From positions 62,001-126,000 of the forward strand of contig JAGRES010000009.1 of assembly GCA_020446425.1 (NCBI GenBank): a stretch of 64,000 bases of DNA. The letters run 5' to 3'. Source of the stretch: Sphingobium sp. GTDB taxonomy: Bacteria; Pseudomonadota; Alphaproteobacteria; Sphingomonadales; Sphingomonadaceae. Shown piece by piece: positions 1-64,000 of this stretch (position 1 is the first letter of the stretch; each line of letters begins with the position of its first letter). The notes under the pieces are model-generated. The model ran no database searches, was not told where the DNA came from, and worked only from the letters and a program-made list of their open reading frames with translations. The position numbers were made by a program, and so were the translations under genes.

Positions 1-939
1 GTGACCTACAAGAATCTGGGCCTTGTCGTGATCGACGAGCAGCATCGTTTCGGCGTCAACCAGCGAGTGATGCTCGCGCAAAAGGCACGATTGAACCCGC
101 ATATGCTGGTCATGACGGCGACGCCGATCCCGCGCACGCTCACGCTCACTTACTATGGTGACATGGAGGTCAGCCGCCTCGACGAGATGCCGCCTGGAAG
201 GCAACCGATCAAGACCTTGGTGATGTCCATCGACAAGCTGGACGAGGTAGTCGACGGGCTGGGACGGCATATCGCCGCTGGCGGGCAGGCCTATTGGGTA
301 TGCCCGCTGGTTGAGGAGAGTGAAGTCTCCGATCAGGCAGCGGCGGAGGCGCGTGCCGAGGCGCTCAAGATGCGCTTTGGCGACAGGATCGCGTTGGTAC
401 ATGGCCGGATGAAGGGCCATGAAAAGGACGCGGTGATGGAGCGCTTCGCCTCGGGGCAGGCGAGCGTGCTGGTCGCGACCACCGTGATCGAGGTCGGCGT
501 CGATGTGCCCAATGCAACGCTCATGATCATCGAAGGGGCGGATCGTTTCGGCCTTGCCCAGCTGCATCAGCTGCGCGGGCGGGTAGGGCGCGGCGACAAG
601 GCGTCCACCTGCCTGTTGCTGCGTGGCAATGCGCTCTCCGAGACAGCGCGCGCGCGTCTGGCGCTGATGCGCGAGACCAATGACGGCTTCCTGATTGCCG
701 AAGAGGATTTGCGGCTGCGCGGTGCGGGTGATTATCTCGGCACGCGCCAGTCTGGCGAACAGAAATTCCGCCTGGCGGGCGATGAGGACATCTCCGACCT
801 GATCGACATGGCGCGGGACGATGCGCGGCTGCTGGTCGAGCGGGATGGCGGGCTCGACAGCGAGAGGGGTAAGGCAGCACGTCACTGCCTCTATCTGTTC
901 GAGCGCGATGCTGCCGTGGGATTGCTGAAAGGCGGATAA
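1..939 (+). CDS. recG: ATP-dependent DNA helicase RecG, C-terminal part (cut by window start)
   Basis: RecG is a superfamily 2 helicase that remodels stalled replication forks and Holliday junctions. Only the last 312 residues are present; the gene enters from the left edge, so the GTG at position 1 is not a real start. Visible motifs are the DEQH box (residues 12-15), TATPIPR (39-45), a helicase C-terminal block with TTVIEVGVDVPNAT (about 160-175), and LHQLRGRVGRG (about 188-198), which is typical of RecG and Mfd. The end of the fragment carries the RecG family tail (EEDLRLRGAGDYLGTRQSG). The N-terminal wedge domain and Walker A motif lie outside the window. No sign of decay. Confidence 0.95.
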   Translation: MTYKNLGLVVIDEQHRFGVNQRVMLAQKARLNPHMLVMTATPIPRTLTLTYYGDMEVSRLDEMPPGRQPIKTLVMSIDKLDEVVDGLGRHIAAGGQAYWVCPLVEESEVSDQAAAEARAEALKMRFGDRIALVHGRMKGHEKDAVMERFASGQASVLVATTVIEVGVDVPNATLMIIEGADRFGLAQLHQLRGRVGRGDKASTCLLLRGNALSETARARLALMRETNDGFLIAEEDLRLRGAGDYLGTRQSGEQKFRLAGDEDISDLIDMARDDARLLVERDGGLDSERGKAARHCLYLFERDAAVGLLKGG

Positions 940-1026
940 CGCACCAGCCGGGTTGCTAATTCCCGACTGATCCGGTTTAATTGCTGCACTGCGGAAACAA
1001 TATAGAGGCTCGTTCTTTTACCCGTG

Positions 1027-2130
1027 ATGCAGCCGAACGATTTTCATATTGCGGTGGGCCATTTCGAATGGCGCGCCATTGCCGGGCTGGGCATAGCCGC
1101 TCTAGTGGCGCTGGCTCTCCATTTCATCACCTTCGCCATAATCAGGCGTGTCAGCCGGAAAACATCTTCGGATAGCGACGATGTGTTCGTTCGGGCGGTT
1201 TACCAGCCCTCGCGCTGGCTTTTCGTACTTCTCGTGCTGATGACGGGCATACAAACCATAAGGCTGGGGCCGACAATCGAGAAATGGTGGACGATCGGCT
1301 CCACCATGACATTGGCGGCGCTGGTCGGCTGGCTGGCGTGGCGTATTGTCGGCGCGCTGAAGAGGATTGTAGAGGCCAGCGCCGATATCACGGTCGAGGA
1401 TAATCTGACTGCGCGGCGGCGCACAACGCGTGTGCGTATTCTCAATCGTATCGCGCAGGTGACGATATTATTCCTCACGATCGCCTTCATGCTGCTGGCG
1501 ATTCCAAGCGTGCGCGCGATTGGCGTGACCCTGGTGGCCTCGGCGGGCCTGGCAGCACTGGCGGTGGGCGCCGCCGCCCAGCCTGCGCTCAAGAACCTGA
1601 TTGCTGGTATCCAGATGGCCTTTACCGAGCCGATTCGCCTCGACGATGTGGTAATTGTCGAAGGGGAATGGGGCTGGATCGAGGATATCCGCCTGACTTA
1701 TGTCATAGTGCGCATATGGGATGACCGGCGGCTGGTTGTGCCAGTATCCTATTTCCTCGAAAAGCCGTTCCAGAACTGGACCCGCGAAACCAGCCATTTG
1801 CTCGGCACCGTGTTCATCTATGTCGATCATGGCGCGGATATCGGGGCGTTGCGTCATGCATGGGTTGCGGCGGTGCAAGCCAACGAACGCTGGGATGGGC
1901 GCGTGGCGATATTGCAGGTGACCGATCACCGGCCCGACGGCATTGAACTGCGGGGTTTGCTCAGCGCGCGCGATGCGCCGGTTGCGTGGGACCTGCGCTG
2001 CGAAGTACGCGAGGCGATGATGGACTTCCTGAGAGTGAAGATGCCCGAAGCCATGGTCAAAGAGCGCGTCCGGCTCGACGCGCTGCCGGATAAGAGGGCG
2101 GATACTGCACCGCCTGTGGGGCAGCTTTAG
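1027..2130 (+). CDS. mechanosensitive ion channel family protein (MscS-like)
   Basis: A 367-residue inner-membrane protein of the MscS family, which opens under membrane tension to release solutes after osmotic downshift. Hydrophobic helices are seen at about residues 17-37, 59-77, 90-108 and 140-160. They are followed by a glycine/alanine-rich pore-lining helix (about 163-190, with ASAGLAALAVGAAAQPALKN) and the beta domain (TEPIRLDDVVIVEGEWGWIEDI), which is diagnostic of the family. A GTG at 1024 directly precedes the ATG at 1027; either could be used, and the ATG is chosen. It stands alone after recG. The presence of two osmolyte pathways elsewhere in the window makes a role in osmotic protection plausible, but this is inference. 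Confidence 0.9.
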   Translation: MQPNDFHIAVGHFEWRAIAGLGIAALVALALHFITFAIIRRVSRKTSSDSDDVFVRAVYQPSRWLFVLLVLMTGIQTIRLGPTIEKWWTIGSTMTLAALVGWLAWRIVGALKRIVEASADITVEDNLTARRRTTRVRILNRIAQVTILFLTIAFMLLAIPSVRAIGVTLVASAGLAALAVGAAAQPALKNLIAGIQMAFTEPIRLDDVVIVEGEWGWIEDIRLTYVIVRIWDDRRLVVPVSYFLEKPFQNWTRETSHLLGTVFIYVDHGADIGALRHAWVAAVQANERWDGRVAILQVTDHRPDGIELRGLLSARDAPVAWDLRCEVREAMMDFLRVKMPEAMVKERVRLDALPDKRADTAPPVGQL

Positions 2131-2136
2131 CCCCGC

Positions 2137-3354
2137 CTAACCTTCAATCACGATGCCGTGCTTCTTCTTGCCGAAGCTGATCTTGTCGCCGGCCTTGGGC
2201 GTATAGCCGCCGTCGCTCACGACCTCGTCATTCACGCGAATCGCGCCTTCTTCCAGCTTACGCTTTACCTCTTTGTTGGAGGTGGCAAAGCCCAGCGCGA
2301 CCGTTGCGGCGATCAGATTAGGTGCTTCCGATAGTGCAACCGTAGGGAGATCTGCACCTGCGCCGCCGCCTGCGAAGGTGGTTTCGGCAGTCTGCGCAGA
2401 GGCTTTTGCCGCTTCCTCGCTATGCGCCATAGCGGTTGCCGCATTGGCAAGAACCTTCTTCGCTTCGTTGATTTCTGCGCCTTCAAGCCCCTCCAGACGC
2501 GTGATCTCATCGAGTGGCAGATCGGTGAACAGGCGCAGGAAGCGGCCGACATCGGCGTCCTGTGTATTGCGCCAGAATTGCCAGTAGTCATAAGCGGGCA
2601 GGGCGTCTTCGTTGAGCCACACGGCGCCCTTGGCCGTCTTGCCCATCTTGCCGCCATCCGCCGTGGTGATCAGCGGCGTAGTCAGCCCGAACACTTCCGT
2701 ACCATCGACCCGGCGGGACAGCTCGATGCCATTGACGATATTGCCCCACTGATCCGACCCGCCAAGCTGCAACCGGCAAGCCGCGCGGCGAGACAGCTCC
2801 AGAAAGTCATAGGCCTGAAGGATCATATAATTGAATTCGAGGAAGGTGAGCGGCTGTTCGCGTTCCAGCCGCAGCTTGACTGAGTCAAACGTCATCATGC
2901 GGTTGATCGTGAAATGCCGTCCAATGTCGCGCAGGAAGGGCACATATTCCAGGGTGTCGAGCCAGTCAGCATTGTTGACCATGACCGCATCGGTCGGGCC
3001 ATCGCCAAAGGTCAGGAAATTGGCGAAAACACGTTTGATAGAGGCGATATTTGCGTCAATATCCTCGGATGTGAGCAGCTTGCGGCTCTCATCCTTGCCG
3101 CTGGGGTCGCCGACCTTGGTGGTGCCGCCGCCCATCAGGACAATGGGCTTGTGCCCGGCCTGCTGCATGCGGCGCAGCATCATGATCTGCACGAGGCTGC
3201 CGACATGAAGGGAGGGTGCAGTCGCGTCGAAACCGATATAGCCGGGGACGATCTGCTTGAAGGCGAGTGAATCTAGCCCTTCCGCATCGGTGAGTTGATG
3301 GATATAGCCACGCTCATTAAGGAGGCGGAGCAGATCGGATTGATATTTGGTCAT
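2137..3354 (-). CDS. tyrS: tyrosyl-tRNA synthetase
   Basis: Class I aminoacyl-tRNA synthetase that charges tRNA-Tyr; 405 residues, the usual bacterial TyrS length. The N-terminal Rossmann fold has the HIGH-type signature [14 protein letters not shown] (residues 41-54) and [10 protein letters not shown]. The middle has the tyrosine-binding stretch YMILQAYDF and the GGSDQWGN motif. The KMSKS-type loop reads GKMGKT, as in other TyrS. A C-terminal S4 RNA-binding domain covers about residues 345-400. Convergent with the mscS-like gene (6 bp gap); its start lies next to the start of the divergent DOMON-like gene. Confidence 0.97.
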
Positions 3355-3384
3355 CGCGCCGCGCGACTAGCATGGAGTGGGGAA

Positions 3385-3918
3385 TTGGACAATATAGCCA
3401 GCCTGGTTTGTCATCCGGATACGCCCGGCGATGCCGTGCGCGAAATTATCGTGTCCGGCACCAGAGGGCAGGGCGGTTTCATCACGATCCGCTATCACGT
3501 CGTTGGCGACATCAGCCGTATCAAGATTCCGGCAGCAGCAGACTCGATCCGTACTGACAATCTCTGGGAAACGACATGCTTTGAACTCTACACCAGGGAT
3601 GTGGGCGAGCAGGCATATCGTGAGTATAATTTCTCGCCGTCCACGCAATGGGCGGCATACAGCTTCGCGGCGTATCGGGACGGGATGGAGCCGGTGGATA
3701 TCTGGGCGCCGCGCATCAGCATCACGGTGGAGAAAGATGCGTTGATTCAGGACGTGACCTTCGTCTCGCCGCGCGTCGCGCCGCAGCAGGTCGGGGCGTC
3801 AGCGGTGATTGAGGAAACGGACGGCAGAAAGAGCTATTGGGCGCTGACGCACCCAGCCGGACAGCCGGATTTCCATCATCCCGATTGCTTCGCCTACATG
3901 ATTCCATCCGTCGACTGA
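3385..3918 (+). CDS. DOMON-like domain protein
   Basis: A 177-residue protein of the DOMON-like type found in sphingomonads; the function is not established. Seen features are the opening ASLVCHPDTPG, a beta-rich body with the conserved DNLWETTCFELYTRD and REYNFSPSTQWAAYSF, and no signal peptide. An open frame extends upstream to 3295, inside tyrS, but the TTG at 3385 is preceded by GGAG at 3374-3377 (7 nt spacing) and puts the family N-terminus at the right place, so it is chosen. It ends 2 bp before the ATG of the NamZ gene, so the two are probably one transcript. The start is moderately certain. Confidence 0.75.
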   Translation: MDNIASLVCHPDTPGDAVREIIVSGTRGQGGFITIRYHVVGDISRIKIPAAADSIRTDNLWETTCFELYTRDVGEQAYREYNFSPSTQWAAYSFAAYRDGMEPVDIWAPRISITVEKDALIQDVTFVSPRVAPQQVGASAVIEETDGRKSYWALTHPAGQPDFHHPDCFAYMIPSVD

Positions 3919-3920
3919 AT

Positions 3921-5126
3921 ATGAAAAACGGCATCGACAGGCTGGTTAGCGACCCGGATTTACGCAAACCGCTCGCGGGCAAGCGCGTGGCACTTCTGGC
4001 GCATCCGGCATCGGTAACGGCTGACCTGACCCACAGCCTTGATGCTCTGGCGATGTGCGATGATATTACGCTTTCCGCAGCCTTTGGGCCGCAGCATGGT
4101 CTGCGCGGCGACAAGCAGGACAATATGATGGAATCGCCGGATTATGACGATCCGGTCCATGGCATTCCGGTGTTCAGTCTTTACGGCGAGGTGCGCCGCC
4201 CGACCGATGCGATGATGGACAGTTTCGATGTGATCCTGATCGACCTGCAGGATCTGGGCTGCCGCATCTATACCTTTATCACCACGCTTCTCTATGTGCT
4301 AGAGGCCGCCGCCAGGCACGGGAAGAGCGTTTGGGTGCTGGACCGGCCCAACCCCGCGGGGCGGCCCGTCGAAGGGCTGACGCTGCGTGCCGGGTGGGAG
4401 AGCTTTGTCGGCGCTGGCCCGATGCCGATGCGTCACGGCATGACGCTGGGCGAACTTGGCCACTGGTTCATCCGTCATTTCGGGCTTGATGTGGAATACC
4501 GCGTGATCGAAATGCATTATTGGCTGCCCGAGGCTGGACCGGGTTATGGCTGGCCAATGGAGCGTCTGTGGGTCAACCCCAGCCCCAATGCGCCGAACCT
4601 GAATATGGCGCGATGCTATGCAGGGACGGTGATGCTGGAGGGCGCGACCTTGAGCGAAGCTAGGGGGACTACGCGGCCTCTGGAAATCATGGGCGCGCCC
4701 GATATTGATGCGCGTGCGGTTATTGCGGAAATGCAGAAGCTGTCGCCGGACTGGCTCGCGGGGTGTGTGTTGCGCGATATCTGGTTTGAGCCGACCTTTC
4801 ACAAGCATGTTGGTCAATTATGCAACGGTATCCATATCCATGCCGAGGGTCCCACCTATGACCATGAAGCCTTCAAGCCATGGCGGGTTCAGGCGCTGGC
4901 GTTCAAGGCGATCCGGCGGCTCTATCCCGACTATCCGTTGTGGCGCGGCACCGATTTCAAATATGAATATACGAACGACGTGCTGGCGATAGACGTGATC
5001 AACGGATCGCCGCTGCTGCGGGAATGGATCGACGATGCCGCCACGGCGCCGGGCGATCTCGATGTTTTGACGCTGCCTGACGAGCAGGCATGGGTTGAAG
5101 AGCGGCAGCCCTGCCTAATCTACTGA
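3921..5126 (+). CDS. namZ: DUF1343 family protein, NamZ-type exo-beta-N-acetylmuramidase
   Basis: A 401-residue protein of the DUF1343 family, characterised elsewhere as NamZ, which releases N-acetylmuramic acid from the non-reducing end of peptidoglycan fragments. Supporting motifs are the N-terminal GKRVALLAHPASVT, AFGPQHGLRGDKQDNM, the IDLQDLGCRIYTFITTL segment, LDRPNPAGRPVEG and the C-terminal WRGTDFKYEYTNDVLAIDVINGS. No clear signal peptide is seen, which would imply a cytoplasmic place of action. The longer frame from 3837 overlaps the DOMON gene; the ATG at 3921 matches the family start. The substrate assignment rests on family knowledge. No MurNAc catabolic genes are visible nearby. 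Confidence 0.88.
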   Translation: MKNGIDRLVSDPDLRKPLAGKRVALLAHPASVTADLTHSLDALAMCDDITLSAAFGPQHGLRGDKQDNMMESPDYDDPVHGIPVFSLYGEVRRPTDAMMDSFDVILIDLQDLGCRIYTFITTLLYVLEAAARHGKSVWVLDRPNPAGRPVEGLTLRAGWESFVGAGPMPMRHGMTLGELGHWFIRHFGLDVEYRVIEMHYWLPEAGPGYGWPMERLWVNPSPNAPNLNMARCYAGTVMLEGATLSEARGTTRPLEIMGAPDIDARAVIAEMQKLSPDWLAGCVLRDIWFEPTFHKHVGQLCNGIHIHAEGPTYDHEAFKPWRVQALAFKAIRRLYPDYPLWRGTDFKYEYTNDVLAIDVINGSPLLREWIDDAATAPGDLDVLTLPDEQAWVEERQPCLIY

Positions 5127-5219
5127 GATTCGGTCATTCCCTCTTTCTGGGATATTCTCCCGCCGCCGACTCGAATTCGGTCCGGGCCGCCCCATGCGGC
5201 TACAGGGGGAGAGAATGTC

Positions 5220-5687
5220 ATGAAATATCTACCGCTACTGTCATGTGCGGCGTTACTGCTCGCCGGTTGTCAGCAGAAGGCCGAGGAGGCTCCGCCGCCG
5301 CCAGCCGCGCTGAGCGAAGGCGACGCCACGATCATGGTCAATCGGAACGAGGTTGAACTGGCTTCGATGGATGCGGGGCGCATCAAGGCGCTTTATGCGC
5401 CGGATGTCGTGGCATTCGATCCCGGCGTCGATGGGCTGATTACGGAAAGAGCCGCTTTCGACAAGGCGCAGGACGAATTCGCTGCGATGAAGTTCGATGG
5501 TTTCCAGCGCAAGGACCGCAAGGTTCAGGTGTTAGACGCCGATACCTTCATCGTTTCGGGAACATCGGCAATTGGCAGCACGGCCAAGCCGTCGAACAAT
5601 AGCATCGTCCGCTATACCGACGTTTATCAGAAACAGCCCGATGGCAAGTGGCTGATCGTCAACGAGCATATTTCAATGGTGAAATAG
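5220..5687 (+). CDS. lipoprotein with SnoaL/NTF2-like (DUF4440-type) domain
   Basis: A 155-residue predicted lipoprotein. The N-terminus has a short hydrophobic signal ending in the lipobox LLAGC with the lipidated cysteine at residue 17, followed by a disordered EEAPPPPAA spacer. The remainder (about residues 35-155) looks like a cone-shaped NTF2/SnoaL-type domain: IMVNRNEVELASMDAGRIKAL, then YAPDVVAFDPGVDGL, ending YTDVYQKQPDGKWLIVNEHIS. Such domains bind small molecules or are structural; no catalytic role can be read. A good ribosome site (GGGGGAGAGA) lies just upstream. It stands alone between namZ and the tautomerase gene. Confidence 0.75.
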   Translation: MKYLPLLSCAALLLAGCQQKAEEAPPPPAALSEGDATIMVNRNEVELASMDAGRIKALYAPDVVAFDPGVDGLITERAAFDKAQDEFAAMKFDGFQRKDRKVQVLDADTFIVSGTSAIGSTAKPSNNSIVRYTDVYQKQPDGKWLIVNEHISMVK

Positions 5688-5755
5688 CGGAAACGGCAAC
5701 AGGCTGCCTGCTAATGAAAGCGGGCAGCCTGCTACGTTCGCGAACAGTGAAACCG

Positions 5756-5974
5756 TCAGGCGGCTTTCGCCATAGCGTGGACATCGGCGGCTCTCAGCGT
5801 CTGGCCACCTATGCCCCAGTCGCCTTGCTCGATCTCGACGATCTTGACCCAGGTGACCTGGCGCAGCGCTTCACCTTCGATGGCGACCATCGTGTCGGTG
5901 ACCTTGCTAATGATCTCCTGCTTCTGTTCCGGGGTGAACACGTCCTTGATCAGTTCTACGGTAACCAGCGGCAT
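5756..5974 (-). CDS. 4-oxalocrotonate tautomerase family enzyme
   Basis: A 72-residue tautomerase. Removal of the initiator Met exposes Pro1 (MPLVTVELI), the catalytic base of this family. The helix [22 protein letters not shown] and the strand [17 protein letters not shown] are the expected fold elements. These enzymes ketonise or isomerise 2-hydroxymuconate-type substrates; the actual substrate cannot be told here. It is divergent from an HxlR-type regulator that very likely controls it. Length is within the family range (about 60-75 residues plus a short alanine-rich tail). Confidence 0.85.
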
Positions 5975-6062
5975 AATCTTTCTCCTCGTTATTCAATCTG
6001 CCGGACCATCCGGCGATGAGGAGCTTTTGCCCGATACCATGGCAGGAGTTTAGTTCAGGACT

Positions 6063-6100
6063 TGTAGGAAACCGCTACATTTTCTGAAGTAACCTGCTAC
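6063..6100. promoter_or_regulatory. candidate HxlR operators between the tautomerase and HxlR genes
   Basis: Two related inverted repeats lie in the divergent promoter region: TGTAG-N7-CTACA at 6063-6079 and GTA-N6-TAC at 6089-6100. Both right halves are followed by ATTT, giving a tandem repeat of GCTACATTT. HxlR regulators bind such dyads as dimers, so this is a good candidate for autoregulation and control of the tautomerase. The binding itself is inference. Confidence 0.5.
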
Positions 6101-6146
6101 ATTTATCGCATTGATACGATTGCCCTTGGGAAGAGGAGAATCGAAA

Positions 6147-6839
6147 ATGCAATATGGCCAATTCTGTCCTATCGCCAAAGCCACTGAAATACTGGGTGAA
6201 AAATGGACATTCCTGATCATCAGGGAACTGATCATGGGTGGCAGGCGGTTCAACGAGATACAGCGCGGTCTGGGCGATATTTCGCCGGCGTTGCTGACGT
6301 CGCGCCTCAAATCGCTGGAACAGCAGGGCATAGTCGTGCGCCGCCGGGGATCGGGCGAGCGGCAATATGAATATTATCCGACCGAGGCCTGCCAGGCGCT
6401 GCTTCCGATTCTGAAGGGGCTCGGTGACTGGGGTTTGCTATGGGCGCGCAACAATGTGCTGGACGCTGACCTCGATCCCGAATTGCTGATGCTCTATCTG
6501 GAGCGCAGTATCGACCCTACCAAACTGATCGGCAAGGAAAGCGTCATTCAGTTCAAGTTTGACGATCTCACCGAGCAAAAGGACTGGTGGTTGCTGGTGA
6601 AGGATGAGCGCGTCGACCTGTGCATTGTCGATCCGGGCAAGGACGTGAACGTGTTCTTCAATTGCAGCCTGCGCACGATGCACGATGTCTGGATGGGTGA
6701 CCGCAGCTATAATGAGGCGATGAAGGCGGGGGACCTGATTGTCGAGGGAGAACCCGCGCTTGTCCGTAATATCCGTGCCTGGCTGAGGCCCAGCGTTTTT
6801 GAGGATTCGCCCAGGGTGCCATGGCCTGAAGCAGCCTGA
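6147..6839 (+). CDS. HxlR-family transcriptional regulator with C-terminal SCP2-like domain
   Basis: A 230-residue regulator. Residues about 8-105 form the HxlR winged helix: CPIAKATEILGEKWTFLIIRELIMG, then RRFNEIQRGLGDISPALLTSRLKSLEQQGIV and the wing RRGSGERQYEYYPTEA. A Cys at residue 7 sits where thiol-sensing HxlR proteins often have a redox Cys. The C-terminal half (about 120-230) resembles a sterol-carrier-type (SCP2) domain seen fused to this family. The open frame reaches 6111, but the ATG at 6147 has AGAGGAG at 6132-6138 and begins right at the family N-terminus. Divergent from the tautomerase, which is its probable target. Confidence 0.85.
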   Translation: MQYGQFCPIAKATEILGEKWTFLIIRELIMGGRRFNEIQRGLGDISPALLTSRLKSLEQQGIVVRRRGSGERQYEYYPTEACQALLPILKGLGDWGLLWARNNVLDADLDPELLMLYLERSIDPTKLIGKESVIQFKFDDLTEQKDWWLLVKDERVDLCIVDPGKDVNVFFNCSLRTMHDVWMGDRSYNEAMKAGDLIVEGEPALVRNIRAWLRPSVFEDSPRVPWPEAA

Positions 6840-6848
6840 TTTCGGGGC

Positions 6849-8030
6849 TCAGCGTTTGCGGCTGAGTTCCCGCATCGCATCGTCCAGCCCATCGAGCGTC
6901 AGCGGATACATGCGGTCATCCATCAGTTGCCGGATCAGCTTGTTGGACTGGCTGTAATCCCAATAATCCTTGCTTTCGGGGTTGAGCCATATCGTGGCGG
7001 GGTAGGTGCGCGTGATGCGCTCCATCCATACCGCTCCGGGCTCCTCGTTCATATGTTCGACGCTGCCCCCCGGATGGGTGATCTCATAGGGCGACATGGC
7101 GGCATCACCGACGAATATGACCTTATAATCATGGCCATATTTGTGCAGTATGTCCCATGTATTGTTGCGTTCGGACCAGCGGCGGCGGTTGTCCTTCCAC
7201 ACGCCCTCATAGAGGCAATTGTGGAAATAGAAGAATTCCAGATTCTTGAATTCGGATGTGGCCGCGCTGAACAGCTCTTCGGTCAGTTTGATATGCGGAT
7301 CCATTGACCCGCCAACGTCCAGGAACAGCAGCAGCTTTACCGCATTGCGGCGCTCAGGGCGCATATGGATATCGAGAAAGCCCCGGCGCGCGGTACCGGA
7401 AATGGTGGAGTCGAGGTCCAGTTCGTCCGCAGCGCCTTCGCGCGCGAAGCGGCGCAGGCGGCGTAGCGCAACCTTGATGTTGCGCGTGCCCAGCTCGCGC
7501 GTGCTATCGAGATTTTTGAACTCGCGCTTTTCCCAGACCTTGATCGCGCGCTTATGCCGGGATTCTCCGCCGATGCGCACACCTTCGGGGTTGTAACCGC
7601 CATTGCCGAAAGGCGAGGTGCCGCCGGTGCCGATCCACTTGCTGCCGCCCTGATGACGGCCTTGTTGTTCTTCGAGGCGCTTTTTCAGCGTTTCCATGAT
7701 CTCGTCCCAGTCGCCCAGAGACTTGATCTTCTCCATCTCCTCGGGGCTGAGATATTTCTCCGCGACGGCGCGCAACCACTCCTCCGGTATCTCACCGGCG
7801 ACATTGCCCGGAATATCGCTCAATATACCCTTGAATACCTTGGAGAACACCTGATCGAACCGGTCGATCAGCCCTTCATCCTTCACATAGGTGGCGCGCG
7901 CGAGATAATAGAAGCTCTCCGGCGTGCGGTCGATTGCCTCCTGTTCCAGCGCATCGAGCAGCACCAGATGCTCTTTCACCGAGGCCGGTATGCCTGCCGC
8001 GCGCAGTTCATCAAGGAAGTTGAGTAGCAT
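6849..8030 (-). CDS. VWA domain protein, CoxE-like
   Basis: A 393-residue von Willebrand A protein of the CoxE type, last gene of a minus-strand trio with a MoxR ATPase and a GFA-family protein. Known CoxE/MoxR pairs act as metal-centre maturation or chaperone systems. The N-terminal half is helical (MLLNFLDELRAAGIPASVKEHL), with a glycine-rich linker (QGGSKWIGTGGTSPFGNGGY). The VWA domain begins near residue 220 with a MIDAS-like LFLDVGGSMDPH (D-x-G-G-S rather than D-x-S-x-S), which is common in this subfamily. It lies 3 bp after the GFA gene, so the genes are co-transcribed. The client protein is not evident in the neighbourhood. Confidence 0.85.
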   Translation of the reverse strand: MLLNFLDELRAAGIPASVKEHLVLLDALEQEAIDRTPESFYYLARATYVKDEGLIDRFDQVFSKVFKGILSDIPGNVAGEIPEEWLRAVAEKYLSPEEMEKIKSLGDWDEIMETLKKRLEEQQGRHQGGSKWIGTGGTSPFGNGGYNPEGVRIGGESRHKRAIKVWEKREFKNLDSTRELGTRNIKVALRRLRRFAREGAADELDLDSTISGTARRGFLDIHMRPERRNAVKLLLFLDVGGSMDPHIKLTEELFSAATSEFKNLEFFYFHNCLYEGVWKDNRRRWSERNNTWDILHKYGHDYKVIFVGDAAMSPYEITHPGGSVEHMNEEPGAVWMERITRTYPATIWLNPESKDYWDYSQSNKLIRQLMDDRMYPLTLDGLDDAMRELSRKR

Positions 8031-8033
8031 GGA

Positions 8034-8459
8034 CTATTTGACGCGCGGAGAACTCTCCGGCCCCTTGGGATGATGCGGTAACTCGGGATCGAGTGTGGCC
8101 CAGGATGGCGCGCTTTCGACCCATATTATAGCGGTGGGCGGCGCGATTTCGGGATCATCCAGCGTGCCTACGCGCACGCGCATCGGCAAACCTGATGGTT
8201 GGACCGTCTTGCTGTACATTTGCGAGCCGCACTGAGGGCAAAAGCCACGTTCCACCATGTTGCCGCTATCGGCGATCATACCCATGGTAGTAATTTTGCC
8301 TTCATAGTGCACGGATTCTTCAAGGAACAGGGCGTTGACCGTTGCCGAACCGCTGGCGATGCGCTGGCAGTCCCGGCACCAGCACATGCGTGAGCCCAGA
8401 GGCGGCGTATCAATTGTGAAACGCACGCGACCACACAGGCATCCGCCTTCGATGGTCAT
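8034..8459 (-). CDS. GFA/CENP-V family zinc protein
   Basis: A 141-residue member of the GFA family (glutathione-dependent formaldehyde-activating enzyme-like, CENP-V fold). Zinc ligands are visible in GGCLCGRVRF (Cys8, Cys10), MCWCRDCQR and FCPQCGSQMY. The family name comes from Gfa, but most members have no shown formaldehyde activity. It sits between the MoxR and CoxE genes with tiny gaps (4 bp and 3 bp), which is an unusual companion for that pair and suggests co-expression. Confidence 0.85.
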   Translation of the reverse strand: MTIEGGCLCGRVRFTIDTPPLGSRMCWCRDCQRIASGSATVNALFLEESVHYEGKITTMGMIADSGNMVERGFCPQCGSQMYSKTVQPSGLPMRVRVGTLDDPEIAPPTAIIWVESAPSWATLDPELPHHPKGPESSPRVK

Positions 8460-8463
8460 GACT

Positions 8464-9303
8464 TCACCCCCTCCGCGCCATGAACGCCAGGCGCTCGAAC
8501 AGCATCACGTCCTGTTCATTCTTGAGCAGCGCGCCGTGGAGCGGGGGGATGGCTTTCTTCGCGTCCTGCGATTGCAGCACGTCGAGCGGCATATCCTCGG
8601 CAAGCAGCAGCTTCAGCCAATCGAGCAGCTCACTTGTCGACGGTTTTTTCTTGAGGCCGGGCACCTCGCGCAGGTCATAGAATATATCGAGCGCGCGGTT
8701 GACCAGGATCTTCTGGATCTTCGGGAAGTGCACGTCGACGATGGCCTGCATGGTCTCACGGCCCGGGAACTGGATATAATGGAAGAAGCAGCGGCGCAGG
8801 AATGCGTCCGGCAGTTCCTTCTCATTGTTGGACGTAATGACAACAATGGGGCGTTCCTTGGCCTTCACCGTCTCACCGGTCTCGTAGACATGGAATTCCA
8901 TGCGGTCGAGTTCCTGCAGCAGGTCGTTGGGAAACTCGATATCCGCCTTGTCGATCTCGTCGATCAGGAGAACGGGCAGCTTGTCCGAGGTGAACGCCTC
9001 CCAAAGCTTGCCGCGCTTGATGTAGTTGGCGATGTCGTGAACGCGCTCGTCGCCCAACTGGCCGTCGCGCAGGCGGGCGACCGCGTCATATTCATACAGG
9101 CCCTGATGCGCCTTGGTGGTGGATTTGATGTTCCATTCGATTAGCGGGGCGTCGAGCGCTTGGGCGATCTGTTGCGCCAATACGGTTTTTCCGGTGCCCG
9201 GCTCGCCCTTGACCAGCAGCGGACGGCGCAGCAGCACCGCTGCATTGACCGCAACCTTCAGGTCATCGGTGGCGACATATTCCTTGGTGCCTTCAAAACG
9301 CAT
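8464..9303 (-). CDS. MoxR-family AAA+ ATPase
   Basis: A 279-residue AAA+ ATPase of the MoxR/CoxD type. Walker A is VKGEPGTGKTVLAQQIA, Walker B is VLLIDEIDKAD, sensor 1 is VVITSNNEKELPDAFLRRCFFHY. The C-terminal lid is shorter than in AAA+ proteases, as usual for MoxR. These ATPases work with VWA partners to insert cofactors or fold complexes; the CoxE-like gene two genes downstream is the obvious partner. Two in-frame ATGs exist (9312 and 9303). The inner one is preferred because the AAGGG element is too close to the outer, and the family start is MRFEGT. Confidence 0.9.
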   Translation of the reverse strand: MRFEGTKEYVATDDLKVAVNAAVLLRRPLLVKGEPGTGKTVLAQQIAQALDAPLIEWNIKSTTKAHQGLYEYDAVARLRDGQLGDERVHDIANYIKRGKLWEAFTSDKLPVLLIDEIDKADIEFPNDLLQELDRMEFHVYETGETVKAKERPIVVITSNNEKELPDAFLRRCFFHYIQFPGRETMQAIVDVHFPKIQKILVNRALDIFYDLREVPGLKKKPSTSELLDWLKLLLAEDMPLDVLQSQDAKKAIPPLHGALLKNEQDVMLFERLAFMARRG

Positions 9304-9369
9304 GAAACTCATTTCCCTTGTTGCATTGCAAAAAGGGTAGAGCGCTTACGTCTGCTAGACAAGTGGGAG

Positions 9370-10053
9370 TTACATTTCCTCCGCAGCGCGGATGTCGGAA
9401 CGCGCACGCATCAGTTCCCACAGACCGCGATGCTGGGTCAGCAACTGGCGCGCGCCAAATTGCATGGCACGGATCGTCGCATCGTCGACGGCGATGGCGC
9501 GGGCGACCGCGAGCGTATCGGCGTCACCGGGAAGGCCGCATTTGGCGGGTTCCAGGCCGAGGCGCATTGCTGCGCGATCGAGCAGATTACGAATGCCGTT
9601 CCAGTCGAGAATTAGGGTCAGCGCCGCGCCCATGGCGCACCCGCGCCGGTCGGACTGGGAGAGCATTTCCAGCGCATGGCGCTGCTGAAGGACGGCGGAG
9701 TCGCAATTATGCTGCCCCGTGGTGCTAGGCACCGGACCCAGCGCTACCGAAATGCTGGTAAGATAAGCGCGCTCATCGGCAAAGGCCTCGCAGGTCTGGA
9801 CCAGCCAGTGGCGGGCGGCGTTGTCGGCGCTGCGCGTGGCGGCATTATCGACCACGCCAGGAAAGCGTCCGTGCAGCAGGCACAGATAATGGGCGGCGTC
9901 AGCCAGAGAGGCGAGAGGGCGAGCTCCATGATCATTGGCGGCTGCGCTAAGCATCTGGACATGGCTGTGTGAAGCCGAGCCGTCGACACTAACGAGCGTT
10001 TCAATGATCGAGCTTATGTCCCCGCCCACATGGGGAAATTGCGCGTGCTGCAT
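9370..10053 (-). CDS. uncharacterised protein of sphingomonad type
   Basis: A 227-residue soluble, alanine- and histidine-rich, mostly helical protein with no motif I can name. Visible blocks are PLASLADAAHYLCLLHGRFPGVVDNAA, a heavily charged centre, and DAATIRAMQFGARQLL-like text near the C-terminus. A GAGG ribosome site sits 7 nt before the ATG. No signal peptide or membrane helix. It stands between the MoxR operon and rpoD, both on the same strand. Codon use matches the neighbours, so it is very likely a real gene, but no function is proposed. Confidence 0.7.
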   Translation of the reverse strand: MQHAQFPHVGGDISSIIETLVSVDGSASHSHVQMLSAAANDHGARPLASLADAAHYLCLLHGRFPGVVDNAATRSADNAARHWLVQTCEAFADERAYLTSISVALGPVPSTTGQHNCDSAVLQQRHALEMLSQSDRRGCAMGAALTLILDWNGIRNLLDRAAMRLGLEPAKCGLPGDADTLAVARAIAVDDATIRAMQFGARQLLTQHRGLWELMRARSDIRAAEEM

Positions 10054-10151
10054 ATTACTACCTCATAGCCCCTTGTCTGCCGGGGTTCGAAGGACAGTTA
10101 TATAAGAGCGCAGTAAATGGGCGGTTTATGCGACACACTCAATTCGCCGTA

Positions 10152-10197
10152 ATTTTCTGTCTCCTGTGTCTCGTAATGAGGCAGGAGGACAGAAAAT
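10152..10197 (-). terminator. long hairpin downstream of rpoD
   Basis: An inverted repeat with about 15-bp arms and a single-base bulge: ATTTTCTGTC-TCCTG at 10152-10166 against its complement at 10182-10197. It lies 5 bp past the rpoD stop. There is no T-tract on either side, but the stem itself has an A/T-rich foot, so it may act as a 3' end or RNA-stabilising structure rather than a classical terminator. Confidence 0.5.
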
Positions 10198-10201
10198 ATG
10201 G

Positions 10202-12247
<2,046 letters not shown>

Positions 12248-12273
12248 TCGTTCGCCTTGTCCTGTGGGCGGGC

Positions 12274-14127
12274 TTACGCCGCCATCAACTGTTCTTCTAT
12301 ATTTGCCTTGAGCTCTTTCAAGCGCTCATCGTTGCGGCGCTTGTAGTGGATCAGATCGAGATGTTCCTGCCACAGCGCCTCATCAATCCCTTCATCTTCG
12401 CCTCGCGCATAGAGCGCAGCGGTCAATCGTTCAAGCTTTGGCTGATATTCCTGCTCGAACAAAAGAATATTTATGACCTCGCCCAAGTCGTTTTCCGCCA
12501 CAGACCTGTCCGTATCGGCCTTGAAGAAAGAGAAGCGCAAGTCATGCGCGATGTTACGGCGTTCCGGTTCGGGTAATGAGGCGTCGGCTAATATGGCGTC
12601 GATCAGGCTTTCTTCAAGGGCCTGACGCTCAAAAGATGCGCGGATAAGCAACGACGTCCAGTCCTTGAGCGCCTGGGTCGGCATGGCGATGCCGCCAAGC
12701 TGCTCGCGATGGCTGTATAGCACGGCGGGATGGCGACACAGGCCCAGCAAAATGGCGCGCTTCATCATGCGGTCGATGCGCTGCGCCATATTGGCGAGAT
12801 CGGAGCGGATTTCCTCACGCGTCTGCTTGATGAAACCGCGAACGGCGGACCGTTCCTGTTTCTTCCAGCCGAATTCGTTCCAAAACCGATCCTTGAACGC
12901 GCGCTCATATTCGCGGCGCACAAGATCATTCTGGATCGCCTGCGCATGTTCAGCCAGACGCTGCTGCAGGCCTGCGCGCGCTTCGGGCGTGTCGACTGCG
13001 CCCGCCGCCATTTCCATGCGCCATATCTGCTCGACCAGCGGGGCGGGGGAGGCGAGGCATTCCTCAAAGCCCTTCGCGCCTTTGGCCTTGATGAGATCGT
13101 CCGGGTCCATTCCGCCGGGCAGCGTCACGAAATTGAGGCTCTGGCCCGGTTGCAACAGCGGCAGCGCGCGCAGCGCGGCGCGATTGGCGGCTTTCTGGCC
13201 TGCGCTGTCGCCGTCGAAGCAGAGGATAGGCACGTCTGCGATTTTCCACAGCCGCTCGATCTGATGTTCGGTCAGCGCAGTGCCCAGCGGCGCGACGCAT
13301 TCATGGATGCCCGCCTGCGCCAGCGCGATGACGTCCATATAGCCTTCGACGACGATGATGCGATTGGATGCGCGCGCGGCGGGCAGGGCCTTGTCGATAT
13401 TGTAGAGCGTGCGGCCCTTGTCGAACAGCGGCGTGTCGGGTGAGTTGAGATATTTGGGTTCGCCGTCACCCAATATACGCCCGCCGAAAGCGATGACCCG
13501 GCCGCGATTGTCGCGGATCGGGATCATCAACCGGCCACGGAAACGGTCATAAGGCTCGCGGCCCCTGTCCTCGGGTTTGATGACGAGGCCTGCCTCGACC
13601 AGCATGTCGGGCGGGAAATCCTTGAGCGCGGTTTTCAGCTTGCCGCGCGAATCCGGCGCGAAGCCGAAGCCGAAAGCGCGCCGCGTGGCGTCGGTAATGC
13701 CGCGCCGTTCCATATATTCCCGCGCATGCGCACCTTCCAGACCGCCAAGCTGGCTCTCGAACCAGTCCTGCGCGGCGGCCATCGCGTCATGCAGTCCGCG
13801 TGCCTGCTCGGCCTTCTTCGCCGCGCGTGGGTCGGGCGCGGGCATCTCCATCCCGGCGGCGTCCGCCAGTTCCTTGACCGCATCAATGAAGGGAAGCCCG
13901 CGATGGTCCGTCATCCATCGGATCGCGTCGCCATGCGCGCCGCAGCCGAAGCAATGGTAGAAACCCTTGTCGTCATTGATCGTGAAGCTGGGTGTCTTTT
14001 CGTTATGGAAGGGACAGCACGCCTTATATTCCTTGCCCGCGCGCTGTACCTTCACGCTCTTGCCGATCAGGGTCGACAGCGTGGTGCGGGCGCGCAATTC
14101 ATCAAGGAAGGCAGGGGAGAGGGACAT
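12274..14127 (-). CDS. dnaG: DNA primase DnaG
   Basis: DNA primase, 617 residues, making RNA primers for replication. The N-terminal zinc motif is C-P-F-H ... C-F-G-C ([12 protein letters not shown] and [11 protein letters not shown]). The catalytic core has [19 protein letters not shown], and the TOPRIM domain has [15 protein letters not shown] and [16 protein letters not shown]. The C-terminal helicase-interaction region is divergent, as expected. The open frame extends to 14202, but that part is non-conserved and overlaps a DUF559 gene; ATG 14127 starts the family sequence [15 protein letters not shown]. The only strong Shine-Dalgarno (GGGAGGGG) about 10 nt upstream is contributed by the inverted repeat of the neighbouring DUF559 element. 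Confidence 0.97.
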
Positions 14128-14131
14128 GACC

Positions 14132-14530
14132 TTATAGCCCCTCCCTTCCAAGGGAGGGGGTGGGGTGGGTGATTTTCCGACGTTCCGGCATGGAACCGGC
14201 ATGCGAGATAATCAATTCCACGATACCATCCAGATTTACCATCACATCTGCATTGCTGAACCGAACGACTCTATATCCTTTTTCTGAAAGATAGGCATCC
14301 CTTACGGCGTCCTTATTTGCCTGATGCTCATCTCCGTCGATTTCGATTACCAATCGAATATGTGGGCACAGGAAATCAACGATATACGGTGCTATCACGG
14401 CCTGTCGGCGAAATTTGAAGCCCGTCTGGGAGGCGCGGAGTTTTCCCCATAAGCGCTTTTCGGGTTCGCCGGTGTTGCTTCGTAAATCGCGCGCAAGCTC
14501 TCCTAGTTTCTCATTGATACGCTTGGCCAT
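14132..14530 (-). CDS. DUF559 / Vsr-like endonuclease domain protein (element 1)
   Basis: A 132-residue protein of the DUF559 family, which shares the very-short-patch-repair (Vsr/MTES_1575) endonuclease fold. The PD-(D/E)xK-type core is visible as FKFRRQAVIAPYIVDF (Asp) followed by VIEIDGDEHQ (Glu and Asp) and GYRVVRFSNADVM. The N-terminus (LRSNTGEPEKRLWGKLR) is the usual helix. The last residues (HPTPSLGREGL) are encoded by the left inverted repeat, and the ATG sits 2 bp inside the right repeat, so the gene fills the element. The cellular role of DUF559 proteins is not known to me; a homing or repeat-mobilising nuclease is inference. Confidence 0.85.
   Translation of the reverse strand: MAKRINEKLGELARDLRSNTGEPEKRLWGKLRASQTGFKFRRQAVIAPYIVDFLCPHIRLVIEIDGDEHQANKDAVRDAYLSEKGYRVVRFSNADVMVNLDGIVELIISHAGSMPERRKITHPTPSLGREGL
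14136..14171. repeat. left terminal inverted repeat of DUF559 element 1
   Basis: Begins with a palindrome of 10-bp arms CCCCTCCCTT / AAGGGAGGGG with the 2-nt centre CC, then GTGGGGTGGGTG. It encodes the C-terminus of the DUF559 protein on the minus strand, and its GGGAGGGG lies at Shine-Dalgarno distance from dnaG. Confidence 0.8.
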
Positions 14531-14531
14531 T

Positions 14532-14567
14532 AACCCACCCCAACCCCTCCCTTCGAAGGGAGGGGCT
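14532..14567. repeat. right terminal inverted repeat of DUF559 element 1
   Basis: The reverse complement matches the left repeat with only a few differences: the same 10-bp palindrome arms with centre CG, then TTGGGGTGGGTT. On the plus strand it is followed by TTTTT. It provides the G-rich ribosome site for the DUF559 gene. Confidence 0.8.
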
Positions 14568-14577
14568 TTTTAATGGC

Positions 14578-15030
14578 TCAGCCCAGAGCAGCCTTCACCA
14601 GCCCGCTCGCCTTGCTCATGTCGATCACGCTGCCGTGGCGTTCTTTCAGCAGCGCCATCACCTTGCCCATATCCTTGACCGATTCCGCGCCGACTTCGGC
14701 CTTGATTGCATCGATAGCCGCGCGGGTTTCGTCCTCGCTCATCTGCTGCGGCAGGAAGGTCTCGATCACATCCAGCTCGGCCTGTTCCTGCGCCGCCAGC
14801 TCGGCGCGGCCGCCCTGTTCGTACATCGCAATCGATTCGCGGCGCTGCTTCACCATTTTCTGGAGAACATCGACGACAAGCGCATCGTCATCGGGCACCT
14901 GCGAAGCGGTGCGCAGCTCGATGTCCCGGTCCTTGATCTTGGCCAGGATCAGGCGCACGGCGGCCAGGCGTTCCTTGTCGCCGCCCTTCATCGCCTCGAT
15001 TTGCGCGGATTTGATGGCGTCACGGATCAT
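14578..15030 (-). CDS. yqeY: GatB/YqeY domain protein
   Basis: A 150-residue YqeY-family protein. It is homologous to the tail domain of the GatB subunit of the amidotransferase, thought to bind tRNA. Seen: MIRDAIKSAQIEAMKGGDKERLAAVRLILAKIKDRDIE, the central ESIAMYEQGGRAELAAQEQAELDVIETFLP and the C-terminal MGKVMALLKERHGSVIDMSKASGLVKAALG, all classic for the family. It would normally adjoin dnaG-rpoD in this group; here the DUF559 element separates it from dnaG. Divergent from carA with a 173-bp shared promoter region. Confidence 0.93.
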   Translation of the reverse strand: MIRDAIKSAQIEAMKGGDKERLAAVRLILAKIKDRDIELRTASQVPDDDALVVDVLQKMVKQRRESIAMYEQGGRAELAAQEQAELDVIETFLPQQMSEDETRAAIDAIKAEVGAESVKDMGKVMALLKERHGSVIDMSKASGLVKAALG

Positions 15031-15203
15031 GACGGTGCGAATCCTCTCATTGTCGGAAAGAAAGAACCAGATATAACGGTAAAATCATTTTTTAACAGTC
15101 ATTGACCGCGCCGCAACAAGGGCATAGGGAACCGGCCGTTTAGCCTGTGTGTCCTGCGACGGATGCGCGGCGCGACCGATAAGCAAAACAAAGGATTCTG
15201 CCC

Positions 15204-16364
15204 ATGGCTACCGCCACATACCCCGCCGTGCCCAAAGGAGCGACAGGGGTATTGGTTTTAGCCGATGGCACGGTCGTGTTCGGGCGTGGTTTCGGCGCGG
15301 TCGGCGATGCCGTGGGCGAGGTGTGCTTCAACACGTCGATCACCGGCTATCAGGAGATCATGACCGACCCGAGCTACGCCGGGCAGATCATCACCTTCAC
15401 TTTTCCCCATATCGGCAATGTCGGCACCAACCCGGAGGATGTCGAGCGCGAAGCGCCGCATGCGCTGGGCTGCATCGTGCGGCAGGACGTGACCGAACCC
15501 AGCAATTTCCGCAACGCGCAGCCGTTTGACGAGTGGATGAAGGCGAACGGGCGCATTGGCCTGTCGGGCGTCGATACGCGCGCGCTCACCCGGCGCATTC
15601 GTATGGCAGGCGCGCCCAATGCCGTGATCGCGCATGATCCGGCGGGCAAGTTCGACCTGAAGGCGCTGCATGAGAAAGCACAGGCTTGGCCGGGGTTGGA
15701 GGGCATGGATCTCGCCAAGGATGTGACGGCGGCGCAGCGTTTGTGGAATGATGGCACATGGGCGCTGGGTGTTGGCTATCATCTGGAGGCCGCAAAGCCG
15801 GATGCGCCGCATGTGGTCGCGCTCGATTTCGGGGCGAAGGACAATATTTTCCGTTCGCTGGTGCAGGCCGGAGCGCGGGTGACGGTATTGCCCGCCAATG
15901 CCAGCTATGAGGATATCATGGCGCTGGAGCCCGCAGGCGTGTTCCTCTCCAACGGTCCTGGTGACCCGGCGGCGACGGGGGAATATGCCGTGCCGGTGAT
16001 CCGCAAGCTGCTCGATGCGGACATGCCGATCTTCGGGATATGTCTGGGGCACCAGATGCTGGCGCTGGCCGGTGGCGCGAAGACGATCAAGATGCATCAG
16101 GGCCACAGAGGCGCGAACCACCCGGTCAAGCATCTGGAAAAGAATGTGGTCGAGATCACCAGCATGAACCACGGTTTCGCGGTCGATGCCGCGACCTTGC
16201 CCAACAATGTGAAGGAAACGCATGTCAGCCTGTTCGATGGCTCCAACTGCGGCATCGCCTTCACCGACCGCAACGCTTTCGGCGTGCAGTACCACCCCGA
16301 AGCCTCTCCCGGCCCGCAGGACAGCTTCTACCTGTTCGAGAAATTCGTGGGAGGATTGAGGTGA
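15204..16364 (+). CDS. carA: carbamoyl-phosphate synthase small subunit
   Basis: The glutaminase subunit of carbamoyl-phosphate synthase, 386 residues, delivering ammonia to CarB for arginine and pyrimidine synthesis. The N-terminal CarA domain has DGTVVFGRGFGAVG and TSITGYQEIMTDPSYAGQI. The class I glutamine amidotransferase domain has FLSNGPGDP, the nucleophile elbow GICLGHQML (Cys), and the His/Glu pair in VQYHPEASPGP. AAAGGA lies upstream of the ATG. Its stop overlaps the start of a small DUF4177-like gene by 4 bp. In this genome carB is displaced by that gene and by DUF559 element 2. Confidence 0.97.
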   Translation: MATATYPAVPKGATGVLVLADGTVVFGRGFGAVGDAVGEVCFNTSITGYQEIMTDPSYAGQIITFTFPHIGNVGTNPEDVEREAPHALGCIVRQDVTEPSNFRNAQPFDEWMKANGRIGLSGVDTRALTRRIRMAGAPNAVIAHDPAGKFDLKALHEKAQAWPGLEGMDLAKDVTAAQRLWNDGTWALGVGYHLEAAKPDAPHVVALDFGAKDNIFRSLVQAGARVTVLPANASYEDIMALEPAGVFLSNGPGDPAATGEYAVPVIRKLLDADMPIFGICLGHQMLALAGGAKTIKMHQGHRGANHPVKHLEKNVVEITSMNHGFAVDAATLPNNVKETHVSLFDGSNCGIAFTDRNAFGVQYHPEASPGPQDSFYLFEKFVGGLR

Positions 16365-16579
16365 GCTTGTTTCGCGCGAAAAAGTGGAAATACTATAGCG
16401 TGATATGGTCGCAATATGATGGTCGTTGGAAGTGGGAAGGGCGACCTCAGCAGGAATATTCGCAACTCGAATTGTTGAAGGAGCTTGGTGAGCAAGGGTG
16501 GGAGCTTGTGACGATTGCTCCTTATGCTGATGATGGCAAAGTGGTGGCCCACGAATACATTTTTAAGAAGCAAGTCTAA
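16361..16579 (+). CDS. small DUF4177-like protein coupled to carA
   Basis: A 72-residue protein starting at a GTG that overlaps the carA stop (GTGA), so translation is coupled. The text KYYSVIWSQYDGRWKWEG followed by LLKELGEQGWELVTIAPY and a final strand HEYIFKK resembles DUF4177-type small proteins, whose role is unknown. The larger open frame from 16040 is only the carA shadow. Position inside the car locus may be historical, not functional. Confidence 0.65.
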   Translation: MSLFRAKKWKYYSVIWSQYDGRWKWEGRPQQEYSQLELLKELGEQGWELVTIAPYADDGKVVAHEYIFKKQV

Positions 16580-16616
16580 TGCCCAGAGGGACAGGTCTAT
16601 CTTTTTCGCTCTTAAA

Positions 16617-16673
16617 ACCCTCTCCCCGCGGTGGGAGAGGGTGGCGCGCGTCAGCGCGCCGGGTGAGGGGGCA
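16617..16673. repeat. left terminal inverted repeat of DUF559 element 2 (two hairpins)
   Basis: Hairpin A has arms ACCCTCTCCC / GGGAGAGGGT (loop CGCGGT). Hairpin B has arms GGCGCGC / GCGCGCC (loop GTCA). GGGTGAGGGGG follows. It contains the stop codon of the DUF559 gene. Confidence 0.8.
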
Positions 16674-16998
16674 GGTGCATCGCTATCGTAGCCAGCACGC
16701 CGTCGATATTGCCAAGAACTTCATGGTTCCAGAAGCGGATCACCTTGAAACCCTGCGTTTCGAGGAAAGCCGTGCGCGGGGAATCGGCTTCTGTGCTGTG
16801 CTGTCCGCCATCGACCTCGACAATCAACCGCGCGTCAAAGCAGATGAAATCCGCGATGTAGGGGGCGATAATAACCTGCCTTCTGAATTTAGCGCCGCCG
16901 AGTTGCCGGTTGCGCAGCTTCGACCACAGCAGCGCTTCCGCGTCGGTCGCGTTGCGCCGCAAGTCGCGCACCCGGTTTTTCATTTCGCTCGTCACCAT
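16651..16998 (-). CDS. DUF559 / Vsr-like endonuclease domain protein (element 2)
   Basis: A 115-residue DUF559 protein, paralogous to the one at 14132-14530. Shared blocks are VRDLRRNATDAEALLWSKLR, AKFRRQVIIAPYIADF (Asp), IVEVDGGQHS (Glu, Asp) and GFKVIRFWNHEVLGNIDGVL. Start ATG abuts the right repeat (GAGGGGGA just before it), and the C-terminal HLPPHPAR runs into the left repeat. Antisense to the car transcript, so it may be expressed poorly or only from the repeat. Confidence 0.85.
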   Translation of the reverse strand: MVTSEMKNRVRDLRRNATDAEALLWSKLRNRQLGGAKFRRQVIIAPYIADFICFDARLIVEVDGGQHSTEADSPRTAFLETQGFKVIRFWNHEVLGNIDGVLATIAMHLPPHPAR

Positions 16999-17050
16999 TC
17001 CCCCTCACCCGGTCGCTTCGCGACCACCCTCTCCCGCCGGGTGAGAGGGT
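16998..17050. repeat. right terminal inverted repeat of DUF559 element 2
   Basis: The reverse complement reads hairpin A (arms ACCCTCTC / GAGAGGGT), GG-flanked hairpin B with arms GGTCGC / GCGACC (loop GAA), then GGGTGAGGGGG. Hairpin B differs in sequence from that in the left repeat but keeps full pairing. Confidence 0.8.
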
Positions 17051-17058
17051 ATAAAGCA

Positions 17059-17069
17059 ATGATTGCCTG

Positions 17070-17070
<1 letters not shown>
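17059..17070 (+). promoter_or_regulatory. three-codon ORF overlapping the carB start
   Basis: ATG ATT GCC TGA, whose stop shares one base with the carB ATG (TGATG). AGAGGG at 17044-17049, from the end of the DUF559 element, lies at Shine-Dalgarno distance from this ATG (9 nt) but not from carB (20 nt). It could load ribosomes that restart at carB. This is inference. Confidence 0.4.
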
Positions 17071-20387
<3,317 letters not shown>

Positions 20388-20486
20388 CCACGATTTGATT
20401 TTTCCTTTTAGGAATGCATGAATGACCGGTCCCGCCCTGAACGGCCGGTTGGGTGGGTTATTGATTGAAATATTGGGGATTTTCTA

Positions 20487-20963
20487 ATGGCGACCGTTGA
20501 AAAAATGCCGATGCTCGCAATAGGGCACGAAAAGCTGACGGAACAGCTGCGCACCCTCAAAGCCGAGCGTCCGCTGATCGTCGACGCGATCGAAGAAGCC
20601 CGCGCGCATGGCGACCTTTCGGAAAATGCCGAATATCACGCTGCGAAGGAGCGCCAGGGCCAGGTCGAAGCGACCATCGCTGACCTGGAAGACAAGCTCA
20701 GCCGCGCGCAGGTTATTGATCCGACCACCCTATCGGGCGACAAGATCGTGTTCGGCGCGACCGTTACCTTGCTTGATGAAGACGACAAGCCGGTCAAGTA
20801 TCAGATCGTCGGCCAGGCCGAGGCGGACGCCAAGTTGGGCATGATCTCATACAACAGCCCGCTTGGCCGTGCCCTGATCGGTAAGCAGGTGGGCGAGGAT
20901 GTTGAATTCACCGTTCCCGCCGGCGAAAAATATTACTACATCGAGAAGATCGAGTTCATCTGA
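20487..20963 (+). CDS. greA: transcription elongation factor GreA
   Basis: A 158-residue GreA, which rescues backtracked RNA polymerase by stimulating transcript cleavage. The N-terminal coiled coil carries [28 protein letters not shown], with the acidic tip residues (D and E of GDLSENAEY) needed for activity. The C-terminal FKBP-like domain has [17 protein letters not shown] and [21 protein letters not shown]. It follows carB at 99 bp, a common alphaproteobacterial order. Confidence 0.97.
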
Positions 20964-20991
20964 CCCGCGTCGGGCAGGACAGGCACCGGTC

Positions 20992-21675
20992 ATGCGATCA
21001 ACACATTCGGCGCGCACCACGACTGCATTGGCGGGCCTGATCTTCATCGCCCATCTGATTTCCAGCGTTATCGCATCGGGATATGCGATATCCTATGCGG
21101 GCGGCTTCATTCCGGCACGGGTGGGCAACCCTGCGTTGCTTGACCATATCGACCTGGGTATGCCGGCGGTGCCGCTGGTTCTTACACCGCTCAGCGCGAC
21201 CTTGCTGCACGGCGGGTGGCTGCATCTCGGTTTCAATCTGCTGATCCTGCTCTATTGCGGGCGGCAGGTGGAGACCGTCCTCGGGCGCACGTTGTACCTG
21301 ATCCTCTATGCCGCAGGGGCCTATGCGGCGGCGGCAGGGCAGTGGTTTCTCAATCCGCAGCTGCCGATACCGATGATCGGCGCCAGTGGCGCGATTTCGG
21401 CCATTATCGGGGCCTATGCGCTATTGTTCAGCAACAGCAAGGTGCGCGCGATTGGGCCTATTCCGGCCAGTGTCGTGCGCATGGCCTGGCTCGGCGCGGG
21501 CTGGGTATTTCTTCAGTTTCTGATCGGCGTTGCCAGCAGCAGTGGGCCGGGTATTCCAGGCGCTGGAAGTGACGGCATCGCCATCGGCGCGCATATCGGC
21601 GGGTTCATTGCCGGTATGCTACTGGTACGCCCGATGCTGAAAATGCGCTTTAGCGGAGCGGCCCCTACGCACTGA
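20992..21675 (+). CDS. rhomboid family intramembrane serine protease
   Basis: A 227-residue membrane protease. About six hydrophobic helices are visible. The catalytic serine is in MIGASGAISAIIGAYA (GxSG), and the catalytic histidine in IGAHIGGFIAGMLL. The loop WLHLGFNLLILLYCGRQVE matches the conserved HxxxN region (H, N) that forms the oxyanion side. Start ATG 20992 is used; the longer frame from 20899 overlaps greA. Substrates are not predictable. It is 28 bp after greA, probably co-transcribed. Confidence 0.9.
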   Translation: MRSTHSARTTTALAGLIFIAHLISSVIASGYAISYAGGFIPARVGNPALLDHIDLGMPAVPLVLTPLSATLLHGGWLHLGFNLLILLYCGRQVETVLGRTLYLILYAAGAYAAAAGQWFLNPQLPIPMIGASGAISAIIGAYALLFSNSKVRAIGPIPASVVRMAWLGAGWVFLQFLIGVASSSGPGIPGAGSDGIAIGAHIGGFIAGMLLVRPMLKMRFSGAAPTH

Positions 21676-21680
21676 CCCTA

Positions 21681-21911
21681 TTAATGGCTGTGGTCGTCGT
21701 CCTGAGACGGATCGAGCAGCTTGTGCAGGTGCACGATCACATATTTCATCTCTGCATCGTCGACTGTGCGCTGCGCCGCGCCGCGCCATGCCTTTTCCGC
21801 CGTCGCGAAATCTGGAAATACGCCAACGATATCTATGGAGGACAGGTCCTCGAAATCGAGGGTTCTCGGGTCGGCTACGCGACCGCCCATGACAAGATGC
21901 AATTTGCTCAT
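21681..21911 (-). CDS. DUF4170 domain protein
   Basis: A 76-residue protein of the DUF4170 family, common and short in sphingomonads and other alphaproteobacteria: LHLVMGGRVADPRTLDFEDLS, DIVGVFPDFATAEKAWRGAAQRTVDDAEMKYVIVHLHKLLDP. The family has no known function. Convergent with the rhomboid gene (5 bp apart). No membrane or signal features. Confidence 0.85.
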   Translation of the reverse strand: MSKLHLVMGGRVADPRTLDFEDLSSIDIVGVFPDFATAEKAWRGAAQRTVDDAEMKYVIVHLHKLLDPSQDDDHSH

Positions 21912-21973
21912 ATCCGCTGCTTATGCTGCATAGGCGAAAAAAATCAATATGGGGAAAATGCGATTGCCGATAT

Positions 21974-22465
21974 TTATTCTTCGGGATTGTCGGTTTCCGT
22001 AACGTCTTTGGTACGGCGTACCTTGGATGCCAGCTTGGCGACGGTTTCCGCTGCGATTTTCTTCATGCCTTCGGTTTTCAGCGTGCTCTCGACCTGTTGC
22101 GCCGTGCTGGAGAGTATGTCGCTGGCCTGCTCGAGACCGGCCTTGGCAATGCCTTGCACTTCCTTCCGGGCATTGGCGGCGAGGCCGCCCAACGCAGGCG
22201 CTGCCGCTTTCACGGCCTTTGCGGAACGCGGCATCATGTATGCTGCGAATGCGCCAAATGCCGCCGCTGCCGCGATTGCGGCCATGGGATGCTCGGTGAC
22301 GATGCGGTTGGTCGTAGCGGCAAGGTCATCGGCTTTGCCGCGTGCACCGGCGATTTTTTCACCGGCTTTCGCGCCAGCTTCCTTCACGCGCGTTCCCGCT
22401 CGTTCGACGTTGGAGCGGGCCGCTGTTTTGGCGCGCTGGATCGTGGAGTTCTTGGTCTCGGCCAT
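21974..22465 (-). CDS. YqjD/ElaB-like membrane-anchored protein
   Basis: A 163-residue protein with an amphipathic, lysine/alanine-rich N-terminal half (AKTAARSNVERAGTRVKEAGAKAGEKIAG), then TTNRIVTEHPMAAIAAAAAFGAFAAYMM, a short membrane anchor at about 60-78, and a helical C-terminus. This is the pattern of YqjD/ElaB (DUF883-like) proteins, which in Escherichia coli tether ribosomes to the membrane in stationary phase; that role is not shown here. Last of four genes on the minus strand; its ATG overlaps the stop of the gene before it. Confidence 0.65.
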   Translation of the reverse strand: MAETKNSTIQRAKTAARSNVERAGTRVKEAGAKAGEKIAGARGKADDLAATTNRIVTEHPMAAIAAAAAFGAFAAYMMPRSAKAVKAAAPALGGLAANARKEVQGIAKAGLEQASDILSSTAQQVESTLKTEGMKKIAAETVAKLASKVRRTKDVTETDNPEE

Positions 22466-22827
22466 TATGGATCCTCGGTCTGGGAAGGAGGGGGGTCGGG
22501 GGCTGCATCCTGCTGGCGGGTCATGCCTGCGCGCACATGCGCATATCCTTTTGCGGCCAGGCTGAACAAAGGTTTGCGTGCCAATATGGCTCCGATTGCC
22601 GCTGCAATACCCGCCGCCTTGAAGGGGTGGGCGCGCACTGCCGCCTTGGAGGCGTCGATTGCATCGAGCCCGGCGTCCAGAACCTTGTTCCCGGCTTCAC
22701 TGGCGAGATGAGAGGGCCGCACGCGCTCGCGCGCCAAACCCATCAGCCCCATCAGCCGTGTTCGTTTGGCCTCTGTTTCCGTGGAAAGTGTGGCCAGCCG
22801 TTCCGCCTGCTTGTCAAGGCTGCCCAT
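22465..22827 (-). CDS. uncharacterised helical protein of the YqjD/YqjE-like cluster
   Basis: A 120-residue protein: a charged helix (LDKQAERLATLSTETEAKRTRLMGLMGL), then SEAGNKVLDAGLDAIDASKAAVRAHPFKAAGIAAAIGAILARKPL, a weakly hydrophobic stretch, and a proline-rich tail. It sits where E. coli has yqjK. It overlaps its upstream neighbour by 14 bp and its downstream one by 1 bp, so it belongs to one tight operon. No function is proposed. Confidence 0.6.
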   Translation of the reverse strand: MGSLDKQAERLATLSTETEAKRTRLMGLMGLARERVRPSHLASEAGNKVLDAGLDAIDASKAAVRAHPFKAAGIAAAIGAILARKPLFSLAAKGYAHVRAGMTRQQDAAPDPPPSQTEDP

Positions 22828-23266
22828 TGGTGGCCTCCTTTTGCATGGCGATCCGTATCGTCTTGCGCAGCTTGGAGCGGATCATCGCCGCCAATAGGGC
22901 GATCACGGCTATACCAACCAGCAGAACGATGAGCGTTGCGACCAAAGGTCCGACATAAGGCGATAAAATCCAGATCGCGCCGATGGGCAGGGCAACGAGC
23001 AGGCCGAACAGCAGGAACAGGGCCACGATGCCGAAAATCGCCGCGAAACGGAAACCCGATGCCATGATTTCCATGCGCAGTTTCTGCCGCTCCATTTCGA
23101 AGCGGGCATAATCCTTGCCATTTTCAAACAGGGTCTGGATGACCTCTACGGTCGAACGATTGGCATCGTCCTCTCCAGCGTCCTCCATGGGGGCATGCGC
23201 CGGTGACGCATCGCTATGTTCAATATCCTCTTCAGGCGACCAGCCCGTTTCCTGCTTCACCGGCAT
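22814..23266 (-). CDS. phage holin family (YqjE/DUF1469-like) membrane protein
   Basis: A 150-residue protein with a charged N-terminal tail, a helix RSTVEVIQTLFENGKDYARFEMERQKLRMEIMA, and two close transmembrane helices (about residues 74-97 and 105-130: FAAIFGIVALFLLFGLLVALPIG and PLVATLIVLLVGIAVIALLAA). This is the pattern of the Actinobacterial Holin-X/YqjE family, whose members are not phage genes here. Part of the four-gene operon with YqjD-like proteins. Confidence 0.75.
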   Translation of the reverse strand: MPVKQETGWSPEEDIEHSDASPAHAPMEDAGEDDANRSTVEVIQTLFENGKDYARFEMERQKLRMEIMASGFRFAAIFGIVALFLLFGLLVALPIGAIWILSPYVGPLVATLIVLLVGIAVIALLAAMIRSKLRKTIRIAMQKEATNGQP

Positions 23267-23301
23267 CTGCTCCCATTAGGCCGCGTATCGGAAAAGATCG
23301 C

Positions 23302-23901
23302 TCAATCCTTGTCGGAGCCTTTGGCAAGACGCATCAGGACGTAGCCGGCGATAGCGGCCGCGCCGATGGCGACTGCGGGGCTCTTGCGTACGAAATCGCG
23401 CGCTTCACCGAGCAGCTGGTCCACATCCTTTTCATCCAGTGACTTGGCCGCGCCTGCAACCGCGTCGGCGGCCTGGCGGGCATAATCGCCATATTGCGGA
23501 CCCAGTTTGCTGTCGACCGTTTGCGCCGTTTCATTGATGAGGTCGGCCAGACTGTGCATCGCGCCACCGGTTTTCTGCTTGGCGGTGCCGGCGGCGTCGC
23601 GCGCTACCTTGCTGGCCTGCGATTTGACCTGTTCGCCCTGCGCCTTCCAGTCGAACGCCGAGACGCTTTCCTTAGTCTCATTGACCTTGGCGCGCATTGC
23701 GGCGGAGGCGGTATCAAATGCCTCCCGTGCCTGCTGCGCGGACTGCGACAAGGTCGGTGCAGCTGCGCTCTTCTTGGCCGCAGTACGGGTCGACGGCTTC
23801 GCGGTCTTAGCCGTTTTGGCTTTCGTCGCAGTCGTCTTGCGCGGCGTTGCCTTGCGTGTCTTGGGGGCGGGCTTGGTATCAATATCGAGAGCGTCGGCCA
23901 T
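23302..23901 (-). CDS. YqjD/DUF883-like protein with lysine-rich N-terminus
   Basis: A 199-residue protein. Residues 10-50 are a low-complexity K/A/T tract reminiscent of histone H1-like tails (RKTTATKAKTAKTAKPS). The middle is helical with heptad-like repeats (QQAREAFDTASAAMRAKVNETKESVSAFDWKAQGEQVKSQASK). The C-terminus ends in GEARDFVRKSPAVAIGAAAIAGYVLMRLAKGS, a YqjD/ElaB-type membrane anchor. First gene of the four-gene minus-strand cluster. The basic tail might bind nucleic acid; this is inference. Confidence 0.7.
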   Translation of the reverse strand: MADALDIDTKPAPKTRKATPRKTTATKAKTAKTAKPSTRTAAKKSAAAPTLSQSAQQAREAFDTASAAMRAKVNETKESVSAFDWKAQGEQVKSQASKVARDAAGTAKQKTGGAMHSLADLINETAQTVDSKLGPQYGDYARQAADAVAGAAKSLDEKDVDQLLGEARDFVRKSPAVAIGAAAIAGYVLMRLAKGSDKD

Positions 23902-23964
23902 GGCGAGTTCCTTTATGTGTGAGTTAGAGCACTTTCACATAAGCTAATGCATGAACATAAATAG

Positions 23965-25407
<1,443 letters not shown>

Positions 25408-25489
25408 ATCCTCAAGATTCCGCTATTTGTCGCAAATTCGGCGTGTTAACCATTTTTTGGTTGCACGCTGGAATCGTCTGTGATTCAAC

Positions 25490-25825
25490 ATGTATATGGC
25501 GCATATCGCGAAACTTCGTATGCTGTTTTCCGGGGCTTTCGGCCCTGTAGTAGCGGTGCTGCTTCTAGCGGCGCTCATCAGCTATGCGTTGCTCAGCGCC
25601 AATGGCCTGCTGGCATGGGGCGGATATAAGCGTCAGCTTCAGGAAAAACGCGCGGAGCTGAAGGTGGTTCAGGCAGAACGGGCGCGTATTGCCAATCGGG
25701 TGCGGCTGCTCGATCCGCGCCATGTCGACCCCGATCTGGCCGATGAAATGATACGCAAGGAACTCAACGTCGCGCATCCCGACGAAATCGTCGTCCCTCT
25801 CAGTTCTTCAAAATCAAGCTACTAA
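25490..25825 (+). CDS. FtsB/DivIC-like septum formation initiator
   Basis: A 111-residue bitopic membrane protein: transmembrane helix at about 17-38 (FGPVVAVLLLAALISYALLSA), then a coiled coil (LQEKRAELKVVQAERARIANRVRLLDPRHVD) and a short C-terminal part. This is the FtsB/DivIC topology; FtsB works with FtsL and FtsQ in division. Two in-frame ATGs, 25490 and 25496, exist; no strong Shine-Dalgarno decides between them. The upstream gap holds GTTAACCAT, a hexamer-plus seen in CtrA-type boxes of alphaproteobacteria (half-site only). Confidence 0.8.
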   Translation: MYMAHIAKLRMLFSGAFGPVVAVLLLAALISYALLSANGLLAWGGYKRQLQEKRAELKVVQAERARIANRVRLLDPRHVDPDLADEMIRKELNVAHPDEIVVPLSSSKSSY

Positions 25826-25952
25826 CCAGATTTATTTCTCCATAATAACCAAATGGGAACACTTCCATGCAAGTGTGGCTTTTTGTTGGATTATGGTTTT
25901 GGGCGCGCTATACCCGCATCGCTCCCCAAGAAAGAAATAGAAGGACGTTCCA

Positions 25953-27038
25953 TTGGCTAAAGCGCCCGCGCCACGAGCGGCAAAAAAGACAACACCAGCC
26001 CGGCGAAAATCAGCATCGCCATCACGAGCGGACCATAACAGTATCAAACCTGATGCTCCTCAGGACTATGAACCCAGCAAGGACGAGCTGCTCGAATTCT
26101 ATCGCCAGATGCTTCTCATCCGCCGGTTTGAGGAAAAAGCGGGGCAGCTCTATGGCCTCGGGCTGATCGGCGGCTTCTGCCACCTCTATATTGGACAGGA
26201 AGCCGTTGCGGTCGGCATCCAGTCGGCGCTGACGCCCGGCAAGGACAGCGTCATCACCGGCTATCGCGATCATGGCCATATGCTCGCCTACGGCATCGAC
26301 CCGAACAGCATCATGGCGGAGTTGACCGGGCGCGCCGCCGGTATCTCAAAAGGCAAGGGCGGCTCGATGCATATGTTCAGCGTCGAGCACAAATTTTATG
26401 GCGGCCACGGCATCGTTGGCGCGCAGGTATCGCTCGGTACCGGGCTTGGTTTCGCGCACAAATATAACGATGACGGCGGCGTGTGCGTCGCCTATTTCGG
26501 TGACGGCGCATCCAACCAGGGCCAGGTTTACGAGAGCTTCAACATGGCCGAGCTGTGGAAGCTGCCGATCATCTTCGTGATCGAGAACAACCAATATGCG
26601 ATGGGCACCAGCGTCAACCGCTCATCGGCCGAGGATCAGCTCTTCCGGCGCGGTGAGAGCTTCCGCATTCCCGGGCTTCAGGTGAACGGCATGGATGTGC
26701 TGGCCGTGCGCGGTGCGACCGAAGAGGCGCTCAAATGGGTGCGGGGCGGCAATGGCCCGATCCTGCTGGAAATGAAGACCTATCGCTATCGTGGCCATTC
26801 CATGTCCGACCCCGCCAAATATCGCTCGCGCGAGGAAGTGCAGGCCATGCGGGAGAAATCCGACCCGATCGAAGGCGTGAAAAAATATCTCGAAGAGGCG
26901 GGCGTTACCGCTGACGAGATCAAATCCATCGACCAGAATATCCGCAAGATCGTCAATGAAAGCGCAGATTTCGCGGAAAGCGCGCCCGAGCCGGAAATGT
27001 CCGAGCTCTATACCGACGTTCTGGTGGAGAAATACTGA
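25953..27038 (+). CDS. pdhA: pyruvate dehydrogenase E1 component, alpha subunit
   Basis: E1 alpha of the pyruvate dehydrogenase complex, 361 residues, binding thiamine diphosphate. Seen: a lysine/alanine-rich N-terminal extension, [19 protein letters not shown], the [16 protein letters not shown] block, the cofactor motif [17 protein letters not shown] (G-D-G start and N-type ending at [10 protein letters not shown]), and the phosphorylation-loop equivalent [16 protein letters not shown]. The gene starts with TTG (25953), preceded by AGAAGGA. Its stop overlaps the pdhB ATG by 1 bp (TGATG). Confidence 0.95.
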
Positions 27039-28405
27039 TGGCGATCGAGATCAAGATGCCCGCGCTTTCCCCGACGATGGAGGAAGGCACGCTCGCCAAA
27101 TGGCTGGTGAAAGAAGGCGACGAAGTGAAAGCTGGCGATCTCATGGCCGAGATCGAAACCGACAAGGCGACGATGGAGTTTGAGGCTGTCGATGAAGGCG
27201 TCGTTGGCCAGATATTGGTGGCCGAAGGCACCGAGAATGTGAAGGTTGGCACCGTGATCGCTACATTGGCGGGTGAGGGCGGTGATGCTGTGGCCGCCAC
27301 GCCTGCCCCCGCGCCAGCGGAACCTGCCGCTGAGGCGCCCGCACCAACGCCGTCTCCCGCGCCTGAGAAACCCGCAGCAGCTCCCGTGATTGCCGCCGAT
27401 CCGGCTGTCCCGGAGGGCACGGAATTCGTCAAGATGACGGTTCGCGAGGCATTGCGCGATGCGATGGCCGAGGAAATGCGCTCCGATGAACGTGTGTTCG
27501 TGATGGGCGAAGAAGTCGCGGAATATCAGGGTGCGTACAAGGTGACACAAGGCCTGCTTCAGGAGTTCGGCGACAAACGGGTGATCGACACGCCGATTAC
27601 CGAGCATGGCTTTGCCGGTGTCGGCGTTGGCGCAGCGATGGGCGGGCTCCGGCCTGTGATCGAGTTCATGACGTTCAACTTCGCGATGCAGGCGATTGAC
27701 CAGATCATCAACTCAGCAGCCAAGACCAATTATATGTCCGGCGGCCAGATGCGCTGTCCGGTGGTGTTTCGTGGCCCCAATGGCGCGGCGTCGCGTGTCG
27801 GCGCGCAGCACAGCCAGAATTATGGTCCATGGTATGCCGCTGTTCCCGGCCTGATCGTGATCGCGCCCTATGACGCGGCGGACGCCAAGGGGCTATTGAA
27901 GGCGGCGATCCGCTGCTCCGATCCGGTCGTGTTCCTCGAAAACGAGCTGGTCTATGGCCGCACGTTCGAGGTGCCGGTGCTGGATGATTATGTGCTGCCC
28001 ATCGGCAAGGCGCGGATCATGCGCGAAGGCGCGGATGTGACGCTGGTCAGCTATTCCATCGGTGTCGGTGTGGCGCTGGAAGCCGCAGAAACACTGGCGG
28101 GTGAGGGCATAGACGCGGAAGTCATCGACCTGCGCACGCTGCGCCCGCTCGACACTGCGACCGTGCTAGCCAGCCTCCGCAAGACCAATCGCATCGTCGT
28201 GGTTGAGGAAGGCTGGCCGCAATGCTCCATCGCCAGCGAAATCGCCGCCGTGTGCATGGAACAGGGCTTTGACGATCTCGATGCGCCGGTGCTGCGCGTC
28301 ACCAACGAGGATGTGCCGCTGCCCTATGCCGCCAATCTCGAAAAGGCGGCGCTGGTCGATGCCACGCGCGTCGTCGAGGCGGCGAAGAAGGTCTGTTATC
28401 ACTAA
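27038..28405 (+). CDS. pdhB: pyruvate dehydrogenase E1 component, beta subunit, with N-terminal lipoyl domain
   Basis: E1 beta, 455 residues, longer than the usual 320-330 because it carries a lipoyl domain (about 1-80; lipoylated Lys in [14 protein letters not shown]) and a proline/alanine-rich hinge (about 85-125). The catalytic part then shows [38 protein letters not shown] and the transketolase C-terminal domain ([18 protein letters not shown]). The fusion is known from alphaproteobacteria. No aceF (E2) or lpd (E3) is seen here; they are elsewhere. A bidirectional terminator lies just after. Confidence 0.96.
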
Positions 28406-28427
28406 GGCTGGATACGATATGGAATCG

Positions 28428-28455
28428 AAAAGGGCGCCGGTTGGCGCCCTTTTTT
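28428..28455 (+). terminator. bidirectional intrinsic terminator between pdhB and the tad genes
   Basis: Stem GGGCGCC / GGCGCCC with loop GGTT, preceded by AAAA and followed by TTTTTT. It lies 23 bp after the pdhB stop and 20 bp from the stop of the convergent TadE-like gene, so it can end both transcripts. Confidence 0.9.
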
Positions 28456-28474
28456 GCATATGCTCAACGCGTCG

Positions 28475-29221
28475 TCAGGTGCAAACCGACGGTGTAACGC
28501 CTTCGGTATTATAGAAACCCGTGCCGCCACTACCGGCAAGATCGCGGTCGTCGCGCACAACCATGGCCGCGACCGTATTGATGTCACGATAGTCCATAAT
28601 ACCGAACATTTCAGGGCGCACGACCGGGAACAGCGGCTCGTAGCGATAATGGACTTCAACGAATATGATGGCGGTGCCGTCCGGTGCGAAGACCGTGCTG
28701 CCGGTCGGACCCATGCCCGCCAGGTCGTCTTGGCCCGCGGTGCCATATTGCGGCGCATAGGTGGTCGCCTGGCCATAGCAGCGCTGCCAACGGATCCAGT
28801 TCTTGTTCGGATGGTTGGTGGTGTCCGGGTCCGGCTCCAGGCTGGAAATGATGATGCGCGCCTTGGCGTTGGAAATCGTGCTGTTGTCGGCCTGCCGCTC
28901 ATTGGAGAAGCCATTGATGTTCAGGCTGCCGCTCTGCGCGAGTGCACCCTGCAACAGGTCATTCATCTGCGCTTCGGTAATCTTCTTCGATTGTAGAAGA
29001 TTACCCTCGCCGATACGTGACGCGTTGTCGGCGACCTGCAAGGCTAGCGCCGAAACCCGCATCTTGGTGATCGAGTAATTGGCGAGCTCCGCACCGCCGC
29101 TGATCATCAGAAGCAGGAACGGCATGGAGAAGGCGAATTCGACAAGACTGATGCCGCTCTCGTTCTTGCCGAGCGAACGCAGGCGGTGCAGCGCCCGGAA
29201 AAATGAGGTCAAAGGCTTCAT
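28475..29221 (-). CDS. TadE-like pilus assembly protein
   Basis: A 248-residue protein with the TadE N-terminal signature: a positively charged start followed by ESGISLVEFAFSMPFLLLMISGGAELANY, which is the pilin-like prepeptide with conserved Glu and one transmembrane helix. The remainder is a periplasmic domain. TadE and TadF are minor pseudopilins of the tight-adherence (Flp) pilus. A second in-frame ATG at 29227 exists; the inner is nearer the family start. Third gene of the TadG-TadE-TadE set. Confidence 0.8.
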   Translation of the reverse strand: MKPLTSFFRALHRLRSLGKNESGISLVEFAFSMPFLLLMISGGAELANYSITKMRVSALALQVADNASRIGEGNLLQSKKITEAQMNDLLQGALAQSGSLNINGFSNERQADNSTISNAKARIIISSLEPDPDTTNHPNKNWIRWQRCYGQATTYAPQYGTAGQDDLAGMGPTGSTVFAPDGTAIIFVEVHYRYEPLFPVVRPEMFGIMDYRDINTVAAMVVRDDRDLAGSGGTGFYNTEGVTPSVCT

Positions 29222-29823
29222 GGGCATGCCTGCGGTGTCAAAGAGCCTGTCGGGACCTGCTGGTCGCCATAAGGCTGGTTGGCCAGAACCGTTCTCGACG
29301 TAATGTCGACCGTGGAGGGAAGGCCGATAAGCTTCGTCAGCGGAAACAGGCGCTGGTAGGTCATGTTCACCGAATAGACGACGACGTCTTTCGCGCCACC
29401 CTGGCCCTGATTGCCGCCGGTCGCATCATAGACACCGTTGAAATTGGCGTCGACCCAGGTTTCGCCGGTTTCGCACACGCCGTTCTGGTTGGAGTCCTCG
29501 GGTTGTTGCGCCTGCGCCTGAGTAAAGGTGGAATAGGACTGGCGGTCGATGGTGATCGTCGCTGACTTGTTGAGGTTCAGCAGCGCATCACGCACCTTGG
29601 TGTCAATGGCCGTCTGGATCGCTGTTTCGGTGCCGTTCTCAAGCGTCGCGTCACGCGCGGCTTTCTGGATTTCGCCGTTCATCACAGACTGGACGTACAG
29701 CGTATAGCCGATATCCATCCCGCCCATGATCAGCATGAAGAATACAGGGGCGATCACCGCGAATTCGACAGCGGCGATGCCTTTCTCTTCTTTTCTGAGT
29801 TTGGGCCAGATACGCATTGTCAC
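29218..29823 (-). CDS. TadE-like pilus assembly protein
   Basis: A 201-residue TadE family protein: KEEKGIAAVEFAVIAPVFFMLIMGGMDIGYTLYVQSVMN is the pseudopilin-type N-terminus with the conserved Glu after the Gly. The periplasmic part includes a low-complexity Q/N-rich loop (TQAQAQQPEDSNQNGV) and two Cys (CETGET and the C-terminal ACP) that may pair. It directly follows the TadG-like gene (1 bp gap) and overlaps the next TadE by a few bases. Confidence 0.8.
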   Translation of the reverse strand: MTMRIWPKLRKEEKGIAAVEFAVIAPVFFMLIMGGMDIGYTLYVQSVMNGEIQKAARDATLENGTETAIQTAIDTKVRDALLNLNKSATITIDRQSYSTFTQAQAQQPEDSNQNGVCETGETWVDANFNGVYDATGGNQGQGGAKDVVVYSVNMTYQRLFPLTKLIGLPSTVDITSRTVLANQPYGDQQVPTGSLTPQACP

Positions 29824-29824
29824 C

Positions 29825-31834
29825 TCAATTGGTCAGACGCAGCTGCGAGATCTTGTCCGCGATATTGCGGAATTGCGTGATCAGCGCTGTCGTGTCGGCC
29901 GCCTGGAAGAAATAGGCGCTGCTGGTGGCGCATGCGGTCAAGCGGTTGATTGTGTCAGTATCGACGCTGCTGCCATAGGAAATCACCCAGAGCGTAATGC
30001 CCTTGTTCTTGATCGCAGTGCACAGAGCGGCGGCGCGGGCGTTGTTATTTTGCTGCAACTTCGTTTCGAACTGGTTGTTGCTCAGGCCATTCGGAGTGAT
30101 TTGCCGCCTGTCCCACCATTCGATGCCGTAGCTCGCATAATTGTTGTAGCTGTTTTCCGTGTTGCCGTCCGTCATGAAGATCATGTGCCGCTGAATCTGC
30201 GCGCCACCGGCCGTGGTGGCGTTCTCGCTGGCGAACAGGCCGGTAGGTGACATCAGCCGCGCGCCCCACAGCAGGCCTATGTCGTGATAGGTGTTGCCGT
30301 TATAATCAATGGTGTTGACATAGCTCTGGAAATTGGAGGCGCCGGTCGTGCCGCTATATTGCGTCAGCTTCCGGGAAGGCGTGACACCGCAATTGCTGAA
30401 CTGCAGGTTCTGGCTGATGGTGGAAGTTGAGTACACATCAGATGTGGTGTTCGATCCGCCATTCTTCCTGGCCCAGACGGCATCCGGCAGGGCGGGCGCC
30501 CAGCGTGTATTGACGTCGGTCGTCGGGACCAGGTCGATATCCATATCTTCGGAATTGGCGGGCGACGTCGGATAATTGTTCCAGTCGTCGGTCGGATCGC
30601 CATCGGTATTCAGGAATGTCCGGCGTTCCTGAATGCAGCCATCCCAGGAAACGCTGGTATCGGCGTTCATCCATCCGATCGGCAGGTTAACGCTGTTGTT
30701 CCAGCTGCTGCCGCCAGCCTTCAGGCCAGAAACATCGAGCGGAACCTTTTTGTAGACATATGTGTAGTTCGGTGAATTCACATCCGTCTGGCTTTCGACA
30801 TAATTGTCGTAGAAATTGGTCCACTTCTTGTATTTGCCGTTCCACTTGAGCTGGCAGATCACTTCATTACCATTGGTCGTACGCAGGGAAACGATAGTGT
30901 TCACGATGCCGCCCAAACTGTCGGTTGTGCTTGTGGTTGTATCGCCATTATCGACGGGGGTCGGGCTATATTCGGAACAACTATACGCATTGCTCTCGTA
31001 GCCGGTCTGGTTTTTGGATCCTGATATATGTTGCCAAGGGCCGTGGACCAACGACCTTGGGTTAACGGTATCCTGCACCGTAGTGCGGGATTGATAGTCT
31101 GCGCTGTCGCGCAAATAATCATTGGGCAGCAGCTTGCCGACATTGACCATATGGTCGTAGTTCACAAAGCCGAAACGCAACTGAATCTGGCTGGAGAGGC
31201 CGCCCACCGGATTGGCTGTCGTGCCGCACTGGGTTGGCGTGATGTCGGTGATATCCTGCTTGGCCAGCGCCTCGTAGAAACATTTTACCGCTCTGCGCAG
31301 CCCTTCGATACGCGAAACGCCGCTGCTGTCTCCCGGGATGGTGAGGCGCATTGAACCCGAATTATCGAGCACGAACATCACATCGGTGTTCGGGATGCGC
31401 ATCATGCTGTCGCAGGTGACGGCGATGGTCTTGGTTTGCATGCTGAACAGCTTCATCAGCGTCATCGGCACATCGGCCGATGCGGTGCCGGTCACGGTGC
31501 CGCTGCTTTCCACATAGGAACGAGTGCGATTTTCCGATCCGAATGCGCCATTCTCGAAGTTGAGGTCGAATGCGGCCAGAGCGTTGGTGTTGGCGGCGCT
31601 GTTGTTGTCGCTCCATTGTCCCGCGCCCATGACACGGCGGCCGGCGAGCGCGCCCGCGTCACATGCCGCCTGAAGACGGGACTGGACCGCATATATGCGC
31701 GCCATATCGACCGCGCCGCCAACCATACCCATCAGGGGGAAGGCTGCCGCTGCCGTCAATGCAAGCGTATTGCCTGCCTCGTTACGAAGCAGACGCGCCA
31801 GAAAACCCTTTTTCGCTTCAGCGTTACGTGCCAT
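29825..31834 (-). CDS. TadG-like protein with von Willebrand A domain
   Basis: A 669-residue protein. The N-terminus has RNEAGNTLALTAAAAFPLMGMVGGAVDMARIY, a Tad-type prepilin-like helix, then CDAGALAGRR. A VWA domain starts near residue 155 with VMFVLDNSGSMRLTI (intact MIDAS D-x-S-x-S), and its later MIDAS region holds IFMTDGNTE. A long Asn/Ser/Thr-rich insert (about 270-500) separates the VWA halves. TadG-type proteins are thought to anchor or initiate Flp pili at the envelope. ATG 31834 is chosen because the longer frame from 31909 is not conserved. First gene of the TadG-TadE-TadE set; the pilus motor genes are not in the window. Confidence 0.85.
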   Translation of the reverse strand: MARNAEAKKGFLARLLRNEAGNTLALTAAAAFPLMGMVGGAVDMARIYAVQSRLQAACDAGALAGRRVMGAGQWSDNNSAANTNALAAFDLNFENGAFGSENRTRSYVESSGTVTGTASADVPMTLMKLFSMQTKTIAVTCDSMMRIPNTDVMFVLDNSGSMRLTIPGDSSGVSRIEGLRRAVKCFYEALAKQDITDITPTQCGTTANPVGGLSSQIQLRFGFVNYDHMVNVGKLLPNDYLRDSADYQSRTTVQDTVNPRSLVHGPWQHISGSKNQTGYESNAYSCSEYSPTPVDNGDTTTSTTDSLGGIVNTIVSLRTTNGNEVICQLKWNGKYKKWTNFYDNYVESQTDVNSPNYTYVYKKVPLDVSGLKAGGSSWNNSVNLPIGWMNADTSVSWDGCIQERRTFLNTDGDPTDDWNNYPTSPANSEDMDIDLVPTTDVNTRWAPALPDAVWARKNGGSNTTSDVYSTSTISQNLQFSNCGVTPSRKLTQYSGTTGASNFQSYVNTIDYNGNTYHDIGLLWGARLMSPTGLFASENATTAGGAQIQRHMIFMTDGNTENSYNNYASYGIEWWDRRQITPNGLSNNQFETKLQQNNNARAAALCTAIKNKGITLWVISYGSSVDTDTINRLTACATSSAYFFQAADTTALITQFRNIADKISQLRLTN

Positions 31835-31969
31835 GCGATATCCCAGTCTTGACCTGTTCTGATCGAAATCGCGGCGCCCACAAACATGGTTCGGCAGGCG
31901 CGCGCGCATGTCGACCGATTGTGTACAAATAAAAGCAACGTCTTAAGAAATGGTGATTCGAGAGCCTTA

Positions 31970-32644
31970 ATGGATCGTAAAGCGCAGCCGGAAACCCGCG
32001 GAATTTCGCCGGTTCAGCAGCTCGTCCTCGCCAGCGCCGGAGAGCGGCGGGATCATGCCAAGCATGTGTTTATGCTGGATAATGAGTGCGCGCATATCGC
32101 CCGCCAGACGCACGAGCCGATGATGGCGCAGATCCGTCTGGCCTGGTGGCGCGATGGCCTGCGCGCGGAAAATTTATTGCCTGAGCACCGCAATGAATTG
32201 ATGGAGAATCTGCGTGGCAACGCGTTATTCGGCCAGAGCCGTGAGGCCCTGATCGCGATCATAGACGGTTGGGAGGAGCTGATCGTTGCCGATGGCGAGG
32301 ATTGGCAAGCCATGCTGCCGCGCTATGCGGAAGGGCGCGGGCAGGGGCTGTTCGCAGCGCTTTGGCCGGAGGGGCAGGGCGATATCGACGATACGGGGCA
32401 GATATGGGCCTTATGGGACCTCGCGGGGAATATTGGCGATGATGCCTTGGCTGCCATCACGGTGTCGCAGGCCCAATCCCTCGCGCAATCGGCCAGCCGG
32501 TCCAAACTCTCAGCTTTACCGCGCATGCTGCGGCAGCTCGTAATTCCAGCCATAACGGATGCATTAAACGGCAAGGGCGCGCCACGGCGCTTGACCGCAA
32601 CCCTCTATCTCCGCCTATTGCGTATCCAGCTTTTGGGCCGCTGA
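31970..32644 (+). CDS. squalene/phytoene synthase family protein, short form
   Basis: A 224-residue protein resembling the squalene/phytoene synthase fold in sphingomonads: RRDHAKHVFMLDNECAHIARQTHEPMMAQIRLAWWRDGLRA, and a later helix-rich half ending TLYLRLLRIQLLGR. The aspartate-rich DxxxD motifs that bind diphosphate in true synthases are not recognisable, so catalysis is doubtful; relatives such as NDUFAF6 are assembly factors. ATG 31970 starts the conserved part. Divergent from tadG. Function is not assigned. Confidence 0.7.
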   Translation: MDRKAQPETRGISPVQQLVLASAGERRDHAKHVFMLDNECAHIARQTHEPMMAQIRLAWWRDGLRAENLLPEHRNELMENLRGNALFGQSREALIAIIDGWEELIVADGEDWQAMLPRYAEGRGQGLFAALWPEGQGDIDDTGQIWALWDLAGNIGDDALAAITVSQAQSLAQSASRSKLSALPRMLRQLVIPAITDALNGKGAPRRLTATLYLRLLRIQLLGR

Positions 32645-32677
32645 AGCGGCCCGCGGGCGGGAAGATGAAGGCTGGTA

Positions 32678-33142
32678 ATGGATCGTTTTGTAGGCGGGGC
32701 TGTCGCCTGTTTGCTGCTGATGACTGTCGGGCTGTTCTGGTGGCAGGGGCGGGCGGAGAATGAGAGGGAAGCCCCGCCGGTGAAGGCGGCTCCAGTCGTG
32801 CCCGCGCCATTGTCCCTGCCGAAAGGGGACAGCGGTGCAATCGGGAATGCTCCGCCGATGCCGCCAGAAGCAAAGGTGGAGGACCGGGAAGCGCGGCGCT
32901 TCAACCGTTATGATATTGACCGCGATGGCATCATCACGCGCCTTGAAATGATGTCGAGCCGTACGGATGATTTCAGGAAGCTCGACAAAGACGGCAATAA
33001 CCTGCTCTCGTTCGAGGAATGGGCGGTGCGCACGTCTGACCGTTTCGCAGGTGCCGATGCCGACAAGGACAATCGGCTGACCCGCGCCGAATTCGCGACC
33101 ACGGCGGCGAAGCGGACGCCAAAACCCAAATGTAAGTGCTAG
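32678..33142 (+). CDS. EF-hand protein with N-terminal membrane anchor
   Basis: A 154-residue protein. The N-terminus is one hydrophobic helix ([18 protein letters not shown]), then a proline/alanine-rich linker, then three EF-hand-like loops at about 79-90, 103-114 and 128-139 with the D-x-D-x-D/N pattern ([37 protein letters not shown]). It is likely periplasmic and calcium-binding. The C-terminus PKCKC has two closely spaced cysteines. It overlaps the 3' end of the convergent trmFO by 4 bp. Confidence 0.8.
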
Positions 33143-34491
33143 GCTGTTTCCAGCAGGCTTTCCGCGCGCATCCAATCGTCAAAATCGCGGCGTGCGCGGG
33201 CGGTATAGGCGAGCTTGCGGTCTTTCTTCTTCACCCGTTCGTCGGGCGGCGGCATCAGCCCGAAATTGACGTTCATGGGCTGAAAACTGGCCGCTTCCGC
33301 ACCGCCTGTGACATGGGATAGCAGCGCGCCTAATGCCGTCGTGACTGGTGGCGGAGTGAGAGGGTGTCCAGCCAGCTCGCCAATGGCGAAGCGCGCAGCG
33401 ATCAGGCCGATGGCGGCGCTCTCTACATAGCCCTCGCATCCCGTCATCTGCCCCGCAAACCGGATATGCGGCGCGGATTTGAGGCGCAGCGTCGCGTCTA
33501 GTAGCTTGGGGCTCTGGATGAAGGTGTTGCGATGCAGCCCACCCAATCGCGCAAACTCCGCCTTTTCCAGCCCCGGTATCGTGCGGAACAGTTCGACTTG
33601 CGCCGCATGCTTCAGCTTGGTCTGGAAACCGACCATGTTGAACAGCGTGCCGAGCGCATTGTCCTGCCGCAATTGCACCACCGCATAGGGCCAGCGCCCG
33701 GTGCGCGGATTATCGAGGCCCATCGGTTTCATCGGGCCGTGCCGCAATGTTTCCGGCCCGCGCGACGCCATTACCTCTATGGGCATGCATCCCTCGAAAT
33801 AGGGTGTGTCGGTTTCCCACTGCTTGAATTCGGTCTTTGGACCATCGAGCAGGCCCTGAACGAAGGCCTGATATTGCTCTTTGTCCATCGGGCAGTTGAT
33901 ATAATCCTTGCCCTCGCCACCGCCGGGGCCGACCTTGTCCCAGCGATTGGCCATCCAGCAAATGTCCATGTCGATGCTGTCGCGGTAGACGATGGGGGCG
34001 ATCGCGTCGAAAAAAGCGAGGCTGTCCTCGCCCGTGGCGGCGCCAATACTGCTGGCCAGCGCTTCGGCGGTCAGCGGACCAGTGGCGACGATGGTCATGC
34101 CTTCATCGGGTAGCGCGTCGATGCGTTCGCGGACGATTTCGATATTGGGGTGCTCTGACAGGACTTTCGTAACGCCATCGGAGAAGATATCGCGGTCGAC
34201 GGCGAGCGCGGAGCCGGCGGGCACCTTGGCGACATCTGCCTGCGCCATGATGAGCGAACCCAGATCGCGCATTTCCTGATGCAACAGGCCGACCGCGTTT
34301 TTTTCGGCATCGTCGGAGCGGAAGCTGTTGGAGCAGACCAGCTCGGCCAGGCCGTCTGTCTGGTGCGCGGGCGTCATGTCGCCCGAGCCGCGCATCTCCG
34401 AAAGGCGCACCTTCACGCCCGCTTGCGCCAGCTGCCATGCGGCCTCCGATCCGGCCATGCCGCCGCCGATGATGTGGATGGTGTGCGTCAT
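33139..34491 (-). CDS. trmFO: tRNA m5U54 methyltransferase TrmFO (FAD/folate-dependent)
   Basis: TrmFO transfers a methylene group from folate to U54 of tRNA, using FAD; 450 residues. The N-terminus is the flavin-binding [17 protein letters not shown]. It continues with [39 protein letters not shown], the characteristic [25 protein letters not shown] and [23 protein letters not shown] 34491 is chosen over 34536. Part of the minus-strand set gyrA, DUF952, trmFO. Confidence 0.95.
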
Positions 34492-34495
34492 TGTT

Positions 34496-34843
34496 TCAGA
34501 AACCCGCCGGGAAAATATGCTTGTCGTCAGAGCCAAGGCGTAACTTGGCTTTGGTCGTGACAGCGCTCATCGGGATCGGGCCATAAACATGCGGGAACAA
34601 CGCCTCACCGCGCGACAGCTCCCATTTCACGGCATCGCCCAGTGCAGCAAGGTCGATCATCGCGAGGATCAGGTCATCCTGCCCGGCAAAATGCTTCGCC
34701 GCCGTCTCTGCCACCTGATCGCGCGCGGAGAGGTGAATATAGCCATCGGCCAGATCAACCGGCGCACCGGTGAAAATATCATCGGCGCGCCATTGTTCCC
34801 ATTGATCGCGGGTCAGTATCTTGAACGCGAAAAGCTCGGTCAT
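34496..34843 (-). CDS. DUF952 domain protein
   Basis: A 115-residue protein of the DUF952 family: [60 protein letters not shown] and [16 protein letters not shown]. The family is related in fold to ADP-ribosyl-handling enzymes, but its role is unproven. Its ATG overlaps the gyrA stop by 4 bp and it ends 4 bp before trmFO, so all three are one transcript. Confidence 0.88.
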
Positions 34844-37542
34844 TCTTCGCTGGCGGGTACTTCGCCGGTTTCATCTTCCTCGCCGCTTTCCTCAATCTTG
34901 GCCGCGGAGACGACATGCTCGTTTTCCGCGACATTGAACAGGCGCACACCCGCAGATCCGCGTCCGATGACACGCATGCTGTCCAGCCCCATGCGGATCA
35001 GCTTGGCCTGATCCGTCACCAGCATGAGCTGATGCTCCTTGGTGGCGGGGAAGCTGGCAACGACCGGGCCGTTGCGCTTGATGTTGTCGATATTGGTGAT
35101 GCCCTGACCGCCGCGGCCGGTGCGGCGATATTCATAGGCGGAGCTGATCTTGCCGTAACCGTTGGAGCAAACGGTGAGGATGAACTGCTCCTTCTCCGCC
35201 ATTTCCGCGAACCGCTCTGGCGCCAGGTCAGGCTCGCCTTCCTTTTCGGCCTTCCATGGAGCAAAGCGCAGATAGGCTTCACGCTCTTCCCCGTCGGTGC
35301 CGACCCGATGCAGGATCGAGAGCGAAATCACGCGGTCATCGCCTTTCAGGGTCATACCGCGCACACCGGTCGAGGTGCGGCTCTGGAATTCGCGTACATC
35401 CGTCGCGGCGAAGCGGATCGCCTTGCCATTGCGGGTGGCAAGCAGCACATCGTCGCTTTCGGTCAGCAGATGCACGCCGATCAGATAGTCGTCGCTGTCT
35501 TCATCGAAGCGCATGGCGATCTTGCCGTTGGACGGAATGTTGGTGAATGCATCCATGCTGTTGCGGCGTACCGTGCCGTTGGCGGTCGCAAACATGACGT
35601 GCAGGTCCGCCCAGCTCTCTTCGTCCTCCGGCAACGCAAGGATCGTCTGGATAGTCTCGCCTTCGGCCAGTGGCAGCAGGTTGACCATAGGCCGCCCGCG
35701 CGTGGCCGGGCCGCCTTCGGGTAGGCGCCACACCTTCATGCGATAGACCTTGCCGGCCGTGGAGAAGAACAGCACGGGCGTGTGGGTGGACGTGACGAAC
35801 AGTTCGGTGACCGCATCCTCGTCCTTGGTCGCCATGCCCGCGCGTCCCTTGCCGCCACGCCCTTGCGCGCGGAAGCTGTCGAGCGGCGTGCGTTTGATAT
35901 AGCCCTGCATCGTGACGGTGACGACCATGTCTTCCCGCTCGATCAGGTCCTCGTCCTCAATCCCGTCGGCGGCAGGGGCGAGCGTAGATTTGCGCGGTGT
36001 TGCGAACTCGGATTCGATTGCCTCGAACTCTTCGCGCATCACGCCATAGAGCTTGGCGCGGTCGCCCAGGATCGAGAGATATTCCTCGATATTGACGGCA
36101 AGCGCCTGCAACTCGTTGCCGATCTCGTCGCGGCCCAGCGCGGTCAGGCGATGCAAACGCAGGTCGAGGATCGCGCGTACCTGCGTCTCGGTCATACGAT
36201 AGGTGTCGCCCTCGATTTCGGTCTCAATCGCTTCGACCAGGCGGATATAGGGCGCGATCTCCGCTACCGGCCATTCGCGGGCCAGCAGTTTTTCGCGGGC
36301 ATCAACAGGGCTGGAGCTACCGCGGATTATGCGTACCACTTCATCGAGATTGGTGACGGCGAGCACGAGCCCGAGCAATATATGCGCCCGCTCGCGCGCC
36401 TTGTTCAGCTCATATTTGGTTCGGCGGGTGATAACCTCTTCGCGGAAGCGGATGAAGGCATCAATAATGTCCTTGAGGTTGAGCAGTTCGGGGCGTCCGC
36501 CGCGGATAGCCAGCATATTGGCCGGAAAGCTGGATTGCGCCGGGGTATGGCGCCAGAGCTGATTGAGCACCACTTCGGGCGTTGCATCGCGCTTGAGGTC
36601 GATGACGATACGTACGCCCTCACGGCTGGATTCGTCGCGAATGTCAGAAACGCCCTCGATACGCGGGGGCTCACTACCAACCTTCTTCGCTGCTTCGGCG
36701 ATCTTTTCGACCAGCCCGGCCTTGCCGACCTGAAAGGGAATCTCGGTAAGGACGATGGACCGGCGGTCGCCACGCCCTTCCTCGATTTCATGACGTGAGC
36801 GCATGATGATCGAGCCGCGTCCGGTCGAATAGGCGCTGCGTACGCCCGATTGGCCAAGGATCAACGCGCCGGTCGGGAAATCCGGTGCAGGCACGATCTC
36901 CATCAGCTCTTCCATGCTGATGACCGGGTTTTCGATGGTGGCGATGCAGGCGCGCAGCACTTCGCCCAGATTATGCGGCGGCACATTGGTTGCCATGCCG
37001 ACCGCGATACCGCCCGCGCCATTGACCAGCAGGTTCGGGAAGCGCGCAGGCAGTACCTGCGGCTCCTGTTCGGACGCGTCATAGTTCGGCGTGAAATCGA
37101 CCGTGTCCTTCTCAAGGTCGTCGAGTAGGGCATTGGCCACCTTGGCAAGGCGCGCCTCGGTGTAACGCATGGCCGCCGGAGCGTCCGGGTCCATTGATCC
37201 GAAATTGCCCTGGCCGTCGATCAGAGGCACGCGCATCGACCAGTCCTGCGTCATGCGCGCCAGCGCATCGTATATCGAGCTGTCGCCGTGCGGGTGATAT
37301 TTACCCATGACGTCGCCGACGATGCGGGCTGACTTGCGATAGGGCTTGCCCGCGACAAAGCCCTGTTCATGCGCGCCAAAGAGGATGCGCCGGTGAACGG
37401 GTTTCAGGCCGTCGCGCACATCGGGCAATGCACGCGAGACGATGACGGACATGGCATAGTCGAGATAGCTCGACTTCATCTCGTCGACGATGTCGATGGG
37501 GCTGATATCGGAAGGTTCGGCGAGGGCTGTCTCGTCGGTCAA
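34840..37542 (-). CDS. gyrA: DNA gyrase subunit A
   Basis: Gyrase A, 900 residues, the breakage-reunion subunit that introduces negative supercoils with GyrB. Seen: [29 protein letters not shown], the quinolone region [15 protein letters not shown] with Ser and Asp at the positions of E. coli 83 and 87 (wild-type-like), the catalytic Tyr in MRYTEARL, the GyrA box [10 protein letters not shown], and six C-terminal beta-pinwheel blades. An acidic tail ends [17 protein letters not shown]. The start codon is TTG (37542), with only a weak GAGAG upstream. Operon with DUF952 and trmFO. Confidence 0.97.
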
Positions 37543-37847
37543 GGCGACTCTCTTTTCGGCGTGTGGTTGTTACAGATTGAAGGCACCTCCTACCCACTTA
37601 GGGCGGGCCTGTCACCCCTCGCGCGCGCGTACGCACGCGCGCGTAGAAAAAACACCGGAAAATGGCGTTCAAACGCCGTATATCGGCGGTGAAATCATAA
37701 AGGGGCCATGACAAAAAGGTTAACAGCGGCTATAGCCGCCCCCGTTCAACGCCCATTCACACCGCCTTTGCTAGGTGCTGCTTGCATACGCAAGGGCTTT
37801 ATGCCGACATGAAAATTTACGTAGAAGGTTTATAGGAGAATAGAATT
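37543..37847. other. intergenic region between gyrA and the TPR gene (305 bp)
   Basis: The divergent promoter region of gyrA (minus) and the first TPR gene (plus). It holds an alternating purine-pyrimidine tract (37620-37645), a GGCGT/ACGCC hairpin near 37664-37678, a GCGGCTATAGCCGC palindrome, and a TAGGAG ribosome site before 37848. A 34-codon ORF (37708-37812, after AAAGGGG) is possible but not convincing. Confidence 0.6.
37620..37645. promoter_or_regulatory. 26-nt alternating purine-pyrimidine tract upstream of gyrA
   Basis: An uninterrupted purine-pyrimidine alternation, mostly CG steps, that also forms a perfect inverted repeat (arms CGCGCGCGT / ACGCGCGCG, centre ACGC). Such DNA can become Z-form or a cruciform under negative supercoiling. 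It lies about 75-100 bp upstream of the gyrA start. Confidence 0.6.
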
Positions 37848-39152
37848 ATGCGTTTTGTTTCGCCGGTCGCACTTGGTTTGATGCTGGCTTTGGGAAGCGC
37901 CTCTTTCGGGGTGGCGGTGCCTGCCGCTGTCGCCAAGGAAAAGGCTTCCAAGGCGCCGAAACTCAAATTGTCGTCGGGATTCCTGCCTTTGGCCCAGAAA
38001 GCCAGTGAGGCAATCAACAAGAAGGATGTCGAAACCTCCAAGGCCGCATTGGCTGCCGCCGAAGCTGGCGCCGTCAGTAACGACGACAAATATCAATATT
38101 ACAGCCTGCTGCTGAATTACAGCATCATGGCGAATGATGCCGCGGTGCAGGGCAAGGCTTTGAAGGGCATGCTCGATACCGGGCTTGTCCCGGCTGATCA
38201 GGCAGGCCAGTTCAATACGATCGTTGCGAACAGCGCTATCAACGCCAAGGATTATGATACTGCTATCGCCTATGGCGAGAAGGCTCGCGCGCTCGGCTAC
38301 AAGCCGGAGCAGGTATCGCCCATTCTGGCCCAGGCTATCTGGGGTAAGGCAGGGAACGACAAGGCGCAGGTGCTTCGTGGCCTTGAGGTTTTCAAGGAAG
38401 GCATCGACGCAATGAAGGCGTCGGGTCAGGCCGCGCCGGCACAATGGTATCAGGTCGGTGTTTCCAAGGCCGCTGCGGTAGATTCCATGCCGCATCTCAA
38501 GCAGTGGGCAGCGATGGCTTATGACGCCCAGCCCAGCGGAGAAAATCTGCGTACTATTTTACGCGTGTTTCAGCGCGAAAACCCGACGATGAGCAACCGT
38601 GAAAACCTGGATCTGCTGCGCCTGATGCACGTGTCGGGCGGTCTGGCTCTCAAACCGGATTTTACCGAATATGCGGAGATGGCATTTAAGGGTGGCCTGT
38701 ATGGCGAGGTGAAGGCCGCGCTCGATGAGGGACGTTCCAAGGGAGTCCTGAGCACCAGCGACGGCGCCGATTTCTATTCGGTCGCCAGCCAGCGCATGGC
38801 GGGCGACAAGGCGTCGCTGGGCAGTGCAGAGCGTGATGCGGCGAAGTCGTCCACCGGCAAGATCGCCAGTGCGACTGCGGATGCCTATTTTGGCTATGGC
38901 GATTATGCCAAGGCGGTTTCCCTGTTCGAGCTTGCCCTGCAGAAGGGCGGCATTGATACGGATGAGGTCAACACACGCCTGGGCATCGCCAAGGCAATGG
39001 CGGGGGATACTGCTGGCGCTAAGGCGGCGCTTGCCAAAGTCACCACGGGCACGCGTGGCGGCATCGCCAAGATGTGGACCGATTATCTGAACAAGAAATC
39101 GGCCGCGTCGGCTGCCGCAGCTCCTGCGGAGGCCGCTACTCCCGCAAGCTGA
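37848..39152 (+). CDS. secreted TPR-like protein (tandem paralogue A)
   Basis: A 434-residue protein with a signal peptide (MRFVSPVALGLMLALGSASFGVAVPAAVA) and an all-helical, TPR-like body: LPLAQKASEAINKKDVETSKAALAAAEAGA, INAKDYDTAIAYGEKARALGYK, and near the end YAKAVSLFELALQKGGIDTDEVNTRLGIAKAMAGDTAGAKAALAKV. The tail is alanine-rich. The next gene is a diverged copy in the same order, so the pair arose by duplication. Likely a periplasmic protein-interaction factor; no enzyme motif. TAGGAG precedes the ATG. A terminator follows. Confidence 0.75.
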   Translation: MRFVSPVALGLMLALGSASFGVAVPAAVAKEKASKAPKLKLSSGFLPLAQKASEAINKKDVETSKAALAAAEAGAVSNDDKYQYYSLLLNYSIMANDAAVQGKALKGMLDTGLVPADQAGQFNTIVANSAINAKDYDTAIAYGEKARALGYKPEQVSPILAQAIWGKAGNDKAQVLRGLEVFKEGIDAMKASGQAAPAQWYQVGVSKAAAVDSMPHLKQWAAMAYDAQPSGENLRTILRVFQRENPTMSNRENLDLLRLMHVSGGLALKPDFTEYAEMAFKGGLYGEVKAALDEGRSKGVLSTSDGADFYSVASQRMAGDKASLGSAERDAAKSSTGKIASATADAYFGYGDYAKAVSLFELALQKGGIDTDEVNTRLGIAKAMAGDTAGAKAALAKVTTGTRGGIAKMWTDYLNKKSAASAAAAPAEAATPAS

Positions 39153-39175
39153 GCCTAAATATCGGTCAATTGAAG

Positions 39176-39207
39176 TGGGCGGCTATATCCTGGCCGCCCA
39201 TTTTTTT
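39176..39207 (+). terminator. intrinsic terminator after TPR gene A
   Basis: Stem TGGGCGGC / GCCGCCCA with a 9-nt loop, followed by TTTTTTT at 39201-39207. It lies 23 bp past the stop of the first TPR gene and separates it from the paralogue at 39257. Confidence 0.88.
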
Positions 39208-39256
39208 GTAAATGAACCCATTATGGGCGGAGCGCTCAATGGGAAGAGGAACCCTT

Positions 39257-40525
39257 ATGAAGATATGGCGCATTGGCGCCCTGATGGCCGCATCTGCTGG
39301 TGCTGCTATTACGGCTGGCGTCGCATATGCGGATCAATCCTATTCGGCTGATAAAAAGTTCAGGGAAATGGCCGACGCTGCGCAATCACGCCTGAGCAGC
39401 GGTGATATGGCGGGCGCAGCGGGATATATCGCGGCACTTGCTCCCGATACTCCGTTCGAGAAATATCTGGCGTCGTCGCTGGCGTTTGAGCTGGCCGTCA
39501 AGAAGAACGATATCGTTACGCAGCGCAGTGCCATTGCAACCGTGCTCGAAAGCGGTGGAGTGCCGCAAAATGAGTTGGGACGGCTCAACTTTATCGCCGG
39601 TTATCTCAGCTACCAGACCGGCGCGATCGACAATGCTATTGTCTATCTAACCCGCGCGCGCGAGCAGAAGCTGGCCGATCCCAAGGCTTCGCTGATGCTG
39701 GCGGAATGCTATGTCCGGCGGCGCAAGCTGGATATGGCTTCGCAAATTCTTGGCGAGACGATCAACGCGCAGAGGCAGGCGGGGCAGCCGGTTCCCGCCG
39801 CCTGGTACGACAGGGCGGCATCTATCGCCCAGCAACGCAAGGACTGGACCGCAGTATCCTATTACGGAGCCGCCAAGCTGGAGGCGCTGAAGCCGATGAG
39901 CGCCGCCGAATGGCGTACGGGGCTTGTATCGTTCCTGTCCGGCGCGCGTCTCGACAAGGAAGCGGAGCTCGATCTCTACCGCTTGCAGGCGGCAACGGGC
40001 GCACTGGCAAGCGAGCGTGATTATCAGGGATATGCAACCCTGGCGGCGGGGCAGGGATATCCGGCGGAAGCCCGCACGATCATTGAAACCGGCCAATCGA
40101 GCGGCAAGCTTTCCTCGAGAGATACCGTAACCTCCGCGCTGATGCGTAGCCTGCGCAGCAAGGCAGTCGTGCACCTCGCCTCGATCAAAGGGTTGCCGGG
40201 CAAGGCATCGTCAATGAGCAGCGCAGCGAAAGCCGCTCAGAATGGCGATAACCTGCTGGCCAACAGCCAGTTCGCCGAGGCTGTTCCCTATTATCGTACG
40301 GCTCTGGACAAGGGTGGCGTTGACAAGGACCGCGTGTTCACGCGCCTGGGCATAGCCCTGGCCCGATCCGGCGATATGACCGGAGCGGAACAGGCGCTGG
40401 CGCAGGCTAAGGGCGGATGGGGGCAGGTGGCCGCTTATTGGCTGGCCTGGGTTAATGCGCACGGCAGCACGAGCGCCCAGGCATCGGTTAGTGGCGGTAC
40501 TGCGGAGGCGCCACCGTCCAGTTGA
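39257..40525 (+). CDS. secreted TPR-like protein (tandem paralogue B)
   Basis: A 422-residue protein with a signal peptide (MKIWRIGALMAASAGAAITAGVAYA) and a TPR-like helical body. Its C-terminal part FAEAVPYYRTALDKGGVDKDRVFTRLGIALARSGDMTGAEQALAQAKGG aligns with the end of the preceding gene, while the rest is weakly similar. GGGAAGAGGA lies upstream; the longer frame from 39212 begins inside the terminator region, so ATG 39257 is preferred. The terminator in between gives separate transcripts. Function unknown. Confidence 0.75.
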   Translation: MKIWRIGALMAASAGAAITAGVAYADQSYSADKKFREMADAAQSRLSSGDMAGAAGYIAALAPDTPFEKYLASSLAFELAVKKNDIVTQRSAIATVLESGGVPQNELGRLNFIAGYLSYQTGAIDNAIVYLTRAREQKLADPKASLMLAECYVRRRKLDMASQILGETINAQRQAGQPVPAAWYDRAASIAQQRKDWTAVSYYGAAKLEALKPMSAAEWRTGLVSFLSGARLDKEAELDLYRLQAATGALASERDYQGYATLAAGQGYPAEARTIIETGQSSGKLSSRDTVTSALMRSLRSKAVVHLASIKGLPGKASSMSSAAKAAQNGDNLLANSQFAEAVPYYRTALDKGGVDKDRVFTRLGIALARSGDMTGAEQALAQAKGGWGQVAAYWLAWVNAHGSTSAQASVSGGTAEAPPSS

Positions 40526-40554
40526 TCGGAGCGGATCATGGCATGGACGGCGGT

Positions 40555-41025
40555 TCAGCCGACAGGAATACCGATTTCGTTTTTCGAGGTGCGAATCGTC
40601 AGGGATGTTTTGACGCTCTCGACATTAGGCGCGGACGTAAGGTGCGTTGTCAGGAATTGCTGAAAACTCTGAAGATCGCGCGCTACAATCTTGAGAAGAA
40701 AGTCAATTTCTCCATTCAGCATGTGGCATTCCCGTACTTCGGCCAGCGTTGCGACGTGATCCTCGAAGTTCTTTAGATCGCTTTCCGCCTGGCTTTTCAG
40801 GCTGACCATCGCGAATACGGTGATGGTATAGCCCAGCGCCGCGCCGTTAAGCGCCGCATGATAGGCCTGAATATAGCCGCCATCTTCCAGTGCCCGGACA
40901 CGGCGCAGACATGGTGGTGCCGTAAGCCCTACTTTCCGTGCCAGTTCCACGTTGCTGATGCGCCCGTCGGATTGCAATATGGCCAGAATCGCCCGGTCGA
41001 TCTCGTCAAGTGCGTCGCCAGCCAT
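40555..41025 (-). CDS. Lrp/AsnC family transcriptional regulator
   Basis: A 156-residue Lrp-type regulator: N-terminal helix-turn-helix LDEIDRAILAILQSDGRISNVELARKVGLTAPPCLRRVRALEDGGYIQ, then the RAM ligand-binding domain (ECHMLNGEIDFLLKIVARDLQSFQQFLTTHL). It may sense an amino acid. The longer frame to 41151 is not conserved; ATG 41025 fits the family. Convergent with TPR gene B; a short A/T-rich promoter region separates it from the histidine kinase gene. Confidence 0.93.
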   Translation of the reverse strand: MAGDALDEIDRAILAILQSDGRISNVELARKVGLTAPPCLRRVRALEDGGYIQAYHAALNGAALGYTITVFAMVSLKSQAESDLKNFEDHVATLAEVRECHMLNGEIDFLLKIVARDLQSFQQFLTTHLTSAPNVESVKTSLTIRTSKNEIGIPVG

Positions 41026-41199
41026 CTGGATAATATCCTTTCTCGAACTTGCGAATAACCATAATATTATTTCAATGCAATGCAACCGTCCCACTATGCG
41101 ACGATAACCATATTGGCCGATAACACCCCTTTTCCTGCAGCTGCGAAACACGTAAACCGGATTAAATTCTTAACAAAAGATTCACCGAATTGTTGCCCG

Positions 41200-42993
41200 A
41201 TGGAGAACCGGTTGCGCTTTAATGATCTGACGCAGACCATATTGGCGGTCGAAGAGCGTACCGGGGGAGCCGCGACGACGCTCTGGCGGCAGTGCGTCGA
41301 TATGCTTGCGCAACATGACCAGCCCGGGAAAACTGGGCTACAGCAAGAGGATCGCGTGGCCTTGGTCGAGCGCCTGCACGACCTGCGCTGCGAACTGAGC
41401 GAGGCCCAGCGGATCGCCAGTGTGGTGGAGTTGGGTAGCCGCCTGCGCTCGCCTGCGCTTGTGGAATTTTTCGCCAGTGATCGTCCGGCTGTGTGCGCTG
41501 CGGCAATATCGCGGGCACGATTGCCCGACACGCTGTGGCCGGTATTGCTCTCGCGCATCGGTCCGACCGCGCGCGGTGTATTGCGCGGAAGGCGCGATCT
41601 GGGTGAAGAAACCCGGCGCTCTCTCGAAGCCTTTGGCGCGACCGATCTCGTGCTGGGACAGGCGCCGTCGCTCGTTTCCAATGATCTGGGCGCATTGCCG
41701 GTCATGGACATGGCTGACGCCCTGGAGGATGAGACAGGCGTTGAGGTCGAGAAACCAGCACAGCCCCAGACCCAGGATGATGCCGAGGGGAGCGACGAGC
41801 GGAGCCAGATTCGCCAGCTGGTCGAAAAGATCGAGCGTTTTACGAGCTCGCATTCCGCGCGCCACCGTCTGGGTGAGCTTGCCGGACAATCTGCCGCACA
41901 TTTGGCCCCCGACACCGAGGAATTGCGCCATTTCGCCTTTGAAACGGATGCGGAAGGCGTAATGACATGGGTGGGTGAGGCTTCGCGTACAGCGTTGATC
42001 GGCCTCTCCATCGCGGAACCTGCGATGCCGGGCGAAACCGGCCCCGATGGCCATGTCGCAGGTGCTTTTGCCCGCCGCAGCAGCTTCCAGCATGGCCGCC
42101 TGTTCATTGGTGAGGGCCTGTATGAGGGCGAATGGCGTCTGTCCGCTGTGCCTTTCTTCGACCCGACGACAGGGCGGTTCAGGGGTTATCGCGGACAGGC
42201 ACGCCGCCCGCTGATCCATGAAACGTCACGGCATGTGCGCGCGAAAGCGCCAACGGCAGCGCCGGCGGCGCCATCGCTCGATTCCATGCGCCAGATCGTG
42301 CATGAGCTGCGCACGCCGCTGAACGCGATTCTGGGTTTTGCCGAGATTATCGAGCAGCAGCTCTTCGGTCCGGCCGGTGTCCATTATCGTGAGATGGCCA
42401 GCAATATCCTATCGGATGCGCGGCGTTTGCTTGCGGCGTTTGACGATATCGACCTTGCTGCCCGGTCCAGCCATATGACGGCGGAAGCCAAGGCCGACCG
42501 CCTGACGCTCAGCGAGATAGACGTTGAATCCGTGATGATCTCCATCGCGGACCTGTTCGGAGACGATGAGCAGGAGAACACGCCCAAGCTCAAGCTGGCA
42601 GCCTCCGCCGATGTCCCGCCTGTCGCCGGTGACCCGGTGCAATGCGAGAGGATGCTTCAACATCTGGTGCGCACGCTGGTGTCTGTCGCGCAGGCCGGTG
42701 AACCGGTTCAGGGCGCAATCTGGTTCCAGCCCAATGCGCAGAACGGATCGGTCGTTGTAGGGTTTGACCGTCCGCAGCGGTTGTTGGGGCTGGAAGAGCA
42801 TGCGATGCTCGATCCGGGCTATGGCAGCGATGGCGACTGGCCCGATGCGCCGTTGCTGGGCCTAGGCTTCTCTTTCCGGCTGGTGCGCAGCCTTGCCATG
42901 GCGCAGGGCGGGGCATTCCGCATCGAGAATGAGCGTATCTTGCTGGAGCTGCCGGTGGCCGAGGGCCTTGAAGCCAAGGGTGGCGGGGGCTGA
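41200..42993 (+). CDS. sensor histidine kinase with degenerate ATPase domain
   Basis: A 597-residue cytoplasmic protein; no transmembrane helix seen. Residues about 1-200 form a helical sensory region found in sphingomonad kinases (RFNDLTQTILAVEERTGG...). A PAS-like part precedes the DHp helix, which has the phospho-acceptor in MRQIVHELRTPLNAILGFAEIIEQQ. The ATPase domain keeps a G2-like GLGFSFRLVRSLAMAQGG but the N box reads CERMLQHLVRTLVSVAQAG, lacking the Asn that coordinates magnesium. Catalysis may be impaired. ATG 41200 is chosen; no clear ribosome site was found, so the start is moderately certain. No response regulator lies nearby. Confidence 0.8.
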   Translation: MENRLRFNDLTQTILAVEERTGGAATTLWRQCVDMLAQHDQPGKTGLQQEDRVALVERLHDLRCELSEAQRIASVVELGSRLRSPALVEFFASDRPAVCAAAISRARLPDTLWPVLLSRIGPTARGVLRGRRDLGEETRRSLEAFGATDLVLGQAPSLVSNDLGALPVMDMADALEDETGVEVEKPAQPQTQDDAEGSDERSQIRQLVEKIERFTSSHSARHRLGELAGQSAAHLAPDTEELRHFAFETDAEGVMTWVGEASRTALIGLSIAEPAMPGETGPDGHVAGAFARRSSFQHGRLFIGEGLYEGEWRLSAVPFFDPTTGRFRGYRGQARRPLIHETSRHVRAKAPTAAPAAPSLDSMRQIVHELRTPLNAILGFAEIIEQQLFGPAGVHYREMASNILSDARRLLAAFDDIDLAARSSHMTAEAKADRLTLSEIDVESVMISIADLFGDDEQENTPKLKLAASADVPPVAGDPVQCERMLQHLVRTLVSVAQAGEPVQGAIWFQPNAQNGSVVVGFDRPQRLLGLEEHAMLDPGYGSDGDWPDAPLLGLGFSFRLVRSLAMAQGGAFRIENERILLELPVAEGLEAKGGGG

Positions 42994-43055
42994 CTCCTGT
43001 AGCCCACTTCGCGGGCATGCAGAATATCGCAATCTTTATGCTATAGGCGGGCGTC

Positions 43056-44090
43056 ATGACCGCGCCCGATCCTGTTTTGGCACCTGATCCAGCCTTTTCG
43101 CTGCTGGAGCGTCCGCAGGCCGATGATTTTGTCGATTTTCCGGAGTCTTTTGGCTGCCGTTTCATGCTGGTGGTCGATACCGAGGAAGAGTTCGACTGGG
43201 ATGCGCCGTTTAACCGGGATAGCCGCGATGTCACGGTGACGGCTGGCATGCAAAGAGCGCAGGACTATTTCACTGCGGCGGTCGTCAAGCCGCTCTATGT
43301 CACCGATTATCCTGTGATCGACGATCCCCACGCGGGAGCGATGCTGGCGCAATGGGTGGTCGATGGACGGGCCGATATCGGTGCGCATTGCCATCCTTGG
43401 GTCAATCCGCCGCATGTGGAAGATGTTTGCGTACGCAACAGCTTTGCCGGAAACCTGCCCGAAGCATGGGAACGGCATAAGATAGAGACTTTGCGCAACC
43501 GCATCACTCAGGTTGTAGGGTGCGCGCCGGTGGCGTTTCGCGCGGGGCGCTATGGCGTCGGGCCCAATAGCGGCCAGATCCTGCATGATCTTGGGTTTCG
43601 CGTCGATACATCTGTGCGTAGCCGGTTCGATTACAGCGCGGAGCATGGGCCGGATTTTTCGGGCATGCCGCTACGTCCCTATCGCGCAGGACCGGGCAAG
43701 GGATTGCTGGAGCTGCCGCTGTCCACGGCATGGGTTGGCGGCCTGAGAGGGCTGGGCGATACTCTGTTGCCGATTGTCGAGGGCAGAGGGCTGGGCGCGG
43801 GTGTGCTGGCCCGGTCCGGCCTGTTGCAGCGTATCCCGCTGACTCCGGAAGGCGTGAGCATTGCTGAGGCCATCGCCGCTATCGACCGGCTGCTGGCCGA
43901 TGGGCTGGACCTGCTGATGTTCAGCTTTCATTCGCCGACGGTGGAGCCGGGGCATACGCCCTATGTTCGTACCGAGCGCGATCTCGACGATTTCTATCGC
44001 TGGTGGGACGCCATTCTCGCGCATCTCGCGAAACGCAGCGTCACACCCACTGGAGTGGATGAGGTTATCGCCGCTGCTGCGGCTGCGTGA
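43056..44090 (+). CDS. polysaccharide deacetylase family protein (WalW-type)
   Basis: A 344-residue NodB-fold protein. The first motif is MLVVDTEEEFDWDAPFN (acidic ligands), the zinc-type histidines are in IGAHCHPWVNPPHVEDV, and the later motif is FRAGRYGVGPNSGQIL. Further: MFSFHSPTVEPGHTPYV. It acts on cell-wall or capsular sugars or related substrates; the real substrate is not predictable. No signal peptide. It precedes a PEP-CTERM protein gene on the other strand. Exosortase loci often have a deacetylase, so a link with the surface-sugar genes at 57-61 kb is possible. Confidence 0.85.
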   Translation: MTAPDPVLAPDPAFSLLERPQADDFVDFPESFGCRFMLVVDTEEEFDWDAPFNRDSRDVTVTAGMQRAQDYFTAAVVKPLYVTDYPVIDDPHAGAMLAQWVVDGRADIGAHCHPWVNPPHVEDVCVRNSFAGNLPEAWERHKIETLRNRITQVVGCAPVAFRAGRYGVGPNSGQILHDLGFRVDTSVRSRFDYSAEHGPDFSGMPLRPYRAGPGKGLLELPLSTAWVGGLRGLGDTLLPIVEGRGLGAGVLARSGLLQRIPLTPEGVSIAEAIAAIDRLLADGLDLLMFSFHSPTVEPGHTPYVRTERDLDDFYRWWDAILAHLAKRSVTPTGVDEVIAAAAAA

Positions 44091-44118
44091 CGAGCTATCG
44101 GGCCGAACAGAAGTAAGT

Positions 44119-44739
44119 TCAACCTTGCTGACGAGTAAGCGTAAAGGCCTTGAACCGGTTGCGGCGGCGCATCGCTCCACCGATAGCGCCCATACCCAGG
44201 ACCATCATCGCCCATGTCGAAGGTTCGGGAACACCCAGATCGACTATCTTCAATGTCCAGTCCACAGGGCCGGGCTGAAAACTGCCAATTGGCTCGTCAG
44301 GTGAAAATGCCTCCCACTGTAACTCTATGAATTTGTCCCAAATTGTATACCTTTGTGGTTCACCGTTTGCAGGTGTGGATATTCCTGTGGTGACTGGGAT
44401 GAATTTATAGTCAATTACGGCCCGCCGCGCACTGGATGGGGCAACCCCATCATACTCCTGCAGATAATAATTGTTGCCGATATCCTCCTGGCCAGTGGAG
44501 ATATTGACATATGAATACCAGTATTCGTGGGTTACATAGAGGCTAACGCCCAAAAACGGTTTATCGAATGACAGCACAAACCGGGTTTTACCTTGCGGAT
44601 TGATCTGTAAATTCAAATTGGGAGAATAATATGATCCGTAATCGGTATCGAATGAACCATGATGGATCGTGACAGCCGCACTGGCATGACCTGAAAAGAC
44701 TAACGCGCAAGCGGCCAATATTGCTCTCACGAATCGCAT
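44119..44739 (-). CDS. PEP-CTERM sorting domain protein
   Basis: A 206-residue secreted protein. A signal peptide (MRFVRAILAACALVFSGHASA) ends before AVTIHHGSF. The body is beta-rich and has no known domain. The C-terminus has the exosortase signal VPEPSTWAMMVLGMGAIGGAMRRRNR (PEP motif, hydrophobic helix, arginines). In exosortase-A systems such proteins are cut at the PEP motif and exported to the surface. ATG 44739 is used because GGAG lies 6 nt upstream; longer starts up to 44919 lack this. No exosortase gene is in the window. Confidence 0.85.
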   Translation of the reverse strand: MRFVRAILAACALVFSGHASAAVTIHHGSFDTDYGSYYSPNLNLQINPQGKTRFVLSFDKPFLGVSLYVTHEYWYSYVNISTGQEDIGNNYYLQEYDGVAPSSARRAVIDYKFIPVTTGISTPANGEPQRYTIWDKFIELQWEAFSPDEPIGSFQPGPVDWTLKIVDLGVPEPSTWAMMVLGMGAIGGAMRRRNRFKAFTLTRQQG

Positions 44740-45074
44740 AAACGTCTCCATTGATTCCATGGGGAAAGTGTATGGGCGGCATAAATGGAGTCCAGTCCGT
44801 TGCGAAACGTTCGTGTCCAAAATGAAGGAAGATATGATTAGACAGGCTGGCGGCAGCTTGCGTGGTGCCGAGCGGTCCGATACACCCTGTTGTGCACGTG
44901 CACACACAACGCGATTCAACGGCCTGTCGTTGATTGCTCATAGTTGCCATATTGGTGACCCAGCTGCGGCCTTTTTGCGCCGCTACCATCTGAAGGAGGT
45001 GACCATCGCCGGTCTGCCGACGACATATGTCATTTTCGCCCTGAACTTGTTCCGTTTGAGCGAGCGCTCCTGAT
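44740..45074. other. intergenic region between the PEP-CTERM gene and the NAGGN operon (335 bp)
   Basis: No convincing gene. It contains a 14-bp palindrome (44891-44904) and a perfect ten-base Shine-Dalgarno-like AAGGAGGTGA (44993-45002) that has no ATG, GTG or TTG at a usable distance. A 104-codon frame at 44759-45073 has poor amino-acid quality. Confidence 0.6.
44891..44904. promoter_or_regulatory. palindrome upstream of the NAGGN genes
   Basis: Perfect 14-bp palindrome TGTGCACGTGCACA, about 170 bp before the amidotransferase start. A candidate dimeric-regulator site; no specific regulator is implied. Confidence 0.45.
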
Positions 45075-46850
45075 ATGTGCGGTATTGCTGGTGAGATCCG
45101 CTTCGATAGTCAGATAGCCGATAGCGGCGCGGTCGCGCATATGGCCGAAAAACTGGCGCCGCGCGGGCCAGATGGAGCCGGTGTCTACGCCCAGGGGCGT
45201 TTCGCGCTCGCGCATCGCCGCCTCAAGATCATCGACCTTAGCGATCATGCCGCGCAGCCCATGGTCGATGCGCAGCTTGGTCTGAGCATCGTGTTCAACG
45301 GCTGCATCTATAATTATCCTGAGCTGCGTGAGGAGCTGACCGGCCTAGGATATAGTTTCTTCTCGCACGGCGATACAGAGGTGATCCTCAAGGCGTATCA
45401 TGCTTGGGGCCCGCAATGTGTCGAGCGCTTTCATGGCATGTTCGCCTTTGTGGTCGTGGAACGCGACAGCGGCATTGTGACGATGGCGCGTGACCGCTTT
45501 GGCATCAAGCCGCTCTATTACAGCCAGTCGGCTAAACGCCTGCGCTTCGCTTCCACCCTGCCTGCCATTCTGGCGGGTGGCGATGTCGATACCTCCATCG
45601 ACCGTGACGCGCTGCACAATTATATGAGCTTCCACGCGGTGGTGCCGCCACCGCGCACGCTTTTGAATGGCATTCGCAAACTGCCGCCCGCAACGGTGCG
45701 CCGCTATGAAACCGACGGCAGCTTCAAGGATTGGCGCTATTGGAATCCGCCGCATGAGCGCCGCGCGGAGGACGCCGGCCTCAGCCGCGAAGATTGGCGC
45801 GACCGGGTGCTAGAAGCGCTGAAACTGGCGGTCAAGCGCCGCATGGTCGCCGACGTGCCGGTCGGTGTGTTGCTGTCAGGCGGCGTCGATTCCAGCGTGA
45901 TCGTAGGCCTGCTCGCCGAGCAGGGCCAGACGGGCCTCATGACCTTCTCCATCGGCTTTGAGGAAGCCAATGGCGAGAAGGGTGACGAGTTTGTTTATTC
46001 AGACCTGATTGCCGAGCGCTTCGCCACCGATCATCACAAGATCTTCGTTCCCTCGTCGGAACTGATGGAGAACCTGCCGGGCACAATTGCCGCCATGTCG
46101 GAACCGATGGTCAGCTATGACAATATCGGCTTTTACCTGCTGAGCCGCGAGGTGTCCAAGCACATCAAGGTGGTTCAGTCGGGGCAGGGCGCTGACGAGA
46201 TTTTCGCGGGCTATCACTGGTATCCCAAGGTCGCCGGTTCAAATGCAGTGGTGGACGATTATGCCGCCGCCTTTTTCGATCGCGATCATGCGACGCTCGG
46301 GAAACAGCTCGCGCCACAATGGCTGGCGGATACCGACGCCAGCCGCGAACTGGTTTCCACCCATCTGCTCGCCGAACGCGCGGAAACACCGGTGGATCGC
46401 GCGTTGCGGCTCGATAGCCAGGTCATGCTGGTCGACGATCCGGTGAAGCGGGTCGACAATATGACGATGGCGTGGGGGCTGGAGGCGCGTGTGCCGTTCC
46501 TCGATCATGAGCTGGCCGAGCTCGCAGCGACGATCCCTCCCGAGTTCAAGCTCAACGATAATGGCAAGGGTGTGCTGAAAGACGCCGCGCGCCTTGTCGT
46601 GCCGCATGAGGTGATCGACCGGAAGAAAGGTTATTTCCCGGTGCCGCAGCTCAAATATATCTCGGGGCCTTATCTGGATTTGGTGCGCGATGCGCTTTCC
46701 AGCCAGGCGGCTCGTGAGCGCGGGCTGTTCCGGCAGGAATGGCTGGACCAGCTCTATGCCGACCCGACCAGTCATATCACCCCGCTTCAAGGGTCTGAGT
46801 TGTGGCAAGTAGGGCTTCTCGAAATGTGGCTACAGACGCAGGGGGTATGA
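45075..46850 (+). CDS. asnO: N-acetylglutaminylglutamine amidotransferase (asparagine-synthase type)
   Basis: A 591-residue AsnB-like enzyme. Cys2 (MCGIAGEI) is the glutaminase nucleophile; residues about 1-220 form the Ntn domain. The synthetase domain has the PP-loop VGVLLSGGVDSSVIVGLLAE (about 268-287), and the C-terminal part has DNMTMAWGLEARVPFLDHELAE. With the GNAT/ATP-grasp gene and the M42 peptidase it forms the known trio that makes N-acetylglutaminylglutamine amide (NAGGN), an osmolyte of salt-stressed bacteria. This enzyme would amidate the dipeptide. The order and neighbours, not just homology, give the assignment. Confidence 0.92.
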   Translation: MCGIAGEIRFDSQIADSGAVAHMAEKLAPRGPDGAGVYAQGRFALAHRRLKIIDLSDHAAQPMVDAQLGLSIVFNGCIYNYPELREELTGLGYSFFSHGDTEVILKAYHAWGPQCVERFHGMFAFVVVERDSGIVTMARDRFGIKPLYYSQSAKRLRFASTLPAILAGGDVDTSIDRDALHNYMSFHAVVPPPRTLLNGIRKLPPATVRRYETDGSFKDWRYWNPPHERRAEDAGLSREDWRDRVLEALKLAVKRRMVADVPVGVLLSGGVDSSVIVGLLAEQGQTGLMTFSIGFEEANGEKGDEFVYSDLIAERFATDHHKIFVPSSELMENLPGTIAAMSEPMVSYDNIGFYLLSREVSKHIKVVQSGQGADEIFAGYHWYPKVAGSNAVVDDYAAAFFDRDHATLGKQLAPQWLADTDASRELVSTHLLAERAETPVDRALRLDSQVMLVDDPVKRVDNMTMAWGLEARVPFLDHELAELAATIPPEFKLNDNGKGVLKDAARLVVPHEVIDRKKGYFPVPQLKYISGPYLDLVRDALSSQAARERGLFRQEWLDQLYADPTSHITPLQGSELWQVGLLEMWLQTQGV

Positions 46851-46857
46851 ACGGGTG

Positions 46858-48570
46858 ATGTTCGATACCGCAGTCCTGCCCCATAAGGCCGAAACCAGCA
46901 ACGCAGTGGCCGAATGCGGCTGGGGCCGTGTGATCTTCGGCAACAGTTTCGCCGACGTCAACGAATTTGCCGAGGCATTGCGTGAGGAGGAGCCCAACTG
47001 CCGCGACATTGCGATCTACATCACCAACCCGCATGTCCTGTTGGCGAATGCGCCGCACGAGCTGTTTCTCGATCCCTCGCATACCTTCCGTCTACGCCGC
47101 GACACATACCGGCCGGCGGAAACATCGCCGCCGGTCAGCATCAGGGCGCTTCGGCCCGGTCTGGACGTCGAGGAGGCGAACCGCATCTTCGCTTCGCGTG
47201 GCATGGTCGAAATTCGCCCCGAATATTTTGATGAGGATCTGGCCGAACAGGGCATCATATATCTGGTTGCCGAAGACCGGCACGGCACCATTGTCGGTGT
47301 GGTGATGGGCGTGGACCACAGCTTTTACCTGGGGGAGAGCGACAAGGGCAGCTCGCTCTGGTGCCTCGCGGTTGATGCTCAAGCGCGCCAACCGGGTATT
47401 GGCAAGGCGCTGACCCGCCATCTTGCCGAATATTTCTGGTCGAAGGGCGCCAGCTATATGGACCTGACGGTCATGCACGACAATGAGCAGGCGATCGGGC
47501 TGTATGAAGGGCTTGGGTTCGGGCGCATCCAGAGCTTTACCGTCAAGCGCAAGAACACCTTTAACGAAAAGCTGTTTACCGGCGCTGACGTCGGCACCGA
47601 ACTGAATCCCTATGCGCTGATCATCGTCAATGAAGCGCGCCGTCGTGGCATCCATGTCGAGATTATCGACGAGGAGGGCGGCATATTCCGCCTGTCACTG
47701 GGCGGGCGTAGCATCGTCTGCCGCGAAAGCCTGTCGGAGATGACCAGCGCCGTCGCCATGTCTATCGCCGACAACAAGGAGATATCGCGCCGCGTCGTCG
47801 CGGAAGCGGGCGTAAAAGTGCCGGATCAGGTGCAATGGGATGGTTCGCGCGAGCAGATAGTGGATTTTCTCGCACGCAACGGTGCGGCGGTTGTCAAACC
47901 CACACAGGGTGAGCAGGGACGGGGCATTTCCGTCGATCTGCGTACCGTGGAGGAGGTTGAAACCGCCATTGCCACTGCGCAGCGCATGGCCAGCACGGTA
48001 TTGCTGGAGGAGTATTTCGAGGGGCAGGACCTGCGCCTCGTAGTGATCAATTTCCGCCTTGTGGCCGCGGCGATCCGCAAGCCCGCGAGCATCGCCGGGA
48101 ATGGCCGGGACAGCATAATCGAGTTGATCGAAGCACAGAGCCGCCGCCGCCAGGCCGCGACAGGCGGCGAATCACGTATTCCGCTCGACAGTGAGACCGA
48201 CCGGATCATTCGCGCAGCAGGCTATACAATGGAGGATATCCTGCCGGAGGGGCAGGAGCTTCAGGTGCGGAAGACCGCAAATCTGCACACCGGAGGCACT
48301 ATTCACGACGTAACCGACAGCGTGCACCCCGAATTGATTGATGCCGCAGTCGCTGCCGCCAAGGCGATAGACATTCCGGTGGTTGGCATCGACCTGATGG
48401 TCAAAAGCCCCAACAGGCCGGATTATGTCTTTATCGAGGCCAATGAACGGCCTGGCCTCGCCAATCATGAACCGCAACCGACGGCACAGCGTTTCATCGA
48501 CCTGCTTTTTCCGTTATCTATACCGGCAGAGGTGCGAAACGCGCGCACCAAGAGAAAACCAAAAGAATAG
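46858..48570 (+). CDS. ngg: N-acetylglutaminylglutamine synthetase (GNAT plus ATP-grasp)
   Basis: A 570-residue two-domain enzyme. Residues about 90-235 form the GNAT acetyltransferase (WCLAVDAQARQPGIGKALTRHLAEYFWSKG, the acetyl-CoA loop). The C-terminal ATP-grasp domain shows AAVVKPTQGEQGRGISVDL, the lid near LEEYFEGQDLRLVVI, and the metal-binding FIEANERPGLANHEP. It acetylates and links glutamines to give the dipeptide. A GTG at 46855 is an alternative start to the ATG at 46858. It lies 7 bp after the amidotransferase gene. Confidence 0.92.
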   Translation: MFDTAVLPHKAETSNAVAECGWGRVIFGNSFADVNEFAEALREEEPNCRDIAIYITNPHVLLANAPHELFLDPSHTFRLRRDTYRPAETSPPVSIRALRPGLDVEEANRIFASRGMVEIRPEYFDEDLAEQGIIYLVAEDRHGTIVGVVMGVDHSFYLGESDKGSSLWCLAVDAQARQPGIGKALTRHLAEYFWSKGASYMDLTVMHDNEQAIGLYEGLGFGRIQSFTVKRKNTFNEKLFTGADVGTELNPYALIIVNEARRRGIHVEIIDEEGGIFRLSLGGRSIVCRESLSEMTSAVAMSIADNKEISRRVVAEAGVKVPDQVQWDGSREQIVDFLARNGAAVVKPTQGEQGRGISVDLRTVEEVETAIATAQRMASTVLLEEYFEGQDLRLVVINFRLVAAAIRKPASIAGNGRDSIIELIEAQSRRRQAATGGESRIPLDSETDRIIRAAGYTMEDILPEGQELQVRKTANLHTGGTIHDVTDSVHPELIDAAVAAAKAIDIPVVGIDLMVKSPNRPDYVFIEANERPGLANHEPQPTAQRFIDLLFPLSIPAEVRNARTKRKPKE

Positions 48571-48584
48571 AACGAGACTAGACC

Positions 48585-49757
48585 GTGACCCGACTGACCA
48601 TAGATATCGACTATCTGACCAACATTCTTGGCAAATTGCTCAAAACACCAAGCCCCAGCGGTTTTACCGATAATGTGGTCAGGCTTGTCTCGGCCGAGCT
48701 GGATTCGTTTGGGCTTGATGCAGAACTGACACGGCGTGGCGCCATACGCGCCATTCGGCGGGGCAAGGACCCTCGCGGTGCCCGCGCGATTGTCAGCCAT
48801 GTCGATACGCTCGGTGCGCAGGTGAAGAATCTCAAGCAGAATGGCCGGCTCGAAATTGTGCCGATCGGGCATTGGTCGGCTCGCTTTGCGGAAGGCGCGC
48901 GTTGTACTGTCTATACGGAAAAGGGGACCTATCGCGGTTCGATACTGCCGCTCAAGGCGTCGGGTCATACCTTCAACAAGGAAATTGACGAGCAGCCCGT
49001 CGCATGGACCAATGTCGAGGTTCGGGTCGATGCCTATGCACGCGGGCTGATCGGACTTCAAAAGCTCGGCATTGAGGTTGGCGATATCATCTCCATCGAC
49101 CCCCAAACCGAAATGCTCGACAATGGCTATATCGTGTCACGCCATCTCGACGACAAGGCGGGTGTCGCGATCATGCTGGCGGCGATCAAGGCGCTGCAGG
49201 TCGAGGATGTCGAAACGCCTGTCGATATCCATTTCCTCTTCACCATTGCCGAAGAGATCGGTGTAGGTGCGTCCTCTATCCTCCTGCCGCAGGTCGCATC
49301 CATGGTTGCCATCGACAATGGTACGACTGCTCCCGGGCAGAATAGCGACGAATTCGGCGTCACTCTGGCGATGGCCGACCAGACCGGGCCGTTCGATTAT
49401 CATCTGTCAAAGAAGCTGGCGCAGCTCTGCATCGAAAACGACATACGCTATCAGAAGGATGTGTTTCGCTATTATCGTTCGGACTCGGCAAGCGCGCTGG
49501 AGGCTGGGGCCGATGTGCGGACTGCACTCATCACCTTCGGCATTGATGCGAGCCACGGCTATGAACGCATCCATATTCACGCGCTGCGCTCCGTCGCCGA
49601 GCTGGTGACCGCCTATGTAACCAGCCCGGTGATGATCGAGCGCGATTTCGACCAGATCAGCGATGTACGCGGTTTCACGCGCCTGCCCAGCAAGAAGGCG
49701 AAGCAGAAGCTCTCAGCCGATATCAAGGTCAGCGACGCCAAGGCCGATCCCAGCTAA
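48585..49757 (+). CDS. NAGGN-system M42 family peptidase
   Basis: A 390-residue M42 metallopeptidase, the third gene of the NAGGN trio. Metal ligands are visible in IVSHVDTLGAQVK (His, Asp), SRHLDDKAGVAIML (Asp), TIAEEIGVGASS (Glu, Glu) and VAIDNGTTA (Asp), and a late His in DASHGYERIHIHA. It may trim or recycle the dipeptide; its real substrate has not been proved to my knowledge. The start is GTG 48585. It overlaps the end of the convergent amidase by 4 bp. Confidence 0.9.
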   Translation: MTRLTIDIDYLTNILGKLLKTPSPSGFTDNVVRLVSAELDSFGLDAELTRRGAIRAIRRGKDPRGARAIVSHVDTLGAQVKNLKQNGRLEIVPIGHWSARFAEGARCTVYTEKGTYRGSILPLKASGHTFNKEIDEQPVAWTNVEVRVDAYARGLIGLQKLGIEVGDIISIDPQTEMLDNGYIVSRHLDDKAGVAIMLAAIKALQVEDVETPVDIHFLFTIAEEIGVGASSILLPQVASMVAIDNGTTAPGQNSDEFGVTLAMADQTGPFDYHLSKKLAQLCIENDIRYQKDVFRYYRSDSASALEAGADVRTALITFGIDASHGYERIHIHALRSVAELVTAYVTSPVMIERDFDQISDVRGFTRLPSKKAKQKLSADIKVSDAKADPS

Positions 49758-51451
49758 ACTGGCGGTTTCAGTGGGCCAAGCCCTATGGTTTCGGACAAGG
49801 TGCGACCGATTGTGATCAACAGGGCCTCATCGAACAATCTGCCGGTCAGGCTGACCGCAAATGGCACCGTGCGAAGCGTGCTTCCAGGCGAAATATCGTC
49901 TGGCGCCACATAGGCGGTGAAACCCTGCCTTGTCGGCTGTTCCAGCATGCCCGCTGGTATGACCAGAGCTGGGTTTCCGCAATGGTTGCCGATAGCGAGC
50001 AGCCCGCCTGCATCATTAGGGTGCAATATTGCGTCTACGCTCTCCATCACTGCGGCGAATTCATGCATCAGCCTGCGCCGCAATCGCTGCGCCTGGATAT
50101 AATTGACGGCGGTCTCGAAGTGCGCGGCGCGCCAGCTGTTGGGCCATGCAATATCGTCTTGCCAGGTGAGCAGATCATCGCGTCCCGATGCGGTCAGCTC
50201 CTGAAAAGCGGCGGCGGCTTCCAGCACGACGATGCCGCCCAGCTTATCGAGATCGACATCCGGCATCGCGATTTCAGTGAGCATGAAACCTGCGCGTCGG
50301 GCCGCCTCAAGCGCAGCGCGATCGGCAGGTGTACCCGCCTCAAACCATTCCGGGCGATAGCCGAGCCTTATCCGCTTTGGATCGACCTGAGGAATCTCGG
50401 GCAGAGATTGGTTGATTGCGCAGGGGTCCGCGCCGTCCGGGCCGTTCATGGGAGAAAGGACCATCATGCTGTCGAGCGGATCGCGCGCGATCACGCCGAT
50501 CTTGTCGAGCGACCAGCATAACGCCATCGCGCCGGTGCGAGGAACTCTCCCATATGTCGGACGCAGGCCGACGGTGCCGCACCGTGCCGAAGGGGAGGTG
50601 ATCGACCCCATGGTCTCCGTGCCGATGGCAAAGGCGCAAAGGCCATCCGCCACAGCGGCGGCGCTGCCCGCCGAAGAGCCGGACGAGCCTTCCTGGATAT
50701 TCCATGGATTGCGCGTGTGGCCGCCGCGCCAGATATCGCCATAGGCGATCGCACCGCATGTGGTTTTCGCGAGCAGAACCGCACCGGCCTCCTGCAGCCG
50801 CGTAACGATGGTCGCATCGCTATCGGGCAAGCGCCCGCGATAGGGCTCTGCTCCCCACTCGGTAGCGATACCGGCGGTGTCTATCAGGTCCTTGAGACCA
50901 TAGGGCAGGCCATGCAGGGGGCCGCGCAGCTTGCCCTTTGCGAATTCTTTGTCGCAAGCCTCGGCTTCTTTTCGGGCGTTGTCGGCAAGCAAGGTCACAA
51001 TACATTCTAGCCGCGACCCGCGCGCGTGGATGCGCTCGATATAAATGTCGGTCAGGGTGCGGGATGTGAGCTTGCCCTGGCGGATCCATGCGGCAATCTG
51101 CCAGGCTGGAGCGAACGCGATGTCCTCTGCAGTGGAAGGCAAGGGCGGGGGCGTCGGCTCGGGCGCTATGACCGCCGCCGCCGCCGGGGGTGTCCAGCCC
51201 GGCAGCCGCGGGTCGAACAGTTCGGCTGGAGCAAGGGCGTTGTCGAGCCGAAGCGACGCTAGACCGCGTGCGCGCTCGACAATATCGTCGACCATGGCCA
51301 GCATCTGGCTTTGTTCGGAGTCTGTGAAGGATAGACCCGTCAATGCCTCGCAAGCATCGGGTATAGCGGCGGATGCGGTGCGGATACTGGCGGCTGCGCC
51401 AGTGGCCAAACCTATCCCGGTCAGAAAGCCTCGCCTACCGAATGTCGTCAC
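49754..51451 (-). CDS. amidase-signature family protein with Tat-type signal
   Basis: A 565-residue amidase. The N-terminus has a twin-arginine pattern (RRGFLTGIGLATGAAAS), so it may be exported folded. The Ser-cisSer-Lys triad is seen in LPYGLKDLIDTAG (Lys) and the EGSSGSSAGSAAAVADG loop (two Ser). The start is a GTG (51451), with weak ribosome site. It lies between the NAGGN trio and the ectoine genes, on the opposite strand to both. Substrate unknown; a role in releasing amide nitrogen or recycling osmolytes is speculation. Confidence 0.85.
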   Translation of the reverse strand: MTTFGRRGFLTGIGLATGAAASIRTASAAIPDACEALTGLSFTDSEQSQMLAMVDDIVERARGLASLRLDNALAPAELFDPRLPGWTPPAAAAVIAPEPTPPPLPSTAEDIAFAPAWQIAAWIRQGKLTSRTLTDIYIERIHARGSRLECIVTLLADNARKEAEACDKEFAKGKLRGPLHGLPYGLKDLIDTAGIATEWGAEPYRGRLPDSDATIVTRLQEAGAVLLAKTTCGAIAYGDIWRGGHTRNPWNIQEGSSGSSAGSAAAVADGLCAFAIGTETMGSITSPSARCGTVGLRPTYGRVPRTGAMALCWSLDKIGVIARDPLDSMMVLSPMNGPDGADPCAINQSLPEIPQVDPKRIRLGYRPEWFEAGTPADRAALEAARRAGFMLTEIAMPDVDLDKLGGIVVLEAAAAFQELTASGRDDLLTWQDDIAWPNSWRAAHFETAVNYIQAQRLRRRLMHEFAAVMESVDAILHPNDAGGLLAIGNHCGNPALVIPAGMLEQPTRQGFTAYVAPDDISPGSTLRTVPFAVSLTGRLFDEALLITIGRTLSETIGLGPLKPPV

Positions 51452-51643
51452 AGGCTGACGCCCTTTGGTGTGTCGCGCCGATGGTGCCGGGAATATGTCA
51501 TCTATACAGTAGGACCCCTCGCTATGTATTTGCCTGGATGATTCTAACCGGCGTTGGACAATATGGGCAAGGGGGCATCGAACTGGGCGTATTTGTGCCT
51601 TCGATTAGAGCTCGATTGGAATAACCGAGTGCCCCTGCCGGTA

Positions 51644-52129
51644 TCAATCGACAGGGCGGTCGATGACACCTGTGTCGATAATCGGCGCTGCGTCGATATC
51701 TTCGGCGCCGAGCAGTTCGCCTATATGCTCCAGCGCCGAAAGGATCATCGCCTGTTCCCATGAAGGCAGCACGGAAAAACGCTCGCGGAATTGCGTCTGA
51801 AGCAGGTCGGGCGCGGAATCGAGGATCTGCCGCCCTTCTTCGGTAAGCCGCAAGAGCACCTGTCTCCGGTCCAGCGCGCTGCGTTCCCTTGTCACAAGGT
51901 TGGCTTTGACAAGGCGGTCGACAATGCTTGTAACCGTGGGCTGGCCGAACTGGAGCGCTGCGGCGATGACAGAGGGTGTGGCTTCTCCGCGCCGGTCGAT
52001 TTCCTGGAGCAGCAATATTTGGGATGGTGTCAGCCCAGTGGTCGAGGCCAGACTTTTTCCCACACGGTCGGCCACCCTTAAAATGCGTCTCAACGCCTTC
52101 AAAGTGGGATTGGCCAACGATGCTTCCAT
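51644..52129 (-). CDS. MarR-family regulator, likely EctR-type
   Basis: A 161-residue MarR regulator: helix-turn-helix ITGLTPSQILLLQEIDRRGEA-type, then SVIAAALQFGQPTVTSIVDRLVKANLVTRERSALDRRQVLLRLTEEG, with the wing typical of the family. It is transcribed away from ectA with a 243-bp gap that has two related palindromes. In methylotrophs a MarR protein (EctR1) represses the ectoine operon from the same position, so this is a good candidate for an EctR-type repressor. The start at 52129 is reasonable. Confidence 0.85.
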   Translation of the reverse strand: MEASLANPTLKALRRILRVADRVGKSLASTTGLTPSQILLLQEIDRRGEATPSVIAAALQFGQPTVTSIVDRLVKANLVTRERSALDRRQVLLRLTEEGRQILDSAPDLLQTQFRERFSVLPSWEQAMILSALEHIGELLGAEDIDAAPIIDTGVIDRPVD

Positions 52130-52172
52130 CCGCTTGATCCTATAAGAATGGCGGGAAAGCGCCAGACTGATA

Positions 52173-52193
52173 ATACTTCACTATGGAAAGTAT
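52173..52193. promoter_or_regulatory. candidate MarR/EctR operator 1
   Basis: Inverted repeat ATACTT-N9-AAGTAT, 44 to 64 bp upstream of the MarR start. It shares the block CTTCA and GTAT with operator 2 near ectA (12 of 18 positions identical over CTTCACTATGGAAAGTAT against CTTCATATAATGAAGTAT). Confidence 0.5.
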
Positions 52194-52327
52194 ATTTCAA
52201 TCGCCGTTGCCGTGCCGTTAATACCGATATGGATATTACTGCCGCTGAAAGGTTGCAATTTCTCAGGAAATTCGTTAGTGCCCCGCACGAGAACAAAGGA
52301 GGCATGGTTTTTCACCGCCACAAAATC

Positions 52328-52342
52328 CTTCATATAATGAAG
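52328..52342. promoter_or_regulatory. candidate MarR/EctR operator 2 covering the ectA -10 box
   Basis: Perfect palindrome CTTCAT-ATA-ATGAAG, 30 bp before the ectA ATG. It contains an exact TATAAT at 52333-52338. A repressor bound here would block RNA polymerase. The -35 (TTTCAC at 52310-52315, spacing 17) is only a half match. Confidence 0.6.
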
Positions 52343-52372
52343 TATGTTTGCTCGGCTTAGAGCTAAACCAGC

Positions 52373-52909
52373 ATGTTTATGACGCTTATGAACCCCGTGC
52401 GCCGTAGCGGCAGCGCGATTACGTTTCGCACCCCTTGTGCCGAGGACGGCCCTGCTGTCACCGCGCTGATCGCCGCGTGTCCGCCGCTCGATCCCAATTC
52501 GGCCTATTGCAACTTGTTACAATGCACGCACTTTGCCGATACATGCATCATCGCCGAGCGAGATGATGAGGTCGCTGGCTGGATTTCGGGATACCAGTTG
52601 CCCGCCGATCCATCGCGCTATTTTCTCTGGCAGGTCGCTGTATCGGCTTCGGCTCGGGGTGAAGGACTGGCTGGGCGCATGCTCGATGCATTGCTCATGC
52701 GGCCTGCTATGGAGAGTGTAACTCATCTCATCACCACCGTTACCGACGATAATGAAGCCTCATGGGGTTTATTCCGCAGCTTTGCGGAACGGCGCTCCGC
52801 TTCACTGCGCAAAAGCCTTTGTTTCGACCGAGATGCACATTTCGCGGGCCAGCATGCCAGTGAATGGCAAGCAGAAATCGGGCCGTTTTCGGCCGCCATC
52901 CAATCATAA
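52373..52909 (+). CDS. ectA: L-2,4-diaminobutyrate acetyltransferase
   Basis: EctA, 178 residues, acetylates diaminobutyrate in ectoine synthesis. It is a GNAT enzyme: ITFRTPCAEDGPAVTALIAACPPLDPNSAYCNLLQCTHFADTCIIAER at the N-terminus and the acetyl-CoA site VSASARGEGLAGRMLDALL. The opening LDPNSAYCNLLQ is specific to EctA. Three ATGs lie close together (52373, 52379, 52388) and no strong ribosome site chooses; the first is given. First gene of the ectABCD set. Confidence 0.95.
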   Translation: MFMTLMNPVRRSGSAITFRTPCAEDGPAVTALIAACPPLDPNSAYCNLLQCTHFADTCIIAERDDEVAGWISGYQLPADPSRYFLWQVAVSASARGEGLAGRMLDALLMRPAMESVTHLITTVTDDNEASWGLFRSFAERRSASLRKSLCFDRDAHFAGQHASEWQAEIGPFSAAIQS

Positions 52910-52962
52910 TCATAACAACACCAATAAAATTGCAGGAACATTAAACAGGAGGAACCTCCATC

Positions 52963-54270
52963 ATGAATATCCCCCCCAAACCTTCGGGTGAAAGCCCGGA
53001 CATCAGTCTCTATGAGCGTCGCGAATCGCAGGTTCGCAGCTACTCCCGCGCGATGCCGCGCGAGTTTACGTCCGCGCGCGGCTCATGGATGTTCGACAGC
53101 AAGGGAGGGCGATATCTCGATTTTCTCTCGGGCTGCTCGTCGCTCAACTATGGCCATAACCATCCCGAGCTCAAAGCGGCTTTGCTCGATTATGTCGAAA
53201 GCGACGGTATTACCCATGGCCTTGACCTGCACACAGAAGCCAAGACGGAATTTCTGAACGCACTGGAAGAAGTGATCCTGAAGCCGCGCGGTCTCGATTA
53301 TCGCGCCATGTTCACCGGGCCGACTGGCACCAATGCCGTGGAAGCGGCGATCAAGCTGGCGCGCAAGGTGACCGGGCGAGAGCTGGTTATCGCTTTCACC
53401 AACGGTTTTCATGGCATGACGCTGGGTGCGCTGGCGTGCACCGGTAATGCGGGGAAGCGTGGCGGCGCTGGCGTGCCGCTCAACCATGTCTCGCATGAAC
53501 CTTATGATGGCTATTATGGGCCGGATGTCGATACGGCTGAGCTGCTGGAGCAGCGCCTGTCCGATCCGTCGAGCGGGCTCGATGCGCCCGCCGCCATTCT
53601 TGTCGAAACGGTTCAGGGCGAGGGTGGCCTGAATGCTGCGTCTCCCGAATGGCTGCGCAAGATTGCGGCCATCGCCAAGGAGCATGGGGCACTGCTGATC
53701 ATCGACGATATCCAGGCTGGCTGCGGCCGTACTGGCGGCTTCTTCAGCTTTGAAGGCATGGGCTTCACGCCCGATATCGTGACGATGGCGAAATCTCTCT
53801 CCGGCATGGGTTTGCCCTTTGCGCTCACCCTGTTCCGCCCTGAATATGACGTTTGGGCGCCGGGCGAGCATAACGGCACTTTCCGTGGCAATAATCATGC
53901 GTTTGTCACTGCATCGGCAACGCTACGCTATTTCTGGAGCGATGCGAACTTCATCGCCGATATCAAGCGTCGTGGTGACTTGCTGGCGCGCAGGCTCGAA
54001 GCCATTGCGGAGCGCCATGGTCTTTCGACACGTGGGCGCGGCATGATGCGCGGTATCGACGTCGGTTCGGGCGAAATCGCCGCAGTGATTACGTCGGCGG
54101 CATTTGATCGCGGCCTCATTATCGAGACCAGCGGCGCGCACGACGAGATCGTCAAGGTACTCGCGCCGTTGACCACCACGGACGATCAGCTGGAGCAAGG
54201 CCTCACCATATTGGCGGAATGCACCTGCGAGGCGTTCGCGTCTCCTGCGTTGTGCGTCGCGGCGGAATAA
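52963..54270 (+). CDS. ectB: diaminobutyrate--2-oxoglutarate transaminase
   Basis: EctB, 435 residues, a class III aminotransferase that forms diaminobutyrate from aspartate semialdehyde. Seen: ESQVRSYSRAMPREFTSARGSWMFDSKGGRYLDFLSGCSSLNYGHNHPEL, TGPTGTNAVEAAIKLARK, IIDDIQAGCGRTGGFFSFE (PLP Asp) and TMAKSLSGMGLPFAL (PLP Lys). It has the EctB-specific N-terminus. A perfect AGGAGG site is at 52947-52952, but it lies in a GGAGG-AA-CCTCC inverted repeat that may hide it. 53 bp after ectA. Confidence 0.96.
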   Translation: MNIPPKPSGESPDISLYERRESQVRSYSRAMPREFTSARGSWMFDSKGGRYLDFLSGCSSLNYGHNHPELKAALLDYVESDGITHGLDLHTEAKTEFLNALEEVILKPRGLDYRAMFTGPTGTNAVEAAIKLARKVTGRELVIAFTNGFHGMTLGALACTGNAGKRGGAGVPLNHVSHEPYDGYYGPDVDTAELLEQRLSDPSSGLDAPAAILVETVQGEGGLNAASPEWLRKIAAIAKEHGALLIIDDIQAGCGRTGGFFSFEGMGFTPDIVTMAKSLSGMGLPFALTLFRPEYDVWAPGEHNGTFRGNNHAFVTASATLRYFWSDANFIADIKRRGDLLARRLEAIAERHGLSTRGRGMMRGIDVGSGEIAAVITSAAFDRGLIIETSGAHDEIVKVLAPLTTTDDQLEQGLTILAECTCEAFASPALCVAAE

Positions 54271-54279
54271 GGAGGTCAT

Positions 54280-54690
54280 ATGCTTATACGCTCTCTGCAG
54301 CACACTCGCGCGTCCGATCACAATGTCACATCGGATGGTTGGGAAAGCGCCCGCCTGCTGTTGAAGGATGACGGCATGGGGTTTTCCATGCATGTCACGA
54401 CGCTGCATGCCGGTTCCGAGCTCAAGATGCATTATCAGAATCATCTTGAGGCGGTTCTGGTGCTGAAAGGCACAGGTACCATCGAGGACCTGGGCACGGG
54501 CGAAACCCATCAGTTGAAACCCGGCATACTGTATGCGCTTAATGAGCATGACAGGCATATTGTCCGCCCAGAGACGGATATCCTGACCGTCTGCGTGTTT
54601 AACCCGCCGGTCACCGGCCGGGAAGTGCATGACGAAAGCGGTGCTTATCCTGCGGATCCCGATCTAGTCGAGGAAGGAGCAGGAGCCTGA
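54280..54690 (+). CDS. ectC: ectoine synthase
   Basis: EctC, 136 residues, a cupin-fold cyclase that closes the ectoine ring. The characteristic text is LIRSLQHTRASDHNVTSDGWESARLLLKDDGMGFSMHVTTLHAGSELKMHYQNHLEAVLVLKGTG, with metal-site residues in the HLEAV strand, then YALNEHDRHIVRPETDI. AAGGAGG lies just upstream of the ATG. Length matches the family (about 130). 9 bp after ectB. Confidence 0.96.
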   Translation: MLIRSLQHTRASDHNVTSDGWESARLLLKDDGMGFSMHVTTLHAGSELKMHYQNHLEAVLVLKGTGTIEDLGTGETHQLKPGILYALNEHDRHIVRPETDILTVCVFNPPVTGREVHDESGAYPADPDLVEEGAGA

Positions 54691-54691
54691 A

Positions 54692-55633
54692 ATGTTTACA
54701 GCGGAATTGGTGGCTGACCCCTATCCATCGCGCTGCAATACCGAACCAGAAATATTGCCGCGCCTTGACCCGGTAACCTATTCGCGTTGGCATCCCGGCG
54801 CACCGGTCAGCAAGGCGCAGCTTTCCACGTTCGACCGGGACGGATTTCTGGTGCTCGACGACGTATTTGACGCGGAGGAGGTCGCTTTCATGCAACGGGA
54901 GGCCGGCGCATTGCTGGGCGATCCTCGCGGCTTGGAAACGGAAACGGTCATTACCGAGCCGGGTGGGCGCGAGGTCCGGTCGATCTTCGCAATTCATCGG
55001 CAGAACCAGTGCATGGCCCGTCTGGCGGCGGACAGCCGGTTGGCAGGTGTTGCGTACTTCCTGTTGGACGACGATGTATATCTTCACCAGTCGCGCCTGA
55101 ACTATAAGCCGGGGTTTCACGGCAAGGAGTTTTACTGGCACTCCGATTTTGAGACCTGGCATGTCGAGGACGGAATGCCCCGGATGCGGGCGCTCTCCAT
55201 TTCGGTGTTGCTCGCTGAAAATACGTTCAATAACGGGCCGCTGATGTTGATACCTGGATCGCACAGGAGCTATCTGTCCTGCTTGGGCGAAACACCGGAA
55301 GATCACTACAAGATGTCGCTGAAGCGACAGGATTATGGCGTGCCGGACGAACTCAGCCTGGCTGAGCTCGTGTACGAACATGGCATCGACGCGCCGACTG
55401 GTAAGCCCGGCTCGGTGGTGATTTTCGACTGCAATGTGATGCATGGATCAAATGGCAACATTACGCCGCTGCCACGGTCGAACGCCTTCTTCGTATACAA
55501 CGCCGTATCGAACCGGCTGGCGCATCCCTATGGTGTGGATAAGCCTCGCCCTGATTTTATCGCCTCTCGTCAGCCTGAGCCCATTACGCCGGTGGCCGGT
55601 CGTCTGCACGGACAAGCGCCGCAATGGCCATAG
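54692..55633 (+). CDS. ectD: ectoine hydroxylase
   Basis: EctD, 313 residues, an iron/2-oxoglutarate-dependent dioxygenase that makes 5-hydroxyectoine. The PhyH-like iron motif H-x-D is in EFYWHSDFETWH and the distal His in NVMHGSNGNITP. The substrate-binding signature FHGKEFYWHSDFETWHVEDGMP is the EctD hallmark (here quoted in short pieces). Other text: DGFLVLDDVFDAEEVAFMQREA. GCAGGAG precedes the ATG. The start is 1 bp after the ectC stop, and the last 10 bp overlap the symporter gene. Confidence 0.95.
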   Translation: MFTAELVADPYPSRCNTEPEILPRLDPVTYSRWHPGAPVSKAQLSTFDRDGFLVLDDVFDAEEVAFMQREAGALLGDPRGLETETVITEPGGREVRSIFAIHRQNQCMARLAADSRLAGVAYFLLDDDVYLHQSRLNYKPGFHGKEFYWHSDFETWHVEDGMPRMRALSISVLLAENTFNNGPLMLIPGSHRSYLSCLGETPEDHYKMSLKRQDYGVPDELSLAELVYEHGIDAPTGKPGSVVIFDCNVMHGSNGNITPLPRSNAFFVYNAVSNRLAHPYGVDKPRPDFIASRQPEPITPVAGRLHGQAPQWP

Positions 55634-57048
55634 CCAGCTTTGTCCTCTTTCTCGCGCTGTTCCTTGGGATCGGACTGGCATCTGCGAAGGCCGCACGCGG
55701 GACCAAGGCGGACTATTATCTCGCCAGCCGCTCGGTCGGCCCGGCGCTGACCGGCCTGTCTGCCGTCGCCACCAATAACAGTGGCTATATGTTCATTGGT
55801 GTCATCGGTTACACCTATGCAGTTGGCCTGGCTTCGGTCTGGCTGATGGTCGGCTGGATAGCGGGTGATTTTCTCGCCTCGCTTCTCGTGCACAGGCGCT
55901 TGCGCACCGCGACGGCGCGCACTGGCGAAGCATCGTTCGGGTCCGTCATCGCCCGCTGGACGGGAACTGATATGCCGGTGTGGCGCAGGCTGGCCGCGAT
56001 TATCACCGTCACCTTTCTGGGAGCCTATGCTGCCGCGCAGATCGCAGCGGGCGGCAAGGCGCTGCAGGGCATATTGGGCTGGGATCAGGCAACAGGCGCG
56101 TGGATAGTCGCAGCCATGGTGCTGTCCTATTCCATCGCGGGCGGTATTCGCGCATCGATATGGACCGATGCGGCGCAAAGCCTCGTGATGATCGTGGCGA
56201 TGACCATATTGGTTGTGGCAGGCGTCGCGGCGGTTGGCGGTTTAGAGTCTACAATTGCGGCCTGGCGTGCCGTGCCCGACTTTTTCGACCTGACGCCACC
56301 CGATCTCGTATTGCCCGGTTTGCCGGGCCTTGCGCTGTTCATTATCGGCTGGTTGTTCGCAGGCCTGAGCGTTATCGGACAGCCGCATATCATGGTGCGT
56401 TTCATGGCGCTCGACAGTCCGCGCAGCATGACCGCAGCGCGCGCATGGTATTATGGCTTTTTCATAGCCTTTTATGCGCTGGCCACGATTGCGGGCATGC
56501 TCGCGCGGCTGCTGGTGCCGCAGCTTACCGATCTTGACCCCGAAATGGCATTGCCGACAATGGCGGTGCAGCTGTTGCCGCCCATCATGGTTGGCGTGAT
56601 ATTGGCCGGTATATTCGCGGCCACCATGTCGACGGCGGATTCGCTGGTGCTGAGCTGTTCGGCTGCGATCACCCATGATCTGGTTCCCGGCAAGGCAGAG
56701 CGTCCTGCGGCGCTGAAACTCGCCACAGCGGCAGTGACGGCGTTGGCGCTGTGGATTGCGCTCAATGGCACCAGCTCCGTGTTCGATCTCGTCATTCTGT
56801 CCTGGTCGATGCTTGCCGTTACCTTTGGGCCGCTACTGATCCTGCTGGCTGTCGGGCGCGTAGTGTCGCAGCCGCGCGCTATTCTAATGATGGCTGCGGG
56901 TATCGGAGTGGCGTTGCTCTGGCGTCAGGCGGGGCTCCAGGGAGCGGTATATGAGGGACTGCCCGGTATAGTCGCCGGATTGCTGGTTGGTATTATCGGA
57001 CGGCGCTCTCGCAAGATTATTCCCATGGTCGAACCGGGCGGGGTATAG
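55624..57048 (+). CDS. sodium:solute symporter family transporter
   Basis: A 474-residue membrane protein of the sodium:solute symporter (SSS) family, with about 12-13 hydrophobic helices. Seen: YYLASRSVGPALTGLSAVATNNSGYMFIGVIGYTYAVG at the N-terminus, the Na+-binding-type GWLFAGLSVIGQPHIMVRFMA, and ATMSTADSLVLSCSAAITHDL, all characteristic of PutP/SSS transporters. Overlap with ectD by 10 bp gives translational coupling, so ectoine, hydroxyectoine or another compatible solute is a reasonable substrate; this is inference from context. Confidence 0.88.
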   Translation: MAIASFVLFLALFLGIGLASAKAARGTKADYYLASRSVGPALTGLSAVATNNSGYMFIGVIGYTYAVGLASVWLMVGWIAGDFLASLLVHRRLRTATARTGEASFGSVIARWTGTDMPVWRRLAAIITVTFLGAYAAAQIAAGGKALQGILGWDQATGAWIVAAMVLSYSIAGGIRASIWTDAAQSLVMIVAMTILVVAGVAAVGGLESTIAAWRAVPDFFDLTPPDLVLPGLPGLALFIIGWLFAGLSVIGQPHIMVRFMALDSPRSMTAARAWYYGFFIAFYALATIAGMLARLLVPQLTDLDPEMALPTMAVQLLPPIMVGVILAGIFAATMSTADSLVLSCSAAITHDLVPGKAERPAALKLATAAVTALALWIALNGTSSVFDLVILSWSMLAVTFGPLLILLAVGRVVSQPRAILMMAAGIGVALLWRQAGLQGAVYEGLPGIVAGLLVGIIGRRSRKIIPMVEPGGV

Positions 57049-57084
57049 GCCGCGCAAAGCGGAATGTTTCATGTGTGGCAAAGG

Positions 57085-57161
<77 letters not shown>

Positions 57162-57185
57162 ACATTATCCGGCGGAACGGAAATT

Positions 57186-57262
57186 TGGTGGGCCCGGCAG
57201 GACTCGAACCCGCGACCTAGCCGTTATGAGCGGCCAGCTCTAACCAACTGAGCTACAGGCCC
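57186..57262 (-). tRNA. tRNA with CAT anticodon, probably tRNA-Ile2 (lysidine-modified)
   Basis: A 77-nt cloverleaf with an encoded CCA. The anticodon loop CTCATAA has CAT. The acceptor stem GGGCCTG / CGGGCCC has C4-G69 and C5-G68, the pairs reported as TilS identity elements of tRNA-Ile2, and it resembles tRNA-Ile(GAT) of alphaproteobacteria. Elongator tRNA-Met cannot be strictly excluded by eye. Confidence 0.8.
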
Positions 57263-57314
57263 CACCGCAGCGCCGATAGCCCAGCATGCTTGGCCTTGGC
57301 AAGCGACTTAGAGC

Positions 57315-57353
57315 GATTTCGAGTGAAATGGAACATTTCATGGCTTGGAAATC
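57315..57353. repeat. nested hairpin upstream of the CAT-anticodon tRNA
   Basis: An inner dyad GAAATG-GAA-CATTTC (57325-57339) is nested in an outer one, GATTTC (57315-57320) and GAAATC (57348-57353). TTAGAGC precedes it, and a TTAGAGC also occurs near 23925, so it may be a dispersed intergenic repeat. It lies between the acyltransferase stop and the tRNAs. Confidence 0.4.
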
Positions 57354-57384
57354 ACGGCAGAACAAAAACTGACGCGTTTTTCGC

Positions 57385-58494
57385 TCAGGCGGTGGCGACA
57401 GCAGCGGTAGTAGCCGCCCTGCGCGGAGAAAACAGCCGCCGCCCCGGCTTTTCCACCAGATGATAGAGCAGGACGGAGAGCAGGAAGGTGAGCGCAAGAA
57501 AGAGCGCCACTGTCAACGGCGGGATATGCGCCGGATGGTCGACAAAGGCGATCTTAAACCAGATGAACAGCATGAAGTGCGACAGATAGGTCGCATAGCT
57601 GATCTCGCCCAGATAGATGAGACCGCGCAACGGCAGGGCGGCGCACCCGGCGGGTGCATTGCCCTGAATCGGGAGCTGCGCGAGCAGGAAAATGGCCGAT
57701 GCTGTCATCAGCGGAAACGCCCATAGTTCGCGCGTGGCCTGCATGCTCCAGGCCCAGCCTGCACCCGCAATGACCGCAATGGCGATGATCGTTGCGATCC
57801 TCATCTGCGTGGCATCGCCCCGTATCCTGAGCCACAGCGCACACAGCATGGAGCCGGCCGCAAACTCGAACAGGCAACGTACCAGGCCATAGCCGGAGAT
57901 ATTCGCGCCGAGATGCGGCAGGCCCGCCATATGAAGCCATATGGCCATGATCGCGGCTGCCGCTACGATACCCGTCGCTAAGGCCCATCGCGGCGCGCGT
58001 GCCAGCGGTGTGGCCAGCATCAGCAGCGGGAACATCATATAGGCGACCGCTTCGGTGCTGATCGACCAGGCCGGGTGATTCCAGCTAAGTTTTTCCGTGA
58101 ACCCCCAATTCTGCATCAGTAATATGTGCAACGGCAGCTCTTCCCATGGATAGCCTATAGTACTGCGGCCCGTGGCGGTCAGGATCAGAACAAAGATAAT
58201 CGTCAGCGCCAGCATGAAGAAATGCAGTGGGTAGATGCGTGCGAAACGGCGTCTGAAAAAGGGCAGGGCGGCCCGCCACCCGTCCGTGAGAAAAGCTTTG
58301 TGCGCGGACAGATAGATAACGAAACCGGACAGCAGGAAGAAGAAATCGACCGCCAGATAGCCCTTGTCGATGACGGTCATCATCTCGTTGGGAAGCAGCC
58401 AGCGAATGCCGCCGCGGATATGGAACAGCACGACCAGCCATGCGGCGAGCCCGCGTGCGATGGTCAGGCCGTGCAATTGCTGTTTGCCAGTCAT
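57385..58494 (-). CDS. acyltransferase family 3 membrane protein
   Basis: A 369-residue integral membrane O-acyltransferase of the OafA/NodX type, with about ten hydrophobic helices. The family active-site histidine is in WLVVLFHIRGG (near the N-terminus), and RRRFARIYPLHFFMLAL is the conserved arginine motif. It likely acetylates a surface polysaccharide. The ATG at 58494 overlaps the stop of the ligase gene by 4 bp (ATGA); the longer frame to 58782 is not conserved. Part of the polysaccharide operon read on the minus strand. Confidence 0.88.
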   Translation of the reverse strand: MTGKQQLHGLTIARGLAAWLVVLFHIRGGIRWLLPNEMMTVIDKGYLAVDFFFLLSGFVIYLSAHKAFLTDGWRAALPFFRRRFARIYPLHFFMLALTIIFVLILTATGRSTIGYPWEELPLHILLMQNWGFTEKLSWNHPAWSISTEAVAYMMFPLLMLATPLARAPRWALATGIVAAAAIMAIWLHMAGLPHLGANISGYGLVRCLFEFAAGSMLCALWLRIRGDATQMRIATIIAIAVIAGAGWAWSMQATRELWAFPLMTASAIFLLAQLPIQGNAPAGCAALPLRGLIYLGEISYATYLSHFMLFIWFKIAFVDHPAHIPPLTVALFLALTFLLSVLLYHLVEKPGRRLFSPRRAATTAAVATA

Positions 58495-59852
58495 GCGAGA
58501 GCTCTGGCGTCTGTTGTTGGCTGGAAAATCGGTACGGTGCGTTCCTCCTTGCGCCGTCGCGCCAGATAGGTGGACAGCCCGATCTGCAAAGCCAGCAGCA
58601 TGAACACGAAGGGCTGATAGGCGACGCCAATAAAGGCTGCGCCGAGAAGATAGATCAGGTGTCCCTGTTGCAGCGCCAGCGCCAGTGGCGCGACCCATGC
58701 GTGGCCGTCTTCCTTGCGTTTTCTGTACAGCATATAGATCCGCTGGGTGGCGATGAGCGAGATCAGGTGAATGAGCCCCCATATCGCAAGGCCGGGATAA
58801 CCCTGCTCGCCCAGCATTTCGAAATAGGCGCTGTGATAGGCGCGCCCCTTTTCTGTAATTCTCTCGCGTATGATGCGCTCGCTGCCCTTTTCGCCTTCGG
58901 TGCGCACCGCGTCATAGGTGAAGCCGTTGGAGAGATAGGCGTCGAAACCGCCGCCGGTGGGGTGGGTCTTCACATAGTCCAGCGTCCATTTCCACACTTC
59001 GATACGGGTCGAGGCGCTTTGGTCGCCCTGATAATTTTTGATGGTGCTCATGCGTTCGGTGAAACTGGCCGGCAGGAAGGGGATAGAGACCAGCGCCAGT
59101 ACGCCGATTGCCGCGCCATATATCAGGCGCTTTTCGCTGCGGATCAGGATCAGGCCGCCGAGGAAGAGAATGCATAGCAGGCCGGTGCGGGTCACCGTGC
59201 CGATAGGGATGAGCAGACAGGCAATCGTCAGTCCGGCGGCGAAGGCGCGCACCCGCCAGTCTGGCGGAAAGATGGTGCCGAAACGCGCCAGCCACCAGAT
59301 CAGCGGAATGATGGCGATGGCGACGGTGGATATGGTCGATCCTTCATAGAGGCCGCTATTATCCTCCACCATCAAGTTGAGCTCGCCATAGCCGCCGCCG
59401 TCGAAGATCGTTTTGATGCCGCCGGTGATGATGATCGTGCTGGCACACAGCACCAATATCAGCGCCAGCGCCTCAATCCGCAATTTGGTGCGCAGCGTCA
59501 GCGGCAGGAATATCGCGAAGACCAGTGCCTTCCATACCCATGCCCATTTGGTGGCCGCTTCTATCGGGAAATCGGCATGAGAGGTGGTGTAGCCACACCA
59601 CATTAGCAGCAGGACCATCAAGAGTTGCCGCCAGGACAGGCGGCTGTCGCGCTTGTCGTCGATTGCCGCCCAGCCCAGAAAGGCGAAAGCAAAAGCGATC
59701 GCTGAAATCGGTATGGAATTGAGCAGGAAATAGCTCAGCCGCTGCGGCGATACGATGTCGATATAGGCGTAGACCAGCACGAACAGGAAGGGCCGCTTGA
59801 GCGATATGCCCATCATCAGCGCCAGAAAGACTATGAAGAACAGGTCACGCAT
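58491..59852 (-). CDS. O-antigen-ligase-like protein, exosortase-A-associated O-glycosylation ligase type
   Basis: A 453-residue membrane protein with about 11 hydrophobic helices, of the O-antigen ligase (WaaL/Wzy) superfamily. Its N-terminus (MRDLFFIVFLALMMGISLKRPFLFVLVYAYIDIVSPQRLSY) and a large periplasmic loop (about 280-390, with GGGFDAYL and RAYHSAYFEMLGEQGYPGLAIW) match the putative O-glycosylation ligase of exosortase-A (XrtA) loci. It would move a glycan onto a protein or lipid carrier. ATG 59852 is preferred. It is preceded by a small ORF overlapping its start by 8 bp and is coupled to the acyltransferase. Confidence 0.85.
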   Translation of the reverse strand: MRDLFFIVFLALMMGISLKRPFLFVLVYAYIDIVSPQRLSYFLLNSIPISAIAFAFAFLGWAAIDDKRDSRLSWRQLLMVLLLMWCGYTTSHADFPIEAATKWAWVWKALVFAIFLPLTLRTKLRIEALALILVLCASTIIITGGIKTIFDGGGYGELNLMVEDNSGLYEGSTISTVAIAIIPLIWWLARFGTIFPPDWRVRAFAAGLTIACLLIPIGTVTRTGLLCILFLGGLILIRSEKRLIYGAAIGVLALVSIPFLPASFTERMSTIKNYQGDQSASTRIEVWKWTLDYVKTHPTGGGFDAYLSNGFTYDAVRTEGEKGSERIIRERITEKGRAYHSAYFEMLGEQGYPGLAIWGLIHLISLIATQRIYMLYRKRKEDGHAWVAPLALALQQGHLIYLLGAAFIGVAYQPFVFMLLALQIGLSTYLARRRKEERTVPIFQPTTDARALA

Positions 59853-59982
59853 CGGACGAACCCGCATCCTGCGCTGACGGGGCCGCTGGCGCCTCATGAT
59901 CCAGATCGTCACGCGATAGCAGCCGCCAGCAGGCGATGAGCACCAGCACATGGCTCAGCAATATGGAGAATGTATCTGTCAT
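59845..59982 (-). CDS. possible small membrane protein upstream of the O-glycosylation ligase
   Basis: A 45-codon frame: an N-terminal hydrophobic helix (FSILLSHVLVLIACWRLL, about residues 5-22) followed by a polar, alanine/proline-rich tail (HEAPAAPSAQDAGSSDA). Its TGA lies within the first codons of the ligase gene (8-bp overlap), the arrangement of a translationally coupled gene. The ribosome site is weak (GCGGAA next to the ATG), so it is not certain. No family recognised. Confidence 0.45.
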   Translation of the reverse strand: MTDTFSILLSHVLVLIACWRLLSRDDLDHEAPAAPSAQDAGSSDA

Positions 59983-60099
59983 TTCCGCGTGCGGCCGCCC
60001 TAAATCACTTGACCGGCACAATCGGCCGTAGTTTCACTGTCCCTATAGCGTTTCGTGGTTGACGTGGCGTTAAATAATTTCGCGGTAAGGCGTGGGGCG

Positions 60100-61311
60100 A
60101 TGACGCGTATCCTGCACATATTGGATCACAGCTTGCCGATGCACAGCGGATATACGTTCCGCACCCGCGCGATATTGCGCGCTCAGGCGGCGCAGGGATG
60201 GGATGTGCGTGGTATCACTGGCCATCGCCACACGGCACAGGGATCTGATGTCGAAACCGTTGACGGGCTCATCTTTCATCGCACAGCGGGGCCTGCGCGA
60301 AGCGGCCCACCGGTGTTGCGCGAATGGCGTGAGATCGCCGATCATGAGGCGGCGATAGATGCGTTGGTCACGCAGTGGCGGCCCGACATCGTCCATGCGC
60401 ATTCGCCGGTACTCAACGCCATAGCCGCGCAGCGCGTCGCGCGCCGTCATGGCATCCCCAATATCTATGAAATCAGGGCATTCTGGGAGGATGCATCGGT
60501 CGGCAACGGTACGGGCAGGGAAGGCAGTTTGCGCTTTCGCGCGACCCGCTGGCTGGAAACACGCGCGGTGCATCGCGCCGATGCGGTGGCCGTGATCTGC
60601 GAAGGCTTGAAGTCGGACCTTATCGCGCGTGGCGTTGATCCCACCAAGATCACAGTATCGCCCAATGGCGTGGACATGGAAATGTTTGGCGATCCGGTGC
60701 CGCCCGATCCGCAATTGAGGGCGGAGCTGGGGCTGGATGACGCCGAAGTCACCGGATTCATCGGTAGTTTCTATGATTATGAAGGGCTGGATGATCTGAT
60801 TGCCGCCATGCCGGAACTGGTGGCGCAGCGCCCGAAAGCCAAGCTGCTGCTCGTAGGGGGAGGGCCGCGCGAACAGGCGCTGCGGGCGCAGGCGCAGGCT
60901 TCGCCGGTGGCGCAATCTATCCGCTTCGTCGGGCGGGTGCCGCACGATCAGGTCGAACGCTATTACAGCCTGATTGATATTCTCGCTTATCCGCGCAAAT
61001 CCATGCGCCTCACCGATCTGGTCACGCCGCTCAAACCGCTGGAAGCGATGGCGCAGGGCAGGCTGGTCGCGGCATCGTCAGTCGGCGGGCATCGCGAACT
61101 GATCGAGGATGGTGTGACCGGCACGCTGTTTGCCCCGGATGATCCCAATGCGATTGCCGTTGCGCTGTCGCAATTGCTTGTCGATCGCACCATATGGGAC
61201 CTGCGCCGCAAGACAGCGCGGGAATTTGTCGAACGCGAGAGAAATTGGGCCTCAAACATAGTGCGTTATCAACCTGTTTACCAAAATCTGCTTGAACAAA
61301 GAGGCAGGTAG
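60100..61311 (+). CDS. GT4 glycosyltransferase, exosortase-A-associated type
   Basis: A 403-residue glycosyltransferase. The N-terminus MTRILHILDHSLPMHSGYTFRTRAILRAQAAQGWDV is the typical start of the sugar transferases linked to PEP-CTERM/exosortase-A loci. The GT-B fold has VSPNGVDMEMFG, GFIGSFYDYEGLDDLIAAM, LLLVGGGPREQALRAQA and the late LVTPLKPLEAMAQGR (E-x7-E-like motif). It likely adds a sugar in surface polysaccharide synthesis. ATG 60100 is chosen. Divergent from the ligase-acyltransferase operon. The hydrolase and exosortase partners are not in the window. Confidence 0.88.
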   Translation: MTRILHILDHSLPMHSGYTFRTRAILRAQAAQGWDVRGITGHRHTAQGSDVETVDGLIFHRTAGPARSGPPVLREWREIADHEAAIDALVTQWRPDIVHAHSPVLNAIAAQRVARRHGIPNIYEIRAFWEDASVGNGTGREGSLRFRATRWLETRAVHRADAVAVICEGLKSDLIARGVDPTKITVSPNGVDMEMFGDPVPPDPQLRAELGLDDAEVTGFIGSFYDYEGLDDLIAAMPELVAQRPKAKLLLVGGGPREQALRAQAQASPVAQSIRFVGRVPHDQVERYYSLIDILAYPRKSMRLTDLVTPLKPLEAMAQGRLVAASSVGGHRELIEDGVTGTLFAPDDPNAIAVALSQLLVDRTIWDLRRKTAREFVERERNWASNIVRYQPVYQNLLEQRGR

Positions 61312-61325
61312 ACAGGCCTGTCGGC

Positions 61326-62150
61326 ATGGATTGGGTTGCACGGGTGAAAAGACGAGATGCCAATATAATATTGGTGGCGTTTGCCGGTGTGAGCGGTGCG
61401 GTTATCGCTCATAGCCTCCCGACGCAATTTTATGAGATGCTGGTAACGACATCGGGCATCGCAAAAATCATACCCGCGGCAGCCCCGCCGCTTGGCGAAA
61501 CAGCATCGCTGGCTTTCATGGGGGCAGGGGCGCTGATTGGATCAGCCGCAGCGGCAATAGTGCTGCCATGGCACCAGTCTGGCGGGCAAAGGAATAGCAG
61601 GATGAGTTTTATCTTTTCGAAACTGGCATTTTTCCGGCGCGGCAATTCCGCCGATCCGGGCGTGAGCATTCGCCGCTCGGATGCACATCCGGATGCTCCG
61701 GCTCGCCGCCCTGTGTTTGCAAGCACGGAGCTTGGCCCGGATGCGCTTCCGCCGGTGGATGCCGCCCTGGAGGCAAGTGACGATGCGCAGCCGATGGTGA
61801 AGGATATTACGGGCCTTAGCATGCCGCGTGCGCCTGAGCCCATGCCGTGGGACATGATTCAGGAAGAGATGGACCGCCTGGTTGCTCATGCTCGCGAGAG
61901 GGCGCAGGCTTTCGCGGAAAAATCAGTGGCAGACTCTCCTGTGGCCGCCTCTCTTTCCGATCTCGCCGACAGGCTGGAACTCGGTTTGGCACGACGTAGA
62001 GATGCAGTGGCTGCGCAAGCCGGGCTGTCTCAATCCGACGCGGATGCAACTGCCGAAGATATGGCTGAAAAGTCTGTGAGTCTGCCCCATGGTGAGAAAC
62101 TGGACGAAGCCCTGGCAGCTTTGCGCGGCATAGCCGCCAGGGGTGCCTGA
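61326..62150 (+). CDS. uncharacterised membrane-anchored protein
   Basis: A 274-residue protein starting 14 bp after the glycosyltransferase. Two hydrophobic segments near the N-terminus (about 14-33, IILVAFAGVSGAVIAHSLPT, and 62-80, LAFMGAGALIGSAAAAIVL). The long remainder is polar, with a Pro/Ala-rich linker and a helical region near the end (DMIQEEMDRLVAHARERAQAF and SDLADRLELGLARRRDAVAAQ) and a final DEALAALRGIAARG. It looks like a conserved sphingomonad protein; no domain recognised. Possibly in the same transcript as the glycosyltransferase. Confidence 0.65.
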   Translation: MDWVARVKRRDANIILVAFAGVSGAVIAHSLPTQFYEMLVTTSGIAKIIPAAAPPLGETASLAFMGAGALIGSAAAAIVLPWHQSGGQRNSRMSFIFSKLAFFRRGNSADPGVSIRRSDAHPDAPARRPVFASTELGPDALPPVDAALEASDDAQPMVKDITGLSMPRAPEPMPWDMIQEEMDRLVAHARERAQAFAEKSVADSPVAASLSDLADRLELGLARRRDAVAAQAGLSQSDADATAEDMAEKSVSLPHGEKLDEALAALRGIAARGA

Positions 62151-62152
62151 TC

Positions 62153-62590
62153 TTACCAGTCTTCTATCGTCAAGACTGACAGAGACACTATCCTTTGCAT
62201 ATTCAGCGGTTCGGTCGTGTCTGTGGGTTGATGCTGTTGGTGATATTGGATCTTTTGCTCGTCCACGCAGGCGTCGGCGACGATATGCCCGGCGATAGTA
62301 AATTCGGCCTCTGGCAGGCTTGATGCAAACTGGGCGGTGCGCCGTTCTTGCTCCTCGCCACTGAAACACAGGACGACCTTATGCCTGGCGCCCGTAAAGG
62401 TCGCGCTTGCCCATGGGCGAACGGATGTTGCGATAACGGATGATTCTGGTCCGGCGAGTTCCAAAAGCTGTGCTATCACCCTGGTGTGGGGGTCCCGCCG
62501 CGGTGGCCGGGGCCAATCGCGTTCACGCAGCCGGGACCGCCTGCGTGTTGCTGGCACGGTAACATGGGGGCGTGATTGGGCTTGTGGCAT
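62153..62590 (-). CDS. uncharacterised protein, second gene of the repressor-linked operon
   Basis: A 145-residue protein. The first 36 residues are very basic (RRRSRLRERDWPRPPRRDPHTR), then a compact domain: VIAQLLELAGPESSVIATSVRPWASATFTGARHKVVLCFSGEE, DAEF-like strands and a C-terminal LSVLTIEDW. No signal, membrane helix or known domain is seen. Its ATG shares a base with the stop of the gene upstream (TGATG), so the two are translated together. It lies in a module controlled by the divergent S24 repressor. Confidence 0.7.
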   Translation of the reverse strand: MPQAQSRPHVTVPATRRRSRLRERDWPRPPRRDPHTRVIAQLLELAGPESSVIATSVRPWASATFTGARHKVVLCFSGEEQERRTAQFASSLPEAEFTIAGHIVADACVDEQKIQYHQQHQPTDTTEPLNMQRIVSLSVLTIEDW

Positions 62591-62775
62591 CAGCTGACAG
62601 CTCCATTCTGATAAATGTTCATGAAATGTTCTAGTCTTTTGGTCATTCGAACGCTAGGTTCACGTCCATTCCTCATGTCGAACACCAGCCTTGGATCACG
62701 CACAGCATCCCGTCCAAACCTTGTAGGAGCCATTCCGGTGTCACGAAGAAACTTTTCAATCTGGCGCAATATCAT
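62590..62775 (-). CDS. small conserved protein, first gene of the repressor-linked operon
   Basis: A 61-residue protein: MILRQIEKFLRDTGMAPTRFGRDAVRDPRLVFDMRNGREPSVRMTKRL (quoted in parts elsewhere), which looks like a short helix-turn-helix with a basic end and may bind DNA. The ATG at 62775 has the perfect site AAGGAGG (complement of 62786-62792); a TTG at 62799 would extend it but places the start in front of that site, so it is rejected. It is divergent from the S24 repressor and coupled to the next gene. No function assigned. Confidence 0.7.
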   Translation of the reverse strand: MILRQIEKFLRDTGMAPTRFGRDAVRDPRLVFDMRNGREPSVRMTKRLEHFMNIYQNGAVS

Positions 62776-62823
62776 CGGTATTTTTCCTCCTTTTATCAAA
62801 GATATATATCCGTTTAGCTTTGG

Positions 62824-62877
62824 ATAGGATTATTCCTATATTTCTAGCCAAATCCTACTTGTCTAGGAGAATTCCTA
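62824..62877. promoter_or_regulatory. operator cluster for the S24 repressor (TAGGA-N4-TCCTA dyads)
   Basis: Two perfect dyads: ATAGGA-TTAT-TCCTAT at 62824-62839 and TAGGA-GAAT-TCCTA at 62864-62877, with an extra half-site TCCTA at 62853-62857. Centres are 39 bp apart. This resembles the multi-operator layout of CI-type switches. It lies between the divergent repressor and the two-gene operon. Confidence 0.65.
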
Positions 62878-62893
62878 TCAATATGGTGTGATT

Positions 62894-63586
62894 ATGGATC
62901 AACGGTCTCCACGTGAAATCCTGGCAAGCCTGATTGCGGAAAGAGGCGATAACTATGGTGCGCTTTCACGGCTTATCGGCAGGAATGCGGCCTATATTCA
63001 ACAGTTTATAAAGCGCGGTACGCCCAGGAAGCTGGACGAGAAAGACCGCAGGGTGTTGGCGCGCTATTTTGGCGTCGACGAGGCGCTGCTGGGTGCCGAG
63101 GAAGGGGCTGGTGTCGAACATCGTTCCATAGGAAAATTGGGAACAAAACCACGTAAAATCATAAAAATAGCAGACGTACCTAAGCTGGAAATTGAAGTTT
63201 CGGCGGGTATGGGGACGATTGTCGATGGCGAGTATACGGCAGCAAGCGTGGGATTCGATCTGCACTGGCTGCGCAATCTGGGTCTGAACCCGGAAAATTT
63301 GTCCATTATCGATGTAAAAGGCGAATCCATGGCGCCGACGCTCAGCAATGGCGACACAGTCATGGTCGATATGTCCGACCGGGCGGAGAGGCTGCGTGAC
63401 GGTATTTATGTGTTGCGGCTGGATGATGCGCTGATGGTCAAGCGAGTCTCGCTTTCTCCGCGCCGGGAGCGTCGCGCGCTTACCATTTCGAGCGACAATC
63501 CTCATTTCCCGACATGGGAGGATATCGACCCTGCGCTGGTCGATATTGTGGGCAGGGTCGTGTGGGCGTCGCGGATCCTGACCTGA
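62894..63586 (+). CDS. S24 family CI/LexA-like repressor
   Basis: A 230-residue repressor. The N-terminal part (about 1-70: REILASLIAERGDNYGALSRLIGRNAAYIQQFIKRG, then LARYFGVDEALLG) is an XRE-like DNA-binding region. The C-terminal S24 peptidase domain has VKGESMAPTLSNGDTVMVD (catalytic Ser) and DDALMVKRVSL (catalytic Lys); a possible Ala-Gly cleavage bond lies in VSAGMGTI. A GTG at 62888 is an alternative start. No good Shine-Dalgarno is close, so a leaderless start, as for lambda cI, is possible. Divergent from the two-gene operon. No phage genes are nearby, so it is not simply a prophage remnant. Confidence 0.85.
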   Translation: MDQRSPREILASLIAERGDNYGALSRLIGRNAAYIQQFIKRGTPRKLDEKDRRVLARYFGVDEALLGAEEGAGVEHRSIGKLGTKPRKIIKIADVPKLEIEVSAGMGTIVDGEYTAASVGFDLHWLRNLGLNPENLSIIDVKGESMAPTLSNGDTVMVDMSDRAERLRDGIYVLRLDDALMVKRVSLSPRRERRALTISSDNPHFPTWEDIDPALVDIVGRVVWASRILT

Positions 63587-63598
63587 TCAATATCGTTA

Positions 63599-63616
63599 GC
63601 GCCTTGAATAAGGCGC
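63599..63616 (+). promoter_or_regulatory. hairpin at the start of the metallo-beta-lactamase-fold gene
   Basis: A 7-bp stem GCGCCTT / AAGGCGC with loop GAAT, ending 4 bp before the ATG at 63621. The only ribosome site (AAGG) lies inside the stem, so it may limit translation. No T-tract, so not a normal terminator. Confidence 0.45.
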
Positions 63617-63620
63617 CTCT

Positions 63621-64000
63621 ATGAGCCACATCCCGGGCATGACAGAAACAGATCCCGCCGCACAAACCCTGCCGCCGCTCCGCGCAGCCATCATTCCCGT
63701 CACGCCCTTGCAGCAGAACTGCACCTTGCTGTGGTGTACAAAGACTGGAAAGGGCGCATTTGTCGATCCCGGCGGCGACCTGGAGCAGCTCAAGGCTGCT
63801 GCCAAGCAGCATGACGTGACGATTGAGAAGATTCTCGTCACTCACGGTCATATTGATCATTGCGGCCAGGCCGGCATATTGGCCGGTGAACTCGGTGTGC
63901 CCATTGAGGGACCGCATGAAGATGACCGGTTCTGGATTTCCCGTCTGGTAGAGGACGGCCAGAAATATGGCATTCAGGGAAAGCCTTTCGAGCCGGATCG
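63621..64000 (+). CDS. metallo-beta-lactamase fold hydrolase (cut by window end)
   Basis: The first 126 residues of a glyoxalase II/YcbL-type hydrolase; the frame is open to the edge. Seen: IIPVTPLQQNCTLLWCTKTGKGAFVDPGGDLEQL and the metal motif ILVTHGHIDHCGQ (H-x-H-x-D-H). The insert GPHEDDRFWISRLVEDGQKYG is typical of the YcbL-like subgroup. Substrate not certain; thioester hydrolysis is likely from family knowledge. ATG 63621 is used; an ATG at 63639 is an alternative. Confidence 0.88.
   Translation, partial: MSHIPGMTETDPAAQTLPPLRAAIIPVTPLQQNCTLLWCTKTGKGAFVDPGGDLEQLKAAAKQHDVTIEKILVTHGHIDHCGQAGILAGELGVPIEGPHEDDRFWISRLVEDGQKYGIQGKPFEPD

Follow-up and report, generated by a model that had tools for sequence, protein, structure and literature searches.

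Since the 1990s BoxC/triplex repeats have been known in E. coli, and they are recorded from more than 260 genomes (PMC4666352). In the BoxC/PIT/TM-ECO plan, a pyrimidine arm, a loop and a purine arm are followed by a second loop and a mirrored purine third strand, and the repeats are intergenic, dispersed, sometimes arranged as inverted pairs and variable in copy number between strains. Triplex formation was reported in vitro for an E. coli oligonucleotide and was not seen in vivo, and Holder et al. (2015) found no mobility gene near BoxC/TM repeats and left their mode of spread open (PMC4666352). REP sequences and REPINs with RAYT (TnpA-REP) are a second described system of this kind, composed of a compact gene with cognate palindromes and of gene-free copies present as singles and inverted pairs. 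Genes and repeats co-occur across genomes, the repeat versions are lineage-specific, and the system is chromosomal, with RAYTs rare on plasmids according to a passage of PMC8049555.

Here we describe two DUF559 nuclease genes, each with G/C-rich repeats placed around it as an inverted pair, in a 64,000-nucleotide stretch of Sphingobium sp. DNA (the window). What is new is evidence that ties the DUF559 nuclease family to BoxC repeats, which were previously without a known source; our literature search found no paper tying DUF559 to BoxC/triplex repeats.

Results

The two units, element A (432 bp) and element B (about 434 bp), lie in spacers between host genes, as follows.

14127: start of dnaG, host gene on the other side of element A from yqeY
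14132-14530, minus strand: element A DUF559 (Vsr/EDxHD-like) nuclease gene, 132 aa, PF04480 E 8.1e-32
14136-14170: element A stop-side repeat arm, 35 nt, 94% complementary to the arm at the opposite end
14533-14567: element A start-side repeat arm, 35 nt (tail 14533-14542, hairpin 14544-14565)
14578-15030, minus strand: yqeY, host gene flanking element A
15204-16364, plus strand: carA, host gene on the upstream side of element B
16618-16672: element B stop-side repeat, overlapping the stop codon (hairpin 16618-16641)
16651-16998, minus strand: element B DUF559 nuclease gene, 115 aa, PF04480 E 7.1e-40
16997-17050: element B start-side repeat (outer hairpin 17027-17049)
17002-17010: third strand of that repeat (C-rich strand)
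17011-17025: second hairpin of that repeat
From 17070: carB, host gene beyond element B

Both gene starts touch the inner edge of one flanking repeat, and the gene stop falls just beyond the other repeat in element A and within it in element B. The coordinates and the PF04480 matches bear out the preliminary description, which had proposed two nuclease genes bounded by inverted repeats, with units of these lengths and with each start abutting one repeat and each stop in or just past the other. DUF559 matches in the 2.73-Mb genome were limited to the two window genes, and the pattern CCCTCYC-N0-14-GRGAGGG had four matches in the genome, all of them flanks of these two genes (the same pattern reversed, used as a control, had three matches in the whole genome). 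Because all four hairpin matches flank DUF559 genes, chance is a poor explanation of the element structure.

The preliminary description assigned the repeats of A and B to two families of different sequence. That division does not stand: the repeats of both elements are built as an outer hairpin with an inward tail that mirrors the purine arm (arm GGGAGGGG and tail GGGGTGGG in element A; arm GGGAGAGGG and tail GGGTGAGGG in element B, where a small second hairpin lies between arm and tail), and we reject two unrelated families in favor of one structural class. A hairpin with a mirrored third strand is the purine-motif architecture of BoxC/TM-ECO, and, judged by their sequence, the window repeats belong to the BoxC/PIT/“triplex motif” structural class. 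The dispersed G/C-rich palindromes of proteobacteria mentioned in the preliminary description are BoxC/TM repeats (PMC4666352). The window repeats depart from the strict BoxC/TM-ECO pattern, CCCTCNCCC N3-6 GGGNGAGGG N3 GGGNGAGGG, in having other stem letters (A) or the small hairpin in place of N3 (B), and Rfam gave no match up to E 1 across window positions 13800-17400. They differ from published BoxC/TM repeats in forming both boundaries of a nuclease gene. The mirrored tail is present in 270 of 317 DUF559 flanks, compared with a mean of 19 and a maximum of 28 for shuffled tails, and among 235 asymmetric non-redundant cases the mirror arrangement was better than the direct one in 160, equal in 70 and worse in 5. 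Each element is one unit, in which a single-domain Vsr/EDxHD-type nuclease gene lies between two inverted BoxC/triplex-motif repeats.

The PF04480 scores of 109.8 and 135.7 bits (curated cut-off 20.6) place both proteins in DUF559, and an alignment shows conservation of five residues of catalytic type (E, D, D, H, D) in DUF559 proteins. For the model of the element B protein (pLDDT 89.4), the nearest folds are 3hrl, I-Bth0305I and Vsr. I-Bth0305I, an EDxHD-type homing endonuclease, ranks second among both the fold matches (TM 0.64 on query, 0.73 on target) and the PDB profile matches; its fold is similar, and the DUF559 proteins described here differ in consisting of a single catalytic-type domain that is repeat-flanked and located outside an intron or intein. 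Vsr (1cw0) has a common fold with DUF559 proteins, and the NCBIfam vsr profile gave E values of only 0.026 and 0.032 and a score of 15 bits, where the cut-off is 97.85. The HUH/Y1 tyrosine transposase of REP/RAYT systems is replaced by PF04480 with a Vsr-like PD-(D/E)XK fold, and since the fold is not HUH, we reject a RAYT identity for DUF559 proteins. Two other identities were also rejected: a defense system, for which PADLOC gave only weak matches (DpdF, E 1.4e-5 and 0.031; mREase_II, E 0.0034), and phage or plasmid cargo, DUF559 being present in 2 of 50,697 phage and 44 of 72,556 plasmid records. Its rarity on plasmids resembles that of RAYTs.

The DUF559 gene and the repeats are associated at the level of the locus, of the genome and of the sequence. 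When hairpins were sought within 150 bp of 91 DUF559 loci (two from the window and 89 from relatives), they flanked both sides in 82, so that the gene, like that of a RAYT, is bordered by cognate palindromes, and at least one side in 90; the background was seven hairpins in 252 kb lying more than 400 bp from DUF559 genes. Hairpins were present on both sides of 59, and on at least one side of 75, of 79 named DUF559 loci from many phyla, and the corresponding numbers for 29 loci of a phylum sample were 14 and 28. Among relatives, 60 of 65 genomes with DUF559 were enriched in hairpins, compared with 1 of 34 without it, and in the subset from other genera, to which phylogenetic correction of genome co-occurrence was confined, enrichment was seen in 8 of 10 and 0 of 29, respectively. 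In the phylum sample of 397 proteobacterial genomes, 109 had a clear DUF559 gene (E ≤ 1e-10) and 79 of these were enriched, compared with 16 of the 288 with weak or no matches; the counter-cases are the 30 clear-DUF559 genomes that are not enriched in the hairpin pattern and the 16 enriched genomes without a clear DUF559 gene. The repeat follows the protein, in that the closest protein neighbor in another genome had a closer repeat than the same-genome paralogue in 64 cases and the reverse held in 2. This result is also expected from plain co-inheritance of a unit and its flanks, and Mantel correlations were low (0.18 and 0.17).

Gene-free hairpin copies are dispersed in DUF559 genomes, as singles or as inverted pairs in both orientations, with tails inside (L312-L318) or outside (L319, L332, E. 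coli L181, L340). Hairpin counts reach 520 per genome, compared with at most 10 DUF559 matches, in the genomes tabulated. In genomes G218, G470, G119, G407 and G421, the DUF559 flanks differ by eye from the dispersed pairs, in a comparison that covered a part of the DUF559 loci and pairs of these genomes. The family has the dispersed gene-free copies of a REP/RAYT system; in the window's own genome the pattern search found none outside the two units.

The preliminary description also considered a fixed intergenic gene, kept by all relatives at one site. The relatives do not show this pattern: in the same genus, the unit is present at 15 of 30 yqeY-dnaG loci, two of these loci have 12-bp spacers and no unit, and more DUF559 copies lie elsewhere. 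The carA-carB units gave 10 pure clades, and their descent as a single clade was rejected at a marginal AU p of 0.032. Precise mobility of the whole unit, which the preliminary description had envisaged, is not supported, since no event was found whose boundaries were proven or that showed a duplicated target.

In E. coli K-12, the DUF559 gene is ycjD, which adjoins BoxC; a different palindrome lies on its 5' side, and one of the two BoxC copies is degenerate. A clean BoxC insertion with target duplication was not found at the E. coli loci compared. No BoxC-free state was present among the rows examined for tusA-zntA, and at ytfQ-ytfR, yhjG-yhjE, tktB-ypfG and nrdA-nrdB the strains differ, some carrying BoxC and others a REP-type or other sequence.

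Discussion

Our favored reading, to which we give a probability of roughly 0.6, is a REP/RAYT-like system in which a Vsr-fold nuclease substitutes for the HUH transposase, acts on the folded repeat and disperses short copies in trans. A resemblance to REP/RAYT in which a Vsr-like PD-(D/E)XK enzyme stands in for HUH was already noted in the preliminary description and is now supported by genome enrichment, by flanks in many phyla and by dispersed copies; the differences are the fold of the enzyme and the mirrored third strand of the repeat. Counting against this reading are the genomes that break the co-occurrence, the flanks that differ from dispersed pairs, the occurrence of pairs in both orientations and the imperfect BoxC surroundings of ycjD. 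We infer catalysis and mobilization by DUF559. The nuclease would recognize the repeat once a single strand folds into the hairpin and third strand, for which the lagging-strand template is the likeliest place, and would nick at or near the base of the folded repeat, and nicking would allow single repeats or short inverted pairs to spread in trans. The nuclease gene itself would mostly stay in core-gene spacers and be inherited, with occasional new arrivals, and the window's genome would represent a minimal example that has two nuclease units but lacks dispersed copies. Whether DUF559 nucleases made, and still spread, bacterial BoxC/triplex repeats, with an intrastrand DNA triplex as the address label, is in our estimation an evenly balanced proposition.

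Alternatively, DUF559 could be a homing-like selfish nuclease that cuts unoccupied intergenic sites, with break repair copying the unit in; the repeats would then protect the unit or be scars, and scattered repeats would be remnants of lost units. The match to I-Bth0305I is consistent with homing, as are the several colonizations of the same spacers, the unoccupied 12-bp spacers at yqeY-dnaG and, on the far side of one carB-site locus (L041), a near-copy of the 5' end of carB that is 23 nt long and that none of 200 shuffles reached. However, L041 is the only locus where such a copy is clear. In the window it is no better than chance (33 of 200 shuffles), and we reject target duplication by this route there; it is not significant at the 5% level at five other loci (L011 is borderline, with 5 of 200, and the other six loci range from 7 to 180 of 200). 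At the places inspected, moreover, most dispersed copies are single repeats or short pairs that contain no remnant of a gene, and repeats far outnumber DUF559 matches in the genomes tabulated. We regard homing as unlikely.

Slightly less probable still is host maintenance, in which slippage or other elements spread the repeats and DUF559 is a repair nuclease beside its substrate, resolving hairpin or triplex DNA or mismatches. Caulobacter VsrA, an SOS-linked protein with a DUF559 domain, has been proposed as a mismatch-repair nuclease (PMC12907096), and the spacing of its five active-site residues is the same as in the DUF559 proteins described here; in addition, instability of TM loci has been reported in E. 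coli (PMC4666352). Maintenance nevertheless leaves unexplained why lineage-specific repeat versions form both boundaries of the gene and why there are several units per genome. An ordinary intergenic gene with terminator-like palindromes and accidental co-occurrence, although the repeats can form hairpins, a passage of PMC2869309 has the Enterobacter 638 authors reading such palindromes as terminators and the window's genome lacks copies beyond the units, is highly improbable given the genome co-occurrence and flank statistics, a third-strand mirror symmetry that a terminator does not need and the lack of terminator activity in earlier work (as quoted in PMC4666352).

In relatives, the same spacer as that of the DUF559 unit is occupied by a GIY-YIG gene, which has a dispersed palindrome of its own, CGTTCGTTTCGAGC, so DUF559-BoxC may be one among several systems that pair a nuclease with a palindrome.

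The linked nuclease family gives the question of BoxC spread a gene and a structure model that can be tested in K-12 (ycjD). If the REP/RAYT-like reading is true, REP-like dispersal arose with an unrelated enzyme fold, and a DNA triplex can act in cells as a signature for recognition. Annotation would change in many genomes, since DUF559 is a widespread family of “unknown function”.

Units in the window genome

Two units, each a DUF559 gene with flanking repeats, were found in the 2.73 Mb, 36-contig assembly that holds the window:

14132-14530, minus strand: DUF559 gene of element A, with flanking repeats, in the yqeY-dnaG spacer
16651-16998, minus strand: DUF559 gene of element B, with flanking repeats, in the carA-carB spacer

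Both genes matched PF04480 (DUF559) far over the cut-off, and they were the only DUF559 matches in the whole assembly. A perfect or near-perfect hairpin forms the outer portion of every repeat, and each repeat carries a gene-facing purine tail that mirrors the purine arm, with T permitted opposite A; element B has an additional small hairpin separating arm from tail. The hairpin search pattern, CCCTCYC-N0-14-GRGAGGG, occurred at four places in the assembly, all of them flanks of the two DUF559 genes, and a control pattern run alongside occurred at three. A 72-aa DUF4177-like ORF (16361-16579, plus strand; E 4.2e-6) lies between carA and element B.

Structure modeling of the element B protein gave a mean pLDDT of 89.4, and its best fold matches were 3hrl (N. 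gonorrhoeae NGO0050) and the homing endonuclease I-Bth0305I, with Vsr at rank 9. EDxHD is the name of a homing-endonuclease family. Residues E21, D50, D63, H67 and D72 did not vary across 24 sequences, and the same spacing is found in Caulobacter VsrA as described in PMC12907096.

Hairpins at DUF559 loci

Among 91 DUF559 loci, drawn from the higher-scoring end of a longer list (the window's two, 29 others and the 60 next in listing order), hairpins within 150 bp framed the gene on both sides in 82, and 90 had them on one or both sides; L016 alone lacked them on both flanks. Background DNA more than 400 bp from DUF559 genes contained just 7 hairpins in 252 kb. The phylum sample had both-sided hairpins at 14 of 29 loci and hairpins on at least one side at 28, and the corresponding numbers for named genomes were 59 and 75 of the 79 loci usable among the best 80 of 574, where record titles include Nitrospirae, Omnitrophota, Elusimicrobia, deltaproteobacterial and Rickettsiales entries. 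When the two flanks of each gene were compared as inverted repeats, 88 of 93, 15 of 29 (phylum sample) and 55 of 79 (named genomes) loci exceeded the 99th percentile of shuffles; mismatched partners gave expectations of 51, 6 and 17.

A mirrored third strand

Of 404 sides from 202 loci, 317 carried a perfect purine hairpin, and a mirrored third strand (at least 88%) followed the hairpin in 270 of these, compared with a mean of 19 and a maximum of 28 over 50 rounds in which the tails were shuffled. Where the arms were not themselves mirrored (235 non-redundant cases), the mirror reading was better in 160, equal in 70 and worse than the direct reading in 5. Because the mirror reading fits better than the direct one on these asymmetric arms, hairpin and tail change together, as would the base triads of an antiparallel purine triplex. 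The DUF559-flanking repeat is a triplex-type motif, with the plan of the repeats named BoxC, PIT or TM-ECO. For these, Holder and colleagues counted 3610 copies in 262 proteobacterial genomes, 23 of them in K-12, and the main text of their paper describes the copies as intergenic, with inverted pairs among them, reports no mobility genes nearby and leaves their spread open (PMC4666352). The words 'endonuclease', 'ycjD' and 'fabI' are absent from that main text, and a search of the open-access literature found no paper tying DUF559, COG2852 or ycjD to such repeats.

ycjD and BoxC in E. coli

The DUF559 gene of E. coli K-12, ycjD, lies beside two BoxC copies (locus L175):

1408-1761: ycjD (DUF559)
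1205-1242: BoxC copy near ycjD
1395-1424: degenerate BoxC copy at ycjD

BoxC was reportedly first described near envM/fabI. On its 5' side, ycjD has a different palindrome. An A/T-rich inverted repeat lies immediately before the gene (L175:1757-1802). The ycjD region was covered to at least 80% in 3333 of 5426 complete E. coli genomes; two genomes below that coverage, when opened, had a TetR-efflux operon after fabI instead, in agreement with what PMC12817139 describes. Across 60 E. coli records, less one plasmid record that was dropped, the median number of BoxC places was 21 in the 37 records with a ycjD-side copy versus 5.5 in the 22 without, a comparison confounded by phylogroup, and some of the latter still hold 15 to 25 places. 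Four E. coli spacers with closely matching flanks contain BoxC in some strains and REP-type or other sequence in others. In nrdA-nrdB (L341, L348, L349) and tktB-ypfG (L345-L347), it is the same stretch of spacer that holds BoxC or REP-type sequence, by strain, as if both kinds of repeat occupied common niches.

Occupation of the two spacers

DUF559 was present in 15 of 30 same-genus yqeY-dnaG spacers, and in two the spacer was 12 bp; at carB, it was nearby in 4 of 30 loci, with carA within range in 29. The carA-carB spacers of relatives measured 387 to 1410 bp. A tree of 199 proteins resolved 15 carA-carB units as 10 pure clades, and 20 yqeY-dnaG units as 4; in a test with 54 rows, a single carA-carB clade was rejected, marginally, at AU p 0.032. 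These spacers were thus reached repeatedly, but inheritance in place is also common. At the carB site of L041 (genome G006), the carB 5' region is copied at 22 of 23 nt beyond the element (0 of 200 shuffles); this far-side copy is weaker at L011 and at chance level in the window.

Seven yqeY-dnaG spacers (L210, L212, L213, L215, L216, L217, L219) hold a GIY-YIG nuclease gene, assigned by a Pfam match at L215, the one locus checked (E 2.1e-16), and L204 holds a fragment. The gene is framed by its own inverted repeat, CGTTCGTTTCGAGC...GTCGAGAAACG, unlike the DUF559-type repeats, which at L215 still stand on both sides of it. Copies of the GIY-YIG-type repeat are scattered through the genomes of 37 of 100 relatives, which all belong to one genus (control matches, 0); among them are genomes without the gene at yqeY-dnaG. 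Gene and repeat are possibly a second nuclease-plus-palindrome system.

Dispersed copies and the nuclease

Genomes with at least 10 hairpins and more than twice the control were called hairpin-enriched. A DUF559 match was present in 65 of 99 relatives, and 60 of these were enriched, versus 1 of the 34 lacking a match (uncorrected for shared ancestry). For the order's other genera the counts were 8 of 10 versus 0 of 29, the two unenriched carriers there (G065, G073) having weak matches (1e-5, 4e-5). Across 397 phylum genomes, again uncorrected for shared ancestry, enrichment was seen in 79 of 109 with DUF559 at E <= 1e-10, 3 of 35 with weaker matches and 13 of 253 with none. The 30 unenriched genomes with a clear gene may use other stem letters, and the 16 enriched ones without may have lost the gene or hide it in assembly gaps.

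Gene-free copies in G075 and G069 keep the hairpin-plus-tail plan, singly or as inverted pairs tens of bases apart, and further genomes have pairs in which the tails lie inside, like those of the window's elements, as well as pairs whose tails lie outside. By eye, dispersed copies match the flanks of a local DUF559 gene in G448 and G069, and the DUF559 flanks examined are another version in G218, G470, G119, G407 and G421. Across loci, the closest protein relative from a different genome had the more similar repeat in 64 cases, and a same-genome paralogue had it in 2; ranked protein and repeat distances correlated weakly (0.18 and 0.17), yet above permutation. Our data give good support to the units and to their link with BoxC-type repeats, and the best reading is a putative dispersal of the repeats in trans by the DUF559 nuclease.
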